Assembly: GCF_037023745.1 (NCBI RefSeq)
Contig: NZ_CP146101.1
Span: 3,960,001-4,024,000 of the forward strand
DNA from: Streptomyces sp. SCSIO 30461
GTDB taxonomy: Bacteria; Actinomycetota; Actinomycetes; Streptomycetales; Streptomycetaceae
Direction of reading: 5' to 3'
DNA length: 64,000 nt
The notes beneath the pieces were generated by a model. The model was not told where the DNA came from. It saw nothing but the letters and a program-made list of their open reading frames with translations, and did no database searches. The first letter of the stretch is position 1. Each line of letters starts with the position of its first letter. A program made the translations under genes and the position numbers. This document shows, one piece after another, positions 1 through 64,000 of this stretch.

Positions 1-698
1 CCTTGTGGTGCACCGGCCCTGGACTCCTTCAGTCCCGAATCCTCGGTGAGGATCCCGGCCTTGATGAACGCCTTCACCAGGTCCATCACGCGCTTGTCCC
101 CGACCCGAGCCCGCATCCGTTCCAGCACGGGTGCGTGTCCGATGTTGTCGAAGCACGCCTCGATGTCGCCCTCGACCACCCACTCATAAGAGCGGGAGGC
201 CAGGTAGTGACTCTCGGCGATCGCGTCATGAGCCCGGCGCCTGGGGCGGAACCCGTAGGAACACGGGAGGAAATCCGCCTCGAAGATCGGCTCCAGGACC
301 AGCTTCAAGGACGCCTGGACCACCCGGTCACGGATCGTGTTGATCCCCAGGTAGCGGACCTTGCCGCCCGCCTTGGGGATCCCACGCTGCCGCACCGGCA
401 GGGGCCGGAAAGTACGGGCCTTCAACTCGGCCCGCAGCTCCGCAAGGAAGCCTTCCAGCCCGCGCACGTCCTCGATGTAATGGGCGGTCACGCCGTCCAC
501 TCCGGCCGTGTGCGCACCCTTGTTGCTCCGTACCCGCATCCACCCTGCAAGCAGGAAGGCCGGGTCGCAGACGAGATTGTGCAGGTCATCAAACCGGCGG
601 AGAGGATCCTCCGCCGCCCAACGGTGCAGCTTGGCCTGGATCTTCAGTACCCGGCGTTCGGCCACATACGCGACCTCCTCCAGCTCGTCGGTATTCAC
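1..698 (-). CDS. ltrA: Group II intron reverse transcriptase/maturase, N-terminal part
   Basis: The partial protein (about 232 residues seen) starts VNTDELEEVAYVAERRVLKI, the typical start of actinobacterial intron RTs. It contains GIPKAGGKVRYLGI, then YGFRPRRRAHDAI and DIEACFDNI, which are RT blocks including the first catalytic-type Asp, and it ends at AGAPQG as block 4 begins. The protein should reverse-transcribe and help splice its host intron RNA. A GTG start at 698 is preferred because AGGAGG (710-705 on this strand) lies six bases upstream. The active-site YADD and the maturase domain would lie left of the window, so activity cannot be judged. Confidence 0.9.
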   Translation of the reverse strand, partial: MNTDELEEVAYVAERRVLKIQAKLHRWAAEDPLRRFDDLHNLVCDPAFLLAGWMRVRSNKGAHTAGVDGVTAHYIEDVRGLEGFLAELRAELKARTFRPLPVRQRGIPKAGGKVRYLGINTIRDRVVQASLKLVLEPIFEADFLPCSYGFRPRRRAHDAIAESHYLASRSYEWVVEGDIEACFDNIGHAPVLERMRARVGDKRVMDLVKAFIKAGILTEDSGLKESRAGAPQ

Positions 699-1303
699 CA
701 ACGACCTCCTGGCATTCCAGCTTCCGCACTGCCGACTTGCTGGACCCCTTCGCCATGTACGCGCCTCTCGCGCGCTCGGACTACTACGGGTCCTCCGCCC
801 CACCACGAGACCACCAGCCGGCGACGGGCCTGCCCCCACTTCCGGCCTGGAAGAACGGTGCGGGGGCGGTCTCGGATGGTTCCCACGTTCCCTGTGTGCC
901 GATCGGCCAGGATGGGTGCCCTGCTTTGCCCCGACAGCCTCGCCGTGCCTACGCCGCAGTCCTTCGGCACGGCCACCGGACCCGAATACTTCTCGGATTC
1001 CGGAGTCGGCGGCCCGCATGTAGGGCAGCCGCGTACTGCTTCCCGGCCCAGATCCACCAGGTTGGAGCCGGTACAACGCTTACGGAGCTTTAACCGCAGG
1101 TTCCTCACGTACACCTTCTGGCCTCGCTTGCCGGACCCGCACCGTCTGGCAGTACCGGCGCGTCCCGTCGTTGTCGGGGCTGCTTCCCGCCCTCCCCGGC
1201 GTCCCCCGGGTCGGACTGCCCCCAGCTTCTACCGGACCGCTGCGACGGCCCGGCGGCGGTGGTCTTGCACCACCACTCGGTCACACAGAACTTCGTGGCG
1301 CAC
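1..1303 (-). mobile_element. Group II intron, 5' part (3' end beyond window)
   Basis: The intron-encoded reverse transcriptase reads leftward off the window from 698. Upstream of it lie about 600 bases with no convincing coding frame, the usual size of group II RNA domains I to IV before an ORF located in domain IV. On the minus strand a GTGCG, the group II 5' consensus, occurs at 1303-1299 and is my proposed 5' splice boundary. That boundary is an inference, because the 3' end and domain V are outside the window. The intron sits just downstream of a truncated transposase fragment. Confidence 0.65.
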
Positions 1304-1323
1304 CCATGCATCGCTTGCACACA

Positions 1324-1677
1324 TCACGCCCTACCTTTCTTCTCGGGTCTGAGCCGGCCACTCGTAAGATCGGCGGACCCGGGGACCCGGGGTATGGCTG
1401 ACATCACGCTGTGCCACTTGGATGGTTTATGGAGCTTGGCCGCCCGGGGTCCTGCGACGACTCGACCGCCACCGCCACTGGCGGCTGTCGGTTGTACGGG
1501 CCGGTCCGAGGACGTCGTCCCGTTGCGCCGCCACCGCGACACCCAGCTGTGCAAGGTGCCCGGGTTGATGCCGAGCTCCTCGGCGACCTCCCCGGCCGGC
1601 CTCCCGGTCTCGACCACGATGCGCACCGCACCTTCACGGAAATCGGCGTCGTACGGCGGCTTCTTCTTGGACCCCAT
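1324..1677 (-). pseudogene. IS3-type transposase OrfA fragment
   Basis: The first 60 or so residues form a helix-turn-helix of the HTH_Tnp_1 kind found in IS3 and IS630 OrfA proteins: basic start MGSKKKPPYDADFREGAV, then EVAEELGINPGTLHSWVSRW. Beyond that the frame reads low-complexity sequence that does not look like OrfA, and no OrfB follows. Transcription runs towards the group II intron, whose proposed 5' end at 1303 lies 21 bases past the stop. I read this as a remnant of an insertion sequence. Confidence 0.6.
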
Positions 1678-1869
1678 GAATCCCAACTTCCCCTGCAATC
1701 ACGGGCTCCACGCTACGAGGGGATGGTCAGATCAGCGGTGGAGCTGGCGGGCCTGAGCGCTGTACTTGACCGGCGCGGTAGGGGCTGTCGGTGATGGGTT
1801 CCCGGATATCCAGGGAGGCCACGAGAGCGGTGAGTAGAACACTCAGTTTCAGCCAGGCAGGCTGTATCC

Positions 1870-2994
1870 ATGCGATCACTCTTTCGCGCGGCCCCTCCGC
1901 CAGGCCTGGGCGGTCACAGTCGGGCCCTTTTCCGAGTCACGCAGTGCGTGCCGTTCGTGGTCGTCTTGGTCGCGCTGGGCATCGAGCTTTCACCTGCACA
2001 ATTTCTGGTCACCGGCACTTTTCTCACCGCGATGCCGGCGGTGGCCGCGTTGACGATGGGCCCGAAGGGCATTCTCTCCGTAGCGGCTCTCGCCCTGGTC
2101 ACCGACCTGATGTCCCCCGCCTATGACCAGGCGTACTACAGCAACATTGTGAGTCTGTTCCTGGTGTCCCTGGCCAGTGTCACGATGAGTAATGCTGTAC
2201 GTACGCGCAGGCAGAGCGAGCTCGACCAGGTCCGTCGGATCGCCGTGGCAGCGCAGGAGGCCATCTTGCGTCCGGTACCCGCCCGGCTGGGCCCGGTGCG
2301 GGCGGCCAGCATGTACCTCGCGGCTGAGACGGGGGCGCAGATTGGCGGTGATCTGTACGAGGCTGTGCAGACCCGGTACGGGGTCCGGCTGATCGTGGGG
2401 GACGTCCGGGGCAAGGGACTGCCTGCCGTGCGCGCGGCCGCAGCCGTGCTGAGCGCCTTCCGGGTGACCGCGCAATACGAGGAGGAACTCTCGGAGGTGA
2501 TGAACCACTGCGCGGCTGCGCTGCGACAGGAGCGCGCCGTGCCGGGTGCGGTCGATCAGGAAACTCTGCTGGAGGGTTTCGTCACCGCGCTCGTAGCCCA
2601 GGTGTCCGACACACCCGAGGTCCAGGTGGTCAACCGCGGCCATCCGCCTCCGCTGGTACTGAGCCAGGGCAAGGTTCATGCCCTGATGCCTCCCTCGCCA
2701 CTGCCGCCCCTCGGCCTGGAAGACCTCTGCCCCGGTCCTCCCGTCAAGGCGGAGAGCTATCCGTTCGCACCCGGCGACCGTCTGCTGCTGCACACCGACG
2801 GCGTGATCGAAGCCCGCAACCCTGACAACAACGACTTCTTCGCCCTGCCCGAGGCCATGGAAGCGGTGCACACCTGCACCCCACACGAGTTCCTGGAACA
2901 ACTACACCGCGGATTGATCCGCCACACCGCCGGCCGCCTGGCGGACGATGCGGCAATGCTCCTCGTTTACCGTCCCGACCCGGGTTCCGCATAA
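1870..2994 (+). CDS. Membrane PP2C/SpoIIE-type serine phosphatase
   Basis: This 374-residue protein has an N-terminal half with about four hydrophobic segments (roughly residues 26-40, 48-64, 67-82 and 91-108). A cytosolic SpoIIE/RsbU-type phosphatase domain starts near residue 125. Metal-binding signatures are visible: GGDLYE (159-164), GDVRGKG (177-183), HTDGVIEARN near 300 and the late DDAAMLLV. The family removes phosphate from serine on anti-sigma-factor antagonists or similar proteins. No sensory PAS or GAF domain and no anti-sigma kinase domain is present, so the membrane part is the likely sensor. No partner gene is adjacent. An IS256 fragment begins 51 bases downstream. It is one of very few ordinary cellular genes in the window. 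Confidence 0.88.
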   Translation: MRSLFRAAPPPGLGGHSRALFRVTQCVPFVVVLVALGIELSPAQFLVTGTFLTAMPAVAALTMGPKGILSVAALALVTDLMSPAYDQAYYSNIVSLFLVSLASVTMSNAVRTRRQSELDQVRRIAVAAQEAILRPVPARLGPVRAASMYLAAETGAQIGGDLYEAVQTRYGVRLIVGDVRGKGLPAVRAAAAVLSAFRVTAQYEEELSEVMNHCAAALRQERAVPGAVDQETLLEGFVTALVAQVSDTPEVQVVNRGHPPPLVLSQGKVHALMPPSPLPPLGLEDLCPGPPVKAESYPFAPGDRLLLHTDGVIEARNPDNNDFFALPEAMEAVHTCTPHEFLEQLHRGLIRHTAGRLADDAAMLLVYRPDPGSA

Positions 2995-3045
2995 TTCGGG
3001 GGAGTGTCATGAATCAGGTGTGAGCCTCCACGAAGGAGTCACCTG

Positions 3046-3432
3046 ATGAGTACGACGATGGATCACCGGATCGAGACCTCCGGCAGCGTGTCGCTTGCCG
3101 TGGCCGACAGCAGTGTTCAGGGTGCCGACGTGAAGTCGATGCCGATGTCGCCGAACGGTCTGTCCAGCGAGCTGCTGGAGGAGCTCGCCGCGCTCGCGGC
3201 CGAGAAGGTCCGCGGGGAAGGGCTGCGGCTGATGGGCGAGGGCGGGCTGCTGCCCGAGCTGGCCCAGCACCTGATGCAGGCCGCCCTGGAAGCCGAGATG
3301 GACGAGCACCTGGCCGCGGAGGCCGGCCGCGTCGGCGGGCGCGGGTCCCGCTCAGGCGGCAACATGCGCAACGGCTACCGGGCCAAGAAGGTCATGACGG
3401 AGGTCGGCGCCGTGACGGTGCAGGTCCCCAGA
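3046..3432 (+). pseudogene. IS256-family transposase, N-terminal fragment
   Basis: The first 129 codons match the start of a mutator-type (IS256) transposase: LLPELAQHLMQAALEAEMDEHL, then GNMRNGYRAKKVMTEVGAVTVQVPRG just before the catalytic region. At codon 130 the reading frame passes directly into the end of an IS6 element, making one long chimeric frame to 4221. The IS256 DDE domain is absent and its downstream part is not found after the IS6 element, so the insertion was accompanied by loss of the rest. The fragment cannot be an active transposase. Confidence 0.85.
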
Positions 3433-4298
3433 GGGCGCTGTCACGTTGGTTGGTGGCGTGAGATGATCTTCGGGTTGATCACGCTCGGGAGGGGATCGCG
3501 CGTGGGGAGCACGCCGCCGTCGTACAAGGGCCACCGGTACCCGGTGGAGATCATCTCGCACTGTGTGTGGTTGTACTCCCGGTTCCCGCTCAGCTTCCGC
3601 GAGGTCGAGGAGATGCTGCTCCGGCGCGGCGTCGTCGTCTCCTACGAGACGGTGCGGCGGTGGTGCCGGAAGTTCGGGCAGTCCTATGCCGACGCACTGC
3701 GCCGACGCCGCCCCAGGCCGGGCGATAAATGGCATCTGGACGAGGTGTTCGTCAAGATCAACGGCGAGCAGAAGTACTTGTGGCGGGCGGTGGACCAGGA
3801 CGGCAACGTCCTGGACGTCTTGGTCCAGAGCCACCGCGACAAGGCCGCGGCCAGGCGTTTCTTCCGGAAGCTGATGAAGAGGACCCGGTCGGTGCCGAGG
3901 GTGATCGTGACCGACAAGCTCCGCTCCTACGGCGCGGCCCACCGCGAGGTGATGCCGTCGGTGGAGCACCGCTCGCACAAGGGGCTGAACAACCGGGCCG
4001 AGAACTCCCATCAGCCAACGAGGCAACGTGAACGTGCGATGAAAGGCTTCCGTAGCGTCCGCGCAGCCCAACGGTTCCTGTCCGCGTTCAGCGGCATCTC
4101 ACCCCACCTCCGGCCCCGACGCCACCTCCTGACCGCCGCTCGGTACCGCTTCGAGATGACCCTCCGCCTCACCCTCTGGGACCACATCACCGGCACAGCC
4201 AGCCTGCCCACCACAGCCTGACCCGGACCCGAAAACCAGCCCCACCACACCCCGACACACCATCAGACGCTCACGCACCCGACAACGTGACAACGCCC
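3433..4298 (+). mobile_element. IS6-family insertion sequence
   Basis: The element is bounded by near-perfect inverted repeats: GGCGCTGTCACGTTG at the left (from 3434) and the complement of GGCGTTGTCACGTTG at the right (to 4297), differing at one base. It encloses one complete IS6-type transposase, and its length of about 865 bp fits the family. The 8-base flanks (3425-3432 and 4299-4306) are not duplicates. That fits insertion with an adjacent deletion, or recombination between copies. It interrupts an IS256 transposase gene. Confidence 0.85.
3463..4221 (+). CDS. IS6-family transposase
   Basis: This DDE transposase acts on the IS6 element that encodes it. From the ATG at 3463 the protein has about 252 residues. 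It shows the family landmarks YKGHRYPVEII and FRDVEEMLL-like text (FREVEEMLLRRGVVVSYETV), and the catalytic residues in WHLDEVF, VIVTDKLRSY and NNRAENSHQP. A GTG a few codons further on (VGSTPPSYKG) is an alternative start. The frame is open upstream into the IS256 fragment, so a fusion protein could in principle be made, but the internal start is the normal one. All three acidic residues are present, so it is probably functional. Confidence 0.9.
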   Translation: MIFGLITLGRGSRVGSTPPSYKGHRYPVEIISHCVWLYSRFPLSFREVEEMLLRRGVVVSYETVRRWCRKFGQSYADALRRRRPRPGDKWHLDEVFVKINGEQKYLWRAVDQDGNVLDVLVQSHRDKAAARRFFRKLMKRTRSVPRVIVTDKLRSYGAAHREVMPSVEHRSHKGLNNRAENSHQPTRQRERAMKGFRSVRAAQRFLSAFSGISPHLRPRRHLLTAARYRFEMTLRLTLWDHITGTASLPTTA

Positions 4299-4311
4299 CC
4301 GATAGGGCCCC

Positions 4312-4342
4312 GCCGGAGGGCGGCGAACAACCGCCCTCCGGC
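4312..4342. terminator. GC-rich perfect hairpin
   Basis: There is a 12-base perfect stem (4312-4323 with 4331-4342) around a 7-base loop, just past the IS6 right end and ahead of the next gene. No T tract follows, so it may be a factor-independent terminator of the GC-only kind common in actinobacteria, or simply a structured spacer. The rest of 4299-4434 shows nothing recognisable. Confidence 0.5.
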
Positions 4343-4534
4343 CCTGCGCACCACCTCTCACGGCGGCAGTGGCAGCCGCCAACCACCGGAAACCACCAAC
4401 GCGACGGGCAACAGCCCGCAGAAGGGACAGAGCCATGAGCTCAGGGCCGGAGAACGACGAGCACTGCGACTGGCTCATCACCGTCTACACCGAAGACGGC
4501 CCCGCGTCCGCAGAATGCGGCGCCGCCGATCGAC

Positions 4535-5311
4535 GTGCAGTACCCGAACTGGTCGGCCCTCGGGCACGCCGTCGACTACCGCCTCCGTCTCAGCCTCGGC
4601 GGGCGGCTCGGACTGGCCGTTGTCGCAGGTGTCATGTTCCTTGACGAGACCGGACCGCTGCGAGGCGCACCGGCGCGTGGGGCCCGCAAGGCACTGCACA
4701 CGGCAGGCCGGGAGCTGCTGGCCACCGTCGATGCCTACCTCGCCGACCCCGGCAGCCTGGACGAGGACGCGCTCATCCGGCTGTGCTTCGTTGCCGGCTT
4801 CTTCGAGGACATCGCCCGCACCGGTGAGATCCGCCGCTTCAGCATGCTCAACTCTGCCACCCCCGCCACGACCCTGGACGACCTCACCGTGGCGGTCCCC
4901 GAGTACGTCGCGTGCGACATCGGCCAGCAGATGCGGCTCGCCGAGGGACCGTTCGCCGCCTTCCGGGCTCTACCGCAAAGGGCCCGCGTGTGCGGTCCGG
5001 TCTTCGCCGGCAGCGGTGACATCGGCGGTGCCGACGCCGACTACATCCTCGGCGGCCTGCTGCTGGACTGCAAAGCCACCAAGGATCCCCGCCGCTTGGG
5101 CCGCGAGGAGACCTACCAGCTCGCCGGATACCTCCTGCTGGACTACGACGACGAGTTCGGCATCGACCAGGTCGGCCTGTACCTCTCCCGCCAGGGGGGC
5201 CTGATCACCTGGGATGCCGCCGACTTCCTGCGGAGGCTCGGCGCGAGCGCCCCCCTGGCGCAGTTGCGCGCACAGCTGCGCCAGCACCTGCACGAGGCAG
5301 CCCGCCGCTGA
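4535..5311 (+). CDS. Hypothetical protein, possible PD-(D/E)XK nuclease fold
   Basis: I do not recognise the family with certainty. From the GTG at 4535 the protein has 258 residues and third-position GC typical of a real gene. The segment GADADYILGGLLLDCKATKD, followed by QLAGYLLLDYDDEFGID, resembles the Asp and DxK core plus the following helix-strand of PD-(D/E)XK nucleases. This is an inference from pattern only. An upstream frame starting at the ATG 4435 (MSSGPENDEHCDWLITVY) looks coding until about 4520, where the good coding signal moves to this frame. The true gene may therefore start at 4435 and carry a frameshift near 4515-4530. It stands alone, flanked by mobile DNA on the left. 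Confidence 0.55.
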   Translation: MQYPNWSALGHAVDYRLRLSLGGRLGLAVVAGVMFLDETGPLRGAPARGARKALHTAGRELLATVDAYLADPGSLDEDALIRLCFVAGFFEDIARTGEIRRFSMLNSATPATTLDDLTVAVPEYVACDIGQQMRLAEGPFAAFRALPQRARVCGPVFAGSGDIGGADADYILGGLLLDCKATKDPRRLGREETYQLAGYLLLDYDDEFGIDQVGLYLSRQGGLITWDAADFLRRLGASAPLAQLRAQLRQHLHEAARR

Positions 5312-5531
5312 AAGCCACGGCGGGCTGCTCAGCCCGTCAACCATCTTTCAGCCGAGCGGGCGGGAAGGGTGCCGACCTCGTTGTACGTCCGCGAGGCGGG
5401 TGAGGGCCCCATGGCGGGCCCGCGGCTGCACCTTTCCAGGCGGTGGCGCCGCTGCGGGCGTCGGCCATCTGGGCGTGGCGACGGCTGGCGGCCGCCCTGG
5501 GCTCTTCTACGAAAGTGCAGGGCACAGATGG

Positions 5532-7379
5532 TCAGTTGTCGCGGCGTGGGGCGTGGTCGAAGAAGCGGTTGTCGGTGTCGATGCGGATTTCGCGCACGTC
5601 GGGATAGGGGCGGGGGAGGGGGTCGTTGGTGGCGGCGATGACCTGGCAGGCGTAGCCGTCGGGGGAGGGGTCGTCGGCGATGTCGATGAGGGTGTCGATC
5701 AGGCGTAGGCCGGTGTCGTGGTCCAGGCCCTTGGCTCCGAGGCCGGCCAGCGGCGAGTCGATGACCATCAGCGGCGGCACTCGGACGTCGCGGTCGACGC
5801 GGCCGAGATCGCGCAGGGCCAGCAGTAGCGCGACGTTGGTGGCCACCTTGGGGCTTCCGGCGACTGAGCTCTCGGCGAAGGTCTTGTCGGCTGTGTGCTG
5901 TTCCTTGACGCGGGTGGTGAAGTCGGCGGGGTCGATGTGGGCGGTCTCGATGTCGGGGTTGATCTGCTTCAGCCGGGCAAGGAAGAACTCTGACCAGCGG
6001 CCGGTGACTTCCTTGCGGCGCACGTCGTGGGCGGTGACTGCGGCGTCCCGGGCGGCCTGTGCCGCGTCCATCTGTTCCTTGGCCGTCTTGATGACCTGCT
6101 CCTGGGCGCTGATGTAGTCGGCCGACTCCAGGCGTTCCTTGAGCTGGGCGACGTCGCGGCTCAGGCCGTGGGCCTCCTTCTCGGCCTGTTGCGCGGCCTT
6201 GCGGGCGGGCTGGAGATGGCCCTCGTCGTAGGTGTCGCGGGCGGCGAGCGCGGCCGCGGCCGCCATATCCGCCTCGGCAGCCTGGTCGGCGGCGGCAGCC
6301 GCCGCCTCCTGAAGGCCCCGCAGCTTGAGCAGGAGCCGGTCCACCTTCGCACGGGCCGCGGCGATCTGCTGCTCGCGCCGGTCTTCGACGCCGTCGTGGC
6401 TCTGACCGCATTGGCGGCACAGGCCCGGCTCCCGGTCGGGGAGGGGCTGTCCGCAACAGGTGCAGTCCTGCGGCGCGGGCTTCAGCAGGGTGGCGAGTTC
6501 GCCCTCGGCGCGCGCGTGCTCGGCGGTGGCGCCGTTCACCTTGGTGTGGGCGGCGACAGCCTGTTTGGCGGTCTTCCTGCGCTGGACTTCGGCCGCCTGG
6601 TGCAGGGCGACGAGCCGCCCGCGCTCCCCGACGGCTACCTTCAGTGCCGCATCAGCCTCCTGCCACCGCTGCGCCGCCGCGCGGTGCTCGCGCTGCTTCT
6701 GCTCGTACGCGGCGCGGACGCTGGCCGGATCGGCCAGAGCGCCGCTGTCCCGCAGCTTCTTGAACGCCGCCAGAGCGGACCGTGCCGCCCGGTACCGGGA
6801 CGCGGTCTCCGAAGCGTTCTTCTCCAGCCCGGCGAGGTTCTCGTTCCACAGGCCCAGCAGCACCTCCAGGGCAAGGATTCTCGCCTCGTCCCTTCCTCCG
6901 CCGAGGAACTCCGAGGCGATGGTGTTCTGCCGCAGCGCCATGACGGTGCTGTAGAAGTCGTCCAGGGTGACACGCGTGGCCCCGCGGACCGCCTGGGGCA
7001 GGCCGAGCAGGTCCTGGACGAAGGCGCCGGCCGTCATCTCCCCGGCCTTCGCGCTCGCGACCGGCAGCAGATGCTCGATCTCGCTGGTGTCGTCGAGGTT
7101 CTTCAAGGACACCCGTGCCCGCGGGTTCGACCCGCTACGGGTGGCCTGCCAGCGGGTTCCGGCAACCCGGAAGATCAGCCGGACCTGCTGGCAGCCGCGG
7201 ACCTCCGGCATGACGGTTGCCGTGAGAAGGCCCAGCGGGTAGAGCAGCGCTTCCAGCGCGGTGGACTTTCCGGCCTTGGAGTGGCCCACGAGGAAGGTCA
7301 CCATGCCCCTGAAATAGCGGGCGTACCAGACGTCGCCCCGCTGGAATTCGAGCCGCTCGAGCACAAACGACGGGTCCAC
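5532..7379 (-). CDS. Rad50/SMC-like ATPase with zinc-hook motif
   Basis: The start is the GTG at 7379, with AAGGAGG just upstream, giving 615 residues. Features in order: Walker A GHSKAGKST (32-40); an AAA core; long Ala/Glu-rich coiled coil interrupted by a cysteine cluster CTCC...CRQC (306-324), resembling the Rad50 zinc hook; a second coiled coil; and Walker B MVIDSPLAGLG near 555. Such proteins are DNA-end or DNA-loop ATPases. The hook cysteines are spaced as two CxxC pairs rather than the single CxxC of classic Rad50. No Mre11-type nuclease is adjacent. Small hypothetical genes lie upstream on the same strand, and a disrupted condensin-like operon lies further up. A defence role is inferred from context only. 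Confidence 0.8.
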   Translation of the reverse strand: MDPSFVLERLEFQRGDVWYARYFRGMVTFLVGHSKAGKSTALEALLYPLGLLTATVMPEVRGCQQVRLIFRVAGTRWQATRSGSNPRARVSLKNLDDTSEIEHLLPVASAKAGEMTAGAFVQDLLGLPQAVRGATRVTLDDFYSTVMALRQNTIASEFLGGGRDEARILALEVLLGLWNENLAGLEKNASETASRYRAARSALAAFKKLRDSGALADPASVRAAYEQKQREHRAAAQRWQEADAALKVAVGERGRLVALHQAAEVQRRKTAKQAVAAHTKVNGATAEHARAEGELATLLKPAPQDCTCCGQPLPDREPGLCRQCGQSHDGVEDRREQQIAAARAKVDRLLLKLRGLQEAAAAAADQAAEADMAAAAALAARDTYDEGHLQPARKAAQQAEKEAHGLSRDVAQLKERLESADYISAQEQVIKTAKEQMDAAQAARDAAVTAHDVRRKEVTGRWSEFFLARLKQINPDIETAHIDPADFTTRVKEQHTADKTFAESSVAGSPKVATNVALLLALRDLGRVDRDVRVPPLMVIDSPLAGLGAKGLDHDTGLRLIDTLIDIADDPSPDGYACQVIAATNDPLPRPYPDVREIRIDTDNRFFDHAPRRDN

Positions 7380-7509
7380 TGGGCCTCCTTGGCATCCGAT
7401 GTGGTGGTCCACACCGGAAACGACCCTCAGCCGTATGGGTGACGGCCCCGGAGCGCACCTGGCCGGTTCCCTGCCACGGTGCAATCGGCCACCGGGACGA
7501 CGGGGCGAC

Positions 7510-7773
7510 TCAGCGGTGGTGCGGATCGCCCAGGAGCGGGACGGGCTGGCCGGGACCGGTCGGATGGATCTCCAGGCCGCCGTCGGCGTTGATGACAGGG
7601 CGACGGCCGGGATAGGTGCGCCGGGCCGTCTCGAGGTCCCGTTCGTCGAAATGGCCGGCGAAGACCATCACTCCGTGGATGAGTTCCACCTTCTCGGCCC
7701 CCGTCGGCCACCGCTCTATCAGCGCTTCCACGGTCATCGGCGCGGTCGCCGGCGGCAGATCCGGTCCTGACAT
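7510..7773 (-). CDS. Small hypothetical protein (87 aa)
   Basis: The ATG start at 7773 is supported by GGAGGT about eight bases upstream. The text MTVEALIERWPTGAEKVELIHGVMVFAGHFDERDLETARRT is reminiscent of the first strands of Uma2-type restriction-like nucleases, but the protein is far too short to hold a whole nuclease and no catalytic residues can be assigned. It lies 130 bases upstream of the Rad50-like gene on the same strand and could be cotranscribed with it. Confidence 0.5.
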   Translation of the reverse strand: MSGPDLPPATAPMTVEALIERWPTGAEKVELIHGVMVFAGHFDERDLETARRTYPGRRPVINADGGLEIHPTGPGQPVPLLGDPHHR

Positions 7774-7914
7774 AGGTCATACCTCCGATGCGGGGCGTGT
7801 GGTGGTCACCCGGCCTGAGCAGATCCCATGCTCCGGACGGTCCCGATGCCGCTGCTGTGTGCGCGCACCCGGGGTGGCGGTACGCGAGGCCGCCGGCACG
7901 GTGGGCGGGGCGGG

Positions 7915-8532
7915 TTACAGCAGCCCGCCCAGTGGCAGGATGCGCTCGGTGAGCTGTCCGCGCAGCCGTCCCCCGGCGGTGTCGGCTTCGGTGAGCCAGT
8001 CGGCGGCGACCAGCAGCCCGGAGTGCTCGCCAACCTGATCGGGGGTCAAGACGCAGAACGCGGCGACCTGGTCCAGGAGCAGCCCGCCGTCCTCGGGGTG
8101 TCCGAGGCGTCCGTCGGGACGGGCGTGGGCGGCGGTGTACAGGGCCAGGAGCCGGGCGGTGGCACCCAGCTTCTTCTTGCGGATCTTCCGGTCGCCCACG
8201 ACTTTCTGGGCCCAGCCGGAGATCCTCGCGCGGGTGGTCTTGCCGAAGCCGAACGGGCGGGGCCGCTCGGGCAGGAGGGTGGAGACGGTGATGGCGGTGG
8301 GGTCCTCGGACCGGGAGGCCATCACCTCGGCAATGGTGCCGGGCAGACGCAGCCACCCGTCCGCGACCAGATGCTGAAGTACCCGCTCGGCATCGCCTTG
8401 GAGCCAGCCTGTGACAAATCCACGAAGGATCACTGCATGAGTGATGCGTTGAGCTGCTGATCTAGTGATCGTCGCAGGATCCCGAGCCGTCGTGGCGGAT
8501 TGATCTGAGCTGGGGTTTCCGTGCAGGTTCAA
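7915..8532 (-). CDS. Hypothetical protein, winged-helix-like N-terminus
   Basis: I do not recognise the family. The long frame uses a TTG at 8532. An internal GTG at 8433 would give 172 residues and avoids translating the repeat-containing upstream region, but neither has a clear ribosome-binding site. The segment AQRITHAVILRGFVTGWLQGDAERVLQHLVADGWLRLP looks like helices followed by a winged-helix recognition segment. The middle is basic (KTTRARISGWAQKVVGDRKIRKKKLG) and the rest is acidic and helical. It is the first gene of the minus-strand group leading to the Rad50-like ATPase. Confidence 0.5.
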   Translation of the reverse strand: MNLHGNPSSDQSATTARDPATITRSAAQRITHAVILRGFVTGWLQGDAERVLQHLVADGWLRLPGTIAEVMASRSEDPTAITVSTLLPERPRPFGFGKTTRARISGWAQKVVGDRKIRKKKLGATARLLALYTAAHARPDGRLGHPEDGGLLLDQVAAFCVLTPDQVGEHSGLLVAADWLTEADTAGGRLRGQLTERILPLGGLL

Positions 8533-8777
8533 GAGCCCAAGAGCCCCTGAAGTGCGAGCTCAGTGATCGTTCCGGAATCCGGTGATCGTCGAAGGATTCT
8601 CTATTGCCGGGTGGATCAGGCGGAGCGAGTCTGCGCTGGTCAGGGTGGTCTGGAGGCTTGGGGGAGCGAGGGTGGGTCATAGGGCGTGGCTGCGGGCGCG
8701 GTCGGTGGTGACAAGTTGGCTGGCTGGCTTGGTGCAAGGAGGTTGATCTCTGCGTATCCGTGATCCGGAGAAGGATC
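8465..8777. repeat. Four imperfect copies of a GTGATCGTCGnAGGATYC motif
   Basis: Copies begin at 8465, 8563, 8582 and 8760: GTGATCGTCGCAGGATC, GTGATCGTTCCGGAATC, GTGATCGTCGAAGGATT and GTGATCCGGAGAAGGATC. They lie in the roughly 500-base stretch 8533-9033 (the first just inside the preceding frame) that holds no gene I can support. Their irregular spacing argues against a CRISPR or satellite. Protein-binding sites or the end of a mobile element are possible. Confidence 0.45.
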
Positions 8778-9033
8778 TGGCAGTGCCCGTCGAACCGTTT
8801 CCGGTGGGTGCCAGTACGCGCTCCTAAGCACGCGCCCGGTCGGTGAACTCATGGTCGATTTAGTCCGGTTGCAGTGCACTACGGTCACGGGCGTGCCGCG
8901 GAGCCTTACGACGTTGAGGACACTGATGACGGGTGACGAGGAGTGCAAGGACGAAGACGACGACGAGAGCCGTGCTCCGGCTGTGGCTGCCGAGGGTCGG
9001 GCCAACGGCCGTCGGCGGATGCGCACACGTCGT

Positions 9034-10602
9034 TCAGGATCGGCTGACCACGAGATCATCCAAGGTGAGCTTGACGCGGCGCCGGTTGGCGTCGAAGCCG
9101 TACATGGCCGTGGGCCGGTTCAAGGGGTCGGATTTCGAGTAGTAGCGGAACTGCAGTACCTGGCCACACATCGGTCCTACGTCCGCCATCAGGCCGTCCT
9201 GGCAGGTGGCCAACACGGTGATGCCGTGTTCCAGCGCGGCGTCCCGCAGTGCGGCGATCACTTCACGACGGTGCTCCGCGCCGAGTGAGTCACCGAGTTC
9301 GTCGAGGATGAGGACGCGCCCCCGCGCGTCGGGTGCGGCCAGCAGGGCGGCCAGGACGAGATGGATGGAGAACAGCTTCTCCTGAGCGGTGTTGGTGGGC
9401 GCATCGTAGGCCAGCAAGGAGCCGCCGGGGTTGCGCTGCCACCGGGGCACGACATGACAGATCCACTGGTCCTCGGCGCTGTCCGGCGCGCTTACGTTGT
9501 AGACCAGGTCGGCTGCGTATCCCTCTTTCCTGTGCAGCATGTTGAGCTGGTTGCTGATGCGGTCCAGGGCACTGTGCACGCGTTCCTTGATGGACTCCTG
9601 GGTTTCTTCGAGGGCCTGGCGTGACTCCTCGACGAGGTCGTGGAGGTAGCTCTGTTCGTCCTCCCGCTCTCGTCTTTTCACCTCCACCTGCTCCCGAGCT
9701 CCTGCGTCCCGCTCCTGGTACTCATCCAGCCATGTCTTCAGCGCGGTCAGCGAGCCACGGAAGATGGTGTCGTGCGGATCGTGGGTGTGCGCCTCGTGAT
9801 GGTGTAGGGCGTCGGCGATCTCCACGGTGGCCACACCGGTGGTTGCCGTGTCTGCGGCGAGTCTCGTCAGCGCCGCCGCCAGCCGGGACCGGCTCTCGCT
9901 GCGAAGGTCTGCACAGGTACGGGCCTCGGGCGGGCGCTCGGTGTCCCGTGGTACGACGGCGTAGGAGTTGATGCCGTCGGCCGGCTCCGCGCCGGGCTCG
10001 TCCTCGGGCAGGCAGCTCCAGTTGAGCTCCTCCAAAGCCTCCTCCTCAGAGCCTGTCCAGATCATCCGTGCCCGGTCGGTGCTTGACCCCCTGCGGAGCT
10101 CCTCCAGCTTCTCCTTCCTTCGCGTCGCCTGCGTCCTGTCGTTCTTCAGCTTCCGCAGTTCGTCCTCGAGCTTGTCTGCGCGCTCCTTCGCGGTGAGGAA
10201 CGCCGTCTGGGCCTCATGCGCTGTCTCGCTTGCCTCTTTGGCCAACGTACGCAGCCCGGGCAGCGCGGCAACGCACTGGGCGTGTGTGTCCTCGAGGTCG
10301 CGGATCTTGGGAACGAGCCGCTGTGCGAGCTCTTGGGCCTCGGCCCGTTTGATGTCGCGGCGCAGTTCGGCGATCCGGCGACGGTGCAGGTCGGCTGTGG
10401 TCTCCAGCGCAGCGCACTCGGCCCGGGCCTGGTCCCGCTGCCCTTCAAGGTGGGCGCAGATGTCTTCTTGGCCGGCGATCGGCTTCTCGAAGCCTCCGAT
10501 GACGCGGACCCCCAGCCCAGGCAGCCAGGCATGCGGAGGAACCGCCACCTCGGTGGCATCGGCCAGGGCATGCAGGAACGGCACCGCCAGGGGGTCGGGA
10601 CC
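9034..10602 (-). pseudogene. jetC: JetC-like SMC ATPase, C-terminal half
   Basis: This is the 3' half of an SMC-type gene cut by an IS3 element. It carries a long Arg/Glu-rich coiled coil, then the C-terminal ATPase lobe with Walker B GRVLILDELGDSLG and a following ITVLATCQDG strand. No Walker A is present, because it lies in the other half at 13799-15400. The first codon after the insertion (GGT, 10602-10600) is exactly in phase with the last codon before it, so removing the element restores one protein of about 1,050 residues. A GTG at 10584 could start translation of this half, but it could not bind ATP alone. Confidence 0.82.
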
Positions 10603-10666
10603 TGTCCCCGAGTGGTGGACACCTCTGAGCCCGGCCCCGCCAGGGGCCGGGTAGGAGGCATCTTTT

Positions 10667-11006
10667 ATGGTGATGAAGGTCTACTCGCCCGAGTTCAAGG
10701 CGGACGCTGTCGCGCTGTACCTGTCGGACCCGAGCCACACCTTCGAGGGCATCGGCAAAGATCTGGGGATCAGCCGCGAGACGCTGCGTAACTGGGTGCG
10801 GGCCGAACGGGCCCGCCGCGGCGGGGGCAGCACGACGAGCACGAGCACGGAGAAGAGCACGGTGGATTCCCCGCCGACGGCCGAGGAGCTTCAGGCCGAG
10901 AACGAGGCCCTGCGCCGGGAGCTGGCGGCAGCCCGCAAGGAGATGCAGAAACTCGCCACCGAACGGGACATTCTCCGCAAGGCGACGAAGTTTTTCGCAC
11001 AAGAGA
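10667..11006 (+). pseudogene. IS3-family OrfA, interrupted near its end
   Basis: The ATG at 10667 follows TAGGAGG. The protein is a helix-turn-helix (IGKDLGISRETLRNWVRAERA) plus a leucine-zipper-like coiled coil (ELQAENEALRRELAAARKEMQ) and ends LRKATKFFAQE, where an IS1182-family element has inserted. Without that element it would read on to FFAQEMTW and stop, overlapping the OrfB frame as in active IS3 elements. OrfA normally provides DNA binding and, by frameshifting, the front of the OrfAB transposase. Only the last three codons are displaced, but frameshift fusion with OrfB is now impossible. Confidence 0.85.
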
Positions 11007-12867
11007 TGATCCCGCTGGCCAATTCGACTCAAGCGGCGAGTGCGATGCCGAGGCGAGTGAGGTGGCTGGTGCGCTGACGGTCGAGAGGTCTGCCATTCCA
11101 CCAGGCGTCGAGCCTGATGAGGTTGAGGGCGACGGCGCTGTAGACGTGTTCGAGGTGGGTCTTGGCCAGCCCTCGGTAGCGCGCGCGACGGTTGCCGGTG
11201 ACGTGGACGGCTTGATGGATGGTTCCCTCGATCCCGGAGCGGAGGGCGTACTTGGCTCGCCAGCCGTCTGTGTCCTGGGAGCCGCGGTGGGCCTCGATCA
11301 GATCATGGACCTCGCGAGGGCGGAGTGCGATCTGCCGCCCGTAGCGTTTGCCGACGGCGGTGGTGCAGAGCGTGCGGGTGGGACACGAGTCGCAGTCGGC
11401 CGGATCGAAGCGGACCGCGATCATGGCGTCCCCGCGGCGAGTGCAGGGATGCCAGTACTGGCTTACAGCACCTTGCGGGCAGGTGACCTGGCGGTTGTCC
11501 CAGTCCACGATGAAGTCCTCGCGACGGTAGCCGAGGTTCTCCCGCTGCTGCCGTGACACGTCGGCCATCAGTGGCGTGACCATGGTCACACCGAAATCCT
11601 TCCGCGCGTCAACGACCATGGCCGCGCTGGCGTATCCGGAGTCGAGGTAGTGCTCGCCGGGAAGCACATCGCGTCGTCGCAGTGCCTGATGGACTGGCTC
11701 AACGAGTCGGATGTCCGGCACGGTCGCTTCGGTGGTCTCCACGTGGGTGATCAGGTTGGGGACCGCGGCCACGGTCTGCGGTTTCCCGCGCGCTGTGGTC
11801 GAGTCGGCGGTGGGTTCCAGGCAGGTCTCGCTGACGTGCAGTTTGTAGCCGACCCAGAACTTCTCGTCCTTCACGCCGTAGCGGGCATCGAGATCGTACG
11901 GAGAGGTCAGTCGCGATCTGCCGGGCGGCAGACCTTCCGCGTCCGCCTCCCGCCGCTTGACCACCTCCCGGCCATCATGATCGGTCACCACCAGGTAGTT
12001 CTGCACCAAGATCTGTCGCAGAGCCTGCACCGCGGGCATTTCTCGAAGCCATCCCGGCGAGCCGACGCAGTAGACAGCCTGCAGCAGACCCAACCCGTCC
12101 CTGCCGAATTCGAGCGCCATCGCCGCACGCTTGGCCTTCGACGACGGCGGACGCCACGATTCATCGACCTTGCGTCCGTAACGCAGTTCCCACGACGGAA
12201 CGTCCACCACGGCGGCGAGCCAGCCCGGAGCTGCGGCGGAGAGTGCCGCCAGCGCCGCCCGCACGGCCTCTCCGGCCAGCTCCAGCCGGTTCAACTCCCG
12301 CACCGCAGCCACCACCTGCGTGGAGTCGGTCCGCTGTTTTCCTCCCGCCTTGACCAGCCCTTCTACCCGGAGACGGGCCACCAGCAGATCCAGAACCCGC
12401 TCCTCAAGGCCGTGTTCGACCAGGCGCGTGCGGAACTCCGAGAGGACCGAGGCGTCGAACCCGGGCTCGTCAAGCCCCAGGCCCAGGCAGTACTTCCAGG
12501 AGATGTCGAAACGAACCCGATGGGCCGCGGCCCGGTCCGAGAGGTTCTCCGCCATCTGTAACACCGTCACCATGGCGAGTCGTCCCGGTGACCACCCGGG
12601 CCGCCCACGTGTGCCGAACGCCTCGGTGAACTCCGCGTCCGCGAACAACTCTCCGAGTTTGTCCCGTACGCGCATCGCCAGCGGCACCTCACCCCGACGC
12701 GCGGCCAGCCGGGCCACACGCGCGGTGTCCTCCGGTACCTCCGGCCAAGGCTTCGGCTGCACGGACACCATGACTCCCATGCGGCCGGGGACGACAAGAC
12801 GACCGCACCGTGCCCGAACGCTCCGAAGGCCCTGAAGGTCACGGCCCGGAATTGGCCAGCGGGATCA
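11007..12867 (-). mobile_element. IS1182-family insertion sequence
   Basis: It has perfect 19-base inverted repeats (TGATCCCGCTGGCCAATTC at 11007-11025 and its complement at 12849-12867), flanked on both sides by GAGA (11003-11006 and 12868-12871), a clean 4-base target duplication. Removing the element and one GAGA rejoins the IS3 orfA end exactly. It encodes one intact transposase on the minus strand. The perfect ends and duplication suggest a recent insertion. Confidence 0.92.
11029..12780 (-). CDS. IS1182-family transposase
   Basis: This 583-residue DDE transposase fills the IS1182 element. The N-terminal domain shows the family pattern GWSPGRLAMVTVLQMAENLSD. The DDE core includes RTDSTQVVAAVRELNR, then a spaced region with LDSGYAS and a C-terminal cysteine cluster (CDSCPTRTLC) ahead of YALRSGIEGTIHQAV, where the final Glu sits. 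The end of the protein, AKTHLEHVYSAVALNLIRL, is the usual family C-terminus. ATG at 12780 is used. MVSVQPKPWPEVP three codons later is an alternative. It appears complete and is oriented against the IS3 genes around it. Confidence 0.92.
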   Translation of the reverse strand: MGVMVSVQPKPWPEVPEDTARVARLAARRGEVPLAMRVRDKLGELFADAEFTEAFGTRGRPGWSPGRLAMVTVLQMAENLSDRAAAHRVRFDISWKYCLGLGLDEPGFDASVLSEFRTRLVEHGLEERVLDLLVARLRVEGLVKAGGKQRTDSTQVVAAVRELNRLELAGEAVRAALAALSAAAPGWLAAVVDVPSWELRYGRKVDESWRPPSSKAKRAAMALEFGRDGLGLLQAVYCVGSPGWLREMPAVQALRQILVQNYLVVTDHDGREVVKRREADAEGLPPGRSRLTSPYDLDARYGVKDEKFWVGYKLHVSETCLEPTADSTTARGKPQTVAAVPNLITHVETTEATVPDIRLVEPVHQALRRRDVLPGEHYLDSGYASAAMVVDARKDFGVTMVTPLMADVSRQQRENLGYRREDFIVDWDNRQVTCPQGAVSQYWHPCTRRGDAMIAVRFDPADCDSCPTRTLCTTAVGKRYGRQIALRPREVHDLIEAHRGSQDTDGWRAKYALRSGIEGTIHQAVHVTGNRRARYRGLAKTHLEHVYSAVALNLIRLDAWWNGRPLDRQRTSHLTRLGIALAA

Positions 12868-12878
12868 GAGATGACCTG

Positions 12879-13769
12879 GTGACCAGCCGCTTCCAGTTCA
12901 TCGAGGACCACCACCGCGCCTGGGGCGTAAAGCGGTTGTGCCAGGTGCTGGAGGTCGCCCGCTCCAGCTTCTACAAATGGCGGGCCGGCCGCGCGACCCG
13001 CGCCGCGCGTGAACAGGCCGACGTCGCTCTCGCCGAGCGGATCAGGGCCGTGCACACCGAATGGGACGGCACCTACGGCCGCCCCCGCATCACCGCCGAG
13101 CTGCGCGAGGACGGCGAGCGCGTGAACCACAAGCGCGTCGGACGAGTCATGCGCAAGTACGGCATCGCCGGACTGCGGCTGCGTAAGCGCCAGGTCACCA
13201 CCGTGCCCGAACCATCCGCCACACCGGTCCCCGACCTGCTGGGGCGTGACTTCACCGCGAGTGCGCCGAACACCAAGTACGTCGGGGACATCACGTACCT
13301 GCCGGTGGGCGACGGCGAGTTCCTGTATCTGGCGACCGTGATCGACTGCTTCTCACGCCGCCTGGTGGGCTGGTCGCTCGCCGACCACATGCGCACCTCG
13401 CTCGTCACCGACGCACTCCGGGCCGCCGAAGCGACCCGCGGCAGCCTGGCCGGCGCCGTCTTCCACAGCGATCACGGAGCCCAGTACACCTCCCGCCAAT
13501 TCGCGGCCATATGTGCCAAGTTGGAGGTGAAGCAGTCCATGGGCGCGATCGGGACCAGCGCGGACAACGCCCTCGCCGAGTCGTTCAACGCGACCCTCAA
13601 ACGCGAGACGCTCCGTGGCGCCCGCCGCTTCGACGGGGCCCGTGCCTGCCGCCTGGCGGTCTTCCGCTGGACCACCCGCTACAACACCCGGCGACGGCAC
13701 TCGGCGAACGGACAGCAGGCACCGATCGCCTACGAACAGCAGTCAGCTACCCTGACGCTTGCCGCATAA
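12879..13769 (+). CDS. IS3-family OrfB transposase (rve integrase core)
   Basis: The GTG at 12879 gives 296 residues. An HTH_21-like front (WGVKRLCQVLEVARSSFYKW) leads into the integrase core with catalytic residues in YVGDITYLP, FHSDHGAQY and LAESFNATLKRE, and a closing YNTRRRHSANG. It is full length. In its original arrangement its start overlapped the orfA stop (ATGACCTGGTGA), a normal setting for OrfA-OrfB frameshifting. The nested IS1182 element now separates the two frames. The frame is open further upstream, but that part lies in the IS1182 end and is not original. Confidence 0.92.
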   Translation: MTSRFQFIEDHHRAWGVKRLCQVLEVARSSFYKWRAGRATRAAREQADVALAERIRAVHTEWDGTYGRPRITAELREDGERVNHKRVGRVMRKYGIAGLRLRKRQVTTVPEPSATPVPDLLGRDFTASAPNTKYVGDITYLPVGDGEFLYLATVIDCFSRRLVGWSLADHMRTSLVTDALRAAEATRGSLAGAVFHSDHGAQYTSRQFAAICAKLEVKQSMGAIGTSADNALAESFNATLKRETLRGARRFDGARACRLAVFRWTTRYNTRRRHSANGQQAPIAYEQQSATLTLAA

Positions 13770-13798
13770 CGACACGAACAGGTGTCCACCCTTCGGGG

Positions 13799-15400
13799 TC
13801 AAGGCCCGTCGGCGTCCAGGATGCCCTCGGGCAAGCCATCCGGGGCGCCGGAACCTGCCGCTTCCGGTTCGCTCGACGGCCCGCAGATGAGGATGGTCCC
13901 GGGCAGAGTGCTCACCGCACGGCTGGCATCCTCCAGGGCATCGGAGGCGACACACACCGCCTCCCTCCACGGCGCCAGGCGGGCCTCCCACTGGGACCGC
14001 GCCTCAGGACGGACGCGAGTGGTGGCAATCAGCCCCACCCTCCGGTGGGACGTTGCCCCCTCCAGGGCCCGCAATGCCGCCCCCGCCTGGCCGGTGCGCC
14101 CCTCCTGGGCCTCGGCCAGCTCTCCCTCCAGCGCCCTGACACGTTCCTCGGCCAGCAGGAGTTCGGCTTTCACCTCGAGCTGACGCGCCTCCTGGTCGCT
14201 GACGTGCTGGGCGAGCTCGGTGGGGGAGGGGCCGGCGTAGTCCTCGGCCTGCTGCCGCGCCTGGCGGTGATCCTGCTGCGCCCGCTTCAAGTCGCCTCGA
14301 AGCAATCCCACCTTCTCGTTGGCCTCCTCCACCTCCCGCTGATGCTCGTCGCTGCGCAACTGGGCGGAACGGGCCGATTGCCGGAGCTGGCCGATGTCGC
14401 GGGCTTTGGTGAGCTGGCCCTGCACTGCATCATGCCGCGCAGCCAGAGCTGCCAGATCATCCTCGACACGGGCGAGGCTGCTGCCGATCCGGCGCTCGTA
14501 GACGACGGCATCAAGGGCGGCGCGTGCCGATGCCAGTCGCCAGAAGAGGTGAGCCCGGCCGGCCTCCACCCGGGCCCGCTGCCGGGTTTCGACAGAGTGA
14601 AGGATGATTTCCTCTTCGTGCCAGGACTTCTCGGCATCGGCCCGTTTGTCGGCCAGGTTCTTCTGCGTCCTAGCCAGATCCTTGCGGGCCTGTACGTCCG
14701 TGGCGAGCATGCCGGCCTTGCCGGTGAGATCGAGCAGTGCCTCCCCGATCTGCACGGGCGTGAAGGTGCCCGCATCCAGCTTCAGCAAAGAGGGCCGCGA
14801 CCTCATACCGCCGCGGCTGATGATGTAGGCCAGCAGACGCGGGGCGCGGCCGTAGAGGACCTCCGCGTAGTCCGTGGCCCCCAGGGGTTTACCACCGAGG
14901 GCGCGGAAGAACCCTGGAGCCAGCTCGTGCTGGGTGCGATCGTCTCCGCCGAGTAGAAGGTGCACCCCTTCGTTGTGCCGTACCTCGATGTGCGGTGACT
15001 TGGCCGATACCTGCAGCCACACGGTGTGTGCGCTGGCCAGCGGATCGTCGGGGTTGGCGAAGACGCCCACCACATAGCCGATTGAGGCAGCCTCGTTCAC
15101 CTCTGGCGACGCGCCGGCGGTGACGGGCTCGAACAGCAGCTTGGGTGCGTGCACGGAGCCACCGCCCGTCATGCGCCATTCCGGGTCTCCCAGCAAGAGG
15201 GCCAGGGCAGACAGGAAGCTGGTCTTTCCCGACTCATTGGAGTCCTTCGGCCCCCGCCCGGTCACCGCGACGAATGTGCCGGGGACGATCGCCACCGGGT
15301 GGGAGGTCAAACGGGCAATGGAGAACGTCTGGACAGCGACCAGCTGACGGGTACCAACCACTCCCCGCTTGCCACGTGCACTAGGGATCTGCTGACTCAC
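13799..15400 (-). pseudogene. jetC: JetC-like SMC ATPase, N-terminal half
   Basis: The GTG at 15400 overlaps the jetB stop (GTGA). The 533-residue remnant has an ATPase head with a P-loop-type GRGPKDSNESGKTSF (about 48-62), a long coiled coil rich in Ala, Glu and Arg, and ends DADGP, where the stop TGA comes from the end of the inserted IS3 element. This lobe lacks Walker B and the signature motif, which lie in the other half at 9034-10602. SMC heads need both lobes to close ATP, so the motor of the system is broken. Long MukB/JetC-type proteins belong to the Wadjet plasmid-restriction complex. Confidence 0.82.
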
Positions 15401-16686
15401 ATGCGGTCCGTCTCTGTCGGGATCTCAGATAACTCGCCGCGAGGCGCGGGGACTTCGATGCCACGCCGTCGGCGGATGGCGGCGGCCAGCTGCCCGCCGG
15501 GTCGACCGACCAGGATCAGGTCCTCCCAGAGCAGGTTGCTGCGGGCCTCGCTCATGCGCTCCAGCGCGGGGCCGGGCAGGTAACGGCCCGTGGTGGTCTC
15601 AGCGACCATGCCTGCCGCCCGCAGCCTGCGCAGCGCCGTTCTCATCGCGGCCTTGGAGATCCGCCGGTTGGAGGCGAGCTCCGCCAGGGTGACGGTGTGG
15701 GCTTCCCCCGTCCAACGGCTGTGCCGGTGCCGTCCCCGAGCTCTCGGAATCGCCACCGTGTGCAACAGGACCAGGGCCAACACGGCCCGGTCCACCGGGT
15801 TGAGAGTCCCGACCTCCTCAGCCACCAGGGCATCGGCGAGCGGGTCACAAAACCCGGTGACCCAGTTGCCCTCCGCTGTCTGCAGCAGTTGCCGCCCGCA
15901 CCGCAGCAATGCCTGCTCCACCGCGGCCCGTATCGCCGGATCAGCCAGCATCGGCAGCTCACCCCGGGGCACCGGCCGACGAGCCGTCTCCAGTGTGGCG
16001 ATCACTGACCGCACCACATATCCATCGGACATCTCAAGCGCCGTTTCGGCATCGGCCCGGACCTCATGCGGCGGCACCGCCGAATCCGGCTCCCCGCTCG
16101 CCTGCTCATCCGCCATGGGAGCCGGCAACAGATGGTGTCCGCGGCGCAGGCCCTCCACCACCACAGCAGGAAACGCCGCAACGGCCGCCCCCAGCCGCAG
16201 TTCGTCCCCGTCCACGGAGATCAGGCCGGCCTCCGGCAAGGTCCGCTCGAGTGCCCGCTCCACCGCTTCGCGGTCCGCGCCCAGTTGAGAACACAACGCC
16301 ACAATGGCGGCACGCCTAAACGGCCCGCCCGGAAACGGCGCGCGCTCAGGCCGTGGCCACGCCGCGCGCAGGCACGCCGCCCATACCAGGGTCGGCACCG
16401 GCGACAAACCAATCCGGAACGCCGGCGACAGACCGGCAACCGGTGCCGTCTCACCGTCCCACCCCAAGACCAGCACATCGGCCAGCCGGCCTACCCCGTG
16501 CACGCGGATCACCCGGCGGCCGATCCGGGCGGCCGCGGCCGCAGCGGCAACCGCCACGGAACCGGTCGTCTCGGCCGACGTCACTCCAGCGGCCCGCAAC
16601 CGCCCCAGAAGCAACGCTGCTTGAAACGCTCTGTCCTCATCCGCCTCACGGATGGCGTCCTGTTCAGAAGCCACCCGAACCCCCAT
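15397..16686 (-). CDS. jetB: JetB-like (MukE/kite-type) condensin subunit
   Basis: The ATG at 16686 gives 429 residues and overlaps the end of the jetA-like gene by 23 bases. The protein is helical, with a middle and C-terminal half that look like tandem winged helices (HTVTLAELASNRRISKAAMRTALRRLRAAGMVAETTTGRYLPG). In condensin-like defence operons this position is filled by the kite subunit that bridges kleisin and SMC. The assignment rests mainly on gene order and the winged-helix text, since such subunits diverge strongly in sequence. It ends in a GTGA overlap with jetC. It appears intact but has no whole SMC partner. Confidence 0.62.
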   Translation of the reverse strand: MGVRVASEQDAIREADEDRAFQAALLLGRLRAAGVTSAETTGSVAVAAAAAAARIGRRVIRVHGVGRLADVLVLGWDGETAPVAGLSPAFRIGLSPVPTLVWAACLRAAWPRPERAPFPGGPFRRAAIVALCSQLGADREAVERALERTLPEAGLISVDGDELRLGAAVAAFPAVVVEGLRRGHHLLPAPMADEQASGEPDSAVPPHEVRADAETALEMSDGYVVRSVIATLETARRPVPRGELPMLADPAIRAAVEQALLRCGRQLLQTAEGNWVTGFCDPLADALVAEEVGTLNPVDRAVLALVLLHTVAIPRARGRHRHSRWTGEAHTVTLAELASNRRISKAAMRTALRRLRAAGMVAETTTGRYLPGPALERMSEARSNLLWEDLILVGRPGGQLAAAIRRRRGIEVPAPRGELSEIPTETDRM

Positions 16687-17944
16687 CGGACCTCTGAGGC
16701 ACATTCTGGCGCCGAAGACGCAGGGGGTGCAGATAGGTGACGGAGGCCTCCGGATCGGCTAGCAAACCGTCCTCCACCACGACCGCATAGGGCTCGTCAG
16801 GATCGTCACTCAGCGCCAACACATCGGTGATGATTGACGCAGCCGCAGGCCATCCCGCTTCGTCCAGCGCCTGCGTGAGATCGACTTCCTCGTCTGCCGC
16901 CAACAACTCATCGGCCCGCAGCCGACGCCGCTCCCGTAAATGCGCATGTGCATCCTCGGCCCACTGCAAAGGATCGTCCTCATCCTCGTCGTCGCCCTCG
17001 ACCACGAGAGGCCGCACGCGTGCCCGAGAGCGCGGGGCGAACCCCTCCACTGTTTCCAGAAGCTGAGCCGGCTCGATCCACACTGTCGGCACGTCGGCGA
17101 CCAGCGCCGTACCCACCTGCGACAGCAGCTCGACGTCACCCTGGACCGCGGCGTGGTCGTACTCCTTCACGGTCAGCACGTCAAAGTTCAGACTGCCGCC
17201 GCCCTGCTCAAGCACTTTGTCCGCGGCGGCCATGACCTGCAGACGGTAGAACTGCTCCGCCTCGATCAGAGCCGAACCAGCCTCCTCCAGCGCCCAGTCA
17301 CTACTGAACCGGTCCGTGACCAGCTTGTTCAGTTCCTTCACCTGGCGCGTGAACCCCTGATGATCATGCTGTCGATGGGACTCCATCAACTCGGCCGTTG
17401 TGCCGGTAGCGATCTGCCGCTGCAAATCCAGAGCGAAAACCCGCAGCGCGTTCCGGCACGACACCAGATAGTCCAGAGCCGCCTCGGGGTCGGGATTGCT
17501 GCGATCGAACACCGCCCTCGCCCGATCCAACAGCAAGATCAACTCGTCAACACCCCCGTGCTGCGCCAGCCGTTCAGCCGCCAAAGCACCCGCCAGCCCT
17601 GCAGGCCGCACGACATACCGGTCCTGATGGGACTTCAGAAGATAGGGCTCAAGGAACCCCAGCCGGATCAGGACAGCCAAACGTCGATCGATCAGCTCCT
17701 CCGGCCACCCCGAAGGATTGCCCTTCAATGCCTGCACGACCTCAGCCTTCGACAGCCCGTGTGCCCCGGCATGCTCGGCAAACACTTTCAGGATCGCAAG
17801 CGCCACCCGCGCCACCTCCGGGTGCTGCGCCACAGCACCAGCATCCTCAGCAACGGGAGCCATGAACGCCCGCCAGTTGGCCAACTGAACAGCCGCCGCC
17901 AGATCCTCCTGATCGCCGTCCCCGAATGCGAGCTGTTCACCCAC
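16664..17944 (-). CDS. jetA: JetA-like (MukF/kleisin-type) condensin subunit
   Basis: The GTG at 17944 overlaps the jetD stop (GTGGGTGA), and the protein has 426 residues. An N-terminal winged-helix-like part (LSKAEVVQALKGNPSGWPEELIDRRLAVLIRLGFLEPY) is followed by long helices (RFSSDWALEEAGSALIEAEQFYRLQVMAAADKVL) and an acidic C-terminal region (VVEGDDEDEDD) ending in a short winged-helix-like tail. This is the layout of kleisins of the MukF/JetA kind. The frame is open further upstream through the jetD gene, but that reading is low-complexity antisense-like text and was discarded. Confidence 0.65.
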   Translation of the reverse strand: MGEQLAFGDGDQEDLAAAVQLANWRAFMAPVAEDAGAVAQHPEVARVALAILKVFAEHAGAHGLSKAEVVQALKGNPSGWPEELIDRRLAVLIRLGFLEPYLLKSHQDRYVVRPAGLAGALAAERLAQHGGVDELILLLDRARAVFDRSNPDPEAALDYLVSCRNALRVFALDLQRQIATGTTAELMESHRQHDHQGFTRQVKELNKLVTDRFSSDWALEEAGSALIEAEQFYRLQVMAAADKVLEQGGGSLNFDVLTVKEYDHAAVQGDVELLSQVGTALVADVPTVWIEPAQLLETVEGFAPRSRARVRPLVVEGDDEDEDDPLQWAEDAHAHLRERRRLRADELLAADEEVDLTQALDEAGWPAAASIITDVLALSDDPDEPYAVVVEDGLLADPEASVTYLHPLRLRRQNVPQRSDGGSGGF

Positions 17945-19328
17945 CGGCCGGCACCGCCTCCAACAGCCCAACCAAGCGAGGCAGCACCTTCCGGTGCAAC
18001 GGCTCCTGCTCACACGATTCGCCCGAGACCGCGATCTCCGCCGCCAGGGCCCGCAGTTCCACCGGCCCCTCCGCCGCCATCCTCTCCGCCAGCGCGCGCG
18101 CTTTCGGATACTGCTCCGGCTCCTGATCCCGGTAGGGGCCGGCACGCCACATCTCCACTTCCATACCCACCGGATGCACCTTGCGGTCCAAGCGCCGGGA
18201 CAGATCATCGATGATGGCAATCCCATCGGCATCCAGGTCTCCCCAGATGGCCATCCGCTCCGGACGCATCCACTCCAGCAGGGCAACCAGCTTGTTGGTG
18301 ACGTACCCCCTGCCCCAGATGCACAGCCACTGCGACGTGACCTCCGGGATCGCGCACACGCGTTCGAACGTGTCGGAGTTCTCAACCAAGAAGACGCCCC
18401 GCCCGCCGTGCTCGACTTCTCCCACCAGCCGCAGAGCGCCAGCAGGCAGAGCGATCCACGGCTTGGCCACCGCAGCGTCGGCAGCCACCGACCCCACCCG
18501 CCACCGCAAAGGCCCCCGCATCCGAATATCGACATCAGCCTCATCGAGCGCCAGGTCAAAGCTCATTCCGACCAGGTTCTCGAAAGCCGCCTGCCGTGGA
18601 GGGGTCCACTTCTTCGACCCGCTCAACGCAAGGCCAGCCAACTCCTTGGCGGACAACCGCTCCCCGTCCCGGTACGCCGGCCACCACACAGACGCCGCGC
18701 GCACCGCCGCCTCATAGGCAGTCCACGCCTCGGTCGCGATCGCACTGTCCTGCGGCACCCTCAGCGGCGAACCCGCCGGACAGGCATCCAGCAGCACCTG
18801 CTCCCGCTCCAACTCCGGTACCGGCGCCATCAACGCAAGCAGTTCCTTGCGTACCTCATCGGGATCCCGCCATCCGCGCAGCTCCTGCAACAACTCATCC
18901 GCCTGCAATGCCCACGAATGAGACAGACGCCATGCCATCGGACCGGCGAGCTCGAGATCGTCATCAACCGCGCAGCGTAGGACCACACCTCCGCACCGCA
19001 CCAGCGCCAGAGCTACATCCCACGCCCTGTCTCCGAAACGGGACTCCACCGTGGCCCAAGAGCGCCGCTGCGCCGAGAGCACCCACACCAGATGCCGGCT
19101 ATCCAAAGTCTCCGGAGGTTCATAGGCCGGCTGCTCCCGCGCAGTCACCAGGTCGACTTCCTGAATGCGCAGCAAGCCCCGGCGATTACGCGGTGCGCGG
19201 TTCATCCCCTCACGACGTACCGGCACGGACAGAGCATGTGTGCCCTCCGGCACTTCAGCCAGCGATACCCGGATGCGGCCTTCCGCTTCACTGAACAACA
19301 GGGCCATAGCGCCCGCCCCGGCACTCAC
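17937..19328 (-). CDS. jetD: JetD-like Toprim nuclease subunit (DUF2220/DUF3322 type)
   Basis: The GTG at 19328 sits behind GGGGAGGG, and the protein has 463 residues. The C-terminal third holds a Toprim-like core: FLVENSDTF (Glu 316), then IWGDLDADGIAIIDDL (Asp 364 to Gly 369), matching the VEN and GDxDxxG pattern of JetD nucleases, and a late acidic EQEPLH. JetD is the subunit that cleaves plasmid DNA after the SMC motor stalls on small circles. Here it is the first gene of the operon, ahead of the jetA-, jetB- and jetC-like genes, with overlapping junctions throughout. All visible catalytic residues are kept, although the motor gene is broken. Confidence 0.75.
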   Translation of the reverse strand: MSAGAGAMALLFSEAEGRIRVSLAEVPEGTHALSVPVRREGMNRAPRNRRGLLRIQEVDLVTAREQPAYEPPETLDSRHLVWVLSAQRRSWATVESRFGDRAWDVALALVRCGGVVLRCAVDDDLELAGPMAWRLSHSWALQADELLQELRGWRDPDEVRKELLALMAPVPELEREQVLLDACPAGSPLRVPQDSAIATEAWTAYEAAVRAASVWWPAYRDGERLSAKELAGLALSGSKKWTPPRQAAFENLVGMSFDLALDEADVDIRMRGPLRWRVGSVAADAAVAKPWIALPAGALRLVGEVEHGGRGVFLVENSDTFERVCAIPEVTSQWLCIWGRGYVTNKLVALLEWMRPERMAIWGDLDADGIAIIDDLSRRLDRKVHPVGMEVEMWRAGPYRDQEPEQYPKARALAERMAAEGPVELRALAAEIAVSGESCEQEPLHRKVLPRLVGLLEAVPAGG

Positions 19329-20104
19329 ATGCCCTCCCCAGAGACACATCGGACCTTGGACCCAGGCAGATCCACTCTGTCAGGAAGGCATACACAAAGC
19401 CCCTTGCGCCCCACAAAAAGACAAAGTGAGTCCAATCCAACACTGGCCCAAAACTGGCACGGTGACGCACCGTCATCTGCTACTCGCCCCCATGCTGGAG
19501 TCGCTGTGGGAACTGGTGCCGAGAACCTGCAGTGGTTCGCCTGGGACCCGATCCTGCGACCACGCTGCACGCAGGCTTAGGCGGGCGCGCCATGCTCGGC
19601 TTTCGGTAGCCAGCCGGACGTATTTCCTTGCTGCCTTGCTGGGGCGTCGAGCGATGACCAGCCCGCAGACCAGATGACTGTCGGCGTCGTCTGAATCGTG
19701 ACCCTCTGGCGGCGGGCCTGGACGAGGGCATGGCCCCTGAGAGCGCCACCCAGTCGGGTGAAGACACACTGCGGCGGAACCCTCCCCGGGGGCACCCGGC
19801 GTAGTGCCGTACATAAACGAAGTGCACGTAAGCCGGCTGGCGTGGCCGGCGACGCGGCCGCCGCCGACACCCCGCGCTCGCCTTCCAGCAGCTGCTCGCC
19901 GACTGGTGGGCGACGACGAGCAGAGGAGTACATGACCCGGAACGCTGGCGAGCCCGGCGTTCGGCTGGCTGCTACCTGGACCTGCGCCACCAACTCACCT
20001 ACCACGGTTGCGGGGAGATGTCCCGGGGCGAGGGCTGTGAGCACCCGTTCACCTCCGTGGGCAGCCGGAAACCCGCCTCCGACGAGGCCCAAGGCCTCAG
20101 CTGT
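19329..20104. other. Intergenic stretch without a supportable gene
   Basis: About 775 bases separate the condensin-like operon from the STAND gene. Several frames are open on both strands, but none has convincing codon bias, start site and protein-like text together. A plus-strand reading around 19880-20100 (LAFQQLLADWWATT, later YLDLRHQLTYHGCG) looks slightly protein-like and could be a decayed gene. The left part should contain the promoter of the jetD-first operon. Its sequence around 19400-19440 is locally AT-richer. Confidence 0.4.
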
Positions 20105-22345
20105 TCATTCCCATGGCTGTGCGGGAGTGCCATCCGGGTCCAACCCATGTGGCCAGCGCTCCTGCAGGAACTGCCAGAGCCCGCCGAAGTCGGCAACGCA
20201 TCGATAGAGGACTTCTGCGGCGTCTTGGTTTCCTGAAGCCTCGCGCATCTGCGCCACAGCGACCAGAGCGCTGGTGTTCCCAGCCTCGGCGGCCTGCACA
20301 GCGAGGGCCTCGGCGGCCTTTTTGTCTCCAGCCTGTTCGCGCATGCGTGCCAGGGCGACCAGAACGCTGGTGTCGCCAGCGTCTGCGGCTTGTCGGGCCA
20401 GGGCTTCGGCCGAGTCCCGGTCTCCGGCTTGCTCCCGCATCCGTGCCAGGTTCATTCGGCCGTCCGGAATGCCAGCGTCGCTCGCCCTCTGATAGAGGGC
20501 TTCAGCTGTGACAAGGTCGTTAGAACTCTCGCGGATCCACCCCAGCGCCACCAGTGCGACTCTGTAGCCGGCATCCGCGGCGCGCTGGTAGAAGGCCTCG
20601 GCAGCGCCTATATCCCCGGTACGCTCTCGCCGTCTTGCCAAGGCAAACAGTGCCTCCGGGGTGCCGTCGTCGGCGGCCTGGAGAGGTAAATCCTCGGCCG
20701 ATTCCTGGTCCCCGGCCCTCTCGTGCAGCTGCGCGAGCAAAAAGAGAGGCACCTCGCTGGCGTCCGCGACCTGTCCACCGGAGCTTTTGGTTGTGCTCTC
20801 TTCGTGTGGCTTTCTCCGTTCAGGTGCCACCACGATGCTGGCGAGATTCTTGGCTCGTTCAGCGAGAGCAGGCCCGTGCCTGCGGGCCTGATGTCGGAGG
20901 TGCAATGCCCAATGGTTGCGGTAACGGAATCGCGCTGCTTCAGCGAGATTTAGCAAGTCGTCCATGTCGGTGAGATGGGTGTGGGCAGCTTGCCAGAAAG
21001 AGGCGGGTGGGCACAGGCGTCGGCGGGTGGCGCGGCCGTGTTGTTCGAGGTAGTCAGCAAGTCGGAATACCGGCCCCGCTGTCGGGTGGGGGGGCGTGGC
21101 GATTGGTGGAGTTCCGGGCGTGCGGCGCTGGGGGCGGGGGCTGGCGCGGCGTAGGGGGGCTTGCTTCCCATGAACCAGGTGTGCAAGTTCAGCGAAGGCA
21201 GCTTCTGCCCAGTCGTCGGTGAGCTGGTCGTGGTCGATGTCGGAGAGGTAGTCGAGGGCGGCGTCGGTGAGGAATGCCTGGGGGAGGTGGAGGGCGACGC
21301 CGAGGCGGCGTGCGTCCATCGCCGCTTCCAGTACGGCTTTGGCGGCCGGGGTGCCGCTCTGGTAGCGGTGCAGGAGTTCGGGGGCTCCGGCCAGGTCCTG
21401 TGTCAGGCGTCCGTCGGCACTGGCGCGGTTGAGGGCGTCGGCCAGCAGCCGGTCGCCGCCCTTGGCGAGGACGTTCGCAGCGGCCAGAGCCGGAGCATCG
21501 AACGTGTCGGGGACCGTGAGGGTGCGGCCGGTAAGCAGTTCCCGGACCCGGCTATGCGGGTCCGGCCCGTTTGGGGTGGGCAGCGCGGTGTACTGGGCGG
21601 CGTACTCGGGCCACAGCGTGCCCAGCACCAGCACCGGCCCACGCTCCGGCTGGACGAGCAGACTGTGCACGGCGGCCGCGATCCGTTCGCCGGTCCTCGG
21701 GTCGCCGAGGTAGTGCTGGGCCTCGTTCAGCCAGACCACGGTCCGTGGCCGGACGCGGTGCAGGTCGTCGAGCGCGGCCTCGGCGCGGGTCGGGTCGAAG
21801 GGATGCCACAGCCGCCACCCCTTCTCAGCCAGCGCCTGTGCGGCTTCCCAGCAGGCCCGTGTCTTCCCGGTGGAGGATGTGCCGACCAAAACCAGCATCC
21901 GGCTGTGGCCCTCCCCGACCTCGCGCACGGCGTCCGCCAGGACCCGGTCGTGCTCGCGGGGCACATAGCCGGGCAGGGCTCGCTGCTCCGGCGAGCCGGA
22001 ACCGGGACCGGCCGGGGCGGGACCGGCCGGGTGGACTTCCAGAGCGTGCGGCTCCCACTCACCGATCGGCCTGCCCGGCCCCGACCCGGACCCCGCATCC
22101 GAGGCCGTCGCGGTCCGCTGCAGCTCCAGCAGCTCCTGCACGGGGAGTTTCAGCGCGCGGGCCAGTGCCGCCACCGTCTTTTCGGACGGCACCCGCCCGT
22201 CGGCCCCGAACGCCTCCGACACGGTCGTACGCCCCAGCTGTGCCCGGGTGGCGAGTTGCGTCTTGTCGAGCCGGGCCCGGGCCAGTCCACCGTTCAGTCT
22301 CCTGCGCAGCTCGGTCAGTGCCGGATGGTGTTCGCTCTGCTGCAC
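20105..22345 (-). CDS. HTH-STAND NTPase with Sel1/TPR-like repeats
   Basis: This 746-residue protein runs from the GTG at 22345. An XRE-type helix-turn-helix occupies about residues 25-75 (KTQLATRAQLGRTTVSEAFG). A P-loop VGTSSTGKT (154-162), a Walker B-like TVVWLNEAQ and an NTPase core follow. From about residue 540 there are six or so repeats of about 35 residues of the form YQRAADAGYRVALVALGWIRE, which are Sel1/TPR-type. The architecture (sensor repeats on a STAND switch) is shared with regulators and with anti-phage ATPases, but no effector domain is seen apart from the HTH. A small hydrophobic protein is encoded divergently 123 bases away. Signalling or defence is inferred. Confidence 0.82.
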   Translation of the reverse strand: MQQSEHHPALTELRRRLNGGLARARLDKTQLATRAQLGRTTVSEAFGADGRVPSEKTVAALARALKLPVQELLELQRTATASDAGSGSGPGRPIGEWEPHALEVHPAGPAPAGPGSGSPEQRALPGYVPREHDRVLADAVREVGEGHSRMLVLVGTSSTGKTRACWEAAQALAEKGWRLWHPFDPTRAEAALDDLHRVRPRTVVWLNEAQHYLGDPRTGERIAAAVHSLLVQPERGPVLVLGTLWPEYAAQYTALPTPNGPDPHSRVRELLTGRTLTVPDTFDAPALAAANVLAKGGDRLLADALNRASADGRLTQDLAGAPELLHRYQSGTPAAKAVLEAAMDARRLGVALHLPQAFLTDAALDYLSDIDHDQLTDDWAEAAFAELAHLVHGKQAPLRRASPRPQRRTPGTPPIATPPHPTAGPVFRLADYLEQHGRATRRRLCPPASFWQAAHTHLTDMDDLLNLAEAARFRYRNHWALHLRHQARRHGPALAERAKNLASIVVAPERRKPHEESTTKSSGGQVADASEVPLFLLAQLHERAGDQESAEDLPLQAADDGTPEALFALARRRERTGDIGAAEAFYQRAADAGYRVALVALGWIRESSNDLVTAEALYQRASDAGIPDGRMNLARMREQAGDRDSAEALARQAADAGDTSVLVALARMREQAGDKKAAEALAVQAAEAGNTSALVAVAQMREASGNQDAAEVLYRCVADFGGLWQFLQERWPHGLDPDGTPAQPWE

Positions 22346-22467
22346 GTGCTCGCCCCCGGGCCGTGATGTGTTCGCCGCTGTTCATCTTCCTCCCGGCGAA
22401 CCCCGGCGCACACCGATTCCGCGACCTTCGACCATGTCAACACCTCACCGTGCGCAGGGAGCCTGCC

Positions 22468-22665
22468 GTGAACGTCGCCGTCGTACTGCTCACCACCGCC
22501 CTGGTCGTCGTGATCGCGCTGCTGGCCGCCGTCGGTGCCGCCGTACTCGCCCGCCTGGACGGCGCCAGCTACCCCACCGCCCTCAAGCAGGCCGCCACTA
22601 CGTTTGCTGCGGTCATCACTGTTGCCGCAGCCATGACTGCAGCCCTCGCCGCTGTTTGTACATGA
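22468..22665 (+). CDS. Small membrane protein (65 aa)
   Basis: The GTG at 22468 is preceded by a GCAGGGAG Shine-Dalgarno. There are two hydrophobic segments: residues 3-28 (VAVVLLTTALVVVIALLAAVG...) and 44-63 (TTFAAVITVAAAMTAALAAV). A short soluble turn, LARLDGASYPTALKQA, joins them. It is transcribed away from the STAND gene from a shared intergenic region, so the two may share control. I cannot name a function. A role as membrane partner of the STAND protein is speculation. Confidence 0.65.
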   Translation: MNVAVVLLTTALVVVIALLAAVGAAVLARLDGASYPTALKQAATTFAAVITVAAAMTAALAAVCT

Positions 22666-22771
22666 GCGGGTCCACCGGTGCAGCGACTCCGCGTCATAGG
22701 CAGAAAACTTCCGCGCGATGGCTCATGTGGGTTCGGGTGCAGCGATTGCTTCAGTGTCGGGTGGCAGTGGG

Positions 22772-23349
22772 TCAGCGTTTGACGCGGTTGCGGACGGCGA
22801 GGACCGCGAGGCCCAGAAGGACGGGCTCGGCCAGGCGGGAGGTCATCTCGATGTAGGTGCCGGCGGTGGTCAGGTCCTGGTCGGCGGAGCGGAAGACCAC
22901 CGAGTTGAGCGTGACTTTCAGGGCCTTCTCGAAACGCTCGCCGGTGAACCGGTTCCCCGTGGGGTTGTGCGGTTCTTCCTTGTCGATCTCGAAGGTGACC
23001 GTGCCTCCGCCGACGGGGACGGTGCCGGTCGCTTCCTGCTTCGGGGCGTCCCTTGGGGAGGCCGACGCTCATCAGGAGCACGATGGTGACGAGCATGGCG
23101 GCGGCGAGCCAGCCCAGAGCCCGGGGAGGCGCGCAGGCCGTAGCCGGACAGCGCCCAGTAAGCGGTCAGAAGGTTTCGCTCGCTTCGGGGGATGTCGTCG
23201 GCGTGGCGGCGCATCTCCATCTCTCCGTAATAGAAGTCTGCGGCCCCAGGCTCATGCTTGCCATCCTCGAACGCTTTGCGCAGCACGCGGTACACCGGTG
23301 CCTCTGTCGGTGGGCGTACGGAGGATGACCAAGTGGCCGCCGGAGGCAC
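22772..23349 (-). pseudogene. Decayed membrane protein, C-terminal remnant with two frameshifts
   Basis: Three successive minus-strand frames join into one sensible protein: VYRVLRKAFEDGKHEPGAAD then YYGEMEMRRHA and YWALSGYGLRASRALGWLAA, then MLVTIVLLMSVGLPK, then EATGTVPVGGGTVTFEID and finally VLLGLAVLAVRNRVKR. This is the tail seen in Streptomyces pentapeptide-repeat membrane proteins: a cytoplasmic helix, a membrane anchor and an extracytoplasmic stretch. One extra C in a CCCC run near 23120 and one extra G near 23048 break the frame, and the N-terminal repeats are missing. The gene cannot be expressed as a whole protein. Confidence 0.7.
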
Positions 23350-23393
23350 GTGACCTGTGGCAAGCTCCTCTCCCTGGGGGAGAGGAACAACTG

Positions 23394-23783
23394 ATGACCC
23401 GTTACCAATGCGGATCGTGCTCGTATCAGAGCGACCATCTCGGCGAGGCTCAACAGCACTCGCACCAGACGGGCCACGTTTGTATCGGCAAGGACGGTGC
23501 CGGGCCAGCCGGAGGTAAGTTCGGCAAAGCCAAGGTCGCGGTTAAGGTCGGCGCCAGCATTTTGGCCGCCACCACCATCGGGGTCCTCACCTGGAAGTAC
23601 AAGGAGCTTCAGGAAGAGCACGAGGAGCTCCAGACGAAGCACGAGGGGCTCCTGGCTATGGCTGCCGGACTGGTCGTGCAGTTGGCGGAGTCGACGGCGG
23701 AGAACGAGAGCCTGAAGTCGGAGAACGACTACCTGAAGTCGGCCACCGGTGCCTCGAAGACGCTCAAGAGCTACGACAACTGA
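23394..23783 (+). CDS. Zinc-finger-like, membrane-associated coiled-coil protein
   Basis: The ATG at 23394 gives 129 residues, with GAGAGG upstream. The N-terminus looks like a C2H2-type finger (YQCGSCSYQSDHLGEAQQHSHQTGHVC). A basic linker and a hydrophobic segment of about 20 residues follow (VGASILAATTIGVLTWKY), then heptad-like repeats KELQEEHEELQTKHEGLLAM and ESTAENESLKSENDYLKS forming a coiled coil. I do not recognise a characterised family. The combination suggests a protein that binds nucleic acid or protein at the membrane. Confidence 0.65.
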   Translation: MTRYQCGSCSYQSDHLGEAQQHSHQTGHVCIGKDGAGPAGGKFGKAKVAVKVGASILAATTIGVLTWKYKELQEEHEELQTKHEGLLAMAAGLVVQLAESTAENESLKSENDYLKSATGASKTLKSYDN

Positions 23784-23916
23784 TCGCAGCGGGCCAGCCA
23801 CCGATCAGCGCAGCGGTCCGAGTTGCAGAACAGCGCGGGAACGGTCGCTCAGGCCGGGAGCTGTGACCTGGTGGTTGGGTCTGGCGGGCGGCGAGGGTGC
23901 GCTATTTTCGTGCCGT

Positions 23917-25317
23917 ATGGAAGACACCTCCCCACTGCGTCAGGCCGTCCTCGCCTGGCTCGAACAGGCTCGGGACCTGCCCTCGATACCCCAGGCAATC
24001 ACCGATGTAGCACTGTCGATGCAGCCAGAGTTCGATGCCGTGATCAACGCGGTGGCGGGCGCCGCGCCGAAATCCGAACACCGGGACCTGTACGGCAAGG
24101 CCGATGGTGACTGGGCGCCCCGATGGTCCACGCTCCTGAGCGGATCGAGGCTGGGGGACGCGACCCGTCTGGTTGCCCAGGGGGCGACGGTGCCGGTGGA
24201 AGAGGTTGCGGACAGCTTCGTCGCCTTCTGCACGGCGCCTGCGCCGGCAGTGGAGGACTGGCTGTTGCTGAGCGGCGACCTCCCCGAGGGGGCACGGATC
24301 CCGCTGGGCCGGTACACCCTGCAGACCTTCACCGCCGACGAACTGAGGCAGTTGAGCCCGATGCCCGCCCTTTACGGCCTTCAGCCGGGCGGGCTCGACC
24401 TCCGTCTCCTGGCTGGTGCGCCGTTCGTCCACGCCCCCGATCCGGACCGTGCCTCGGACCGCAGTGGCGCACCCTGGTTCGATTTCACCGGCCCGCGGCC
24501 GGAGGCCGGGCACTGGAGGGCGCTGCTGCCCCTGATCCTGTGGAGTCCCGAACTCCTGCATGTCGACGCGGTGTTCGACGTCGAACGCGGTCGCGAGTTC
24601 GGGCTGCACCCAAACCACGTGCCCACCACCCTCCAGATCTACGAGGACCATGACGGCAGGCAGGAGGAAGTCGAGGTCCGCGAGACTGGCACCTTCCACG
24701 TCACCCAGGCTCAACTCCCGCGCCTGCAAGCCTTCTGCTCCGCCGTGACCGCAAAGATCGACGCCGTCATGGACGGCGCCACCAGCAGTCGAAGGCTGCC
24801 CAGGAGGCGCGCCCTGCGCTTGGAGCGCGCGGCCCGGCACCTGCTGCAGGCCCACCAGCGCACTCACAGCGACTACGGCGGGTGGGAGCAGGAGGCTGAC
24901 GAGCTGCACCTGGACTACGTCATCACGCTGGAAGCCCTGATGGCTAGCCCCGACGACAAGCACGAGGGCGTCAGCGAAAGGATCCGGTCCCGTGCAGCCG
25001 CTCTGTTCCTTACCCCGTCCCTGCGCCAGCAGGTCGAGACAATTGTGCAGGAGGCGTACAGCGCGCGCTCCAAGTACGTGCACGGGGACGTCCTCAAGGA
25101 CCAGGAGGAGAGCGAGAAACTGGCCGCCCTGCGTGACCTCAGGCTGATCGTGCGGCAGGTTGTTCTGCGCTGGCTCGTCCTTACCCCCTGCGACACTGAA
25201 GACCTCGCACCCCTCCTCGACGCCGCTGCTGTCGGCACCGGCCGCGAACGCACCATCGACGAACCCCTGCGTGCCTTCTTCCGCGCAACGCCGCCGCAGG
25301 ACCGCCTCGGGCTCTGA
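23917..25317 (+). CDS. HEPN-domain protein (ApeA-like) with RxxxxH motif
   Basis: This 466-residue protein starts at the ATG 23917. The first 300 residues are an unrecognised beta-rich region. The C-terminal part is an Apea-like HEPN domain: LHLDYVITLEALMAS (331-344), EGVSERIRSRAAALFL (350-364), then EAYSARSKYVHG with the Rx4H signature (Arg 384 to His 389). HEPN RNases use this motif to cut RNA, and ApeA-type proteins abort infection by tRNA cleavage. Whether this one is a nuclease is inferred from the motif. It stands alone between the STAND gene cluster and the DISARM-like locus, transcribed rightward, with no obvious antitoxin beside it, so it may be self-regulated through the large N-terminal region. 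Confidence 0.78.
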   Translation: MEDTSPLRQAVLAWLEQARDLPSIPQAITDVALSMQPEFDAVINAVAGAAPKSEHRDLYGKADGDWAPRWSTLLSGSRLGDATRLVAQGATVPVEEVADSFVAFCTAPAPAVEDWLLLSGDLPEGARIPLGRYTLQTFTADELRQLSPMPALYGLQPGGLDLRLLAGAPFVHAPDPDRASDRSGAPWFDFTGPRPEAGHWRALLPLILWSPELLHVDAVFDVERGREFGLHPNHVPTTLQIYEDHDGRQEEVEVRETGTFHVTQAQLPRLQAFCSAVTAKIDAVMDGATSSRRLPRRRALRLERAARHLLQAHQRTHSDYGGWEQEADELHLDYVITLEALMASPDDKHEGVSERIRSRAAALFLTPSLRQQVETIVQEAYSARSKYVHGDVLKDQEESEKLAALRDLRLIVRQVVLRWLVLTPCDTEDLAPLLDAAAVGTGRERTIDEPLRAFFRATPPQDRLGL

Positions 25318-25493
25318 GCCGGACCACAATGCCGGTCGTGAGCAGTGCGACACGGCCCGCTGTTCCTCGGCAGGCGAATGGCAGCAGTGCGAGGGCAGTC
25401 GCCGGCGGGTGGTCCGCGTGCTGGGGCCGTACTCGGTCCTCCTCGCTGGCCCGGGCCAGGCCGGGATGTGGCAGGCACCGGCACCGGGGGGAG

Positions 25494-27581
25494 TCAGGTG
25501 GTGTTGAATTCCGCTACCGCCGCCGTGGCTCGCTGGTCTGCCTCTGCTTGCAGGGTCTCCCAGTCGGCGGCTGCCTGGCGTGTTCCCGCCGCGAGGACCG
25601 CGGCGCGTACGGCGGTGCGGACATCGCCGGGACCCACCTGCAGCCCGGCTCCCCTAAGGCCCTGGATTTCCGACAGCGCCTGCGCGGCGGCCTGGCCGAG
25701 GTCGGGGGCTGCCCCGGCAGACGTGCTGGTAGCGTCCCGGCACAGCACGATGACGTCGATGCGGTTGGGCTCCGCCGCTGCGGTCTTGGAGAGACTGGTC
25801 GCCACTTCGGCGACCACGGCGCGGGTGGTGGTAACGGTGAAGCCGGCGTCGGACAGCGACCGCATCAGAGCGCACCAGCCCGTGGTCTGCGACTGGTGGA
25901 AGCTGAACAGGAGGCAGCCGCCTGGCTTGAGGACGCGTCGGCACTCGCGCCAGACGCGGGCTGCGGTGGCTTGGAATCCATCAGGGGCGGCGTTCTGTAC
26001 TTCTTGGACGGCCCGGGTGCTGGGCATGTCCGGGTAGCCCTGGTAGGGGCGCATGGCGCTGAGCCAGGCGTGGAAGAAGTCGGCCAGTTCCGAGTAGTGG
26101 ACGTTGTCGACGTAGGGGGGGTCGGTGACGATGAGGTCCACGCTGTTGTCGGGGAGATCCGTTCGCGAGGCGTCGCCGGTGGTGGTGTAGGCCGTTGCGG
26201 GATTCCGCACGAACTGCTGCCACGTCGTGCTCAGGGGGCGGGCGACGGGCAGCGAGGACTGGTCGACGGCGAGGATCCGGTCGGCCTCGGCCTTGAAGTC
26301 CAGCGGGGTGCTCTTGTACTGGGCAGCTTTGTGCAGCCGGGTGAGCACCCCGGAGAATCCGGCCGATCCCCCCTGGGCGCCCCAGGGGTCTCCTTCGACG
26401 CTGCACCGCTCCGGTCGCAGTACGTGGTTGTGGAAGACCGAGCGGACCGGACCGGTACCCTCTCCCTTGTAGGAGCAGAACAGGTTGTGGTGTTCGACGG
26501 TTCTGCCGAACGATGCGATGAGCGCCTCGCGTTCCGCGGACGCCCCGGGCAGATCGCGCAGCGCCGCGCCGATCAGTCCGAGGCTGTAACGCTGGCGCTC
26601 GTTGAAGAACCGCTCCCAGGAGTCGTACCCCCAGCGCAGCGCCTGGATGGTGCTGACGCCTTCCTCCAGCGCGCCGAGCGGGCGTACGAGCTCATCGGGG
26701 GATGTGTCGGCGAGGGACTTCGCCGCCTTGTCGTACAGGCAGAGGTCGAAGTCGTCGATCGCCCGGTACTCACGGATGCCGTCGGCGCGCAGCACCAGCT
26801 TCGCGTACATGCGCCGTTCCGGGGCGGCGCCGTTCAGCGCGGCGATGACAGGGGTGCGGTGTCCGTGACGGCACGTCATGAACCTTCCGCGGGCGGCTCC
26901 TTGGAACGGGAAGGTGATGCCGCAGGCGGGGCAGTGCCCGCTCTCGTCCTTGCTCAGGTCGGTGACGCAGATGCCCCGGCAGCCCGGGCATATGGCCTGG
27001 GCGCGCGGGTGCCTGCGCGGGTAGGCGTGGCGGGCGAAGACCCGGGTGGTGAAGAGCTCCACGTCCTCGCCGCACTCCGGGCAGTACGCGAGGGCCACCC
27101 AGAAGTAGTGCAGGACCGGTTCGTTGGAGGCGGTGCGGTGCAGTCCCTGGACGGGGCGGGCGCACTTCCTGACGACCTGCCCGAAGAGGTCCGCGAGCAC
27201 CTCGAGATTCCATGGCTGCAGCGCCTGCCGCTGGGTGAGCGTCGCGACGGGGTTGATGTCGCGGCCGACGATGGCGGCCCCGAGTTTGGCCGCCTCGACA
27301 AGGGTGGTGCCTGATCCGGCGAAGGGGTCATAGACGACGAGCCCCCGCAGCCTGGCCGCGGCGTCGGCAACGGAGTCGTCCGGCCCGGACACGGCAGCCA
27401 ACAGTAAGTGGCGTGCGACGCTGCCCAGGCGCCTCGCCCACCACTTGTGCACGTAGGTCGCGGGCCGGTGCACCTCCTTGCGCCACGACTCGTGCTCGGC
27501 GATCCGGCTCCACTCCACTGGCGCCGGCCCGGCCTCGAGGAGTGAGACCGGGGGGAGGCCCGCCCCTGGCTTCTCGTTCAT
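25494..27581 (-). CDS. DNA methyltransferase (DPPY type), DISARM-associated
   Basis: The ATG at 27581 gives 695 residues. Motif I DPFAGSGT (85-92) precedes a long insert with zinc-ribbon cysteines (CPECGED, CPGCRG, CPACG). The catalytic TDPPYVDN (near 487) follows, so the order is SAM site, insert, catalytic motif. The front end YVHKWWARRLGSVARHLLL is typical of the DUF1156-like adenine/N4-cytosine methylase group. It should mark host DNA by methylating an exocyclic amine. The gene is divergent from the drm operon across a 120-base region, as the modification partner of DISARM often is. The frame continues upstream of the ATG without protein-like sequence, so the internal start is preferred. 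Confidence 0.85.
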   Translation of the reverse strand: MNEKPGAGLPPVSLLEAGPAPVEWSRIAEHESWRKEVHRPATYVHKWWARRLGSVARHLLLAAVSGPDDSVADAAARLRGLVVYDPFAGSGTTLVEAAKLGAAIVGRDINPVATLTQRQALQPWNLEVLADLFGQVVRKCARPVQGLHRTASNEPVLHYFWVALAYCPECGEDVELFTTRVFARHAYPRRHPRAQAICPGCRGICVTDLSKDESGHCPACGITFPFQGAARGRFMTCRHGHRTPVIAALNGAAPERRMYAKLVLRADGIREYRAIDDFDLCLYDKAAKSLADTSPDELVRPLGALEEGVSTIQALRWGYDSWERFFNERQRYSLGLIGAALRDLPGASAEREALIASFGRTVEHHNLFCSYKGEGTGPVRSVFHNHVLRPERCSVEGDPWGAQGGSAGFSGVLTRLHKAAQYKSTPLDFKAEADRILAVDQSSLPVARPLSTTWQQFVRNPATAYTTTGDASRTDLPDNSVDLIVTDPPYVDNVHYSELADFFHAWLSAMRPYQGYPDMPSTRAVQEVQNAAPDGFQATAARVWRECRRVLKPGGCLLFSFHQSQTTGWCALMRSLSDAGFTVTTTRAVVAEVATSLSKTAAAEPNRIDVIVLCRDATSTSAGAAPDLGQAAAQALSEIQGLRGAGLQVGPGDVRTAVRAAVLAAGTRQAAADWETLQAEADQRATAAVAEFNTT

Positions 27582-27659
27582 GTGTACGCCCCCGGTGGTC
27601 CGAACCCGGATCCACCGCCCTCGGATTGGGCCAGGAGCAGGTGACGGCCTGTCAACGTG

Positions 27660-27672
27660 CGTTACTGTAACG
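27660..27672. promoter_or_regulatory. Palindrome in the divergent methylase/drm control region
   Basis: CGTTACTGTAACG is a perfect 6+1+6 inverted repeat, 30 bases upstream of the drm operon start and 79 bases upstream of the methylase start. Position and symmetry suggest an operator that could balance modification against restriction. No regulator gene is adjacent. Confidence 0.45.
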
Positions 27673-27701
27673 GCAGGTAGTGGGGGGATACCAGGTGGGT
27701 G

Positions 27702-30197
27702 ATGGCGCGCGTGACGTATCTGGACTGTCTCGTCCCTCCCGACGCAGACCCGGCCGACTTCTTCGAGCGAGTGCAGGCCCTTCGCATGACGGACCGCGGC
27801 CGCACCGTCGATCTCGGCCCGCTGGACCGCGCCACCCTGACCCTGTTGTCCCACGCATTATCGAGTGATCAACGCAGCGTGTACCTGAGCCTCCCGCGCG
27901 GGCGCCACGACATGGCCGTGCTGATCGGGATCTACCTCCAGCTCATACGGCGCGGGGCAGAGCTGACCGGCGGATCACCTTGCCCGGTCCCTGACGGACC
28001 GGTGGTGATCGTCGGACTGCGCACCAACGTCACCGTACGGCTGGCACAGCTGGCGATCGGCAGGCAGAACCTCTCGCGAGCCCTGCGCATGCAGAGAATC
28101 CGCGGTGACGGGCGGGTCGTCGACCTCCAAGGAAAGATCACCAGAGCTGTCGACTCGCCCTCGGGGCTGTTCTACCTCAACACCGCGCTCGGCAGGCCCT
28201 CGCTGGGGACCAGCGTCGGCACTGTCGTCATCGACCGCACCAGCATGGCCAACGACCAGTCCTGGGAACGCGCGTTGGCCTGGGCGAGTGAGCACGACGC
28301 CGCCCGCGTCGTGGCCGTGGCCGACCTGGGCACCCAGCCGGGCAGCAGCCGGGCCTGGACGCAGTGGCCGTGGACTCCCGCGCTGCGCACCGACGTGCGG
28401 CACACTCTCGGGCACCGCCCCGCATACGGCCCCCTGACCAGCAACGCCCTCCTCGCCCACCGCCCGGCAGCCGCACCAAGCGCGGCGGTATACCGCCACG
28501 AGCAGCTCGCCGAGCTGTACCGGACGGTCGTGATGGGTGTGGTCGCAGCACGACGTGTCCACACGTTGGAGCCCTGGCCACAGCCGATCGCCGACGCTGT
28601 GCGTCTGCTCAACCTGCTGTGGTCCAGCTGGGGCTCGATCGGGAGGCAAGACGCCTGGCAGGTGCTGATGGGGCGCGGCAGCGGCGCACGGGCGCTGGCC
28701 CGCTCGGTGTCCCGCGGGACATTGGAGGGCCGCGCCGGGCCGTGGGGGCTGTTCCGCGAGACCCAATGGCCCGACCTCCGGCGTGCCGTGCTGGACTTGT
28801 ATAAACTGCTGTACGACGGCAATCCGCGCTGGGACCTGCTGCTTGCGCTGATCGATTGGGCGCGGGCCGATCGGGCAGGCGTCCCCGTTCTCGTCCGCAC
28901 CCGCTCCCGCTCGGCCGCCGCGGCTGTCGCCGAGGAGCTGGCAGACGCACTCGGCGGTGATGTCGACTCCCTGCTGCTCGCCCCCTGGCCCGGGCCCGCC
29001 GCCGGCGGGAGAGCCGGTGCGCTGCACGTGATGCCCTATACGGAACGCCTGGCTTGGGACGCCTCGCCGAGGTTCGAGCTTCACCTGGGTGTCCCCTCGA
29101 CCTTGCGCACCGGCGTGCTGTTCTCCGGTGCTGCCGATGAACACGTCGCCGTGGTGGAGCAGAGCGAGTACACGTGGCTGGAGCGTTCATCCGGCCGCGC
29201 GCTGCAAGACTGGCACGAGCAGGTACGCCAGACCGCCGCGGTGCTCAGGCTGGGCGAGGTACCGGAGCCGGCGACGCTCCCGCTGCCCATCGCGTACGGC
29301 CCCGTCGACCTCTCCAGACCGTCCACTGCACCAGAAGAGCAGCCCCAGCGCGACAGTCGGCTCGCCCTCGACCTCTCGGCGCTCTTCGAGGACTACGACG
29401 CCCCGGCCAGGGCCATCAGCACCCCGGCGGCCCCCGGCCGCGGTGCCACAGCGGTGGCGGCGGACGGCCCGGTGCCGGCCACGGCCGTGCTCACCGAGCC
29501 CGAAGGGGCAGTGCTCTGGCTGCGCAGTGACGAGCAAGTCGATGTCCTCATCGGCCAGCGCTACGCCAGGGTGCCCGTGGCCGCGCTCACCCCCGGCAGC
29601 CGGCTCCTGCGCGCACGCGGCGACGGGCAGTCCAGACTCCACGACCGGCTCGTCATGGTGATGCACGACAGCGCCGAAGTGACCGCCATGGACACGATGA
29701 TCGGCTTCTTCCGCCAGGCCATCACCACCGTGCACGAGCAACGAGGGTCGTGGCCAAACGTGCTCACCGCCCTGAAGAACCTCGGGAGCGAGGTCTCGTC
29801 ATGGCAGGCCGTGAGCAAATGGGCCGACGGCAGCGTCATCGCCCCGGAGGACCCGCAAGACATCCACCGGGTTGCCCTGCTGGCCCGGGACACCCGCCTG
29901 ACCGCAGGAGGCACCTGGCAGCGCCTGGCCCGTATGGCGGAGGAACTACGCCGCTTACACCGGGCGCTGGGCCACACCGCGGCGGCGGCGATGACCGAGG
30001 CCGCACGGGGCACGGAAGGCCCCGCGCTGCGCCAGCTGAAGACACTGTGCTCCGGGATCGACGTCTCGGAGGTCCTCGAGGAGTTCGACCTGGTCGTCGT
30101 CCGCAGCGTCGGCGGCCAGAAGAGCGTGTCCACAACCGTCCTGGGCCGCGTGCCAGGCCCCCGCAGCGCAAGCAGCTCACCACAGGAGGCGCCGTGA
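27702..30197 (+). CDS. DrmE-like protein of the DISARM-like operon
   Basis: The ATG at 27702 (a GTG at 27699 is possible) gives about 831 residues. There are no textbook motifs. The first third reads as a degenerate P-loop/RecA-like core: YLSLPRGRHDMAVLIGIYLQLI, VVIVGLRTNVTVRLAQL, VGTVVIDRTSM and ARVVAVADLG, without a Walker A lysine in the right place. The C-terminal part has helices ending VSEVLEEFDLVVVRS. The size and position before drmA fit DrmE, the large unknown component of one DISARM class, but the identification is weak. It overlaps drmA by four bases (GTGA), so it belongs to the same transcript. Confidence 0.5.
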   Translation: MARVTYLDCLVPPDADPADFFERVQALRMTDRGRTVDLGPLDRATLTLLSHALSSDQRSVYLSLPRGRHDMAVLIGIYLQLIRRGAELTGGSPCPVPDGPVVIVGLRTNVTVRLAQLAIGRQNLSRALRMQRIRGDGRVVDLQGKITRAVDSPSGLFYLNTALGRPSLGTSVGTVVIDRTSMANDQSWERALAWASEHDAARVVAVADLGTQPGSSRAWTQWPWTPALRTDVRHTLGHRPAYGPLTSNALLAHRPAAAPSAAVYRHEQLAELYRTVVMGVVAARRVHTLEPWPQPIADAVRLLNLLWSSWGSIGRQDAWQVLMGRGSGARALARSVSRGTLEGRAGPWGLFRETQWPDLRRAVLDLYKLLYDGNPRWDLLLALIDWARADRAGVPVLVRTRSRSAAAAVAEELADALGGDVDSLLLAPWPGPAAGGRAGALHVMPYTERLAWDASPRFELHLGVPSTLRTGVLFSGAADEHVAVVEQSEYTWLERSSGRALQDWHEQVRQTAAVLRLGEVPEPATLPLPIAYGPVDLSRPSTAPEEQPQRDSRLALDLSALFEDYDAPARAISTPAAPGRGATAVAADGPVPATAVLTEPEGAVLWLRSDEQVDVLIGQRYARVPVAALTPGSRLLRARGDGQSRLHDRLVMVMHDSAEVTAMDTMIGFFRQAITTVHEQRGSWPNVLTALKNLGSEVSSWQAVSKWADGSVIAPEDPQDIHRVALLARDTRLTAGGTWQRLARMAEELRRLHRALGHTAAAAMTEAARGTEGPALRQLKTLCSGIDVSEVLEEFDLVVVRSVGGQKSVSTTVLGRVPGPRSASSSPQEAP

Positions 30198-33100
30198 ACA
30201 ATGCCCGCAACAACCCGCTGGCGCCGCACCCCGACAGCGCTGCGGACAATCAGCGGGAGACGGTCCTGATCGACCACCTGACGCAGGTCCTCGCCGACAG
30301 GCTCGCCGACCGCAGCGGCGCCCCGCACAAACCCCCGTGGACACCACGCGACCACGTGGTCGTCGGAGTGCTGCCCGCCGTCGCGGTCCCGCCGCCACAA
30401 CCCCCGGCACCAGACGAGGCGACGGCCGACCCGGGCCGCCGGCCCGTCGAATCCCTGCGCGGCACACAGGCGCCCCCGGTCCTGGCACTCGACTTCCGGC
30501 TGCGCACCGCCCCCGGCCGCAGGACCGCACAGCTCGCCGTCCACTGCCGATTCGCCCTCTACCTGGAGGACATCGCCAGCTACGCCGAGCACATGGAGTA
30601 CCTGTGCGGCGACGAAGACGCCTCCGGCGCACAGGCCCGACCGGGAGAGCTGCTGGGCGTCTGGCGCCGCCACGACGTCCACGTGCCCGACCTGGTCATC
30701 GAAGTGCCGCTCGGGGAAGGCGACCTCGATCCGCACGCGCTCAGCGAGGCCCAGCAGGTGCTGGACCGGGCGGTCCGCCGCGCGGTGGACGCGCACTTCG
30801 CCCGCCCCGAGGCCCGTCGCCCGCTCACCGCGGGGCCGCAGAGCCGCCAGGGGCGGCGCAGGCGCAATGTGCTCCCCGCGGAGGCCATGGCCGACGAGGA
30901 GGCATTCCACCACCACGTCGCGGCACTGCTGGACCGCGACGCGGCTCCTTGCGCACCCCAGCTGGTGCTGTCCGCGCACGCCCAGGCCCTGGACGGCGGC
31001 GACCACCTCATACGCGTCTCCCTGCACAACCAGAGCGACACGGCGCAGAGCGACTGGCAGGACCTCTCCGTGTACGACTGCCGTTTCGCGGTCCTGCCCG
31101 GGGACGGCATCAGCATCGTGCCTCAGCGCTTCCACCTCGCCCCACGTGACTACCGCCTGGAGGAGCTGGCGGAGGTGATCGGTCGCGGCACCGGCTGCGC
31201 AGCAGTTCCCCACGGCGTCGGCCTTCGGACCGAGACCCTGCCCGTCCACGTCCAACGCACCGTCGTGCCTCGCCAAGCCGGGGTGCGGCACCCGCGGTGG
31301 CGCGAGCTCGCCGACGACCCGGCCCCGATCCTGGACTCCGTCGAGGTCGCGATGGCCCGCTACGCCCGGGAGTTCGCCACAGCCTGCCGTGCTGCTGAGC
31401 AATTGCCGCACCACAAGGCCATCGAAGCCGACCGCGCCCAGTTCGACGACGAGGCCAGGCGGTTCGGCCTCGGCCGCGAGTGCCTGGACCTGGACCCGGA
31501 CCTCGAGCGCGCCTTCCAGCTCGCCAACGAGGTCTTCGCCCGCGTCAACGACGGCCGCCCATACGACAGTTGGCGTCTCTTCCAGCTGGTCTACATCGTC
31601 TCCCACCTGCCGGCCCTCGCCGTGCGCGAACACCCGCAGCGGGCAGACCTGCGCGCTGAACTCGACCACACCGACGTACTGTGGTTCCCCGCAGGCGGCG
31701 GGAAAACCGAGGCGTACCTGGGACTGATCCTCACGGCCCTGTTCTACGACCGGCTGCGAGGAAAACACGCAGGGGTCACCGCCTGGCTGCGCTTCCCGCT
31801 GCGCATGCTCAGCGTGCAGCAACTCGACCGCACCCTGCGCATGCTGATCGCCGCCGAAGAACTCCGCGCCGAGCGCGGGATCGGATCCCCCCACGACGAC
31901 CCCTTCGCGCTCGGCTACCTGGCTGGCGGGGCGGGCAGCCCCAACGACCTCCACTGGGAGCGGGGCTGGTGGCGCGGCTGGGAGACCGAGGCCGCCGCCA
32001 CCCGGACGGGGACCTTCGCCGAAGACCACCTGCGCGACCGGCTCGTGATCACCTGCCCCTACTGCGAGCGCGACAGCGTACGGCTGCGCCTGGATACCGA
32101 CGCGGTCCGTCTGCACCACGAGTGCGCCGCCTGCAAGCGGATCCTGCCCCTGCACGTTAGCGACGTCGAGGTCTATCGCACCCTGCCCGCGATCGTCATC
32201 TCCACCGTCGACAAACTCACCGGGCACAGCTGGTTCCCCGAGTTCACTGCGTTCCAGCACGGACCGAGACACCGCTGCGCCGAGCACGGCTACTTCTCTT
32301 TCCCGCGTTTTGGAGCCTGCCTGGCCGGACCGAGCCACTGCACCGCGCCGAGCCAGGGCTACCCGCCGGCCCGCCCGATCAAGGACCCGGTACCGGCACT
32401 GACGGTGCAGGACGAGATGCACCTCCTCAAGGAGGAGCTCGGCGCGTTCAACGCGCACTACGAAGGCATGATCGCTGAACTCCAGTCAGGAGCAGGCAGC
32501 GGCCTGCCCAGCAAGATACTGGGCGCCTCCGCCACCATCGAGCAGTACCAGGACCAGCTCCGCCAGCTCTACGGCCGCCGCCCCCGCGCCTTCCCCGCAC
32601 CGGGATGGACACTCGGCGAGAGCTTTTACACCACCACCCGGCCCGACTTCCGGCGCGTTCACATCGGCGTGCTCCCGCACAAGCGCCGCAAAGCCGACGT
32701 CGCCGCGATCGTGCAGGGCGAGCTCCTCACCGAGATCGCCCGGCTCCAGGAGGAGCCCAAGGCCCTGCGCGAGCGCCTCGCCCTGCACGGGCTACCCGAC
32801 TCGGATCTCCCACGGCTCCTCTTCCCGTACGAGGTCTCCTTGGCCTATGTGAACAGCAAGCAGCACGGCACCCAGCTCGACGAGGAGCTCGGCCAGCTCT
32901 CCGACGACCTGCAGCACGCCGGACTCGACCGCGTCGAGCACGCGGTGCTCACCGGCGAAGTCCCGGTCCCCGACCTCGCCGCGGCCATCGCCCGGGTCCA
33001 ACGCGAGCACCTGGACACCCCGCGAGGAGAGCGGCTGCGCGCCCTGGTCGGCACCAGCGTGCTCAGCCACGGGGTAGACCTCGAGCGCCTCAACCTCCTG

Positions 33101-33754
33101 GTCCTGGCCGGCATGCCGCCGACCGCCGCCGACTACATCCAGGTCACCGCCCGGGCCGGGCGGACCCACGCAGGCCTCGTCGTCACCGTCTACGACCCCG
33201 TCTCGCGCCGCGAACGCTCCATGTTCTCCAACTTCCTGAGCTACCACCGCCTGCTCGACCGCATGGTCACCCCCGTGCCCGTCAACAAGTACGCCTACTT
33301 CGCTGCCCGACGCACCCTGCCTGGCATCGTGCTGGCGCTGCTCCACGACGCCGCCCGCGACCCCGCGCTGAAGCCACCACCTGAAGGAGCCGACTACTCC
33401 AAAGACTTCAAGCGCTGGTGGAGCGCCCAACGACCACTTCTCGACCCCTGGCTGGAACGACGCATCCCAGCCTGCTACCGCGAGCGCGTGGAGGGCGTCA
33501 ACGGGCGCGGCCTGGAGAACGACCTCGTTGCGCGGATCATGGACACCTGGCGGCAGGAGGAACGCCCCAACCTCAACAAGGGCGCAGAGGAAAAGCGCAC
33601 CGCCTACCTGTTCCTCCAACAGCCGCTCACCAGCTTCCGCGACATCGACAAGAGCACAGCGTTCCAGTCACTGACCAGCAGCCAGGACGCCTTCAAAGCG
33701 CTCGCCACCAACACCTCCGACAGCAAGGGGGGCGAGGATGAACCGCAGCCGTAG
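30194..33754 (+). CDS. drmA: DISARM helicase DrmA
   Basis: The GTG at 30194 overlaps the previous stop and follows GGAGG, giving 1,186 residues. The SF2 helicase motifs are clear: LWFPAGGGKTEAYLG (Walker A), zinc cysteines CPYCERD and CAACKR, VISTVDKLTGHSW, the DEAH-like VQDEMHLLKEELG, GASATIEQ, and motif VI region TARAGRTHAGL. DrmA binds and translocates on DNA with DrmB, and in DISARM the pair blocks incoming unmethylated phage DNA with a free 5' end. All motifs look intact. It overlaps drmB by 17 bases, which indicates translational coupling. Confidence 0.92.
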   Translation: MNNARNNPLAPHPDSAADNQRETVLIDHLTQVLADRLADRSGAPHKPPWTPRDHVVVGVLPAVAVPPPQPPAPDEATADPGRRPVESLRGTQAPPVLALDFRLRTAPGRRTAQLAVHCRFALYLEDIASYAEHMEYLCGDEDASGAQARPGELLGVWRRHDVHVPDLVIEVPLGEGDLDPHALSEAQQVLDRAVRRAVDAHFARPEARRPLTAGPQSRQGRRRRNVLPAEAMADEEAFHHHVAALLDRDAAPCAPQLVLSAHAQALDGGDHLIRVSLHNQSDTAQSDWQDLSVYDCRFAVLPGDGISIVPQRFHLAPRDYRLEELAEVIGRGTGCAAVPHGVGLRTETLPVHVQRTVVPRQAGVRHPRWRELADDPAPILDSVEVAMARYAREFATACRAAEQLPHHKAIEADRAQFDDEARRFGLGRECLDLDPDLERAFQLANEVFARVNDGRPYDSWRLFQLVYIVSHLPALAVREHPQRADLRAELDHTDVLWFPAGGGKTEAYLGLILTALFYDRLRGKHAGVTAWLRFPLRMLSVQQLDRTLRMLIAAEELRAERGIGSPHDDPFALGYLAGGAGSPNDLHWERGWWRGWETEAAATRTGTFAEDHLRDRLVITCPYCERDSVRLRLDTDAVRLHHECAACKRILPLHVSDVEVYRTLPAIVISTVDKLTGHSWFPEFTAFQHGPRHRCAEHGYFSFPRFGACLAGPSHCTAPSQGYPPARPIKDPVPALTVQDEMHLLKEELGAFNAHYEGMIAELQSGAGSGLPSKILGASATIEQYQDQLRQLYGRRPRAFPAPGWTLGESFYTTTRPDFRRVHIGVLPHKRRKADVAAIVQGELLTEIARLQEEPKALRERLALHGLPDSDLPRLLFPYEVSLAYVNSKQHGTQLDEELGQLSDDLQHAGLDRVEHAVLTGEVPVPDLAAAIARVQREHLDTPRGERLRALVGTSVLSHGVDLERLNLLVLAGMPPTAADYIQVTARAGRTHAGLVVTVYDPVSRRERSMFSNFLSYHRLLDRMVTPVPVNKYAYFAARRTLPGIVLALLHDAARDPALKPPPEGADYSKDFKRWWSAQRPLLDPWLERRIPACYRERVEGVNGRGLENDLVARIMDTWRQEERPNLNKGAEEKRTAYLFLQQPLTSFRDIDKSTAFQSLTSSQDAFKALATNTSDSKGGEDEPQP

Positions 33755-35552
33755 CCAGGCCATGACCGCCTTCCTTCCCGGTGCCGTCTTCCGCCACGAA
33801 CAGCGGCTGCGAGGCAGAGTCCAGGCAGTCGACGGGGACGTGGTCAAAAAACTCAACGAGGACGTCATCTACGACGAGATCTCCCGCTACCTGGAGCGCT
33901 GGAGCGAAGACGCCAGAGCCGCCCTGCCCGTGCCGCAGGGCCGACTGCGGCAGAACTTCGTCCTGGTCAGCCCCGACCTCGTCCGCTTCGAGGTGTTCCC
34001 GCTCGTCCTCGAATGCGTCCGCCGCTCCTGCCGCCGCGTGCGCACCTACGCGAAGGCCCAGCAACTCGCGGCCGACCCCCGGTGCCGCACCTGCAGCGCA
34101 CCGCTGCGGCAACTCCCGTACTTCAACGCGCACAACTGCGGACGCATCCGCCCCATGTACGTGCCCAAGTGCCGTGTTCCCGCGCACGGCTACGACCACA
34201 TCGTGTTTGAGAACACGGGAAGCTTCGTCACCGCCCTCTGGCGCTGCGTCGGCCCAGGCTGCGGCGGCGCGAAGCTCCAGGGCACCTCGCAGTCCCCCTG
34301 CGGCTGCGAATGGAAGGACGCCGCCGGCCGAGCCATGATGCGGGCAAGGACGTTCAACGACACCCGCGCCTACCAGGTCCACGCCCTCCAACTCGTCAAC
34401 ATCGACAACTCCGAGTTCCGGCAGTACCAACGCCACCCCCAGCGCGGCCGGATCGCGGCCGCCCACTACCTCAACCTGATCGACTCCACGGCCCAGGGCC
34501 TCGGCGACGCCGCCCAGACCGTCACGGTGCAGCGCCTGTCCCCGCAGGAATGGCAGCAAAAAGAACAACAACTGCGCCAGATCCACATGGGGGAGGAGGC
34601 AATCGAGCAGATCCGCAGAATGATGGGCCCCGAGCAGAGCGGCCTGGCTGCTCTGCCCAGTACGGACGCCGACAACGCGCGGTGGGAACTGCTCGGTGCA
34701 GACCGCCCCTTCGTGGAACGCGCAGCCGTCTTCGACCCCGCCCAGATCCAGCGCATCACCCTCGACGACCAGTGTGCACGCTTCGCCGAGCTCCAGGACC
34801 GGCTGGCCCAGCAGACCACGGAACGCGCCCGCGAGCAGGCCCGCACCCTGGGGATCGCAGAGATCGCCGTCACCTGGGAGTTCCCCGTAGCCCGAGTCGC
34901 CTTCGGCTACACCAGAGAAGAGCACGAGCCCGAACGGGGCGTCCTGACCGGCTTCCACAACAAGTACCACCACGACGGAAAGTACCCGGTCTACGTCGCA
35001 GCATCAGACACCGAAGCCCTCCTGGTCACCTTCTCCGCACGTTCCGTCCTGTCATTCCTGAACGCCAAAGGACTCACCGCCGGGGCGGCCGAAGACGAAT
35101 CGGCGGCCCGCCGGCGGCTGCTGGAACTGTTCACGGACCAGGACGACCCGGAAGCCGCCCGCGCGGCAGCAACCGTGCACACGGTCATCCACACCCTCGG
35201 CCACCTCCTGCTTCGGTCCCTGGACGACGGCCAAGTAGGACTGGCCGAGAACACGCTCGCCGAATGGGTCGTCACGAAGGCACTCACCGTCGCCATCTAC
35301 GCCGACAACGTCCGTGAATTCACCCTCGGATCACTGTGGACCCTGCTCAGCAACCGCGTGCTCAGCTGGCTGGAGAGCACCGCCGACTCCGTGCTCAGCT
35401 GCGAGAACGACCCGCTGTGCCATCAGTCCTCACCACGCTGCTGCGAACGCTGCGTCTACCTCACCTTCGGCTGCCAGCTGTTCAACGACGATCTCGACCG
35501 AGGCCTCGCCGCTGAATTCCTCCGCCACACCGCCACCTCGAGCCACACATGA
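33738..35552 (+). CDS. drmB: DISARM DUF1998 protein DrmB
   Basis: This 604-residue protein starts at the ATG 33738. A zinc-ribbon-like front (CRTCSAPLRQL, later CVGPGCGG and CGCEW) precedes a C-terminal DUF1998 domain recognisable by HTVIHTLGHLLLRSL, FTLGSLWTLLS and the closing cysteine set CENDPLC...CCERCVYLTFGC. DrmB forms the DNA-recognition complex with DrmA in DISARM. The gene is tightly packed between drmA and drmC, overlapping each, and shows no defects. Confidence 0.92.
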   Translation: MNRSRSQAMTAFLPGAVFRHEQRLRGRVQAVDGDVVKKLNEDVIYDEISRYLERWSEDARAALPVPQGRLRQNFVLVSPDLVRFEVFPLVLECVRRSCRRVRTYAKAQQLAADPRCRTCSAPLRQLPYFNAHNCGRIRPMYVPKCRVPAHGYDHIVFENTGSFVTALWRCVGPGCGGAKLQGTSQSPCGCEWKDAAGRAMMRARTFNDTRAYQVHALQLVNIDNSEFRQYQRHPQRGRIAAAHYLNLIDSTAQGLGDAAQTVTVQRLSPQEWQQKEQQLRQIHMGEEAIEQIRRMMGPEQSGLAALPSTDADNARWELLGADRPFVERAAVFDPAQIQRITLDDQCARFAELQDRLAQQTTERAREQARTLGIAEIAVTWEFPVARVAFGYTREEHEPERGVLTGFHNKYHHDGKYPVYVAASDTEALLVTFSARSVLSFLNAKGLTAGAAEDESAARRRLLELFTDQDDPEAARAAATVHTVIHTLGHLLLRSLDDGQVGLAENTLAEWVVTKALTVAIYADNVREFTLGSLWTLLSNRVLSWLESTADSVLSCENDPLCHQSSPRCCERCVYLTFGCQLFNDDLDRGLAAEFLRHTATSSHT

Positions 35553-36613
35553 CCGACGACCTGCGACCGCTGGTCCCGCTCGCCCAGCTCCTGGAGCGCC
35601 TCGCGGGCAGCTACGCCACAGCCGCCGAATGGACACGGCAGGTCGCCAGAGCCGACACCCTTGACGCCCTCCGCGTCCACGGGGTCGCAGACGATCACGC
35701 TACCGCCGTACGCCAGCTCGCCGCCGAGTGCGGCCTACTGGGCTCAGGCCGACACGCAGGGCTCGTCCCCGCCCGCCTCTCCCAGCTCCAGGTCCTCCTG
35801 GACATCCTGGACGGCCTTGACCCACCGCCCGCAGCACCACCATCCGAGCGCCCCCTGGTGTTCACCACCCCCCGAGCCGCCGCCCACCTCGTAGCGCCCC
35901 CCGTCCGACGCCTGGACCTCCTAGTCCAGGACGTCATCGCCGGAGCCAACAGCGAACTCCACATCGGCGGCCCCTTCTGGAACCGCCACGGCTGCGACCT
36001 ACTGCGGGAGGTCCTGCTGCCCGCCGTCGCCGAGCGCCAGGTCGCCGTCCACTTCTACGCCCACGACCCGAGCAGCCGGGCCCAACCCCTGAACGACCTC
36101 GTCAAAGACTGCGCGGACTACGGAAGAACGTCCTTGTACTGGTGGACCGGGGCCAACCCCGGCATCATGCACGCCAAGTTCGTGGTCGCCGACCGCGCCA
36201 CCGGCTACTTCGGCAGCGCGAACCTGTCCTCCCTCGGTCTTCAAGAGCACTTCGAGATCGGCATGGAACTGGGAAGCACCCAGGCATCCTCACTGGTGGA
36301 CCTGTGCACCCGGCTCCGCCAGGAAGGCTTCTTCGCCCAGGTCACCGAGGGGCCGGGACGCGCCCCGGACCCGCCCGTGTTCGTAGAGGCCGCCGACGGG
36401 AAACGTCGCTTCGGCCAGTTGCGATCCTGGCACACCACCAGGGACGGCCGCCGTGAAGCGGACGTGCTGTGCCGCCTCTCGGACGACGCTCCCCGGTCGG
36501 CCAGGGTCCGCGTCGATGAGAGCCGCATCCGGCTCTTTCCCGGGGTCGATTACGCCAACGTGCCGACAGACGGCGCTCGTGCGGGCGACGGCGAAACCGG
36601 ATCCACTGGGTAG
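35549..36613 (+). CDS. drmC: DISARM phospholipase-D-like protein DrmC
   Basis: The ATG at 35549 overlaps the drmB stop (ATGA). The 354-residue protein has one clear HKD motif (HAKFVVADRATGYFGSANLSSLG), with a partner half around HIGGPFWNRHGCDLL where the first motif is degenerate. PLD-family folds of this kind act as nucleases, usually as dimers. DrmC is reported as dispensable for DISARM protection in the system studied. It ends the operon, and a GC-rich hairpin follows at 36630-36673. Confidence 0.9.
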   Translation: MTDDLRPLVPLAQLLERLAGSYATAAEWTRQVARADTLDALRVHGVADDHATAVRQLAAECGLLGSGRHAGLVPARLSQLQVLLDILDGLDPPPAAPPSERPLVFTTPRAAAHLVAPPVRRLDLLVQDVIAGANSELHIGGPFWNRHGCDLLREVLLPAVAERQVAVHFYAHDPSSRAQPLNDLVKDCADYGRTSLYWWTGANPGIMHAKFVVADRATGYFGSANLSSLGLQEHFEIGMELGSTQASSLVDLCTRLRQEGFFAQVTEGPGRAPDPPVFVEAADGKRRFGQLRSWHTTRDGRREADVLCRLSDDAPRSARVRVDESRIRLFPGVDYANVPTDGARAGDGETGSTG

Positions 36614-36629
36614 TTCATGCCACGAGGCG

Positions 36630-36673
36630 AACGGCCCGCTGCCCGCCATGTTTCAGGGGCGAGCGGGGCCGTT
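36630..36673 (+). terminator. Hairpin after drmC
   Basis: AACGGCCCGCT (36630-36640) pairs with AGCGGGGCCGTT (36662-36673) with one bulge, enclosing about 21 bases. It lies just past the drmC stop and between convergent genes, so it is probably a terminator for the drm operon and possibly for tnsC. The rest of 36614-36763 shows nothing else clear. Confidence 0.5.
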
Positions 36674-36763
36674 GCGGCGTCGATCCCCTCCAGCGCGATT
36701 CGCAAGCAACTGCAGCGCTTTCGGATCGCGGTGACGGTGGCGGCGGTGGAGGCCGGCCCGGCT

Positions 36764-37921
36764 TCATGGCTGGTTTGCGGCTGGTTGCCAGGGGCCGAGC
36801 TGGGCTGTCGCTGCTTTGAGCTCTTTCTCGGTGATGTTCTCGCTGCCGCTGTGGATCGCGATGACGGCGGCAGTGGAGATGACGTAGCTGAGGGCTTTGA
36901 AGTAGCCGCCGGTGAGCTGGTGCAGTTGGGCGGCGTGCTTACTGAGGGCGTTTTCTTCGAGCCGGTACAGCCTCAAGTCGGCCTCGAAGCTAGCCAGTAC
37001 GCGCCGGAACATCTCCTGTTCCTCGGCCTTGAGGCCTAAGGGCAGGGGGTGCAGCCAGGTAACGGGCAGGAGCGCGGTGGGGGAGGGGGAGGGGGAGACT
37101 GAATCCGCCGGGCGGCCCGCCTGTGCGAGCCGTACTCGGTTCTCCGCGCTGACCCGGGTCAGGTCCTGGGCCAGGATGCGGGCCTGGTGCAGGAGGTGGC
37201 TGGCGCCGGTGCCGCAGAAGATGAGCGAGATGCCCAGCTTGTCGCGCAGGTAGTCGAAGTAGGGCAGCACGTTGGCCAGTTGCTGTGGCGAGGACCGGTC
37301 GATGTCGTCGACGAGCAGGAGACGGGTCTGCGCCGTCTCCAGGACGTAGTTGACCGACAGGGTCACATCCTGGTGCCTGCGCATCTCCAGGACTTCCGTG
37401 AGGCTCTTCGGCTCGGGGTTGAGACCCAGGTAGGAGCCGATCTCCCAGATCCAGTTCACCCTCGGCTCCGGGTCCGCGGGGGTGGTGATGTGCACCACCG
37501 GGATCGTGTTGGGCTGCCGGCCGTTCGTGGCGACTTCGATCTCCTGTTGGGTGGTGCGTCCGATCGCCCGCAGCAGGCAGGTCTTGCCAGTGCCCGCGGG
37601 CCCGTCGATGACATGGTCCATCAGGCCCTCGCGGCTCCCGCTGTTGCGGTGGACCGCCTCGACGACCGTCTTCTGCATGTGCGTCATCGCGTCGGTGGGC
37701 ACCATCCGCAGGTGCCGGTGGTAGGCGATGGCCTGTTCGTCCGTCTTCCTGTCCTCGGTGGGACTGTTGCCTGCCGCCAGGACGGGCGGGTTCACCTCCT
37801 CGTCGACGAAGTGGGTCCAGCCGGTGAGCTGGAACAGCGGCAGAGGCCGCATCGGGGTGTCCCTCAGCTGCTGGCGCAGGCGGGCTTCACGCTTATCACG
37901 CAGTTCGACGGATGCCTTCAT
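36764..37921 (-). CDS. tnsC: TnsC/TniB-type AAA ATPase of a Tn7-like transposon
   Basis: The ATG at 37921 (the GTG at 37924 is also open) gives 385 residues and follows GAGGGAG. The protein carries FVDEEVNPPV and TDEQAIAYHRHLRMVPTDAM in a TniB-like front, Walker A DGPAGTGKTCLL (106-117), Walker B RLLLVDDIDRSS, and a sensor region LIFCGTGASHLL. TnsC/TniB couples target selection by TniQ to the TnsB transposase and gives target immunity. It is the last gene of a tnsA-tnsB-tnsC operon, 107 bases after tnsB. No TniQ gene follows: the next gene is drmC on the other strand. Confidence 0.88.
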   Translation of the reverse strand: MKASVELRDKREARLRQQLRDTPMRPLPLFQLTGWTHFVDEEVNPPVLAAGNSPTEDRKTDEQAIAYHRHLRMVPTDAMTHMQKTVVEAVHRNSGSREGLMDHVIDGPAGTGKTCLLRAIGRTTQQEIEVATNGRQPNTIPVVHITTPADPEPRVNWIWEIGSYLGLNPEPKSLTEVLEMRRHQDVTLSVNYVLETAQTRLLLVDDIDRSSPQQLANVLPYFDYLRDKLGISLIFCGTGASHLLHQARILAQDLTRVSAENRVRLAQAGRPADSVSPSPSPTALLPVTWLHPLPLGLKAEEQEMFRRVLASFEADLRLYRLEENALSKHAAQLHQLTGGYFKALSYVISTAAVIAIHSGSENITEKELKAATAQLGPWQPAANQP

Positions 37922-38028
37922 CACGCTTCTCCCTCATCACGGTTCCTGCCTCCAGGCCGGAGGACGCGTCCGCCCCACACGGGGGCCGGACTGCGGCTGC
38001 GTCGTTCACGGCCCTTGCCCCAGGTCGC

Positions 38029-40386
38029 CTACACATCCCATACGTCGTTCTCGGCCTCGTCATCGTCCGGATCGGGGTCGTCGAGGAGCTCTGCGTCGAC
38101 GACCTCGTCTGCAGATGCCGGTGCTTCGGCTGTGAGGGCCTGCGGCCCGCTGCCGTCGCCGTCATCGGGGAAGAGCGCTGCGAGCGGATGCGGAGCCCGC
38201 CCGTTGTCCGAAGTCGGCCCCACGTCGTCGCTGCCCACGGGCAGCGACGACGTGGCGGGTGCAGAGGGGGGTGCCATGGGGGAGATGGGCAGTGCCGGGT
38301 AGGGCCGCAGGGTCGACAGGTCGAACTCCTCCAGACCCGCGTACGGGTCCTGGGACGGCTGCTCCGTCTCCAACTCCAGACCCTGGAAAGGCGGTTCGGC
38401 CCCGGCGCGCTTCGGTGGCGGCCTGCGACTGCGACGACGCCGGTCGCGCTGCGCCAGGGACAGGGCGATCGCCTCCTCGTCCTGCTTGCTGCCGCCGGCC
38501 GCCTGGTGCCGCTCGGCGTGCTCCTGCCACATGTCCGCGGTCCACGGGTCGTGCAGCAGGTGCCGGAGCCGGAAATCGCAGGTCACCCAGGTGTCGGCCG
38601 TGTGGTCGTACAACCACACCCGCTCGGGACGGTAGGGGTTGAAGCGGCATTCCCACTGCTTCTCCCGGCCGGGCAGCTTTGAGTCACCACGCAGGAGGAT
38701 CTCGCGGTAGTGCCCGGCGTCCTGCGCGATGGGCTGATAGGTCCGATAGTCGATCATGAAGCCGCCCTTGCCGGGGATGACCCACTGCCGCAGCAGGAAG
38801 AAGCGGTTCTGGGCGGGGGAGAGCGGCACCGCCCGGTAGCCGCTGCGGGCCACCTGGACCGCGTACATCTCGTTGGGCGACAGCACGACGCCTGGCCGGA
38901 ACGGGTCGCGCAGCCCCGCGTCGGGGGTCTGCTGGTACTCCAGCGCCACCCACTCCTGGGCCATCTGCTGGAGCTCGGCGATCGTGTACAGCGGCATGCG
39001 GTCGATGCCGCGGCCGCGTTTCTTGTGGCTGCGGCCCTGCCAGCCGTGCGTGACGTGCTGACTGAAGCGGTGCGCGAGGGTGACGAAGAAGTGCTCGGGG
39101 AGCGGCTTGTCGGTCGGGGTCTTCTTGCGCGCCGGGCGGCGGGCGATGCGCAGCCGGTCGCAGACCTCGGTGAAGTGCTCGCTCACATAGGGGCTGCCCT
39201 GGTCGTAGATGATCAGCTCGGGGCGGATGACCGGGCGGGCGGCGGTGGCCTCGGTGAACCGCTCGTCCGCCGCCCTAAGCGCCCCGAACGGCAGACTGGA
39301 GGCGGCGGCCGCACTGAGCGGGTCCCAGCCGGGCATCACCGGCCAGGGTGCGAGAGCCTGGGCCAGCATCAGGGTCAAGTCGATCGCCCGGGTCGCCTGG
39401 CCCGCCTGCCCGCTCTCGGCGTCCCGGGGACGGCTGGGCGTGATCATCAGCGCGCACGCGCTGTGGTTGGCCACATCGATGAGCGTGGTCAGCTCCGTGG
39501 CGGTGGGCCGGCCGTCGTTGCCGCGGGCCAGAATTCGCAGCGGCGTGGTGTCTGCCTGGGTCACCTGTCCCGGCCGCAGCACGACCTCGCGCCCGCCATG
39601 GGGCAGCGGCGGGGTGGAGGCCAGAGCGGCCCGGGCCCGTGTCGGCTGGCCCAGGGCATCGGCCAGGCCGGACTCCTTCATCCGCAGGTAGAAGGTGGAA
39701 CGGGAGGGCAGCAGAGCCGCCACGGCAGCCGAGCCGAGTTCCTCGGCGTACCGCGAGTGCAGCAGGTCCTCGACTTCCTCGCGGATCACGTCGATGGTCA
39801 CGTCCGACGCGTGTGCGCGCCGGGCCACCACCTCCTGCATGGCGGTCAGACACCGCGGGTCGGTGAAGCCCCCCGGCCGTTTGTCCCGCGGCCCGGGCAG
39901 CAGGACGACCGGGTTCTCCCCGGCCGCTTTCCACTTGCGCCGCTTGTCGGCGAGGGTGTGGGGGGAGCAGCGGACGCCGTCGGCGGCCAGCCGCGCCGAC
40001 ATTGCGGCGCACCGCTGGGCCAGCGTCGTGCCCGGCCCGAATCCCCGCGCATGCTCACTCCTGCCCGGCGCCAGACCGGTGTCGATCTCCACCATGCGCG
40101 CCTGCCACAGCGCGGCCTCCTCCTCCCGGCCCTCCTGCCGCCCCCACCCGCCAAGGGCCGCACCGTCCGCGGCCGGTGCCCCACTGCCGCTGACGACGGC
40201 GAAGTCCTCCGCGCCCACCAGCCACCGGTACGACACCGCCCGGGGCACCTCCTGGCCGCCGTCCTGCGGCATCAGCGTGACCTGCGCCCCCTGCCACGCC
40301 ACTACCTCCCACTCGCGCCCCTGCCAGCGCACCCCCGCTCCGATGGACAGCGACCCCGCAAGCCGACCCTCACCCGATCCCGCCAT
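38029..40386 (-). CDS. tnsB: TnsB/TniA-type DDE transposase
   Basis: The ATG at 40386 follows AGGACCGGAAGGGGG and gives 785 residues. N-terminal DNA-binding helices (TLADKRRKWKAAGE) precede an integrase core with Asp 279 (TQADTTPLRI), Asp 395 (IIYDQGSPY) and Glu 431 (LPEHFFVTLAHRF), then a Mu-transposase-like beta barrel (YDHTADTWVTCDF). It is the subunit that binds the transposon ends and joins the 3' strands to target DNA. The last 150 residues are acidic and low in complexity, like the TnsC-contacting tail of TnsB. The reading is complete. Confidence 0.9.
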   Translation of the reverse strand: MAGSGEGRLAGSLSIGAGVRWQGREWEVVAWQGAQVTLMPQDGGQEVPRAVSYRWLVGAEDFAVVSGSGAPAADGAALGGWGRQEGREEEAALWQARMVEIDTGLAPGRSEHARGFGPGTTLAQRCAAMSARLAADGVRCSPHTLADKRRKWKAAGENPVVLLPGPRDKRPGGFTDPRCLTAMQEVVARRAHASDVTIDVIREEVEDLLHSRYAEELGSAAVAALLPSRSTFYLRMKESGLADALGQPTRARAALASTPPLPHGGREVVLRPGQVTQADTTPLRILARGNDGRPTATELTTLIDVANHSACALMITPSRPRDAESGQAGQATRAIDLTLMLAQALAPWPVMPGWDPLSAAAASSLPFGALRAADERFTEATAARPVIRPELIIYDQGSPYVSEHFTEVCDRLRIARRPARKKTPTDKPLPEHFFVTLAHRFSQHVTHGWQGRSHKKRGRGIDRMPLYTIAELQQMAQEWVALEYQQTPDAGLRDPFRPGVVLSPNEMYAVQVARSGYRAVPLSPAQNRFFLLRQWVIPGKGGFMIDYRTYQPIAQDAGHYREILLRGDSKLPGREKQWECRFNPYRPERVWLYDHTADTWVTCDFRLRHLLHDPWTADMWQEHAERHQAAGGSKQDEEAIALSLAQRDRRRRSRRPPPKRAGAEPPFQGLELETEQPSQDPYAGLEEFDLSTLRPYPALPISPMAPPSAPATSSLPVGSDDVGPTSDNGRAPHPLAALFPDDGDGSGPQALTAEAPASADEVVDAELLDDPDPDDDEAENDVWDV

Positions 40387-40404
40387 GCGCCCCCTTCCGG
40401 TCCT

Positions 40405-41199
40405 TCAGGCCGTCCAGGCCACGGCGTCGGGCAACAGCGGCCGCGCGATATCGAACAGCAGCCGCCGCTGCCACAGCATCCGGTATGCGAGGTCCAGACC
40501 CGTCAGCTTGTCCAGCCCGCTCGCCGCCACCCCCGCCCGCAGCCCCGTCGGCTCCCTGAACGCCTCCAGCAACGCCCGCCCCTGGCCTTCCTCGTCGTCT
40601 ACGGGGAACCGGTAGCCGGCCAGCCACCCCAGATTGCGTCCATGTAGCCCCGACGGCTCGCGCACCTGCCGCACCCGCCACCCGGCCGCCTGGGCCACCT
40701 CCTCAAGCACCTGAAGCCTTGCCACGGGCAGGCTTTCCTGACCGGACGGCTTCAGCACCAGCACCTCACGCACGCCGTCGGCCGTGCGCGCCAGGAAATC
40801 CGGGCGCCACCGGCGAAGACGACCCCCCGCCCGCCACCGCAGTTCCACCGGTCCGGCACTGAACGCCGCCCAGGCCGACTCGAAGTCCAGCTCCACCGCG
40901 AGCCGCCACTGCCGCAGACTTCCGCACACCACGGTCTGCTCTCGGGTCGCCACCGGCCAGTAGGTGATGATGCCCTTGCGGCCCCGGTAGGGCACCGGCT
41001 CGCTCACCGGCCCGAACTCCTCCAGAGCCACTCCCCGAAGCCCGGACGCACCGCACGAGTGCACCGGCCCGTACGGCTCGCGGTACAGAGCCACGACACC
41101 CTGCCCGGTTCCTGGTACCGCCTCGCTGTCCAGAAGGTCGCAGGCGCGCACCGTTCTCACCCCGGCCACCTCTTGTCGCGCCGCAGCACGGTCTCGCAC
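40405..41199 (-). CDS. tnsA: TnsA-like heteromeric transposase endonuclease
   Basis: The protein has 264 residues from the GTG 41199. A later GTG at 41160 (VRTVRACDLLDSEA) is an equally plausible start. It shows RWRPDFLARTADGVREVLVLKPSG, with Asp 134 and Lys 150 in the spacing of a PD-(D/E)XK core, the TnsA catalytic fold, and a C-terminal helical part for binding TnsC. TnsA cuts the 5' strands so that the element moves by cut-and-paste. The usual residue two before the lysine, often Gln or Glu, is Val here, which could weaken cleavage. It starts the tnsABC operon. Confidence 0.8.
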   Translation of the reverse strand: MRDRAAARQEVAGVRTVRACDLLDSEAVPGTGQGVVALYREPYGPVHSCGASGLRGVALEEFGPVSEPVPYRGRKGIITYWPVATREQTVVCGSLRQWRLAVELDFESAWAAFSAGPVELRWRAGGRLRRWRPDFLARTADGVREVLVLKPSGQESLPVARLQVLEEVAQAAGWRVRQVREPSGLHGRNLGWLAGYRFPVDDEEGQGRALLEAFREPTGLRAGVAASGLDKLTGLDLAYRMLWQRRLLFDIARPLLPDAVAWTA

Positions 41200-41715
41200 T
41201 CCTGCCCGGCCGCCAGTCCCAGTTCCTGACCGGGTGCCAGCCGACGCCCGAATCCGCCTGCCGCCGTCGGCCTCCGTACCGGCAGCGGCCGACGAGAGCC
41301 GGATCGCCAGTCTTCCGCCACCTGTTCACCCATCCCTGGCCCCTTCGGGGCGATGACCGCTGCCGCAGCAGCCCGGCATCCCATGCTGTGCTGCTTCCGC
41401 GCTACGAGAACTTCACCGCCCGCTGGATCCACCTGAAAGGGTGAACAAGCTGGCGATAAGGCAGGACGTCGGGTACTGGCCGCCCGCGTCCTGCGTGCCG
41501 GTCTGGCCGTTGAACTCGCTTGCCAGGAAGCCGGCTTCGCTCTCCAAGAGGTCTCCTGCGCTGATCGCTCCGGGGGAAAGAGCGAAGAAGCCCCTTGCGA
41601 ACGAAAGCACCTGCGGTTCCGGTCCAGGGCGTGTTGCCTGGTGTGACTGAGAAGGCAGGTGTATGCAGGCAGGCAGCCTGGTTCACGCGGTCCAGGCGGG
41701 TCGGGGGGTGAACCG
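41200..41715. other. Divergent intergenic region upstream of tnsA and the sigma-like gene
   Basis: These 516 bases hold no gene I can support. Open frames on both strands have poor codon bias. It must contain the promoters for both flanking genes and could contain a transposon end, but I found no TGT-type terminus or clear repeated TnsB-binding sites. A short palindrome, GAAGCCGGCTTC, lies near 41530. Confidence 0.4.
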
Positions 41716-42681
41716 GTGACGGGTGGAGCGTACGAAGAGCTGTCGCAGACGGGCGAGCCCGGGCCGAAGACGCTGGAACTGCTGCTGCGCATGGTCCACC
41801 AGGTGCGCCGTGCGTCGGGGTTTCCCCCGCCCGAGGGATACACGCAGTGGAGCGACGACGCGGTCTACGACGTGATCACGGCCATGTTGACCCGCGAGGG
41901 CTCAGGCCAGAAGTTCGTCACCGCCTGCTTCGCGCTGGCCATCAGCGATGCCACGCTGGAGCGGCTGTTCCTCGCGTCGATCAAGAACTTCCTGATCGAT
42001 GAGGCGAAGAAGACCCCGCGGGGCAAACTGCGCCGCCGCATCGCCCGGCTGATGAGCGAGGACACGTCCTTCCGCCGCAGGCCGGGCTCCCCGCCGAGGT
42101 GGGCACTGAGCGGCCTGCCCGAGGACGCGGTGTGGCAGGGCGACCTCGACGATCTCATCGCCGAGGCCACACGCGTGGACGGTGTCGGGATCACCCGCTG
42201 GAATCACTCCGGGCCCACACCCCGCAAAACGGTCCAAGCCCTCATGACCGTTCTCACGCGGGTCCTTGGACACGCTCAGGGGGCGGTGCGGGAGGAAGAC
42301 CTCGCCAAGGTCCTCGAGTCACGGTTCGAGCTGTTGGCCCCGGCCCGCTTCACCACGCTCTTCGCCGACGACGGGACGCTCGTCGATCCGGCCGAAACCG
42401 GCACGGCGGCGGCCCCTGCCGACTCCACGGGCGTCAGCGGCAACGCCGAAGACATCTGGCAGCGGCTGACGGCCAACGAGCGCCTGCTGCTGCCCTACCT
42501 GGACGAAGACGTCCATCATGCCGCGCAGCTGCTGGAGATCGGACAGGCCCAGGCCGGGGCTGTTCTGGCAGGGCTGAAGACAACGCTCCGCCTTGCCCTG
42601 TCCGAGGACAGTGACCGGGAAGCAGTCATGCGAGCACTGCTACGACGCTGTGAGGATCCGCCCCCTGAGCCGCCCCTGTGA
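41716..42681 (+). CDS. Sigma-70-like hypothetical protein
   Basis: The GTG at 41716 gives about 321 residues, behind a GGGGGG tract. The N-terminal half resembles a sigma-factor region-2 helix bundle (DDAVYDVITAMLTREG, KNFLIDEAKKTPRGKLRRRIARLM). The C-terminal part (IWQRLTANERLLLPYLDEDVHHAAQLLEIGQAQAGAVLAGLKTTLR) resembles sigma region 4 with an HTH. Whether it binds RNA polymerase is inference. It lies divergently from tnsABC and 67 bases ahead of an XRE-type gene, so the pair probably forms one transcript. Confidence 0.6.
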   Translation: MTGGAYEELSQTGEPGPKTLELLLRMVHQVRRASGFPPPEGYTQWSDDAVYDVITAMLTREGSGQKFVTACFALAISDATLERLFLASIKNFLIDEAKKTPRGKLRRRIARLMSEDTSFRRRPGSPPRWALSGLPEDAVWQGDLDDLIAEATRVDGVGITRWNHSGPTPRKTVQALMTVLTRVLGHAQGAVREEDLAKVLESRFELLAPARFTTLFADDGTLVDPAETGTAAAPADSTGVSGNAEDIWQRLTANERLLLPYLDEDVHHAAQLLEIGQAQAGAVLAGLKTTLRLALSEDSDREAVMRALLRRCEDPPPEPPL

Positions 42682-42748
42682 CGTCGTCCGTATCCAGTGA
42701 GAAGAGAATGCGCAGATGGACCACAGCCGAGGAGAGGGGGGAGACACG

Positions 42749-43654
42749 ATGAACCCTGCCCAGAGCAGCGCCTACGAGCGGCTGGTAGCTGCTGCGGCGG
42801 GACTGAAAGTGCCCGACGCCGTCCGAGAGGTCGCCACTGCGCCCCCTCGAGATCCTGAGCCCAGCCAGATCTGGAGAGCGGTCTGGGAAGACACCATCCA
42901 ACTGCAGGTGATCACAGCAGTCGCAGACGACACGGTGCAGGCTGTTCCGGTCTCCTTCGAACGCTACGCCGACACGGACACGCTGCTGCTGCCCGCTGGC
43001 GCCTCCACACTGGAGCAGCCGCTGGCCCTGTGGTGGGGACTGCAACTGCCCCTGCCCTGGTACGTGCTGGACCGTCAGGTCAGCCAGTTGACCGTGCCGC
43101 TGCCCGCCTCCACGGGCCCGGCACTCCCGCACGAAGTGCCGCCGGGCGCGACATGGGGGAGCACCGCGCCGCACCCCACGGCCGCGGCGGCGGAGTACCG
43201 GGGCGTCCTGGCCGACAGCCTCGCCGAACTGAGCGCTGCGCAGTGGGTGCCACAGGGATCGGGAGCCCTGCCCGAACTGCTGCAGCGGCGGGGCATCACC
43301 ATCAAACAGCTGGCCTCACAACTGAATCTGCAGCCCCCCCACGCCCTGGAGGTGTGGCGGGGACAGGCCCCCCTCACACCCGAGCAGGCAGAAGACCTCG
43401 CCACAGCGCTCGGCCTCGGCGCCGACAAAGTCCTGGCGGCCAATCCGGCCCTGCCCGCCCCCGTGATCCACGAGCTCAGCCGCCCCTCGCGCCGCCCCCA
43501 GGTACGCGCCCTCGCCACCCGCACCGCGACGAGCGAACCCGACGCCCGCCGCCGTGCCGCCTTCGGCATCTACGCCCTGGCGGCACGCCAGGAAGGCAGC
43601 ACCACCGACTGGAGTGCGAGAACGGACCGCTACTTCGAACTCCATCTGCACTAG
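42749..43654 (+). CDS. XRE-like regulator paired with an ImmA/IrrE peptidase
   Basis: The ATG at 42749 is preferred over an in-frame ATG at 42716 because GGAGAGGGGGGAG lies directly before it. The 301-residue protein has an unrecognised front and a helix-turn-helix in the last third (LPELLQRRGITIKQLASQLNLQPPHALEVWRGQ). Its stop TAG is part of the CTAG at which two IS630-family elements have inserted. Without them the ImmA/IrrE gene would begin 11 bases after this stop. Such XRE proteins are typically repressors cleaved by their partner peptidase. Its own coding sequence is intact. Confidence 0.7.
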   Translation: MNPAQSSAYERLVAAAAGLKVPDAVREVATAPPRDPEPSQIWRAVWEDTIQLQVITAVADDTVQAVPVSFERYADTDTLLLPAGASTLEQPLALWWGLQLPLPWYVLDRQVSQLTVPLPASTGPALPHEVPPGATWGSTAPHPTAAAAEYRGVLADSLAELSAAQWVPQGSGALPELLQRRGITIKQLASQLNLQPPHALEVWRGQAPLTPEQAEDLATALGLGADKVLAANPALPAPVIHELSRPSRRPQVRALATRTATSEPDARRRAAFGIYALAARQEGSTTDWSARTDRYFELHLH

Positions 43655-43668
43655 TAGATTGTCGCGGC

Positions 43669-44819
43669 TTAGTTTTGCTGTGTGGTTGGGTAGAGGTGGC
43701 GTAGTTTCACGCGTGCGTCGTCGGTGGTGAAGTGCCAGTCGACTTGGCGCTGGTTGCTGTTGGTGTGCTGCTGCCAGGCGGCGAGTTCGGTGTTGAGCAC
43801 GGTGAGGTCGTCGATGCGGCGGTCCAGGCACTGGCGGGTGAGCGCGGAGAGCTCGATCTCGGCGATGTTGAGCCAGGACCCGTGTTTGGGGGTGTGGTGG
43901 ATTTCCAGGCGCTGGGCCAGCGCGAAGGCTTTCCCCGGGTCGAACGCCTCGTAGAGCGAGGCGGTGGTGTGGGTGTTGAGGTTGTCCATCACCAGCACGA
44001 CCGTGGCGGCGTCGGGATAGTCCACGGTCAGCAGGTGTTCGACCTGGTGCGCCCAGTCGACCTTGGTCCGGCGGGGCTGGGCATCCACGCGTCGCCATCC
44101 GCGCAGCGGTTCAACCCAGCAGAAGATCGAGCAGGTCCCCGAGCGGACGTACTCGTTGTCCTCGCGGCGGTCACGGCCGGGCCGCGGGGGAAGCGGATCG
44201 CGGACGTGGCCGAGCAGCTGGTACGGCTTCTCGTCCATGCACACCACCGGACGCGCCGGGTCATAGGGCCGGGCATAGACGGCCAGCACGTCTTCCATCC
44301 GGGCCGCGAACTGCGCGTTCGCTCGTGGCGGGATGGTCCAGCACTTCTTCAGGTGAGGACGCAGTTCCGTTTTTTTAAAACCCGGCCGATCGTGGAGTGG
44401 TCCAGGTTCGGGATGTCCTCGATCAGCGCCACGTGCCTCTCCAGCAGGCGCAGCGACCACCGGGCATGGCCCTTGGGCGGTGTCGAGCAGGCCAGCGCGA
44501 TCAGCCTCGCCTCGACCTCACCGGTCACCGGGGAGGGCACCGGGGGGCAGGCGCGTTCCTTCCGGCCGACCGTGGCCCACACATCGCCGCCGGTCTCCGC
44601 GTACCGCTTCGAGACCAGCCGGACCGACTCGCACGACACCCCGACCCGGTCCGCGATCACCGCCCGCGGATCGACCTCGCCGACCGACGTATCCAGCGCG
44701 AGCAACACCCGCGCCCGTCTGATCATCGACGCGCTGCGGACTCCCGTCGTGGTCACCCGCACCAACGCCTGACGATCCTCAGCACTCAAGGCAACCGGAT
44801 ACTTCTTTTGTGACGACAT
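43669..44819 (-). CDS. IS630-family transposase made by -1 frameshifting
   Basis: OrfA starts at the ATG 44819 and ends at 44349. It holds helix-turn-helix segments ([20 protein letters not shown]). OrfB, in the -1 frame and ending at 43669, holds the DDE residues in [19 protein letters not shown] and SWLNIAEIE. At 44376-44370 an A AAA AAA tract, in the OrfA phase that allows -1 slippage, lies just before the OrfA stop. It would join VLKK to [11 protein letters not shown], giving one protein of about 380 residues. This is the known expression mode of many IS630 elements. Both frames look undamaged. Confidence 0.85.
44370..44376 (-). other. Slippery A7 tract for programmed -1 frameshift
   Basis: Seven A residues on the coding (minus) strand, read TTA AAA AAA CGG in OrfA, lie 22-28 bases before the OrfA stop inside the OrfA/OrfB overlap. 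The phase matches the A AAA AAA slippery heptamer. Confidence 0.75.
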
Positions 44820-44978
44820 GGCACCCCCGCCCGGCCGAAGTGAAGCGACGAGGGGAGACTGCCCGACCGTCAACTCCACCAATCAGAGCCATACTTAGGT
44901 GCGACAATCTACTAGTGCCGCGTCAGGCATTGTTCGCCCTGTTGGCGAGGGTTGGGCCGTCAATGCAGACTGCACCGC

Positions 44979-45668
44979 ATGGAGTTGATCGCGCGGGGCC
45001 GGGATGCTGATGTGTATGCCCTGGATGAGTCCAGGGTGCTGCGGCGGTACCGGCACGGGGGGCCCACCGGTCTGGAGTCACGCTTGATGACGCACCTTGC
45101 GGCATGTGGGTATCCGGTGCCGCGGGTGTATGAGATCACCGAAACGGACATGGTTCTGGAGCGGCTGGCCGGGCCGACGATGCTGGATGTCCTGGCCCGG
45201 CGTCCGTGGCGGGTGGGATCTCTCGGCCGGGAGCTGGGCCGCCTGCACGATCGGCTGCATGCGCTGCCGGCGCCGGAGTGGCTGCCCAGGCGGTTCGGCA
45301 CGGCGGATGGTGACCGGGTGCTGCATCTGGACCTGCATCCAGGGAACGTCATTCTGACCCGGCGGGGACCGGTGGTGATCGACTGGTGCAATGCGGGCGC
45401 TGGTGATCCGGCTGCCGATGTGGCGATGACCATCGTGACCGTGGGCAGTGCGGAGGTGCCGGGTTTCGCCGCCCGCCTGGGGCGGGGGCTGTTGCTGCAC
45501 GGTATCCGCAGCGGTTGCCGGACCGATCCGGCCGGACGGATGCAGGAGGTGGTCCGGGTGAAGCTGGATGACCCGAATCTGACGCCCGCGGAGTCGGCGT
45601 GGTTGCGGCGGCATGCCGGTGTCGGCGATGGACCGGGTGTGGGCTGCACGGATCGGTCAGGCTGCTGA
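44979..45668 (+). CDS. APH-type phosphotransferase, passenger of an IS630 element
   Basis: The ATG at 44979 gives 229 residues of an aminoglycoside/choline-kinase-like fold. It has an N-lobe (GRDADVYALDESRVLRRY), the catalytic loop HLDLHPGNVIL (Asp 118, Asn 123) and the metal-binding VIDWCNAG (Asp 135). Family members phosphorylate aminoglycosides, macrolides, homoserine or other small hydroxyl compounds, and the substrate cannot be told from the sequence. The protein is somewhat shorter than typical resistance enzymes (about 260-300 residues). It lies wholly inside the inverted repeats of element B and just before its transposase, so it moves with it. Confidence 0.85.
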   Translation: MELIARGRDADVYALDESRVLRRYRHGGPTGLESRLMTHLAACGYPVPRVYEITETDMVLERLAGPTMLDVLARRPWRVGSLGRELGRLHDRLHALPAPEWLPRRFGTADGDRVLHLDLHPGNVILTRRGPVVIDWCNAGAGDPAADVAMTIVTVGSAEVPGFAARLGRGLLLHGIRSGCRTDPAGRMQEVVRVKLDDPNLTPAESAWLRRHAGVGDGPGVGCTDRSGC

Positions 45669-45671
45669 TCT

Positions 45672-46802
45672 GTGGAGCGGGTGCGGGTACGCGAGATCGA
45701 TGATGACGAGGGCAGGCGGCTGCTGCGGATCATCCGCCGGGGCACCGGGTCGGTGGTGACCTGGCGGCGGGCCCAGATGGTTCTGCTGTCCGCGCAGGGC
45801 ATGCCGGTGGTGAAGATCGCCGAGGTGTCGTTCACCAGCGCGGACCGGGTCCGGGATGTGATCCACAACTTCAACGTCGACGGCTTCGAGTCGCTGTATC
45901 CGAAGTACAAGGGCGGCCGTCCGAAGACGTTCACGCTGCCCGAGCGGCGCGAGATCAAGAAGATCGCGAAGTCGAAGCCGACAGAGCACGACCTGCCGTT
46001 CTCGACCTGGAGCCTGACCAAGCTGGCGGACTTCCTGGTAGCCGAGGGGGTGGTCGACGACATCAGCCACGAGGGACTGCGCATCCTGCTCCGCGAGGAA
46101 GGCGTCTCCTTTCAACGTCTGAAGACCTGGAAAACCTCCCGCGATCCGGACTACGCGGCCAAGAAGGCCCGGGTCGAGCACCTCTACGCGATCGCCGACG
46201 GCGAGGTCATACCCGACAAGGGCGAGCCCGAAGTCGTCTTCTGCATGGATGAGTTCGGGCCGCTCAACCTGATGCCCCACCCCGGCCGGCAATGGACCGA
46301 GCGCGGCGGGAAGCACAAGAACCCCGACCGCGAACCACGCCGCAGGCGGCGGGCGACCTACAACCGCTACGGCGGAGTACGGCACCTGTTCGCCGCCCTG
46401 GATCTGACCAAGGACAAGCTCTACGGCCACATCAAGCTGGTCAAAAAGCGGACCCAGTTCCTGGAGTTCTGCCGCTACCTGCGCAGCCTCTATCCGCCCG
46501 AGGTCCGCATCGCGATCGTGTGTGACAACTACTCGCCACACCTCACCACGAAGCGGTGCCGCCGGGTCGCGGACTGGGCCGAGGCGAACAACGTCGAGAT
46601 CGCCTACACCCCGACGAACAGCTCCTGGCTCAACCGCATCGAAGCCCAGTTCACCGCCCTGCGCTACTTCACCCTCGACGGCACCGACCATGCCGACCAC
46701 AAGGAACAGGGCAGCATGATCCGCCGCTACATCATCTGGCGAAACCGCCACGCCGGCGACCGGCGCCTACGCGCCGTCGTCGACAGGGCGAACGTTGCCT
46801 GA
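45672..46802 (+). CDS. IS630-family transposase (element B)
   Basis: The GTG at 45672 gives 376 residues in a single frame. Two N-terminal helix-turn-helix segments (VVKIAEVSFTSADRVRDVI; STWSLTKLADFLV) precede the DDE domain with FCMDEFGPLNL, IAIVCDNYSPH and SSWLNRIEAQF. It differs clearly from the transposase of the neighbouring element A, so the tandem did not arise by duplication of one element. Complete, with no frameshift needed. Confidence 0.93.
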   Translation: MERVRVREIDDDEGRRLLRIIRRGTGSVVTWRRAQMVLLSAQGMPVVKIAEVSFTSADRVRDVIHNFNVDGFESLYPKYKGGRPKTFTLPERREIKKIAKSKPTEHDLPFSTWSLTKLADFLVAEGVVDDISHEGLRILLREEGVSFQRLKTWKTSRDPDYAAKKARVEHLYAIADGEVIPDKGEPEVVFCMDEFGPLNLMPHPGRQWTERGGKHKNPDREPRRRRRATYNRYGGVRHLFAALDLTKDKLYGHIKLVKKRTQFLEFCRYLRSLYPPEVRIAIVCDNYSPHLTTKRCRRVADWAEANNVEIAYTPTNSSWLNRIEAQFTALRYFTLDGTDHADHKEQGSMIRRYIIWRNRHAGDRRLRAVVDRANVA

Positions 46803-46824
46803 CACGGCACTAGCGAGGTCAGCT

Positions 46825-47853
46825 GTGGTCAACTACGTACTCGCAGCCACTGCACGTCACCAGGCCACCGCGATGCTGGCGGAACTGGAGACGCACACCC
46901 CGGGCGCAGCGCAGCGCCTGGCGCGCTCGGCCTTCACCGAACTGCAGACCTGGCCGGAGCTGACCGTCGACCTCGTCCCCGAAAGCCAGGCCGGTTCCCG
47001 CTGCAGTGTGGCAGGCGCCTACGACGTCGGGCCGCCTGCGCGGATCTCCGTCGCCGAGGCGGCCAGTCCCGCCCGCCGGGACTTCACCGCCCTGCACGAG
47101 CTGGGCCACCACCTCCAGAAGAACAGCTTCGACCTGATGACGGCCTTCGAGAGCCAGTCCGACGGCGGCCTGCAGCTGGAGGACGCGGCCTGCGACGCCT
47201 TCGCCGCCGAGATCCTGCTGCCCACCCCGCTCGTCGACCACCACCTGGATGCCACCGGCCCCACCGCTGACACGGTCGCCGACCTGTGGCGGGCGGGAGC
47301 CGCCTCCCGCATGGCCGTATGCGTGCGCGCCGTCCAGCATCTGCCCGCACCCGGACACATCCTCCTGCTCGATAACGGCGGCCGAGTAGCCTTCGCCGCC
47401 TCCCACGGCCTGCCGCCCCTGCGCCGAGGAAGCTTCCAGGGCGACATCCCGGTCATCGACCGGGCCCGCGCCTCCGGCCGCGGACGCGCGCAAGGGCGCA
47501 CCCAAGTCCGCTACCGCGACGGCATCCTGGGACGGGAACTGCACGCGCAGACCGCGCCGATGGGCAGCTACCTGGTCGCCGTCCTCGTCACCGACTCCGC
47601 CCCCTGGCGCCGCTTCACGCCCCCCACCAAGGACACCGGCCCCCAGGCAGGCGACTACCTCTGCGCACACTGCGACGAGGAGTACCGCTCCTTCGATCCC
47701 GCCTGCTCCGCCTGCCGCGTCCCCCACTGCCCCGAGTGCGGCCGCTGCGCATGCACACCGCGCGTGAACGAACGCCTGTGCCCGGGATGCTTCATCAAGC
47801 ATCCGCCCGCGATGTTCGCCGACGGCAGCGACCGCTGCCTCGACTGCTCCTGA
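46825..47853 (+). CDS. ImmA/IrrE-type metallopeptidase with C-terminal zinc ribbons
   Basis: The GTG at 46825 gives 342 residues. The gluzincin motif HELGHH (91-96) is followed by EDAACDAFAAEILLP (119-133), supplying the third zinc ligand. This is the arrangement of ImmA/IrrE peptidases that cleave an XRE repressor to release stress or mobile-element genes. The C-terminus adds cysteine-rich ribbons (CAHCDEEY, CSACRVPHCPECGRC, CPGCF, CLDC), unusual for short ImmA proteins and suggesting a sensor or substrate-binding part. It originally followed the XRE gene at 42749-43654, and two IS630 elements now separate them by 3.2 kb. Confidence 0.88.
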   Translation: MVNYVLAATARHQATAMLAELETHTPGAAQRLARSAFTELQTWPELTVDLVPESQAGSRCSVAGAYDVGPPARISVAEAASPARRDFTALHELGHHLQKNSFDLMTAFESQSDGGLQLEDAACDAFAAEILLPTPLVDHHLDATGPTADTVADLWRAGAASRMAVCVRAVQHLPAPGHILLLDNGGRVAFAASHGLPPLRRGSFQGDIPVIDRARASGRGRAQGRTQVRYRDGILGRELHAQTAPMGSYLVAVLVTDSAPWRRFTPPTKDTGPQAGDYLCAHCDEEYRSFDPACSACRVPHCPECGRCACTPRVNERLCPGCFIKHPPAMFADGSDRCLDCS

Positions 47854-47996
47854 CACCCCGCCAGCCCCTCCAGGACACTCCCATTGCGCTACCCGCGAGT
47901 TACGTCGTCCGTCCCAGGCGAAGCACCCCGCACCGGGGTGACGGGTCCCGGCGCCGGCTCCGGAACCCCGTCGGGCAAGGCCGGCAGAAGAGAACC

Positions 47997-48278
47997 ATGG
48001 CCATCCAGATCACCGCGGTACGCCTGTCCGGCGGCACCATGCACGAGCACATCACCCACCTGTGGTGGACCAACCCGGCGGACGGCAAGACCGGCGACAA
48101 CACCCGGGCGCAGATCGTCACCTGGATCGAAGACAAGAAGGGCCAGGCCTACACGAGCGATGCGGGCGGCCACCGGGCGGAGGTCGTCGTGGTGACCCCG
48201 CCGCGCGGCGAGAAGTACCTGCAGACCCGCGCCGACGGCCGGTTGACCAACAACCTCCTGGCCCTTCCCCGCCGCTGA
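47997..48278 (+). CDS. DUF3892 protein
   Basis: This 93-residue protein starts at the ATG 47997. IQITAVRLSGGTMHEHITHLWW and the later IVTWIEDKKGQAYTSD fit the DUF3892 pattern (short beta-rich proteins found in many bacteria and mobile elements, function unknown). It lies 143 bases after the ImmA/IrrE gene on the same strand. Confidence 0.75.
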   Translation: MAIQITAVRLSGGTMHEHITHLWWTNPADGKTGDNTRAQIVTWIEDKKGQAYTSDAGGHRAEVVVVTPPRGEKYLQTRADGRLTNNLLALPRR

Positions 48279-48376
48279 GCACTCCCGCCCTGGGGCGGCA
48301 GGAGAGGGCCGGCCGGGCCGCTGCTGGGGCGCACTGCCCCAGCAGCGGCCCGGGCTTCCGAAGAACTTACGGGCCG

Positions 48377-49447
48377 TCACGCACTGTTTTTCGGCTGCCG
48401 TGAGAAGGCTTCGGTTCGTGCGGCATCTTCGCCGGGCGGAGAGTGTGCGGGCAGCTCCCACCGGACCTCGCCGCTGTCGTGATGATGGTGCCAGGCGGTC
48501 ACGAGGCGGGCGCGGACCAGTTGGTCGAGGAGGTCCTCCAGTTGCTGAGGCGGCTGTCCGCACTGGCGGGTGAGGTCATCGAGCTCGCCACCGCCCGCCC
48601 CGGAAGCGCTGTGGGCGGCTAGGGCGAGCGCGGTCAGCCGCAGAGCAGAGGACAGGGCGGGCGGAAGGGCCAGCGGGGTGGGGCGCAGGGCCCATTGGGC
48701 GGCGCGGACGCGCGCGGTGCGTCCGGGGGCCTGCTGGAGGACGGCGGCGTCGAGCAGCTGCCCCTGGACGGGAGAACATTTGCGTCCCGATCGGTGCAGC
48801 CAGCCGGCGTCCTCCAGTTCGAGCCACAGCTCTGCACGGCCGTGCAGCCGCATGCCGCGCAGGAACCCGTGGGGCAGTCGGATCTGCCCGTGGTGATCGG
48901 CGCGAAGCGCGCACTGCAGGGCGAGCAGCCGGGCGGCGGGGGAGGAGAAGCGGGGCAGCGCTGTGGCGAGGTAGGTGAGCATTTCGCGTACGCGCTGCTG
49001 TTCTGCCGGGCCGAACACAGGCACGGTGCGCGCAGAGCGGGGCGTGCCGGGAGTGAGCTGGGCGTGACCGGTGCCGAGCAGGGTGGGCGGTACGACGGCG
49101 GTGTGGCTCATCGCCGCCGCGCAGGCGGCGCAGGCATCGGCCAGCCGCCATGCGCGCCCGCTGCGGTCGCAGGTCAGGGCGAGCAGGACGGGCCCCGCGC
49201 AGCCGCGGTGGCGGGGGTGCCAGTGGCAGCCTCTTGTCCGGCACTGGCAGGTGCGCAGATGCCCGGGCAGCGCGTCGGCGCGGGCATGGCGGGCCAGATG
49301 GGTGAGGGCGGCCGAGCGGGCGGAGGCGGCCGGCAGGACGGGGCTGTGTGCGCAGCGGGGACAGGTCAGGGCCGGCCCGCCCGTCTGCGGGCGCAGGTGC
49401 ACCGTCCAGATGCGCTGCACCGTGGCGTGTGTGCTGGCAAGCCGCAT
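48377..49447 (-). CDS. Cysteine-rich hypothetical protein with C-terminal winged helix
   Basis: The ATG at 49447 follows GGAGG and gives 356 residues. The first 120 residues carry zinc-type clusters (CPRCAH, CQCRTRGCHWHPRHRGC, CDRSGRAW, CAACAA). The rest is helical with a winged-helix-like end (DDLTRQCGQPPQQLEDLLDQLVRARLVTAW). I do not recognise a characterised family. It is divergent from a small XRE regulator, and two palindromes lie between them, so it is probably under that regulator. A frame extending to 49939 upstream is antisense to the XRE gene and was not used. Confidence 0.68.
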   Translation of the reverse strand: MRLASTHATVQRIWTVHLRPQTGGPALTCPRCAHSPVLPAASARSAALTHLARHARADALPGHLRTCQCRTRGCHWHPRHRGCAGPVLLALTCDRSGRAWRLADACAACAAAMSHTAVVPPTLLGTGHAQLTPGTPRSARTVPVFGPAEQQRVREMLTYLATALPRFSSPAARLLALQCALRADHHGQIRLPHGFLRGMRLHGRAELWLELEDAGWLHRSGRKCSPVQGQLLDAAVLQQAPGRTARVRAAQWALRPTPLALPPALSSALRLTALALAAHSASGAGGGELDDLTRQCGQPPQQLEDLLDQLVRARLVTAWHHHHDSGEVRWELPAHSPPGEDAARTEAFSRQPKNSA

Positions 49448-49528
49448 CGGCTCGTTGTTCCTCCGTTCTGGTCCGCGTCGGCCTCGCGCGGTGGCCTCCC
49501 GGACGTACGCGGGAGCCGCCCGCACCGT

Positions 49529-49546
49529 AGTGCAGATCCCTGCACT
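49529..49546. promoter_or_regulatory. Operator-like palindrome 1
   Basis: AGTGCAGATCCCTGCACT is a perfect inverted repeat with 6-base arms and a 6-base spacer, in the divergent region between the cysteine-rich protein gene and the XRE gene. It shares the TGCACT half-site with palindrome 2. Confidence 0.6.
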
Positions 49547-49575
49547 CGCGCAGGGCGGGCATCCGGTGCGCCCAC

Positions 49576-49592
49576 CTGCACTGATAGTGCAG
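49576..49592. promoter_or_regulatory. Operator-like palindrome 2
   Basis: CTGCACTGATAGTGCAG is a perfect inverted repeat with 7-base arms and a 3-base spacer, 45 bases upstream of the XRE start. The same half-site as in palindrome 1, with the half-sites in the opposite order, suggests one dimeric regulator binding both. Confidence 0.65.
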
Positions 49593-49637
49593 AAATCCTC
49601 ACTGACAGGGCAGGTGTCTGCACCGTCGGATGGTGGG

Positions 49638-49901
49638 GTGACGATCTTGCCGCCCGACCCTGACCGCGATGCCCTGCGTGTGACGCTGGCGCGGCTGAGG
49701 AACGCGCGTGAGTGGACCTTCGACGAACTTGCCGGCCGCAGCGGCCTGGCCCGGCGCACGCTGATCGACCTCGAACACGGCCGAGCCGCCGGCACGGTCA
49801 CCACCTGGCACGCCCTCGCGCACGCCTTCGACGTCCCCATCGAGCACCTGCTCGGCCCGCTCTGCGACAACCACACCCCGCCCGGATCCAAGGGGGCCTG
49901 A
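49638..49901 (+). CDS. XRE-family regulator (87 aa)
   Basis: The GTG at 49638 gives 87 residues. It is almost entirely one helix-turn-helix (REWTFDELAGRSGLARRTLIDLEHGRAAGTVTTWHALAHAFDVPIEHLL). It most likely binds the TGCACT palindromes in its own upstream region, controlling itself and the divergent cysteine-rich protein. No peptidase or toxin is adjacent. Confidence 0.82.
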   Translation: MTILPPDPDRDALRVTLARLRNAREWTFDELAGRSGLARRTLIDLEHGRAAGTVTTWHALAHAFDVPIEHLLGPLCDNHTPPGSKGA

Positions 49902-50070
49902 CCTCCGCCGCGCCAGGCCTGGCGCGCGGCGTAAATCACCCGGACCGGCGAACACGTGCAGAACGCGCGTGCGGTGCATCGTGCTGGCGTTCAGTATCGC
50001 TGGGCCGCGCGGGGGACTGTCCGCCGGCCTGCCCCGCTCCTGGGGCGTGTCGCTTGGCACGGTCCTCTCT

Positions 50071-50922
50071 ATGCGCCCCAACTCCGCCCCCACTGGCTGC
50101 CACTGGGACGGCGGCCCCCGCACGGTGCCGGTACGCCGTCCGCTGCGAGTGGCCGCCACCAGCCCCAGCCATCTGCTGCGCGCCGGTCAGAGCGGCCGCT
50201 GCCGTCGCTGCGGCAACCGCATCGACTTCTACCAGCGCGCCGACGGGCGGCCCATCGCCCTGCATCCCGCCGAACTGACCGCCGCTCACGTCCCCGGCTC
50301 CTGCCGCTGGCACCTGAGCTCCGGCATCGCCCACCCGCACGGCGACGGCAGTGCATGGTGCCGCATCCCGCACGCTGTGCTCTGCCCACAGCGCACGCTC
50401 ACCTGCCGGATCGGCCCGCCTCTGGAGTCGGTGCGCCGCCAACTCGCTGTCCGAACCCGCCGTCTGATCGACACCGGCGCCTTCACCCCCACGCTTCCCC
50501 CCGCCAGTGCGGCGCCCGCCGACACCGACCGCCCCGCCCGGCCGGTCGTGCGGATGCTGCTGGGTTGCTACCTCGCCGAGGGCCCTGTGGAGGCCATCCG
50601 CTGCGTAGCCCAGACGAACCACCGCCACCGTTGCCTCCGCCCCGTCCTGGCCCCGGACAGCCCGGCTGGAGCCTGGAGACTGCTGTCCATCGGCCCTCGA
50701 CGCGGCCAACTCGTCCTGCCCGCACAGACGATGGCTGTCTACGACCTCAGCTGGCTGCCTCACGCCGAGCAGCGACGCTGGCGTATCCAGCGGTGCCCCG
50801 CACACGCCGTCACCCACGGTGCCGCCGACCTGACGCTGGCCGGATGGCAGGTCTTCGATCCCCTCCGGCACGCAGCGCACATCCGCACCCGTCTCCCGCA
50901 CGACCCCGGAGGCGCGGCATGA
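50071..50922 (+). CDS. DUF6083 zinc-binding protein
   Basis: The ATG at 50071 gives 283 residues. The frame is open to 49969, but the upstream part is not protein-like. The DUF6083 pattern is clear: CRRCGNRIDFYQRADGRPIALHP, then VPGSCRWHLSSGIAHPHGDG and WCRIPHAVLCP. These proteins are common in Streptomyces accessory DNA and have no known function. The C-terminal part has further His and Cys residues. It overlaps the next gene by four bases (ATGA), so these genes are cotranscribed. Confidence 0.8.
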   Translation: MRPNSAPTGCHWDGGPRTVPVRRPLRVAATSPSHLLRAGQSGRCRRCGNRIDFYQRADGRPIALHPAELTAAHVPGSCRWHLSSGIAHPHGDGSAWCRIPHAVLCPQRTLTCRIGPPLESVRRQLAVRTRRLIDTGAFTPTLPPASAAPADTDRPARPVVRMLLGCYLAEGPVEAIRCVAQTNHRHRCLRPVLAPDSPAGAWRLLSIGPRRGQLVLPAQTMAVYDLSWLPHAEQRRWRIQRCPAHAVTHGAADLTLAGWQVFDPLRHAAHIRTRLPHDPGGAA

Positions 50923-51401
50923 CGATGGCGCACCACGCCCTGGAGATCGCTCTGACCCGATCCCTCACCGCGACCGAACTCCATCACGCCGCCCGCACGA
51001 TGCCGCTCGCCGCCAACCACGACGCCACCCGGCTCATGACCGTCGTACGCGCCAAGACCCCGGGAAAGGCCCTCACCCGACTGCGCCGCCGGATCGGCAC
51101 ACGGCTGCCCATCGACGTCATCACCACGCACTACCCCGACCGAAGCGGCAAGATCCTCCTCAACGTGGCCTTCCCGAGCGCCGCACACACCGCTATCGCG
51201 GCGGCGGCCGACCGCGCAGCACAGACCCCTCAACGCTTCGTGGAGCTGGCCCTTCACCGGGCCCTGGCCCAGCACGCCAGCGATGAGGCCGACCGCCTCG
51301 ACCGTGCTTTGCAGCAGCTGCTCGCCCACACCACCCCCGCCCATCTCGTCGCGGCCGTCGGACACGCCCTGACCCGCACTTCCGGAGCCGCGCCGTGCTG
51401 A
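50919..51401 (+). CDS. Hypothetical helical protein (160 aa)
   Basis: The ATG at 50919 is coupled to the DUF6083 stop, and the end overlaps the helicase start. It is Ala- and Arg-rich. The middle (LRRRIGTRLPIDVITTHYPDRSGKILLNVAF) is basic with short strands and the ends are helical. I do not recognise a family. Being sandwiched between DUF6083 and a helicase in a three-gene overlapping set suggests a common function. Confidence 0.65.
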   Translation: MTMAHHALEIALTRSLTATELHHAARTMPLAANHDATRLMTVVRAKTPGKALTRLRRRIGTRLPIDVITTHYPDRSGKILLNVAFPSAAHTAIAAAADRAAQTPQRFVELALHRALAQHASDEADRLDRALQQLLAHTTPAHLVAAVGHALTRTSGAAPC

Positions 51402-52933
51402 AGCCGACCGACGAACAGGCCGCCGCGGCCGACGCCTTCCACGCCGGCGATCACCTGGCCCTGCAAGCCGGCGCGGGTACCGGCAAGACCACCACGCTGG
51501 CCCAGCTCGCCCACGCCACGCGGCGCCGCGGCCGCTACCTCGCCTACAACCGGGCCATCGCACAGGACGCCACTGCCCGCTTCCCCCGAAGCGTCCTGTG
51601 CAAGACCGCCCACGCCCTGGCCTACGCCGCCGTCGGCCACCGCTACACCCACCGTCTCAACGCCCCCCGCCGCCCCGCCTGGCAGACCGGGCAGGCCCTC
51701 GGCATCACCAAAGCCATTCGGATTGGCGAACGCGACCTGTCACAAAGAACGCTCTCCAACGCCGCTCTGCGCACGGTGGCCCGCTTCTGCCACAGCGCCG
51801 ACCCTGTCATCACCCGCCACCACGTCCCACGCCTACGCGGGCTTGAAGACCGCGGCCTGCACGCCGAACTCGCCGCCCACATTGTGCCCTTCGCCAGCAA
51901 GGCATGGAACGACCTCCAGCACCCCGGCGACGGCGCGGTCCGCTTCGACCACGACCACTACCTGAAAATCTGGTCCCTCACGGCCCCGAAAATCGACACC
52001 GACTTCCTCCTCCTCGACGAGGCCCAGGACACCAACCCCGTCGTCGAACAGATCTTCCTCAACCAGCGCAGCCACGCCCAGCTCGTCATGGTCGGCGACT
52101 CCGCCCAGGCCATCTACCACTGGCGCGGCGCCAAGGACGTCATGACCGGCTTCGACGGCACCAAACTCGCCCTGTCGAAGTCCTTCCGCTTCGGCCCTCA
52201 GCTCGCCGAGGAGGCCAACCGCTGGCTGGCCATCGCGGACGCCCCGATCCGCCTCACCGGCAGCGAGAGCGTGCCCACCGACCTCGGCCCTGTCACCCGG
52301 CCCGACGCCGTGCTGTGCCGCACCAACGTCGGTGCCATGGCCCAGGTCATGGACCTCCTGGCCGCTGGGTACCGGGTGGCCCTGGTCGGGGGCGGAGACA
52401 GCCTGCGCGCCCTGGCCCTGGCCGCCCGTGACCTGAAGGAAGGTCGCCGCACCACCCACCCCGAACTCGTTCTGTTCACCGCCTGGGGCGACCTGCAGGA
52501 CTACGCCGCCCACGACCCGGCCGGACGTGACCTGCAGCCGCTGGTCGACCTTGTGGACACCCACGGCACCGACGCCATCCTGGCTGCCGTCGCCCAGCTC
52601 GCCCCCGAAAACCAGGCAGAGGTGACCGTCTCGACCGCCCACAAGGCCAAAGGCCGCGAATGGGCCCGCGTGAAGATCGCCGACGACTTCACCCCGCCCC
52701 CGGACAGCGACCAGCAGGACGACACCGGCTGCGCTCTCCCAGGCCCTATCGACGACGGTGAAGCCCGCCTCGCCTACGTGGCCGTCACCCGCACGCGCAG
52801 GTGCCTCGACCTCGGCGGTCTGTCCTGGATCAACCAGCATCCCGACGGCGGTGGCGTATCAGGCGGCCCCGCGCCGGTTCCTGGTCCTCTCCCGGAGGCG
52901 TTGACGCCCCGATGTGTCGCACAGCTCCGGTAG
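51395..52933 (+). CDS. Small UvrD/Rep-like SF1 helicase
   Basis: The GTG at 51395 gives 512 residues. Motifs: Walker A LQAGAGTGKTTT (23-34), motif Ia RYLAYNRAIAQDA, Walker B FLLLDEAQDTNP, motif III LVMVGDSAQAIYHWRGA, motif IV SFRFG, motif V VSTAHKAKGREW and motif VI LAYVAVTRTRR. The set is complete, so it should unwind or translocate on DNA 3' to 5'. At 512 residues it is shorter than UvrD (about 720) and lacks most accessory subdomains, like helicases of phages and plasmids. It ends the DUF6083 operon. Confidence 0.88.
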   Translation: MLKPTDEQAAAADAFHAGDHLALQAGAGTGKTTTLAQLAHATRRRGRYLAYNRAIAQDATARFPRSVLCKTAHALAYAAVGHRYTHRLNAPRRPAWQTGQALGITKAIRIGERDLSQRTLSNAALRTVARFCHSADPVITRHHVPRLRGLEDRGLHAELAAHIVPFASKAWNDLQHPGDGAVRFDHDHYLKIWSLTAPKIDTDFLLLDEAQDTNPVVEQIFLNQRSHAQLVMVGDSAQAIYHWRGAKDVMTGFDGTKLALSKSFRFGPQLAEEANRWLAIADAPIRLTGSESVPTDLGPVTRPDAVLCRTNVGAMAQVMDLLAAGYRVALVGGGDSLRALALAARDLKEGRRTTHPELVLFTAWGDLQDYAAHDPAGRDLQPLVDLVDTHGTDAILAAVAQLAPENQAEVTVSTAHKAKGREWARVKIADDFTPPPDSDQQDDTGCALPGPIDDGEARLAYVAVTRTRRCLDLGGLSWINQHPDGGGVSGGPAPVPGPLPEALTPRCVAQLR

Positions 52934-53054
52934 GCATTTCGCTCCCCGGCCCATACCCACTGCCCGGTGTCGACGAAGCCCAGCGTGGCGAGATGGCGCG
53001 CGGCGTCGAAGCCGTCCGCTGTCCACAGACGGCCCCGGGCAGGCTCTTGAAGTC

Positions 53055-53456
53055 ATGGACATCAGTTCGCCGGGTATCGCCCGGAACAGCAGGAAGATGC
53101 CGCGTTGCGAGCGTCACGATGCCTTCCTCCACCCGGAAGAGCGGTCCGAGTTGGCCGCACGATTCCCGGCCGGTCACCAGGCGCAGATGACGTTCCTTCT
53201 GGCCTGCTATGCCGGAAACGCTTCTGTGGTCGCTGCGCTCTTGGGCACCCGGGCGCGTACGGTGCACCGTCACTGCCGCAGGTGGCCGCCACCGCCCATG
53301 CCTCGGCTGCGCCGGGCCATGCGCCGCCGTGTCCTGGATCTCGTGTGCCCGCGGTGCCTGTCCGATCGTGCGGTGGAAGAGGCGCGCCGGGCGAAACGGG
53401 AAGCCCGGCGCGCGGCCCGCTTGCTTCCGCGTGATCGGGGTGGCCTGGATCGCTGA
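53055..53456 (+). CDS. Basic hypothetical protein (133 aa)
   Basis: The ATG at 53055 gives a protein very rich in Arg, with FLLACYAGNASVVAALLGTRARTVHRHCRRW, resembling a short helix-turn-helix, and a CPRC near the end. An internal ATG at 53097 (MPRCERHDAFLH) is an alternative start. The plus-strand frame has better text than the competing frames, but the call is tentative. No function can be proposed. Confidence 0.45.
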   Translation: MDISSPGIARNSRKMPRCERHDAFLHPEERSELAARFPAGHQAQMTFLLACYAGNASVVAALLGTRARTVHRHCRRWPPPPMPRLRRAMRRRVLDLVCPRCLSDRAVEEARRAKREARRAARLLPRDRGGLDR

Positions 53457-53573
53457 CACCCACGTGCCCGAGAACCTTGAGCTCTCCCAGGAAACTGAAA
53501 GCTTTCCTGCATTATTAGTAGTGAAAAGCTGACTAAAATGCGAAAGTTGCATCAGATCGGGTAGGCTGGAGGT

Positions 53574-53861
53574 ATGGGACTGGCCTTGGAGGAGTCGTTG
53601 CGGCTGACGGTGGCCGCATTGATGCAGGTGACGGGCGACTCGCAGCGGTCGGTTGCGGGGGTGCTGGGACTGACGCAGACGCAGGTCTCGCGCCGGCAGT
53701 CGGGTGCCGTTTCATGGAGTCTGCGCGACGTCGACGTCCTGGCCGCGCACTACGGCATCAGTGCGCTGGACCTGCTGGCGGGTCCGACCAGAGCGTGCGA
53801 GGTGCTGCCCGCCGACCGGCGCCGTTCCGCCCGGGCCGAGACGAAGGGGACAGGCCGGTGA
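53574..53861 (+). CDS. XRE-family regulator ahead of the Tap-like gene
   Basis: The ATG at 53574 follows GGAGG and gives 95 residues. A single HTH covers most of the protein (DSQRSVAGVLGLTQTQVSRRQSGAVSWSLRDVDVLAAHYGI). The 100 bases before it are unusually AT-rich for this genome and include GAAAGCTTTC, a likely promoter/operator region. Its stop overlaps the Tap-like start (GTGA), so it probably regulates the tap-tpg-like operon it heads. Confidence 0.8.
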   Translation: MGLALEESLRLTVAALMQVTGDSQRSVAGVLGLTQTQVSRRQSGAVSWSLRDVDVLAAHYGISALDLLAGPTRACEVLPADRRRSARAETKGTGR

Positions 53862-55411
53862 GCGACTTCGACGCGATCGACTCGCTGCTCGACGCCGTCG
53901 GCCCGCAGGCCGAACTCCCGCCCTGCCGGGTGCGCCGCGAGCTGCGGGAGCGGGCCCGGCTGTCCAAGGCGCAGGTGGCACGCGCGCTCGGCGTGAGCCC
54001 GTCCACCCTCAGCGGGTGGGAGAGCGGCCGCGACCCGGCCGGTGAGGTCCGCACCAAATACGCCTACCTGCTAGACGGACTGAAAGCCAAGCTCGCCACC
54101 GCCACCGAGAACACGGCGATGCCGGCTGAGGAGCAGCCCGTGGCGTCGGACACTGCTGCGGCGGCCGTCGCCTCTTCGTCTTCGACGGAACTCGGCCAGG
54201 ACGAGGACGAGGTGGAGCTGCTCGCCGTGCCCGAGTCGTGTGTGCTGTGCGGTCGTCCGGCCAAACAGCGTGTGGCCGGGTTTGCTCAGCATCTGGACCC
54301 CTCCGGCTGTCAGGCAACCCCTGCACAAACCCCGAAGGTCTCGCCCACCGCGCCATCTGCCCGGGCTCAAATGCCGCGTACAGCACGCCCGCCCCGCCCG
54401 TCCGGCGGGAAAGATGCGGCCCCGCGCGGACGGGCGTTCCAGGAGCCGTCCGGGCCGGGCGACGTGATCCACGAAGCGGTTCGCGCCGCGCTGGCCGAGC
54501 ACCAGGGCGATATCGAAGCCGCGAGCACCGCCCTGCTAAAGCGGGCCATCCCGGACGCGATGCGCCTGTTGGACGAGACCCGCAAGGGCGCCCGCTACGA
54601 CGTGATCGCCCACCCCTGGATCCCCGACATCCTCAAGAAGCAGACCTCCAAGGGCGCCGACCAGATCTGGGAGGCGCGCCCCAAATGGACCCGCACCGCC
54701 CTCCCGCCCGGTCGGCACGAGGTGACCGCGCTCGACATCAACGGCGCCTACCTCTCGGCCCTCAAGACCCACCTCCCGCTCGGCCAGCTGGAACACTCCA
54801 CGGGCTTTGCCCACGACCGGCGCCGCGCCGGAGTCCACCTGATCACCCCGCCCACCTGGGAGCACGACGCGGTGCTGCCCAACCCGATCGGCCAGCGCGA
54901 CGAACCAGGCCCCCTGTGGGTCACCGAGCCGACCCTGCGCCTGCTGCTGCGCCTGTCCGGCCCGAAGTACCGCCTGTGCGAGCCGCCCGAGGTCCACGAG
55001 TCGTACACCTCGGGAGCCACCGAGAACCTCCTGGAGAAGTTCCGGATCGCCCTCAAGGACGCCCGTGACACCGCGATCGCTGACGGCGACGGGCTGACGT
55101 TTGAGTACGTGAAGGCGATGTACTCCAAGTTCGTCTCCACGATGGGGGAGTCGAACTACAACCGGGAGCTCTACCGCCCGGACTGGATGCACATCATTCG
55201 CTCCCAGGCCTTCGCCAACCTCTGGATGAAGGCGCTCAAGGCCCACGACGCGGGACTGACGGTCGTACGGGCGATGGGCACCGACGAACTCCACGTCATC
55301 GGAGACTGGCGTCGTGTCCTCCCTGAAGGCCGCGGTGTTACCGAGGTCAAGGTCAAGGACACGTACACCGCCGGAACCGATGCCGAAGCCGGCACGGGGG
55401 AGAAGCAGTAG
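53858..55411 (+). CDS. tap: Tap-like telomere-associated protein with PolB-like palm
   Basis: The GTG at 53858 gives 517 residues. The first 78 residues resemble the start of Streptomyces Tap: LLDAVGPQAELPPCRVRREL, then an HTH (LSKAQVARALGVSPSTLSGWESG). A low-complexity linker with one zinc-type site (CVLC, 128-131, to Cys 151) follows. The C-terminal half has polymerase-B-like blocks: ALDINGAYLSALKTHLP (motif A type, Asp 293), EYVKAMYSKFVSTMGES (about 416-432) and RAMGTDELHV (motif C type, 471-480). Tap binds the telomere 3' overhang and recruits terminal protein Tpg for end patching. It is shorter than classical Tap (about 740), and similarity is clear only at the HTH and blocks, so it is a divergent member. 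Confidence 0.68.
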   Translation: MSDFDAIDSLLDAVGPQAELPPCRVRRELRERARLSKAQVARALGVSPSTLSGWESGRDPAGEVRTKYAYLLDGLKAKLATATENTAMPAEEQPVASDTAAAAVASSSSTELGQDEDEVELLAVPESCVLCGRPAKQRVAGFAQHLDPSGCQATPAQTPKVSPTAPSARAQMPRTARPPRPSGGKDAAPRGRAFQEPSGPGDVIHEAVRAALAEHQGDIEAASTALLKRAIPDAMRLLDETRKGARYDVIAHPWIPDILKKQTSKGADQIWEARPKWTRTALPPGRHEVTALDINGAYLSALKTHLPLGQLEHSTGFAHDRRRAGVHLITPPTWEHDAVLPNPIGQRDEPGPLWVTEPTLRLLLRLSGPKYRLCEPPEVHESYTSGATENLLEKFRIALKDARDTAIADGDGLTFEYVKAMYSKFVSTMGESNYNRELYRPDWMHIIRSQAFANLWMKALKAHDAGLTVVRAMGTDELHVIGDWRRVLPEGRGVTEVKVKDTYTAGTDAEAGTGEKQ

Positions 55412-55987
55412 ATGCCGGAGAAGAACATCGACTTCGGGAAGTTTGGTGCGAGCGGGATCAAGGGCAGCGAAGCCGTCGCCCGCCAGCTCGACTGGCTCGC
55501 CGCTCACATCGCCACCCCGGTGACCGCCAGGCGTGGCCTGATGGCACGCCTGCACTACCTGACGACATCGGACAGGGCCTGGCAGGCGGCCAAGGACGCC
55601 GGACTGACCGTGAGCGACCGGACGCTGAAGGCATGGCTGGAGGGCACCCGCCGTCCCTCGAAGGCCAACCTGGAACGCATCGACGCCGCCTACCGGGCGG
55701 TGCGGCGCCGCAACGTCGCCCGCCACCTCATCGCCCGCCTCAACCGCGAGGGTCGCGGCACTCGCGTGGAGATCCACCCCCTCGACCAGTCCGGCGTGGC
55801 GCGCCAGCTCCAGCGGGTGGTGGCTCACCGGACGATGAACGTGCGCCGCTGGGACAAGATCGTCGCGTCCTGGGCGGCCGGTGACCACCAGGGCCTGGAC
55901 GACGCCTGGACCGCCGATGTCCTGCCCGATCTCGGCTCCCAGTGGGGCCAGTACGAGTACGTCAAAAACATCGGCTTCGCCGCGTAG
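55412..55987 (+). CDS. tpg: Tpg-like terminal protein
   Basis: The ATG at 55412 directly follows the tap-like stop (TAGATG), and the protein has 191 residues, close to the 184 of Tpg. The region TARRGLMARLHYLTTSDRAWQ, then AGLTVSDRTLKAWLEGTRRPSKANLERI, matches the Tpg layout: a short helix, an HTH, KPRPEL-like spacing and an Arg-rich helix (AAYRAVRRRNVARHLIARLN), then VEIHPLDQSG. In Tpg this part binds the telomere, and a Thr or Ser primes DNA synthesis and stays on the 5' end. The last 50 residues (GDHQGLDDAWTADVLPDLGSQ) are not Tpg-like. A related non-telomeric DNA-binding role is possible. Confidence 0.62.
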   Translation: MPEKNIDFGKFGASGIKGSEAVARQLDWLAAHIATPVTARRGLMARLHYLTTSDRAWQAAKDAGLTVSDRTLKAWLEGTRRPSKANLERIDAAYRAVRRRNVARHLIARLNREGRGTRVEIHPLDQSGVARQLQRVVAHRTMNVRRWDKIVASWAAGDHQGLDDAWTADVLPDLGSQWGQYEYVKNIGFAA

Positions 55988-56055
55988 ACGCTGCCCATCT
56001 CTCGGGCCAGGGGGAGGGATGCCGGACACTCCACCGGGGTGACCGGAGCGGTCAA

Positions 56056-56820
56056 TCAAGCGGTGGGCAGGCCCGGAAGCCGGTCGTAGGCGGGATCGCC
56101 GGGGAAGACGACGGACTCGATGTGCTGCGGCGGGATCGCGTTGCGGTAGAGGACGTCGGCGTTGGCAGGGGCGTAGCCGATGGCCTTGCCGACGAAGGTG
56201 TGCACCACCGATTTGAAGACGAGGTGCCTGCCGGGACTGGCGAGATCCACGTAGGCGGTGACCAGCGTGGGCCGGCCCAGGCTGCGCAGTCTCTGAGCAA
56301 GACCGGCAGGGTCGTCGCAGTGCTGCCAGTAGATCGCCTCGCCGCCCCAGAAGGACAGCAGCCGCCACGCCCCGCCGATGTCGTGAGAGGTGGCCTCGGC
56401 CGAGAGGGTCAGGCAGACCTGGCCCTCTCGATCGCCCATCCTCTGCCTCCCCGGGGCGACCATGCTCTGGGAGCGCAGTACCTCCCGCTCAGCGGCGGTC
56501 AGATAGCCCCGCTCATGGGCCTGATCCAGGCGGTCATCAACGAGAGCGGCATCCAGGGGTCGCAGGCCATGGGCACGAATCGCATCGGCCTCATGGTCGA
56601 GCAGCCTGGTGCAGTGCTGCGCCCGCAGAAGGTGGCCGCGGAGCAGGTCGAGGACCTGCGCCTCCCTGTCCTCCAACTCCAAGTCGACGTACAACTCCGG
56701 CTCGTCCAGTTCGGCTTCGTGGGCGATCTTGTAGATGAGATCTGCCAGCGGCCGGGGCCACGTGGCGGGGTCGTCCACGTCCACGACGGGCCGACTGGTG
56801 GCGGCGTGAGCCAGTGTCAT
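56056..56820 (-). CDS. Hypothetical protein, convergent with the tap-tpg-like operon
   Basis: The ATG at 56820 gives 254 residues. A GTG at 56838 is also open. I do not recognise it with confidence. The text has mixed alpha/beta character: HCTRLLDHEADAIRAHGLRPLD and ERGYLTAAEREVLRSQSM, then GGAWRLLSFWGGEAIYW, TLVTAYVDLASPG and VLYRNAIPPQHIESVVF. A His near the front, a central GGEAIY and a late E-S-V-V strand loosely recall ADP-ribosyltransferase folds, but this is only a hint. Codon use is like the neighbours. Confidence 0.6.
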   Translation of the reverse strand: MTLAHAATSRPVVDVDDPATWPRPLADLIYKIAHEAELDEPELYVDLELEDREAQVLDLLRGHLLRAQHCTRLLDHEADAIRAHGLRPLDAALVDDRLDQAHERGYLTAAEREVLRSQSMVAPGRQRMGDREGQVCLTLSAEATSHDIGGAWRLLSFWGGEAIYWQHCDDPAGLAQRLRSLGRPTLVTAYVDLASPGRHLVFKSVVHTFVGKAIGYAPANADVLYRNAIPPQHIESVVFPGDPAYDRLPGLPTA

Positions 56821-57010
56821 GGCGGGCCAGTATTCCACTGCCGGACCAACAGGCTCCGGACCGGGAAATGGGTCACGGCCAGCGCGCCGGACGCCGCACC
56901 TACGGCCAGGTCAGGCCGACCTCGAGGATCAGAAAGATCCGCAACCGTACGGCCCCGGCCCATAATGGTCTTCACCGCCTGCCGCCATGGCGAACGGTGG
57001 TGTTCACCGA

Positions 57011-57087
57011 CGCGGGGTGGAGCAGCTCGGTAGCTCGCTGGGCTCATAACCCAGAGGTCGCAGGTTCAAATCCTGTCCCCGCTACTA
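57011..57087 (+). tRNA. Initiator tRNA-fMet (CAU)
   Basis: The 77 bases fold as a standard cloverleaf with a D loop AGCAGCTCGGTAGCT, anticodon loop CTCATAA, and TΨC arm CAGG/TTCAAAT/CCTG. Initiator features are present: C1 opposite U72 is unpaired, and three G-C pairs (GGG/CCC) close the anticodon stem. CCA is not encoded (it reads CTA). A near-perfect terminator follows at once. It sits between a tap-tpg-like region and a convergent TniQ gene. Confidence 0.97.
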
Positions 57088-57093
57088 CAAGGT

Positions 57094-57127
57094 GGAGGGC
57101 TCACAACCGTATGGTTGTGAGCCCTCC
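57094..57127 (+). terminator. Intrinsic terminator after tRNA-fMet
   Basis: A perfect 15-base stem (GGAGGGCTCACAACC with its complement) encloses a GTAT loop and is followed by GCTTTTA. It lies six bases past the tRNA and also faces the end of the TniQ gene, so it may serve both directions. Confidence 0.9.
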
Positions 57128-57140
57128 GCTTTTATGACGC

Positions 57141-58214
57141 CTACATGTCGGCAGCCGCCATGCCCAACTGCCAGGTCAGGCACGAGCGTCGGCTGACCGG
57201 ACCGGTCCGGGACGCGATCCGGCTGTGCCCCGCCCCAAGCACCAGCCCGTTTCGGCCCGCCGTACCGGACGGCGCGGGCACCCCCCTACGGTGACGCCCC
57301 AGCCACATCAGCAGCGCCTGACGCCCTTCAACCACGTCCACCCCCCACCCGGCCATCAACTGCTCCACGCCCGCAAGCCATCGGGACCGGTCCGCCGTAT
57401 CCCGCCGCCCCGCGGATTCGAAGTCCACCATGGCGTGCGCGAGTTCCACGGCCTCCGGATAGATCACCAGCGGGGCCGCCCGCATCTCCCAGGCGTCCAG
57501 TCCAGCCGTCCAGGCCCGCCGAACCCAGCAGACGGTGTCCGGCATCCGCGTCCACCAGTACACCGCCACCTGGAAGGCATCGGCGAACAACTCCTCGCCA
57601 GCCGGCCCCCACCGTTCGGCCAGCTGCTGCCGCACCTGGTGCGCCGTCACCGTCTCGGGCAGCTCGGCCAGCTGCACGAAGTCCGGACCACGGCCGCGGG
57701 AGTCGTCCGACCAGTAACCGTGCCGCAGACAGACCTGCCAGCTGTCCGGCGACATCAGCCACACCGTCTTGCCGACACCCAGGGCATCAGCGCACGGCGG
57801 GCAGTACCGCACGAGGTGCCCCGCCACGGGCTCCCAGCGCCACCACCACTGCGCCGCCTCTTTGCCTGGCAGCAGGTGCTCCGCGCCCAGGCTGGGCAGA
57901 TCCTGCTGCAGAAGACCAGCCGCACGGTCAGCAAGGACAGCCAGATAGCGCAGCCCCGCCTCGTTCACGTACATCTCGGTGGACTGCGGGTACTTCTCCA
58001 CCCGCTCGGTGTACGCGGATGCCTCGCCCTGTCCGACGCGGTCGAGGAACGCCGCCAGGCTCAGGCCGTTGGCGTGCGCGAGCCGGTTCACGAACGACCC
58101 CGTCGACTCACCCGGCACCGGCCGCACACGCAGCGGCAGCGGCCGGCGAGGCCCGTACAGACCGGGATCGTCCAACACCGCTGCCCTTCCGCCGAAGCCG
58201 TCACCACGGGTCAC
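57141..58214 (-). CDS. tniQ: TniQ/TnsD-family target selector
   Basis: The GTG at 58214 gives 357 residues. The N-terminus LPLRVRPVPGESTGSFVNRLAHANGLSLAAFLDRVG is the hallmark of TniQ. A zinc site follows (RYCPPCADALG, Cys 138/141; WQVCLRHGYW, Cys 162/His 165). TniQ proteins choose the target for Tn7-like transposases, and TnsD-type members bind a fixed attachment gene. This gene ends 54 bases from the 3' end of tRNA-fMet and 16 kb from the tnsABC operon. Whether it serves that operon or belongs to another element is not shown by the sequence. The C-terminal part is not recognisable as a specific DNA reader. Confidence 0.82.
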   Translation of the reverse strand: MTRGDGFGGRAAVLDDPGLYGPRRPLPLRVRPVPGESTGSFVNRLAHANGLSLAAFLDRVGQGEASAYTERVEKYPQSTEMYVNEAGLRYLAVLADRAAGLLQQDLPSLGAEHLLPGKEAAQWWWRWEPVAGHLVRYCPPCADALGVGKTVWLMSPDSWQVCLRHGYWSDDSRGRGPDFVQLAELPETVTAHQVRQQLAERWGPAGEELFADAFQVAVYWWTRMPDTVCWVRRAWTAGLDAWEMRAAPLVIYPEAVELAHAMVDFESAGRRDTADRSRWLAGVEQLMAGWGVDVVEGRQALLMWLGRHRRGVPAPSGTAGRNGLVLGAGHSRIASRTGPVSRRSCLTWQLGMAAADM

Positions 58215-58354
58215 CGTGACGGGCCCGCCAGCAGGCGGTCAAGAGCACCGACACTCGTTCAGGTGAACCCAGGCGAACGCCCTGCCACGGCCTCGCACAC
58301 TCCTTCCACCCTGTGAACCAGGTGCCTGTGCACACCGTCACCCGGGGGAGGACC

Positions 58355-60730
58355 ATGGCCACGACGACACGCATCCGCCCGGACACGACCGTCCCCGCCC
58401 CCGCGACCGCCTCGCGCCTGAAGACCCGCCTGCGCGGAGGCCAGCAAATCGCCGTCGACACCTCCGCGAGCAGCTTCATCGAGGGCTACCGCCGTGTCAG
58501 CGTCTACATGGCCACCGGCACCGGAAAGACCCTGGTGGCCCTGCACGTCGTCCAGGAAACCGCACCCGAAGGCGCCTCCCTGGTGGCAGTCCCCTCCCTG
58601 CGACTCCTTGAGCAGACCGCCGCGAAATGGCACAGCGAAGGACGTCCCGGCCGCTACCTCGGTGTCTGTTCCTCAAGCCACCCGGCAGACCCGTACTTGG
58701 CCGACGTCCTCACCATGGTGGGCACCGCCGACGACCTGGCCTGGCAGGCAGCCGACACCCCAGGGCCGCTCAACGTGTTCTGCACCTACGACTCCTTGGA
58801 CAAGGTCGTCGAAGCCCACCGCGACTTCCATCTGCCCCGCTGGGACGTCGTGGTCGCCGACGAAGCTCACCGCACCGCCGGTGACTACGACAAGCCCTGG
58901 GCCCGCATCCACCACGACGACAAGCTGCCCGCCCGCCACCGTCTCTACATGACCGCGACGCCCCGTGTTTTCGACGAGAAGAAAGCTCGCGAAAAGGGCA
59001 TCAATGCGGACACCGTCATCGCCTCCATGGACGACGTGAGCATCTACGGGCCCGTCGTCTACCGCATCTCCCTGAGAGAGGCGATCGACGAGGGGCTCCT
59101 CGCCGACTACCGCATCGCCGGCGTCGTGATCAGAGACGAAGACCTGCGGGGCCTCCTGAACCGGCTTCCCGCGAACACCTGGACCGGCGAAGCCTTGCGT
59201 GCCGCAGCCGCTCAAGTGGCCCTGCTGGTCGCGCAGCACCGCTACGACCTGCGCCGCACGCTGACCTTCCACCCCTGCATCGCCGCAGCGGACGTCTTCG
59301 CCGAAACACTCCACGAGACCGCGGCCCTGATGCCCCCGGCCTACCACGCCCCCCTGCAGGTCGGCACCGTCAGCTCCAGGCAGACCCCCTTCGAACGCCA
59401 CAAGAACTACACCGACTTCGCCTCCGCGCCCCTCAACACCCCCGCCTCACAGCAGCCGCCCCGCCGGGCCGTCCTCACCAACTGCCGCTGCTGCGCCGAA
59501 GGCGTCGACATCCCCGCCATCGACTCCCTGCTCTTCGCCCACCCCAAGACCAGCAGCATCGACATCATCCAGTCCATCGGACGCGCACTGCGCCAGACCC
59601 CAGGCGACAACAAGATCTCCACCATCGTCATCCCCATCTACATGGCACCCGGCGAAACCCTCGAGGAGGCCGTCAAGAAAACCGCCTTCCACCTGATCTA
59701 CCGGGTCCTCATCGACCTCGACGTCTACGACGAGCACACCTTCCACCTCGTCGACCACTTCCGGTACCCGAGCGACCCCACCGCCACCCCCCAGATCGCC
59801 CCGCGCCCGGAACGCGCCGACGAGATCATCCCCGTTCTCGACCTGAACGATGTCATGGCCCCCAACCGCGTATGGGAGGCCGCCTTCGAGGTCGCCACAG
59901 ACTTCTACCTCCAAAACGGCCACCTCGACGTCCCCAGCCGCTACCTCCACGGCGGCCGCTTCTACCTCGGCTGGTGGATCGGCGCACAGCGCTCCATGCG
60001 CAAGAACGGCCTGCTCCTACCCGAACGCATCGCAGCACTGGACACCCTCGGCATGATCTGGGAGCACCCCCCGCACAGCATCGAGCGCAAACTCCTCATC
60101 GCCCGCGACTACGTCACCCGCCACGGACACCTCGCCCCCCGGTGGGGCGAACACCACCAAGGCCTGCACCTGGGCCGCTGGCTCGCCGACAGCCGAAAGG
60201 AAGCCAACACCCGCCGCCTGCCCCACTGCTACCAGCGGGCCCTGAACGAGATCTACCCCTGGTGGAACACCAAAGGCAGAGCCGAATGGAAACGCACCTA
60301 CGCCCGCGCCCACGCCGCCGCACGCGACAAGACCCTGATCTTCCCCGGCCCACACCAACTCACCGGCGCCGCCCCTGTGCTGACCCAATGGCTGGCCGAG
60401 CAGATCGACAACCTCGCCGGGCTCGAGGACTACCAGCGCCACCTCATGGGCGACCTCCCCATCGAGCACCCCCTGGCCCTCCTGCTGCGCCGCCCGCGCG
60501 GCGCTTCCCAACGGGCCTTCGCCCGAGGATTGAAGGCCGCCTACGCCTACCGCTGCCGCCACCAACACCTGGACGTTCCCTACAACTACACCTGCGAAGA
60601 CGCCTTCGCCCTGGGAAGGTGGCTCGCCGAGAAGCGGCGTTTTCCGCAGGCCCTCTCACGAGAACAACTGGACGCCCTGGAAGCCCTCGACATGCGCTGG
60701 ATCTCACGCCACCGGCACCGCACACCCTGA
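58355..60730 (+). CDS. SF2 helicase with HA (helicase-associated) repeats, copy 1
   Basis: The ATG at 58355 follows GGGGGAGG and gives 791 residues. Motifs: VYMATGTGKTLVAL (Walker A), VVADEAHRTAG (Walker B), YMTATPRVF (motif III), CRCCAEGVDIPAID (motif V) and QSIGRALRQ (motif VI). The C-terminal third has three HA repeats, each with a GHL or QHLDVP core followed by an LG-WL pattern (FYLQNGHLDVPSRY; YVTRHGHLAPRW; YRCRHQHLDVPYNY), a DNA-binding module. Such helicases are common near ends of Streptomyces linear replicons (TtrA-like) and in mobile DNA. It is followed by a small gene and a second helicase of the same architecture. Confidence 0.85.
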   Translation: MATTTRIRPDTTVPAPATASRLKTRLRGGQQIAVDTSASSFIEGYRRVSVYMATGTGKTLVALHVVQETAPEGASLVAVPSLRLLEQTAAKWHSEGRPGRYLGVCSSSHPADPYLADVLTMVGTADDLAWQAADTPGPLNVFCTYDSLDKVVEAHRDFHLPRWDVVVADEAHRTAGDYDKPWARIHHDDKLPARHRLYMTATPRVFDEKKAREKGINADTVIASMDDVSIYGPVVYRISLREAIDEGLLADYRIAGVVIRDEDLRGLLNRLPANTWTGEALRAAAAQVALLVAQHRYDLRRTLTFHPCIAAADVFAETLHETAALMPPAYHAPLQVGTVSSRQTPFERHKNYTDFASAPLNTPASQQPPRRAVLTNCRCCAEGVDIPAIDSLLFAHPKTSSIDIIQSIGRALRQTPGDNKISTIVIPIYMAPGETLEEAVKKTAFHLIYRVLIDLDVYDEHTFHLVDHFRYPSDPTATPQIAPRPERADEIIPVLDLNDVMAPNRVWEAAFEVATDFYLQNGHLDVPSRYLHGGRFYLGWWIGAQRSMRKNGLLLPERIAALDTLGMIWEHPPHSIERKLLIARDYVTRHGHLAPRWGEHHQGLHLGRWLADSRKEANTRRLPHCYQRALNEIYPWWNTKGRAEWKRTYARAHAAARDKTLIFPGPHQLTGAAPVLTQWLAEQIDNLAGLEDYQRHLMGDLPIEHPLALLLRRPRGASQRAFARGLKAAYAYRCRHQHLDVPYNYTCEDAFALGRWLAEKRRFPQALSREQLDALEALDMRWISRHRHRTP

Positions 60731-60926
60731 ACCGCCGACCAACCGGCAGACCACGGGCGCGCCCCTGCGCTCCGCCCCCCGAACGAACAGCTGCACCAGA
60801 TCCTCTCGGCAGCGCCCGCCGCACCCGCCCAACAGACCCGGAACCCGAGCCCGGCAGACATCACCAGACGTACCGCAGCCCAAAAGCACGAAAGAACCGA
60901 ACGACCTCAACCAGGAGCACGGCATC

Positions 60927-61430
60927 ATGACGACACCGCCCCACTCGCCCGGCCGGCTGCCTGCCTTCAACATCGGCCTCACCCACGTCACACTCCCCAC
61001 CTCACAGGTACAGGTCAACCGCCTGACCGAACTCATCAACGAAGTCACTCTGGGCACCGACGTGATCGTGATCGTGGTAAGCCCCGCCACCCACCTGGCC
61101 GAGACCGACGTCGATCCAAGCCGCTTCATCTGGCCGACCTGGCAGGGAGAGACCGTCCCCGAGGCCCACCAGAATTGGAAGGCCGTCTTTGCTACCCAGG
61201 ACCGCACCTTCAGGGGCATCTACTACGAGGGCCCCACCCTTGAAGAGACGCAGACCTTCCGCGTCCCGGCCACCGTTCTGTCCGACGCGATGTGGAAGAT
61301 GACCCAGAACGAGCCGCCCTGCGCGGTCCTGTGCACCGGCCTCACCGGAGACCCCTCCGCAGCCGAAATCACGACCGCCCTAAAAAAAGGAAGGCTCCAA
61401 GCAGTCCTGGTAGAAGCCCTGTTCGCCTAA
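60927..61430 (+). CDS. Hypothetical protein between two HA-repeat helicases
   Basis: The ATG at 60927 gives 167 residues. Text such as VNRLTELINEVTLGTDVIVIVVSPATHLAETD, RFIWPTWQGETVPEAHQNWKAVFATQDRT and AVLVEALFA suggests an alpha/beta fold, but I recognise no family or catalytic motif. Spacers of 196 and 157 bases separate it from the helicases on the same strand. A T-poor but A-rich run (CCCTAAAAAAAGG) lies inside its end. Confidence 0.6.
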   Translation: MTTPPHSPGRLPAFNIGLTHVTLPTSQVQVNRLTELINEVTLGTDVIVIVVSPATHLAETDVDPSRFIWPTWQGETVPEAHQNWKAVFATQDRTFRGIYYEGPTLEETQTFRVPATVLSDAMWKMTQNEPPCAVLCTGLTGDPSAAEITTALKKGRLQAVLVEALFA

Positions 61431-61587
61431 CCGCAGCCCAGCCCCACGCCATCCCCTAACGTTGCACGGACACAACCCGCACCCACCGACCCGGCCCGCT
61501 CCGCTCACAACACCACTCAGCGAAGGACACCCGACACGATGGATCCCGCCGGCCACCGCTCCATCGCGCACTGAGGATCTTGTTTCA

Positions 61588-64000
61588 ATGCCCTCTGAGG
61601 AGCCCATCGCCGAGATCTCCGCCGTCACCGCCTCCCGCACCCGCCCCGCCAGGCTCTCACTACGCCCGGACCAGCAGCGGGCGGTCGACAGCGCGGCACG
61701 TCACCTGGCACGCGAACACATCCGCGGACATATGGTCTCGGCCTGCGGCACCGGCAAAACGCTCACCGCGCTGCGGACCGCCGAAGCCCTCGACGCCCGA
61801 CACCTGCTGATCGCCGTGCCGAGCCTGGACCTCATCTCGCAGTGGGCCAGCACAGCCCGCAACGACGGACGCCCAGAACCGATGATGGCCGTCTCATCCC
61901 TGGCCGCAGCCAAGCACCCGGTCCTGGCCGGAGCAGCCGTCCACAGCACCAACAACCCAGAGTTCCTGGCAACGTGGCTGGCCCGGCACGAGCACGCCAC
62001 CGTCTTCGTCACGCTTGACTCCCTCCCGAGAATCGAACAGACCCAGCACACCCGTGCTCCCGTGCCGACCTTCGACCTCCTGATCGTCGACGAGGCACAC
62101 CGCACCGCGGGAAGCTGGGACAAGGACTGGACCCTCCTGCACGACCACACCCGCATCCGAGCCGACCGCCGCCTCTACCTGACCGCCACCCCCTACGAAT
62201 GGGACCCACCCCGCCTAACCGAAGCACCCACCACCCGCCCCCAGCCCAAACGCACCGCAGCCACCGCCCCCGCCTGGGACACCCCCGCCCTCGTCGCCTC
62301 CATGGCGGACCCCAAGACCTTCGGCCCCCGCCTGCACACCTACAGCCACGCCGATGCCATCGACGACGGAGTCCTCGCCGACTACCAACTGGTCGTCCCC
62401 ACGATCACCGACACCCACCTGCGCACCGTCCTCACCACCCCCGACACCTACTCCGGCTTCGGCCCGACCGCACGCCGCACCACCGCCCTGCACCTGGCAG
62501 TCCTCAAAGCGATGACCGAACACGACCTCCACCACGTGATCGTGTACTTCCAGCAGGTCGCCGACGCCACCGACTTCGCCTGCCAGTTCCCCCACACCCT
62601 GCGCACCCTCACCGACGACCAACGTCCCGCCTGGATTAGCGACCTGGTAGTCCAGTCGATCAACGGCACCCACAGTCCCGGCCAGCGCCACGACATCCTC
62701 ACCGACTTCGCTACCGCCGACCGCGCCGTGCTGACCAACGCCCAAGTACTGGGGGAGGGCGTCGACCTGCCGGCCGTCGACGCCGTCGTCTTCGCCGACC
62801 GCACCGCCAGCGTCCGCCGCATCGTCCAGGCCCTCGGCCGCGCCCTACGCAAACCCCCCACCCAGACCGCAAAGACCGCCAGCCTCGTCGTCCCCGCCTA
62901 CATCCCTCACGGCGCCGACCCCACCGACCTCCTCGGCACCCCCTACGAAGCCCTCTGGCTCGTCACAGCAGCCCTGCGCCACCACGACCAGACCATCGCC
63001 GCCCGCGCCCCCCGCACCACCGCAAAACGCCGCCTGGAACAGGGCACCCGCACGCTCCTGGCCCGCCGCTTCCGCTTCGACTTCACCCTCGACCCCGACA
63101 GCATCGCCCGTGCCATGGACCTGATCGCCTGGCCCGCCGACGCCGCCGCCCTTTCCGCCCCCCGCCGGGCAGGCCTGGCGGCCGCGACCCGCTTCCACGC
63201 CGAACACCGCCACCTGCGCGTGCCCACCGACTACGAAGACGCCTACGGCTACCGGCTCGGCGCCTTCATTACCAGCCAGCGCACCGCCCGCAGACAAGGC
63301 ATCCTCACCGAGGACTGGATCGCCGAACTCGACGCACTCGCCATGATCTGGGACGACCACGAAGCCGCCTGGCAGGGCAACCTCACCACCGTCACCGCCT
63401 TCCACACCGAGTATGGCCACCTCGCCATCCCCGACCACCAGCCCGGCGGCCGCTTCCTCGGCATCCAGCGCACCCTCGCCCGCGACAACCGCCTCGACCC
63501 CGACCGCCACGTCCAGCTCGCCGCCCTCGACCCCGACTGGACCCTCCCGCACGGCCCCGACTGGCATCGCAAGTACCACCTCCTGCGCCGCCACATCGAG
63601 GCCGGCAACAGCCCGGCTGCCCTGCACCGCGACACAGTGATCGACGAGGTGAAGGCGGGAAGCTGGCTGCACCGCCAGCTCTCCACCTGGGACCGCCTCG
63701 CCCCCGCTCAGCAAGCTCTCCTCACCCGCCTGCAGCTGACCCCCGCAAACCCCCTGACCCCTGCCAGGCCGGCGAGCCCGCCCACAGCGAAGCGGCGACG
63801 TCGTTCCTTCGAGCAGAACGCGCAGATCCTCCAGCTCTTCGTCGAGCACTGGAACCGCCCGCCCGGCGCACGGGAATGGATCGAGATCGACGGAGAACGC
63901 ATCATGATCGGCCCGTGGCTGTGCAAAGCCCGAACCAGACGCGACGCTGGTCAACTCGCAAAAGAGCAGGATGACTTGATGGCCCGGATCCTCCAGGAAG
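61588..64000 (+). CDS. SF2 helicase with HA repeats, copy 2 (runs off the window)
   Basis: The ATG at 61588 opens a frame that is still open at the window end (804 codons). Motifs: MVSACGTGKTLTAL (Walker A), LLIVDEAHRTAG (Walker B), YLTATPYEW, NAQVLGEGVDLPAVD (motif V) and IVQALGRALRKPP (motif VI). HA-type repeats follow: FHAEHRHLRVPTDY, FHTEYGHLAIPDHQ, and a further one near FVEHWNRPPGAREW. The protein is a distant paralogue of copy 1 (same layout, low identity), not a recent duplicate. The C-terminus lies beyond the window. Confidence 0.85.
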   Translation, partial: MPSEEPIAEISAVTASRTRPARLSLRPDQQRAVDSAARHLAREHIRGHMVSACGTGKTLTALRTAEALDARHLLIAVPSLDLISQWASTARNDGRPEPMMAVSSLAAAKHPVLAGAAVHSTNNPEFLATWLARHEHATVFVTLDSLPRIEQTQHTRAPVPTFDLLIVDEAHRTAGSWDKDWTLLHDHTRIRADRRLYLTATPYEWDPPRLTEAPTTRPQPKRTAATAPAWDTPALVASMADPKTFGPRLHTYSHADAIDDGVLADYQLVVPTITDTHLRTVLTTPDTYSGFGPTARRTTALHLAVLKAMTEHDLHHVIVYFQQVADATDFACQFPHTLRTLTDDQRPAWISDLVVQSINGTHSPGQRHDILTDFATADRAVLTNAQVLGEGVDLPAVDAVVFADRTASVRRIVQALGRALRKPPTQTAKTASLVVPAYIPHGADPTDLLGTPYEALWLVTAALRHHDQTIAARAPRTTAKRRLEQGTRTLLARRFRFDFTLDPDSIARAMDLIAWPADAAALSAPRRAGLAAATRFHAEHRHLRVPTDYEDAYGYRLGAFITSQRTARRQGILTEDWIAELDALAMIWDDHEAAWQGNLTTVTAFHTEYGHLAIPDHQPGGRFLGIQRTLARDNRLDPDRHVQLAALDPDWTLPHGPDWHRKYHLLRRHIEAGNSPAALHRDTVIDEVKAGSWLHRQLSTWDRLAPAQQALLTRLQLTPANPLTPARPASPPTAKRRRRSFEQNAQILQLFVEHWNRPPGAREWIEIDGERIMIGPWLCKARTRRDAGQLAKEQDDLMARILQE

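Follow-up and report, generated by a model that had tools for sequence, protein, structure and literature searches.

Gene organisation of the locus

The analysed DNA of Streptomyces sp. SCSIO 30461 (the window) comprised 64,000 nt and was found to contain a three-gene operon at positions 53574-55987 of the + strand, in which all three reading frames were intact. The features of the operon and of its surroundings were as follows.

51395..52933, + strand: UvrD-like helicase (Pfam UvrD-helicase, E 2.3e-15), found in the same order in the S. cellulosae plasmid end CP109195
53002..64000, + strand: plasmid-end-like stretch, sharing 94% identity with the linear plasmid CP109185 near its end and starting 1.77 kb inside the CP109185 telomere
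53574..53861, + strand: gene 1, XRE/BetR-like HTH protein of 95 aa with an ATG start (Pfam BetR, E 3.4e-5)
53858..55411, + strand: gene 2, Tap-like telomere-associated protein of 517 aa with a GTG start in a GTGA overlap with gene 1 (NCBIfam NF047542; hhalign)
53936..54040, + strand: HTH of gene 2, residues 27-61 (Pfam HTH_31, E 2e-10)
54239..54310, + strand: zinc-finger-like CxxC-x13-H-x5-C of gene 2, residues 128-151, with invariant C128, C131, H145 and C151
54428..55408, + strand: catalytic-like C-terminal domain of gene 2, residues 191-517, with invariant D293 and D476-E477
55412..55987, + strand: gene 3, Tpg-like putative terminal protein of 191 aa with an HTH and an ATG start; 120 of 136 loci hold a relative of it next to gene 2
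56056..56838, - strand: protein of 260 aa unmatched in Pfam and NCBIfam at E 0.1; its syntenic counterpart in plasmid ends is a hypothetical gene (CP109195 order)
57141..58214, - strand: TniQ-domain protein (Pfam TniQ, E 9.5e-16), syntenic in S. cellulosae plasmid ends
58313..60730, + strand: end-proximal neighbour, a helicase with HA domains, here labelled TtrA-like (Pfam HA, E 5e-37; ResIII)

The coupling of the three genes, which had been described from the sequence alone, was borne out, with a GTGA overlap between genes 1 and 2 followed by the presence of the gene 3 ATG straight after a TAG. The homology to CP109185 ended at genome position 4,024,007, 7 bp beyond the window, and did not include the telomere itself. 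An HA helicase was also present near the module at several other loci, including the S. cellulosae plasmid ends.

The linkage of genes 2 and 3 was found to be tight. Of the 136 loci retrieved for relatives of gene 2 (partly redundant, as some were reached twice), 120 contained a gene 3 relative, and in 119 of these it lay no more than 300 bp from the gene 2 match. By tblastn at E up to 1e-3, relatives of gene 1 turned up in only 67 of the 136 loci, some loci being truncated by contig ends; the XRE gene is therefore an optional part of the module and not the integral one that had been claimed.

Conserved residues and relatives of gene 2

The NCBIfam model telomere_Tap (NF047542) matched gene 2 best over residues 4-205 (E 1.6e-19) with 70.1 bits, below the curated cut-off of 600 bits for membership of the full model. 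The N-terminal HTH was found to be 41% identical to that of canonical Tap over 80 aa (hhalign E 2.3e-20), in agreement with the Tap-type HTH start given in the sequence-only reading. The aligned relatives of gene 2 contained invariant D293 and N295 (DINGAY) and D476 and E477 (GTDE) as well as invariant C128, C131, H145 and C151 (49 of 49). The last four, a zinc-finger-like set that the earlier reading had left unmentioned, were absent from the invariant columns of 10 canonical Taps.

The C-terminal domain was found to be common to DnaB-helicase-fused relatives and, more weakly, to canonical Tap. In the relatives of types B and C, a DnaB_C helicase domain was fused to this same C-terminal domain, with a Tpg-like partner alongside. 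The C-terminal domains of gene 2 and canonical Tap were collinear with P 6.9e-4 and a probability of 27% (hhalign, close relatives only), and with diverse relatives added the pairwise P was 3.2e-6 and the probability 88%; in the full-length hhalign comparison only the HTH was aligned. These graded results point, with modest strength, to homology between the two C-terminal halves.

The blocks DINGAYLSAL and GTDELHV, which had been called polymerase-B-like, were present in gene 2, and their resemblance to polymerase B was seen at motif level only. No polymerase family was listed by Pfam for this domain at a limit of E 10, although most matches this weak are lost to the HMMER filters, and PolB membership was not retained as a claim for want of profile support. 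Searches of PHROGs and of PDB sequences (limit E up to 1) with genes 2 and 3 gave HTH matches or chance-level rows only. A phage origin was rejected, gene 2 having no match in 50,697 phage records.

Conserved residues and relatives of gene 3

The HTH_3 match of gene 3 in Pfam was weak and below the cut-off. Against canonical Tpg, residues 41-95 (the HTH region) were the only ones to align collinearly (P 0.003, probability 10.6%), and full-length homology, including the region of T114, was not found. The description of gene 3 as a Tpg-like HTH protein of 191 aa thus held for its length, with the Tpg likeness weak and confined to the HTH region. In keeping with the non-Tpg C-terminus noted earlier, the C-terminal half had no detectable match to canonical Tpg. 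Residue Y181, a candidate for the hydroxyl that would attach the protein to the 5′ end, was conserved in all 57 aligned relatives (type C excluded).

Distribution and position of the module in Streptomyces

The gene 2 domain was found in 161 of the 392 genomes of the genus, which named loci indicate to be Streptomyces. The strong-module count was 145 of 392 after 16 genomes with weak type C matches (selected by eye; best E between about 1e-14 and 1e-19) were excluded. The module was strongly complementary to canonical Tap across the genus: it was present in 91 of the 116 genomes in which canonical Tap was absent by a criterion of E up to 1e-100, and in 54 of the 276 in which canonical Tap was present.

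The module was found to lie towards the ends of replicons. In 28 single-contig genomes (best match per genome; two type C genomes included, the circularised contig of SCSIO 30461 excluded), the median distance to the contig end was 47.5 kb against about 2.3 Mb expected from uniform placement, with 11 genomes within 20 kb and a maximum of 913 kb. Copies near both contig ends were found in 10 of 20 genomes chosen from the module-bearing set. Several linear plasmids contained the module at about 12 kb or less from the end, for example CP109195 and CP109185 of S. cellulosae, and the module of the SirexAA-E chromosome lay about 11 kb or more in from the end at which the telomere model matched bases 1-40. 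Among the best 60 of 147 plasmid matches, 15 were within 20 kb of the record end and 35 within 50 kb, and 14 were more than 100 kb away; the copy of pSCAT lay about 350 kb from an end.

Telomere class associated with the module

The telomere class associated with the module was found to contain a hairpin, GACGC and a TAC-loop hairpin, and it includes the published Sg2247-type ends. In its hairpins, 105 of 105 cells were paired and 8 of 13 pairs were changed on both sides. The module was present in at least 33 of the 41 plasmid records with only a TAC-class end and in at least 2 of the 57 with only archetypal ends, as counted from the best 60 of 147, 154, 152 and 147 module matches and the best 60 of 106 archetypal-end matches. 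Eight non-hybrid plasmid records with TAC-class ends had no module among the matches listed.

In the genomes, scanned under stricter filters by which weak matches were lost, the module was present in 55 of 61 with a match to the telomere model and in 90 of 331 without one; with the 8 training genomes removed, the counts were 49 of 55 and 88 of 329. The p values are too small owing to shared ancestry. Many of the 90 strong-module genomes without a telomere match were drafts, and the strong module was absent in six telomere-bearing genomes (G071, G178, G194, G234, G361 and G372). When ends were examined by motif, 9 of the 34 genomes with the module had the TAC class, as against 0 of the 6 without it, many ends being without any telomere; G063, G106 and G204 had TAC ends by motif yet no match to the telomere model. 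Other end classes occurred in a few module genomes, with the archetypal motif at the left end of G377 and in G289 (distant type C only).

On plasmids, 32 of the 44 telomere matches, all of which were kept, lay within 300 bp of the record end and 43 within 4 kb, followed by one at 19.7 kb. The query plasmid pSCAT is Sg2247-type according to a listing in PMC8743542. The jinggangensis plasmids CP003276 and CP003721 each combined a TAC-class end with an archetypal one, and the same two-class arrangement is described for pSHJG1 and pSHJGH1 in the relevant part of PMC8743542. Among the Sg2247-type replicons named in the accessible text of that paper, pSCAT and the jinggangensis plasmids were the only ones matched, and the pSGZL end was not among the 44 matches. 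Chromosome ends of Sg2247 type also belong to S. albidoflavus J1074 and S. rimosus ATCC 10970. The end position, the single non-archetypal class and the complementarity to canonical Tap support the suggestion that the module serves telomeres of a different sequence.

State of the module in Streptomyces sp. SCSIO 30461

The contig was circularised, with ordinary genes at its start and end, and dnaA at 0.137 Mb places the module near the antipode. The telomere model had no match in this genome, the lowest E in the 464 kb surrounding the window being 0.3. A separate canonical tap-tpg was found at 3.77 Mb, its tap read in two frames. These features, together with the break of the CP109185 homology 1.77 kb before the telomere, favour a relic, in which the chromosome would be circular or telomere-less and the genes would be remnants of a linear plasmid end that had integrated or fused. 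We give this an even chance. Against it, none of the three reading frames is interrupted, and gene 3 shares 98% identity with an S. cellulosae plasmid protein; telomeres are often lost or misjoined by assemblers according to the pertinent section of PMC8743542, and other replicons could be missing from the assembly. With the matching telomere absent from the contig, the copy may be stranded or may act in trans.

The window was flanked by a perfect inverted repeat of 6,750 bp (3,952,879-3,959,628 and 4,025,330-4,032,079). It was rejected as the TIR of the chromosome: further copies of the outer 1.34 kb occur at other places, as for an IS, and the region showed no cluster of telomere hairpins.

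The sequence-only reading had held that a circular replicon with a separate canonical tap-tpg pair, and with these genes confined to integrated elements, would speak against it. The first half of this applies to the present contig, but in other genomes the genes were not confined to integrated elements.

Proposed role of genes 2 and 3

Genes 2 and 3 probably encode a telomere-associated protein of Tap type and a partner terminal protein, which together would patch Sg2247-type telomeres; the comparative data support the divergent Tap/Tpg-like end-replication module that had been the core claim. Every biochemical step of the following cycle is predicted. Once a fork has run to the end, hairpins would form in the 3′ overhang, and the Tap-like protein may bind these through its HTH and zinc-finger-like part and recruit the Tpg-like protein. 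Through the C-terminal domain (D293, D476), a hydroxyl of the Tpg-like protein would receive the first nucleotides, and the Tpg-like protein, left on the 5′ end, would prime the filling of the gap. Where the XRE gene occurs, its product is the probable regulator of the operon.

It is quite improbable that the genes are end-linked passengers (e.g. regulators or transfer functions) that travel with the telomeres and do not patch them. Database names, where given, were mostly HTH or transcriptional regulator among the matches listed, and other end-linked genes, e.g. HA-domain helicases, co-travel; however, both parts of gene 2 are homologous to Tap, and so strong a complementarity to canonical Tap is unexpected of a passenger.

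The available passages of PMC8743542 (2021) describe genomes with Sg2247-type ends without Tap, Tpg, Tac or Tpc, whose end-patching proteins are called "elusive", and S. albus J1074 is assumed in the pertinent part of PMC3937824 to have an unidentified pair. No earlier naming of the gene 2/3 pair for Sg2247-type ends was found among the open-access papers covered, in the accessible text of PMC8743542, PMC4513846, PMC7205883, PMC3937824, PMC3572947 and PMC11260486. A named two-gene candidate makes both the Sg2247 gap and the J1074 assumption directly testable. If the end-patching role is true, the pair would explain the majority (91 of 116) of the sampled genomes in which canonical Tap is absent, would offer an independent protein-primed system for linear vectors, and could give a function to genes now labelled transcriptional regulators in many records.

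Comparison with known telomere systems

The Tap/Tpg system of archetypal telomeres shares with the module the operon order, the Tap-type HTH start, the collinear C-terminal domain and a small HTH partner of similar size. It differs in the length of Tap, which was 688-742 aa in ten canonical Taps against 517 aa in gene 2, so that the shorter Tap noted earlier was upheld. Gene 2 further differs by its zinc-finger-like insert and by its 70 bits against the Tap cut-off of 600, followed by a Tpg-like protein whose C-terminal half has no detectable counterpart and by a different telomere class.

The module may also be a branch of the described GtpB-GtpA system, in which case the novelty would lie solely in its range and its connection with Sg2247-type telomeres; we consider this possible though somewhat doubtful. 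A gene 2 subtype of about 49% identity was common, among the matches listed, in strains bearing names of the S. griseus clade (S. griseus, anulatus, globisporus and others). By its description in the relevant part of PMC7205883, GtpB-GtpA of S. griseus IFO13350 is, like the module, a divergent TP/TAP pair; it serves a chromosome end that is not archetypal, and GtpA is a divergent Tpg (18% identity) with a Tap-like partner. Its telomere class, Sg13350, is kept apart from Sg2247 in the pertinent section of PMC8743542. With GtpB and GtpA as queries and cut-offs of 50% identity and 98% coverage, the accessible text of PMC7205883 reports no Tap/Tpg homologue on the RLB1-9 linear plasmid (called pRLB1-9.1 or pRLB1-9.2 in different passages), whereas the RLB1-9 plasmid record (106,635 bp) was found to contain the module at 67% identity; the module would thus have fallen below those cut-offs, if that record was the one searched.

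Tac/Tpc of SCP1, as described in the available part of PMC4513846, is likewise a non-archetypal TP/TAP pair and performs protein-primed synthesis in vitro, but serves SCP1-type ends. The pRL2 pair (Tap/helicase-like and Tpg-like), here known by its description in PMC8743542, is resembled by the relatives of types B and C, whereas gene 2 contains an HTH instead of the helicase domain. As in the functional class of Streptomyces TP/TAP pairs, genes 2 and 3 form a two-gene operon on linear replicons with end bias and one telomere class, their function being putative. It is likely that the pair is the missing end-patching machinery of Sg2247-type telomeres and a further TP/TAP lineage, which linear plasmids have spread and which more than one in three Streptomyces species possess (145 of 392 sampled). 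The larger set to which the pair would belong shares one C-terminal end-patching domain, combined with an HTH in some members and with a DnaB-type helicase in others, and either combination has a small terminal protein of its own.

Gene structure and domain content

The module was found to contain three reading frames, with the following window coordinates:

53574-53861, XRE regulator (gene 1)
53858-55411, Tap-like gene (gene 2)
55412-55987, Tpg-like gene (gene 3)

The sequence-only reading was confirmed for the frames and for both junctions (GTGA overlap, TAGATG), with gene 2 starting at GTG 53858. Only HTH-type domains of gene 2 were above the Pfam cut-off, the HTH of gene 3 remained below threshold, and no polymerase family was listed by Pfam for the C-terminal domain of gene 2 up to E 10. 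The NCBIfam Tap model matched gene 2 best at residues 4-205 (E 1.6e-19; 70 bits, the cut-off being 600). The residues D293, N295, D476 and E477 and a C2HC set were invariant in the relatives of gene 2 (49 of 49 aligned).

Distribution and neighbouring genes

At E 0.001, gene 2 was found to have 1918 matches (8000 candidates scored, HTH-only kin possibly included) and gene 3 to have 845, and among the best 120 of each the relatives, where named, were mostly annotated as HTH or as transcriptional regulator. Of the 392 sampled Streptomyces genomes, 161 contained the C-terminal domain of gene 2. A gene 3 relative was found at 120 of 136 gene 2 loci, at 300 bp or less from gene 2 in 119 of them. 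The XRE gene, described earlier as the module's own regulator, is present in the window but has a relative in just 67 of the 136 loci.

Some gene 2 relatives contained a DnaB_C helicase domain (Pfam E 3e-23 and 1e-15, shown for loci L166 and L174). At L165, L166, L172, L173 and L174 the Tap-like C-terminal domain lies behind this domain, followed by the presence of a Tpg-like gene; L165 and L166 are 14 and 3 kb, respectively, from both contig ends. Of the genomes with the distant type C, G289 was found to contain archetypal ends and G088 ends with different hairpins, which did not pass the motif test.

An HA-domain helicase was found near the module in six of the seven plasmids with the module region read, the NBC_01178 stretch being the exception, and a TniQ-domain gene lies alongside it at the S. 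cellulosae ends and in the window.

58313-60730 (window), HA-domain helicase by the module
L281, L125, L127, L123, L126, L280 and L282, fetched loci to which this observation refers

Telomere class of module-bearing replicons

Several module-bearing replicon ends were found to share a hairpin followed by ACGACGCG or similar and then a TAC-loop hairpin (TAC class). By motif, the class was found in 9 of 34 module-bearing and 0 of 6 module-free genomes with contig ends read, many of these ends being without a recognisable telomere. In 11 distinct sequences all 105 of 105 hairpin pairs hold, with both sides changed in 8 of 13 pairs; none of 500 shuffles paired as highly, a result inflated by the relatedness of the sequences.

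The class takes in pSCAT, listed as Sg2247-type (PMC8743542), and the jinggangensis plasmids CP003276 and CP003721, each with one TAC-class and one archetypal end. From the organism and the hybrid ends, these two are probably pSHJG1 and pSHJGH1, for which hybrid ends are described (PMC8743542); the Sg2247 end is placed on the right there and lies at base 1 here. The plasmid pSGZL (CP003988), also listed as Sg2247-type (PMC8743542), contained a gene 3 relative (match H314), and its end was absent from the 44 plasmid records matching the pSCAT end.

Within those 44 records the match was located within 300 bp of the record's own end in 32 and within 4 kb in 43, and the module was present in at least 33, among the matches listed. 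The proposal that the module goes with telomeres of different sequence was supported; it was found in 33 of 41 records with the pSCAT end only (three hybrids also matching the archetypal end removed) versus 2 of 57 archetypal-only records, among the matches listed. The 11 pSCAT-end records without the module among the matches listed included the three hybrids; CP108236 and CP109439 (hybrid) carried type C, and in NBC_01187, whose record CP108583 is among the 11, the other plasmid (CP108584) contained a relative.

The TAC-class end was made into a covariance model that matched 61 of the 392 genomes (22 of 89 listed matches begin at base 1-3 of the contig). Any module match was present in 57 and a strong one in 55 of these 61, versus a strong one in 90 of the 331 others, and with the 8 training genomes taken out in 49 of 55 versus 88 of 329. 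Among 20 chosen, named module-bearing genomes the model matched 10 at E 0.05, with two weak matches (E above 0.01); in SirexAA-E the match lies at base 1-40. At E up to 1e-100, canonical Tap was found in 276 of the 392 genomes. The strong module was present in 91 of the 116 genomes lacking canonical Tap versus 54 of the 276 that have it, and of the other Tap-free genomes 7 contained weak type C only and 18 neither; these genome and Tap counts ignore shared ancestry and incomplete ends. Those 18 genomes may use a different end system or have circular chromosomes.

A further end type, with an archetypal first palindrome and CAAG-loop hairpins behind it, was found in G377 (left end) and G030, and an unclassified end bearing CAAG-loop hairpins in G190.

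L215, L255 (G190), L227 and L233, loci with CAAG-loop end types

Position on replicons

In 28 single-contig genomes the best match was found at a median of 47.5 kb from the nearest contig end (expected about 2.3 Mb), with 11 at 20 kb or less, 17 at 100 kb or less and a maximum of 913 kb. A copy was present near each contig end in 10 of 20 genomes picked from the 392-genome sample.

Module on linear plasmids, distance from the end
NBC_00493, 2.3-4.7 kb
NBC_01178, 1.4-3.5 kb, XRE not annotated
NBC_01361, 3.4-5.9 kb
CP109195, both ends, 8-10.4 kb

The 60 plasmid matches listed, many of them near copies, were biased outward (median scaled position 0.20, with the end at 0 and the middle at 1), 15 lying within 20 kb and 35 within 50 kb of the end of their record and 14 more than 100 kb away from it. 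The module is thus terminal in part of the plasmid records and not in every one.

State in the present genome

The genome is one contig of 8,047,498 bp, both ends of which contain ordinary coding sequence and lack a telomere, and no telomere model match was found in it. As dnaA lies at 0.137 Mb, the window is close to the antipode, the place expected for the termini of a linear chromosome. A stretch of 11 kb ending at 4,024,007 matched CP109185 at 94%, starting 1.77 kb inside the CP109185 telomere. A canonical tap-tpg pair was found at 3,768,228-3,770,431 (minus strand, locus L005), with tap in two frames near the HTH, so that it is a pseudogene unless the sequence contains an error. A perfect inverted repeat of 6,750 bp (3,952,879-3,959,628 and 4,025,330-4,032,079) flanks almost the whole window, and its outer 1.34 kb has an IS-like third copy at 4,055,770.

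Comparison with known end systems

The module as a putative end-patching system is well supported across the genus. The chromosome ends of sub-clade II are described as 75% identical to those of SirexAA-E, with Tpg/Tap-alt or GtpBA proposed for them (PMC7205883). S1A1-8, a sister strain of RLB1-9 of sub-clade II and so presumably a member, contained a gene 2 relative of 93% identity (P0003). The module may be a branch of the S. griseus GtpB-GtpA system, which we consider conceivable and rather doubtful. The RLB1-9 linear plasmid is reported to have no Tap or Tpg homologue (PMC7205883), and its 106,635-bp record was found to contain the module together with an end of the TAC class (H41, H137). 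For the right end of J1074 a Tap-domain gene is noted and a pair of unknown identity assumed (PMC3937824). The best reading, held with good confidence, is a TP/TAP pair for Sg2247-type telomeres.

The Tap-type HTH start ascribed to gene 2 was upheld, its first 80 residues being 41% identical in a profile comparison with ten canonical Taps (E 2.3e-20), and past the HTH no alignment was found at full length. Compared alone, the C-terminal domains were collinear (P 6.9e-4, probability 27%), with DIN, LPNP, GPLWVTEPT and RPDW of gene 2 corresponding to DVN, LPSP, GPAWYATPT and RPTW of canonical Tap; once sub-types A2, B and C had been added together with some intermediate relatives, the match reached P 3.2e-6 (probability 88%). 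The Tpg-like description of gene 3 held weakly for the HTH (P 0.003) and not for the rest, which was without a match; T114, the nucleotide-bearing residue of Tpg (PMC3572947), has no aligned counterpart in gene 3. Since in vitro the terminal protein receives nucleotides from Tap with Tpg, likewise from Tac with Tpc, and no polymerase motif was seen by the authors of that work (PMC4513846), a polymerase-type activity of gene 2 would be suggested by way of Tap and not of PolB.
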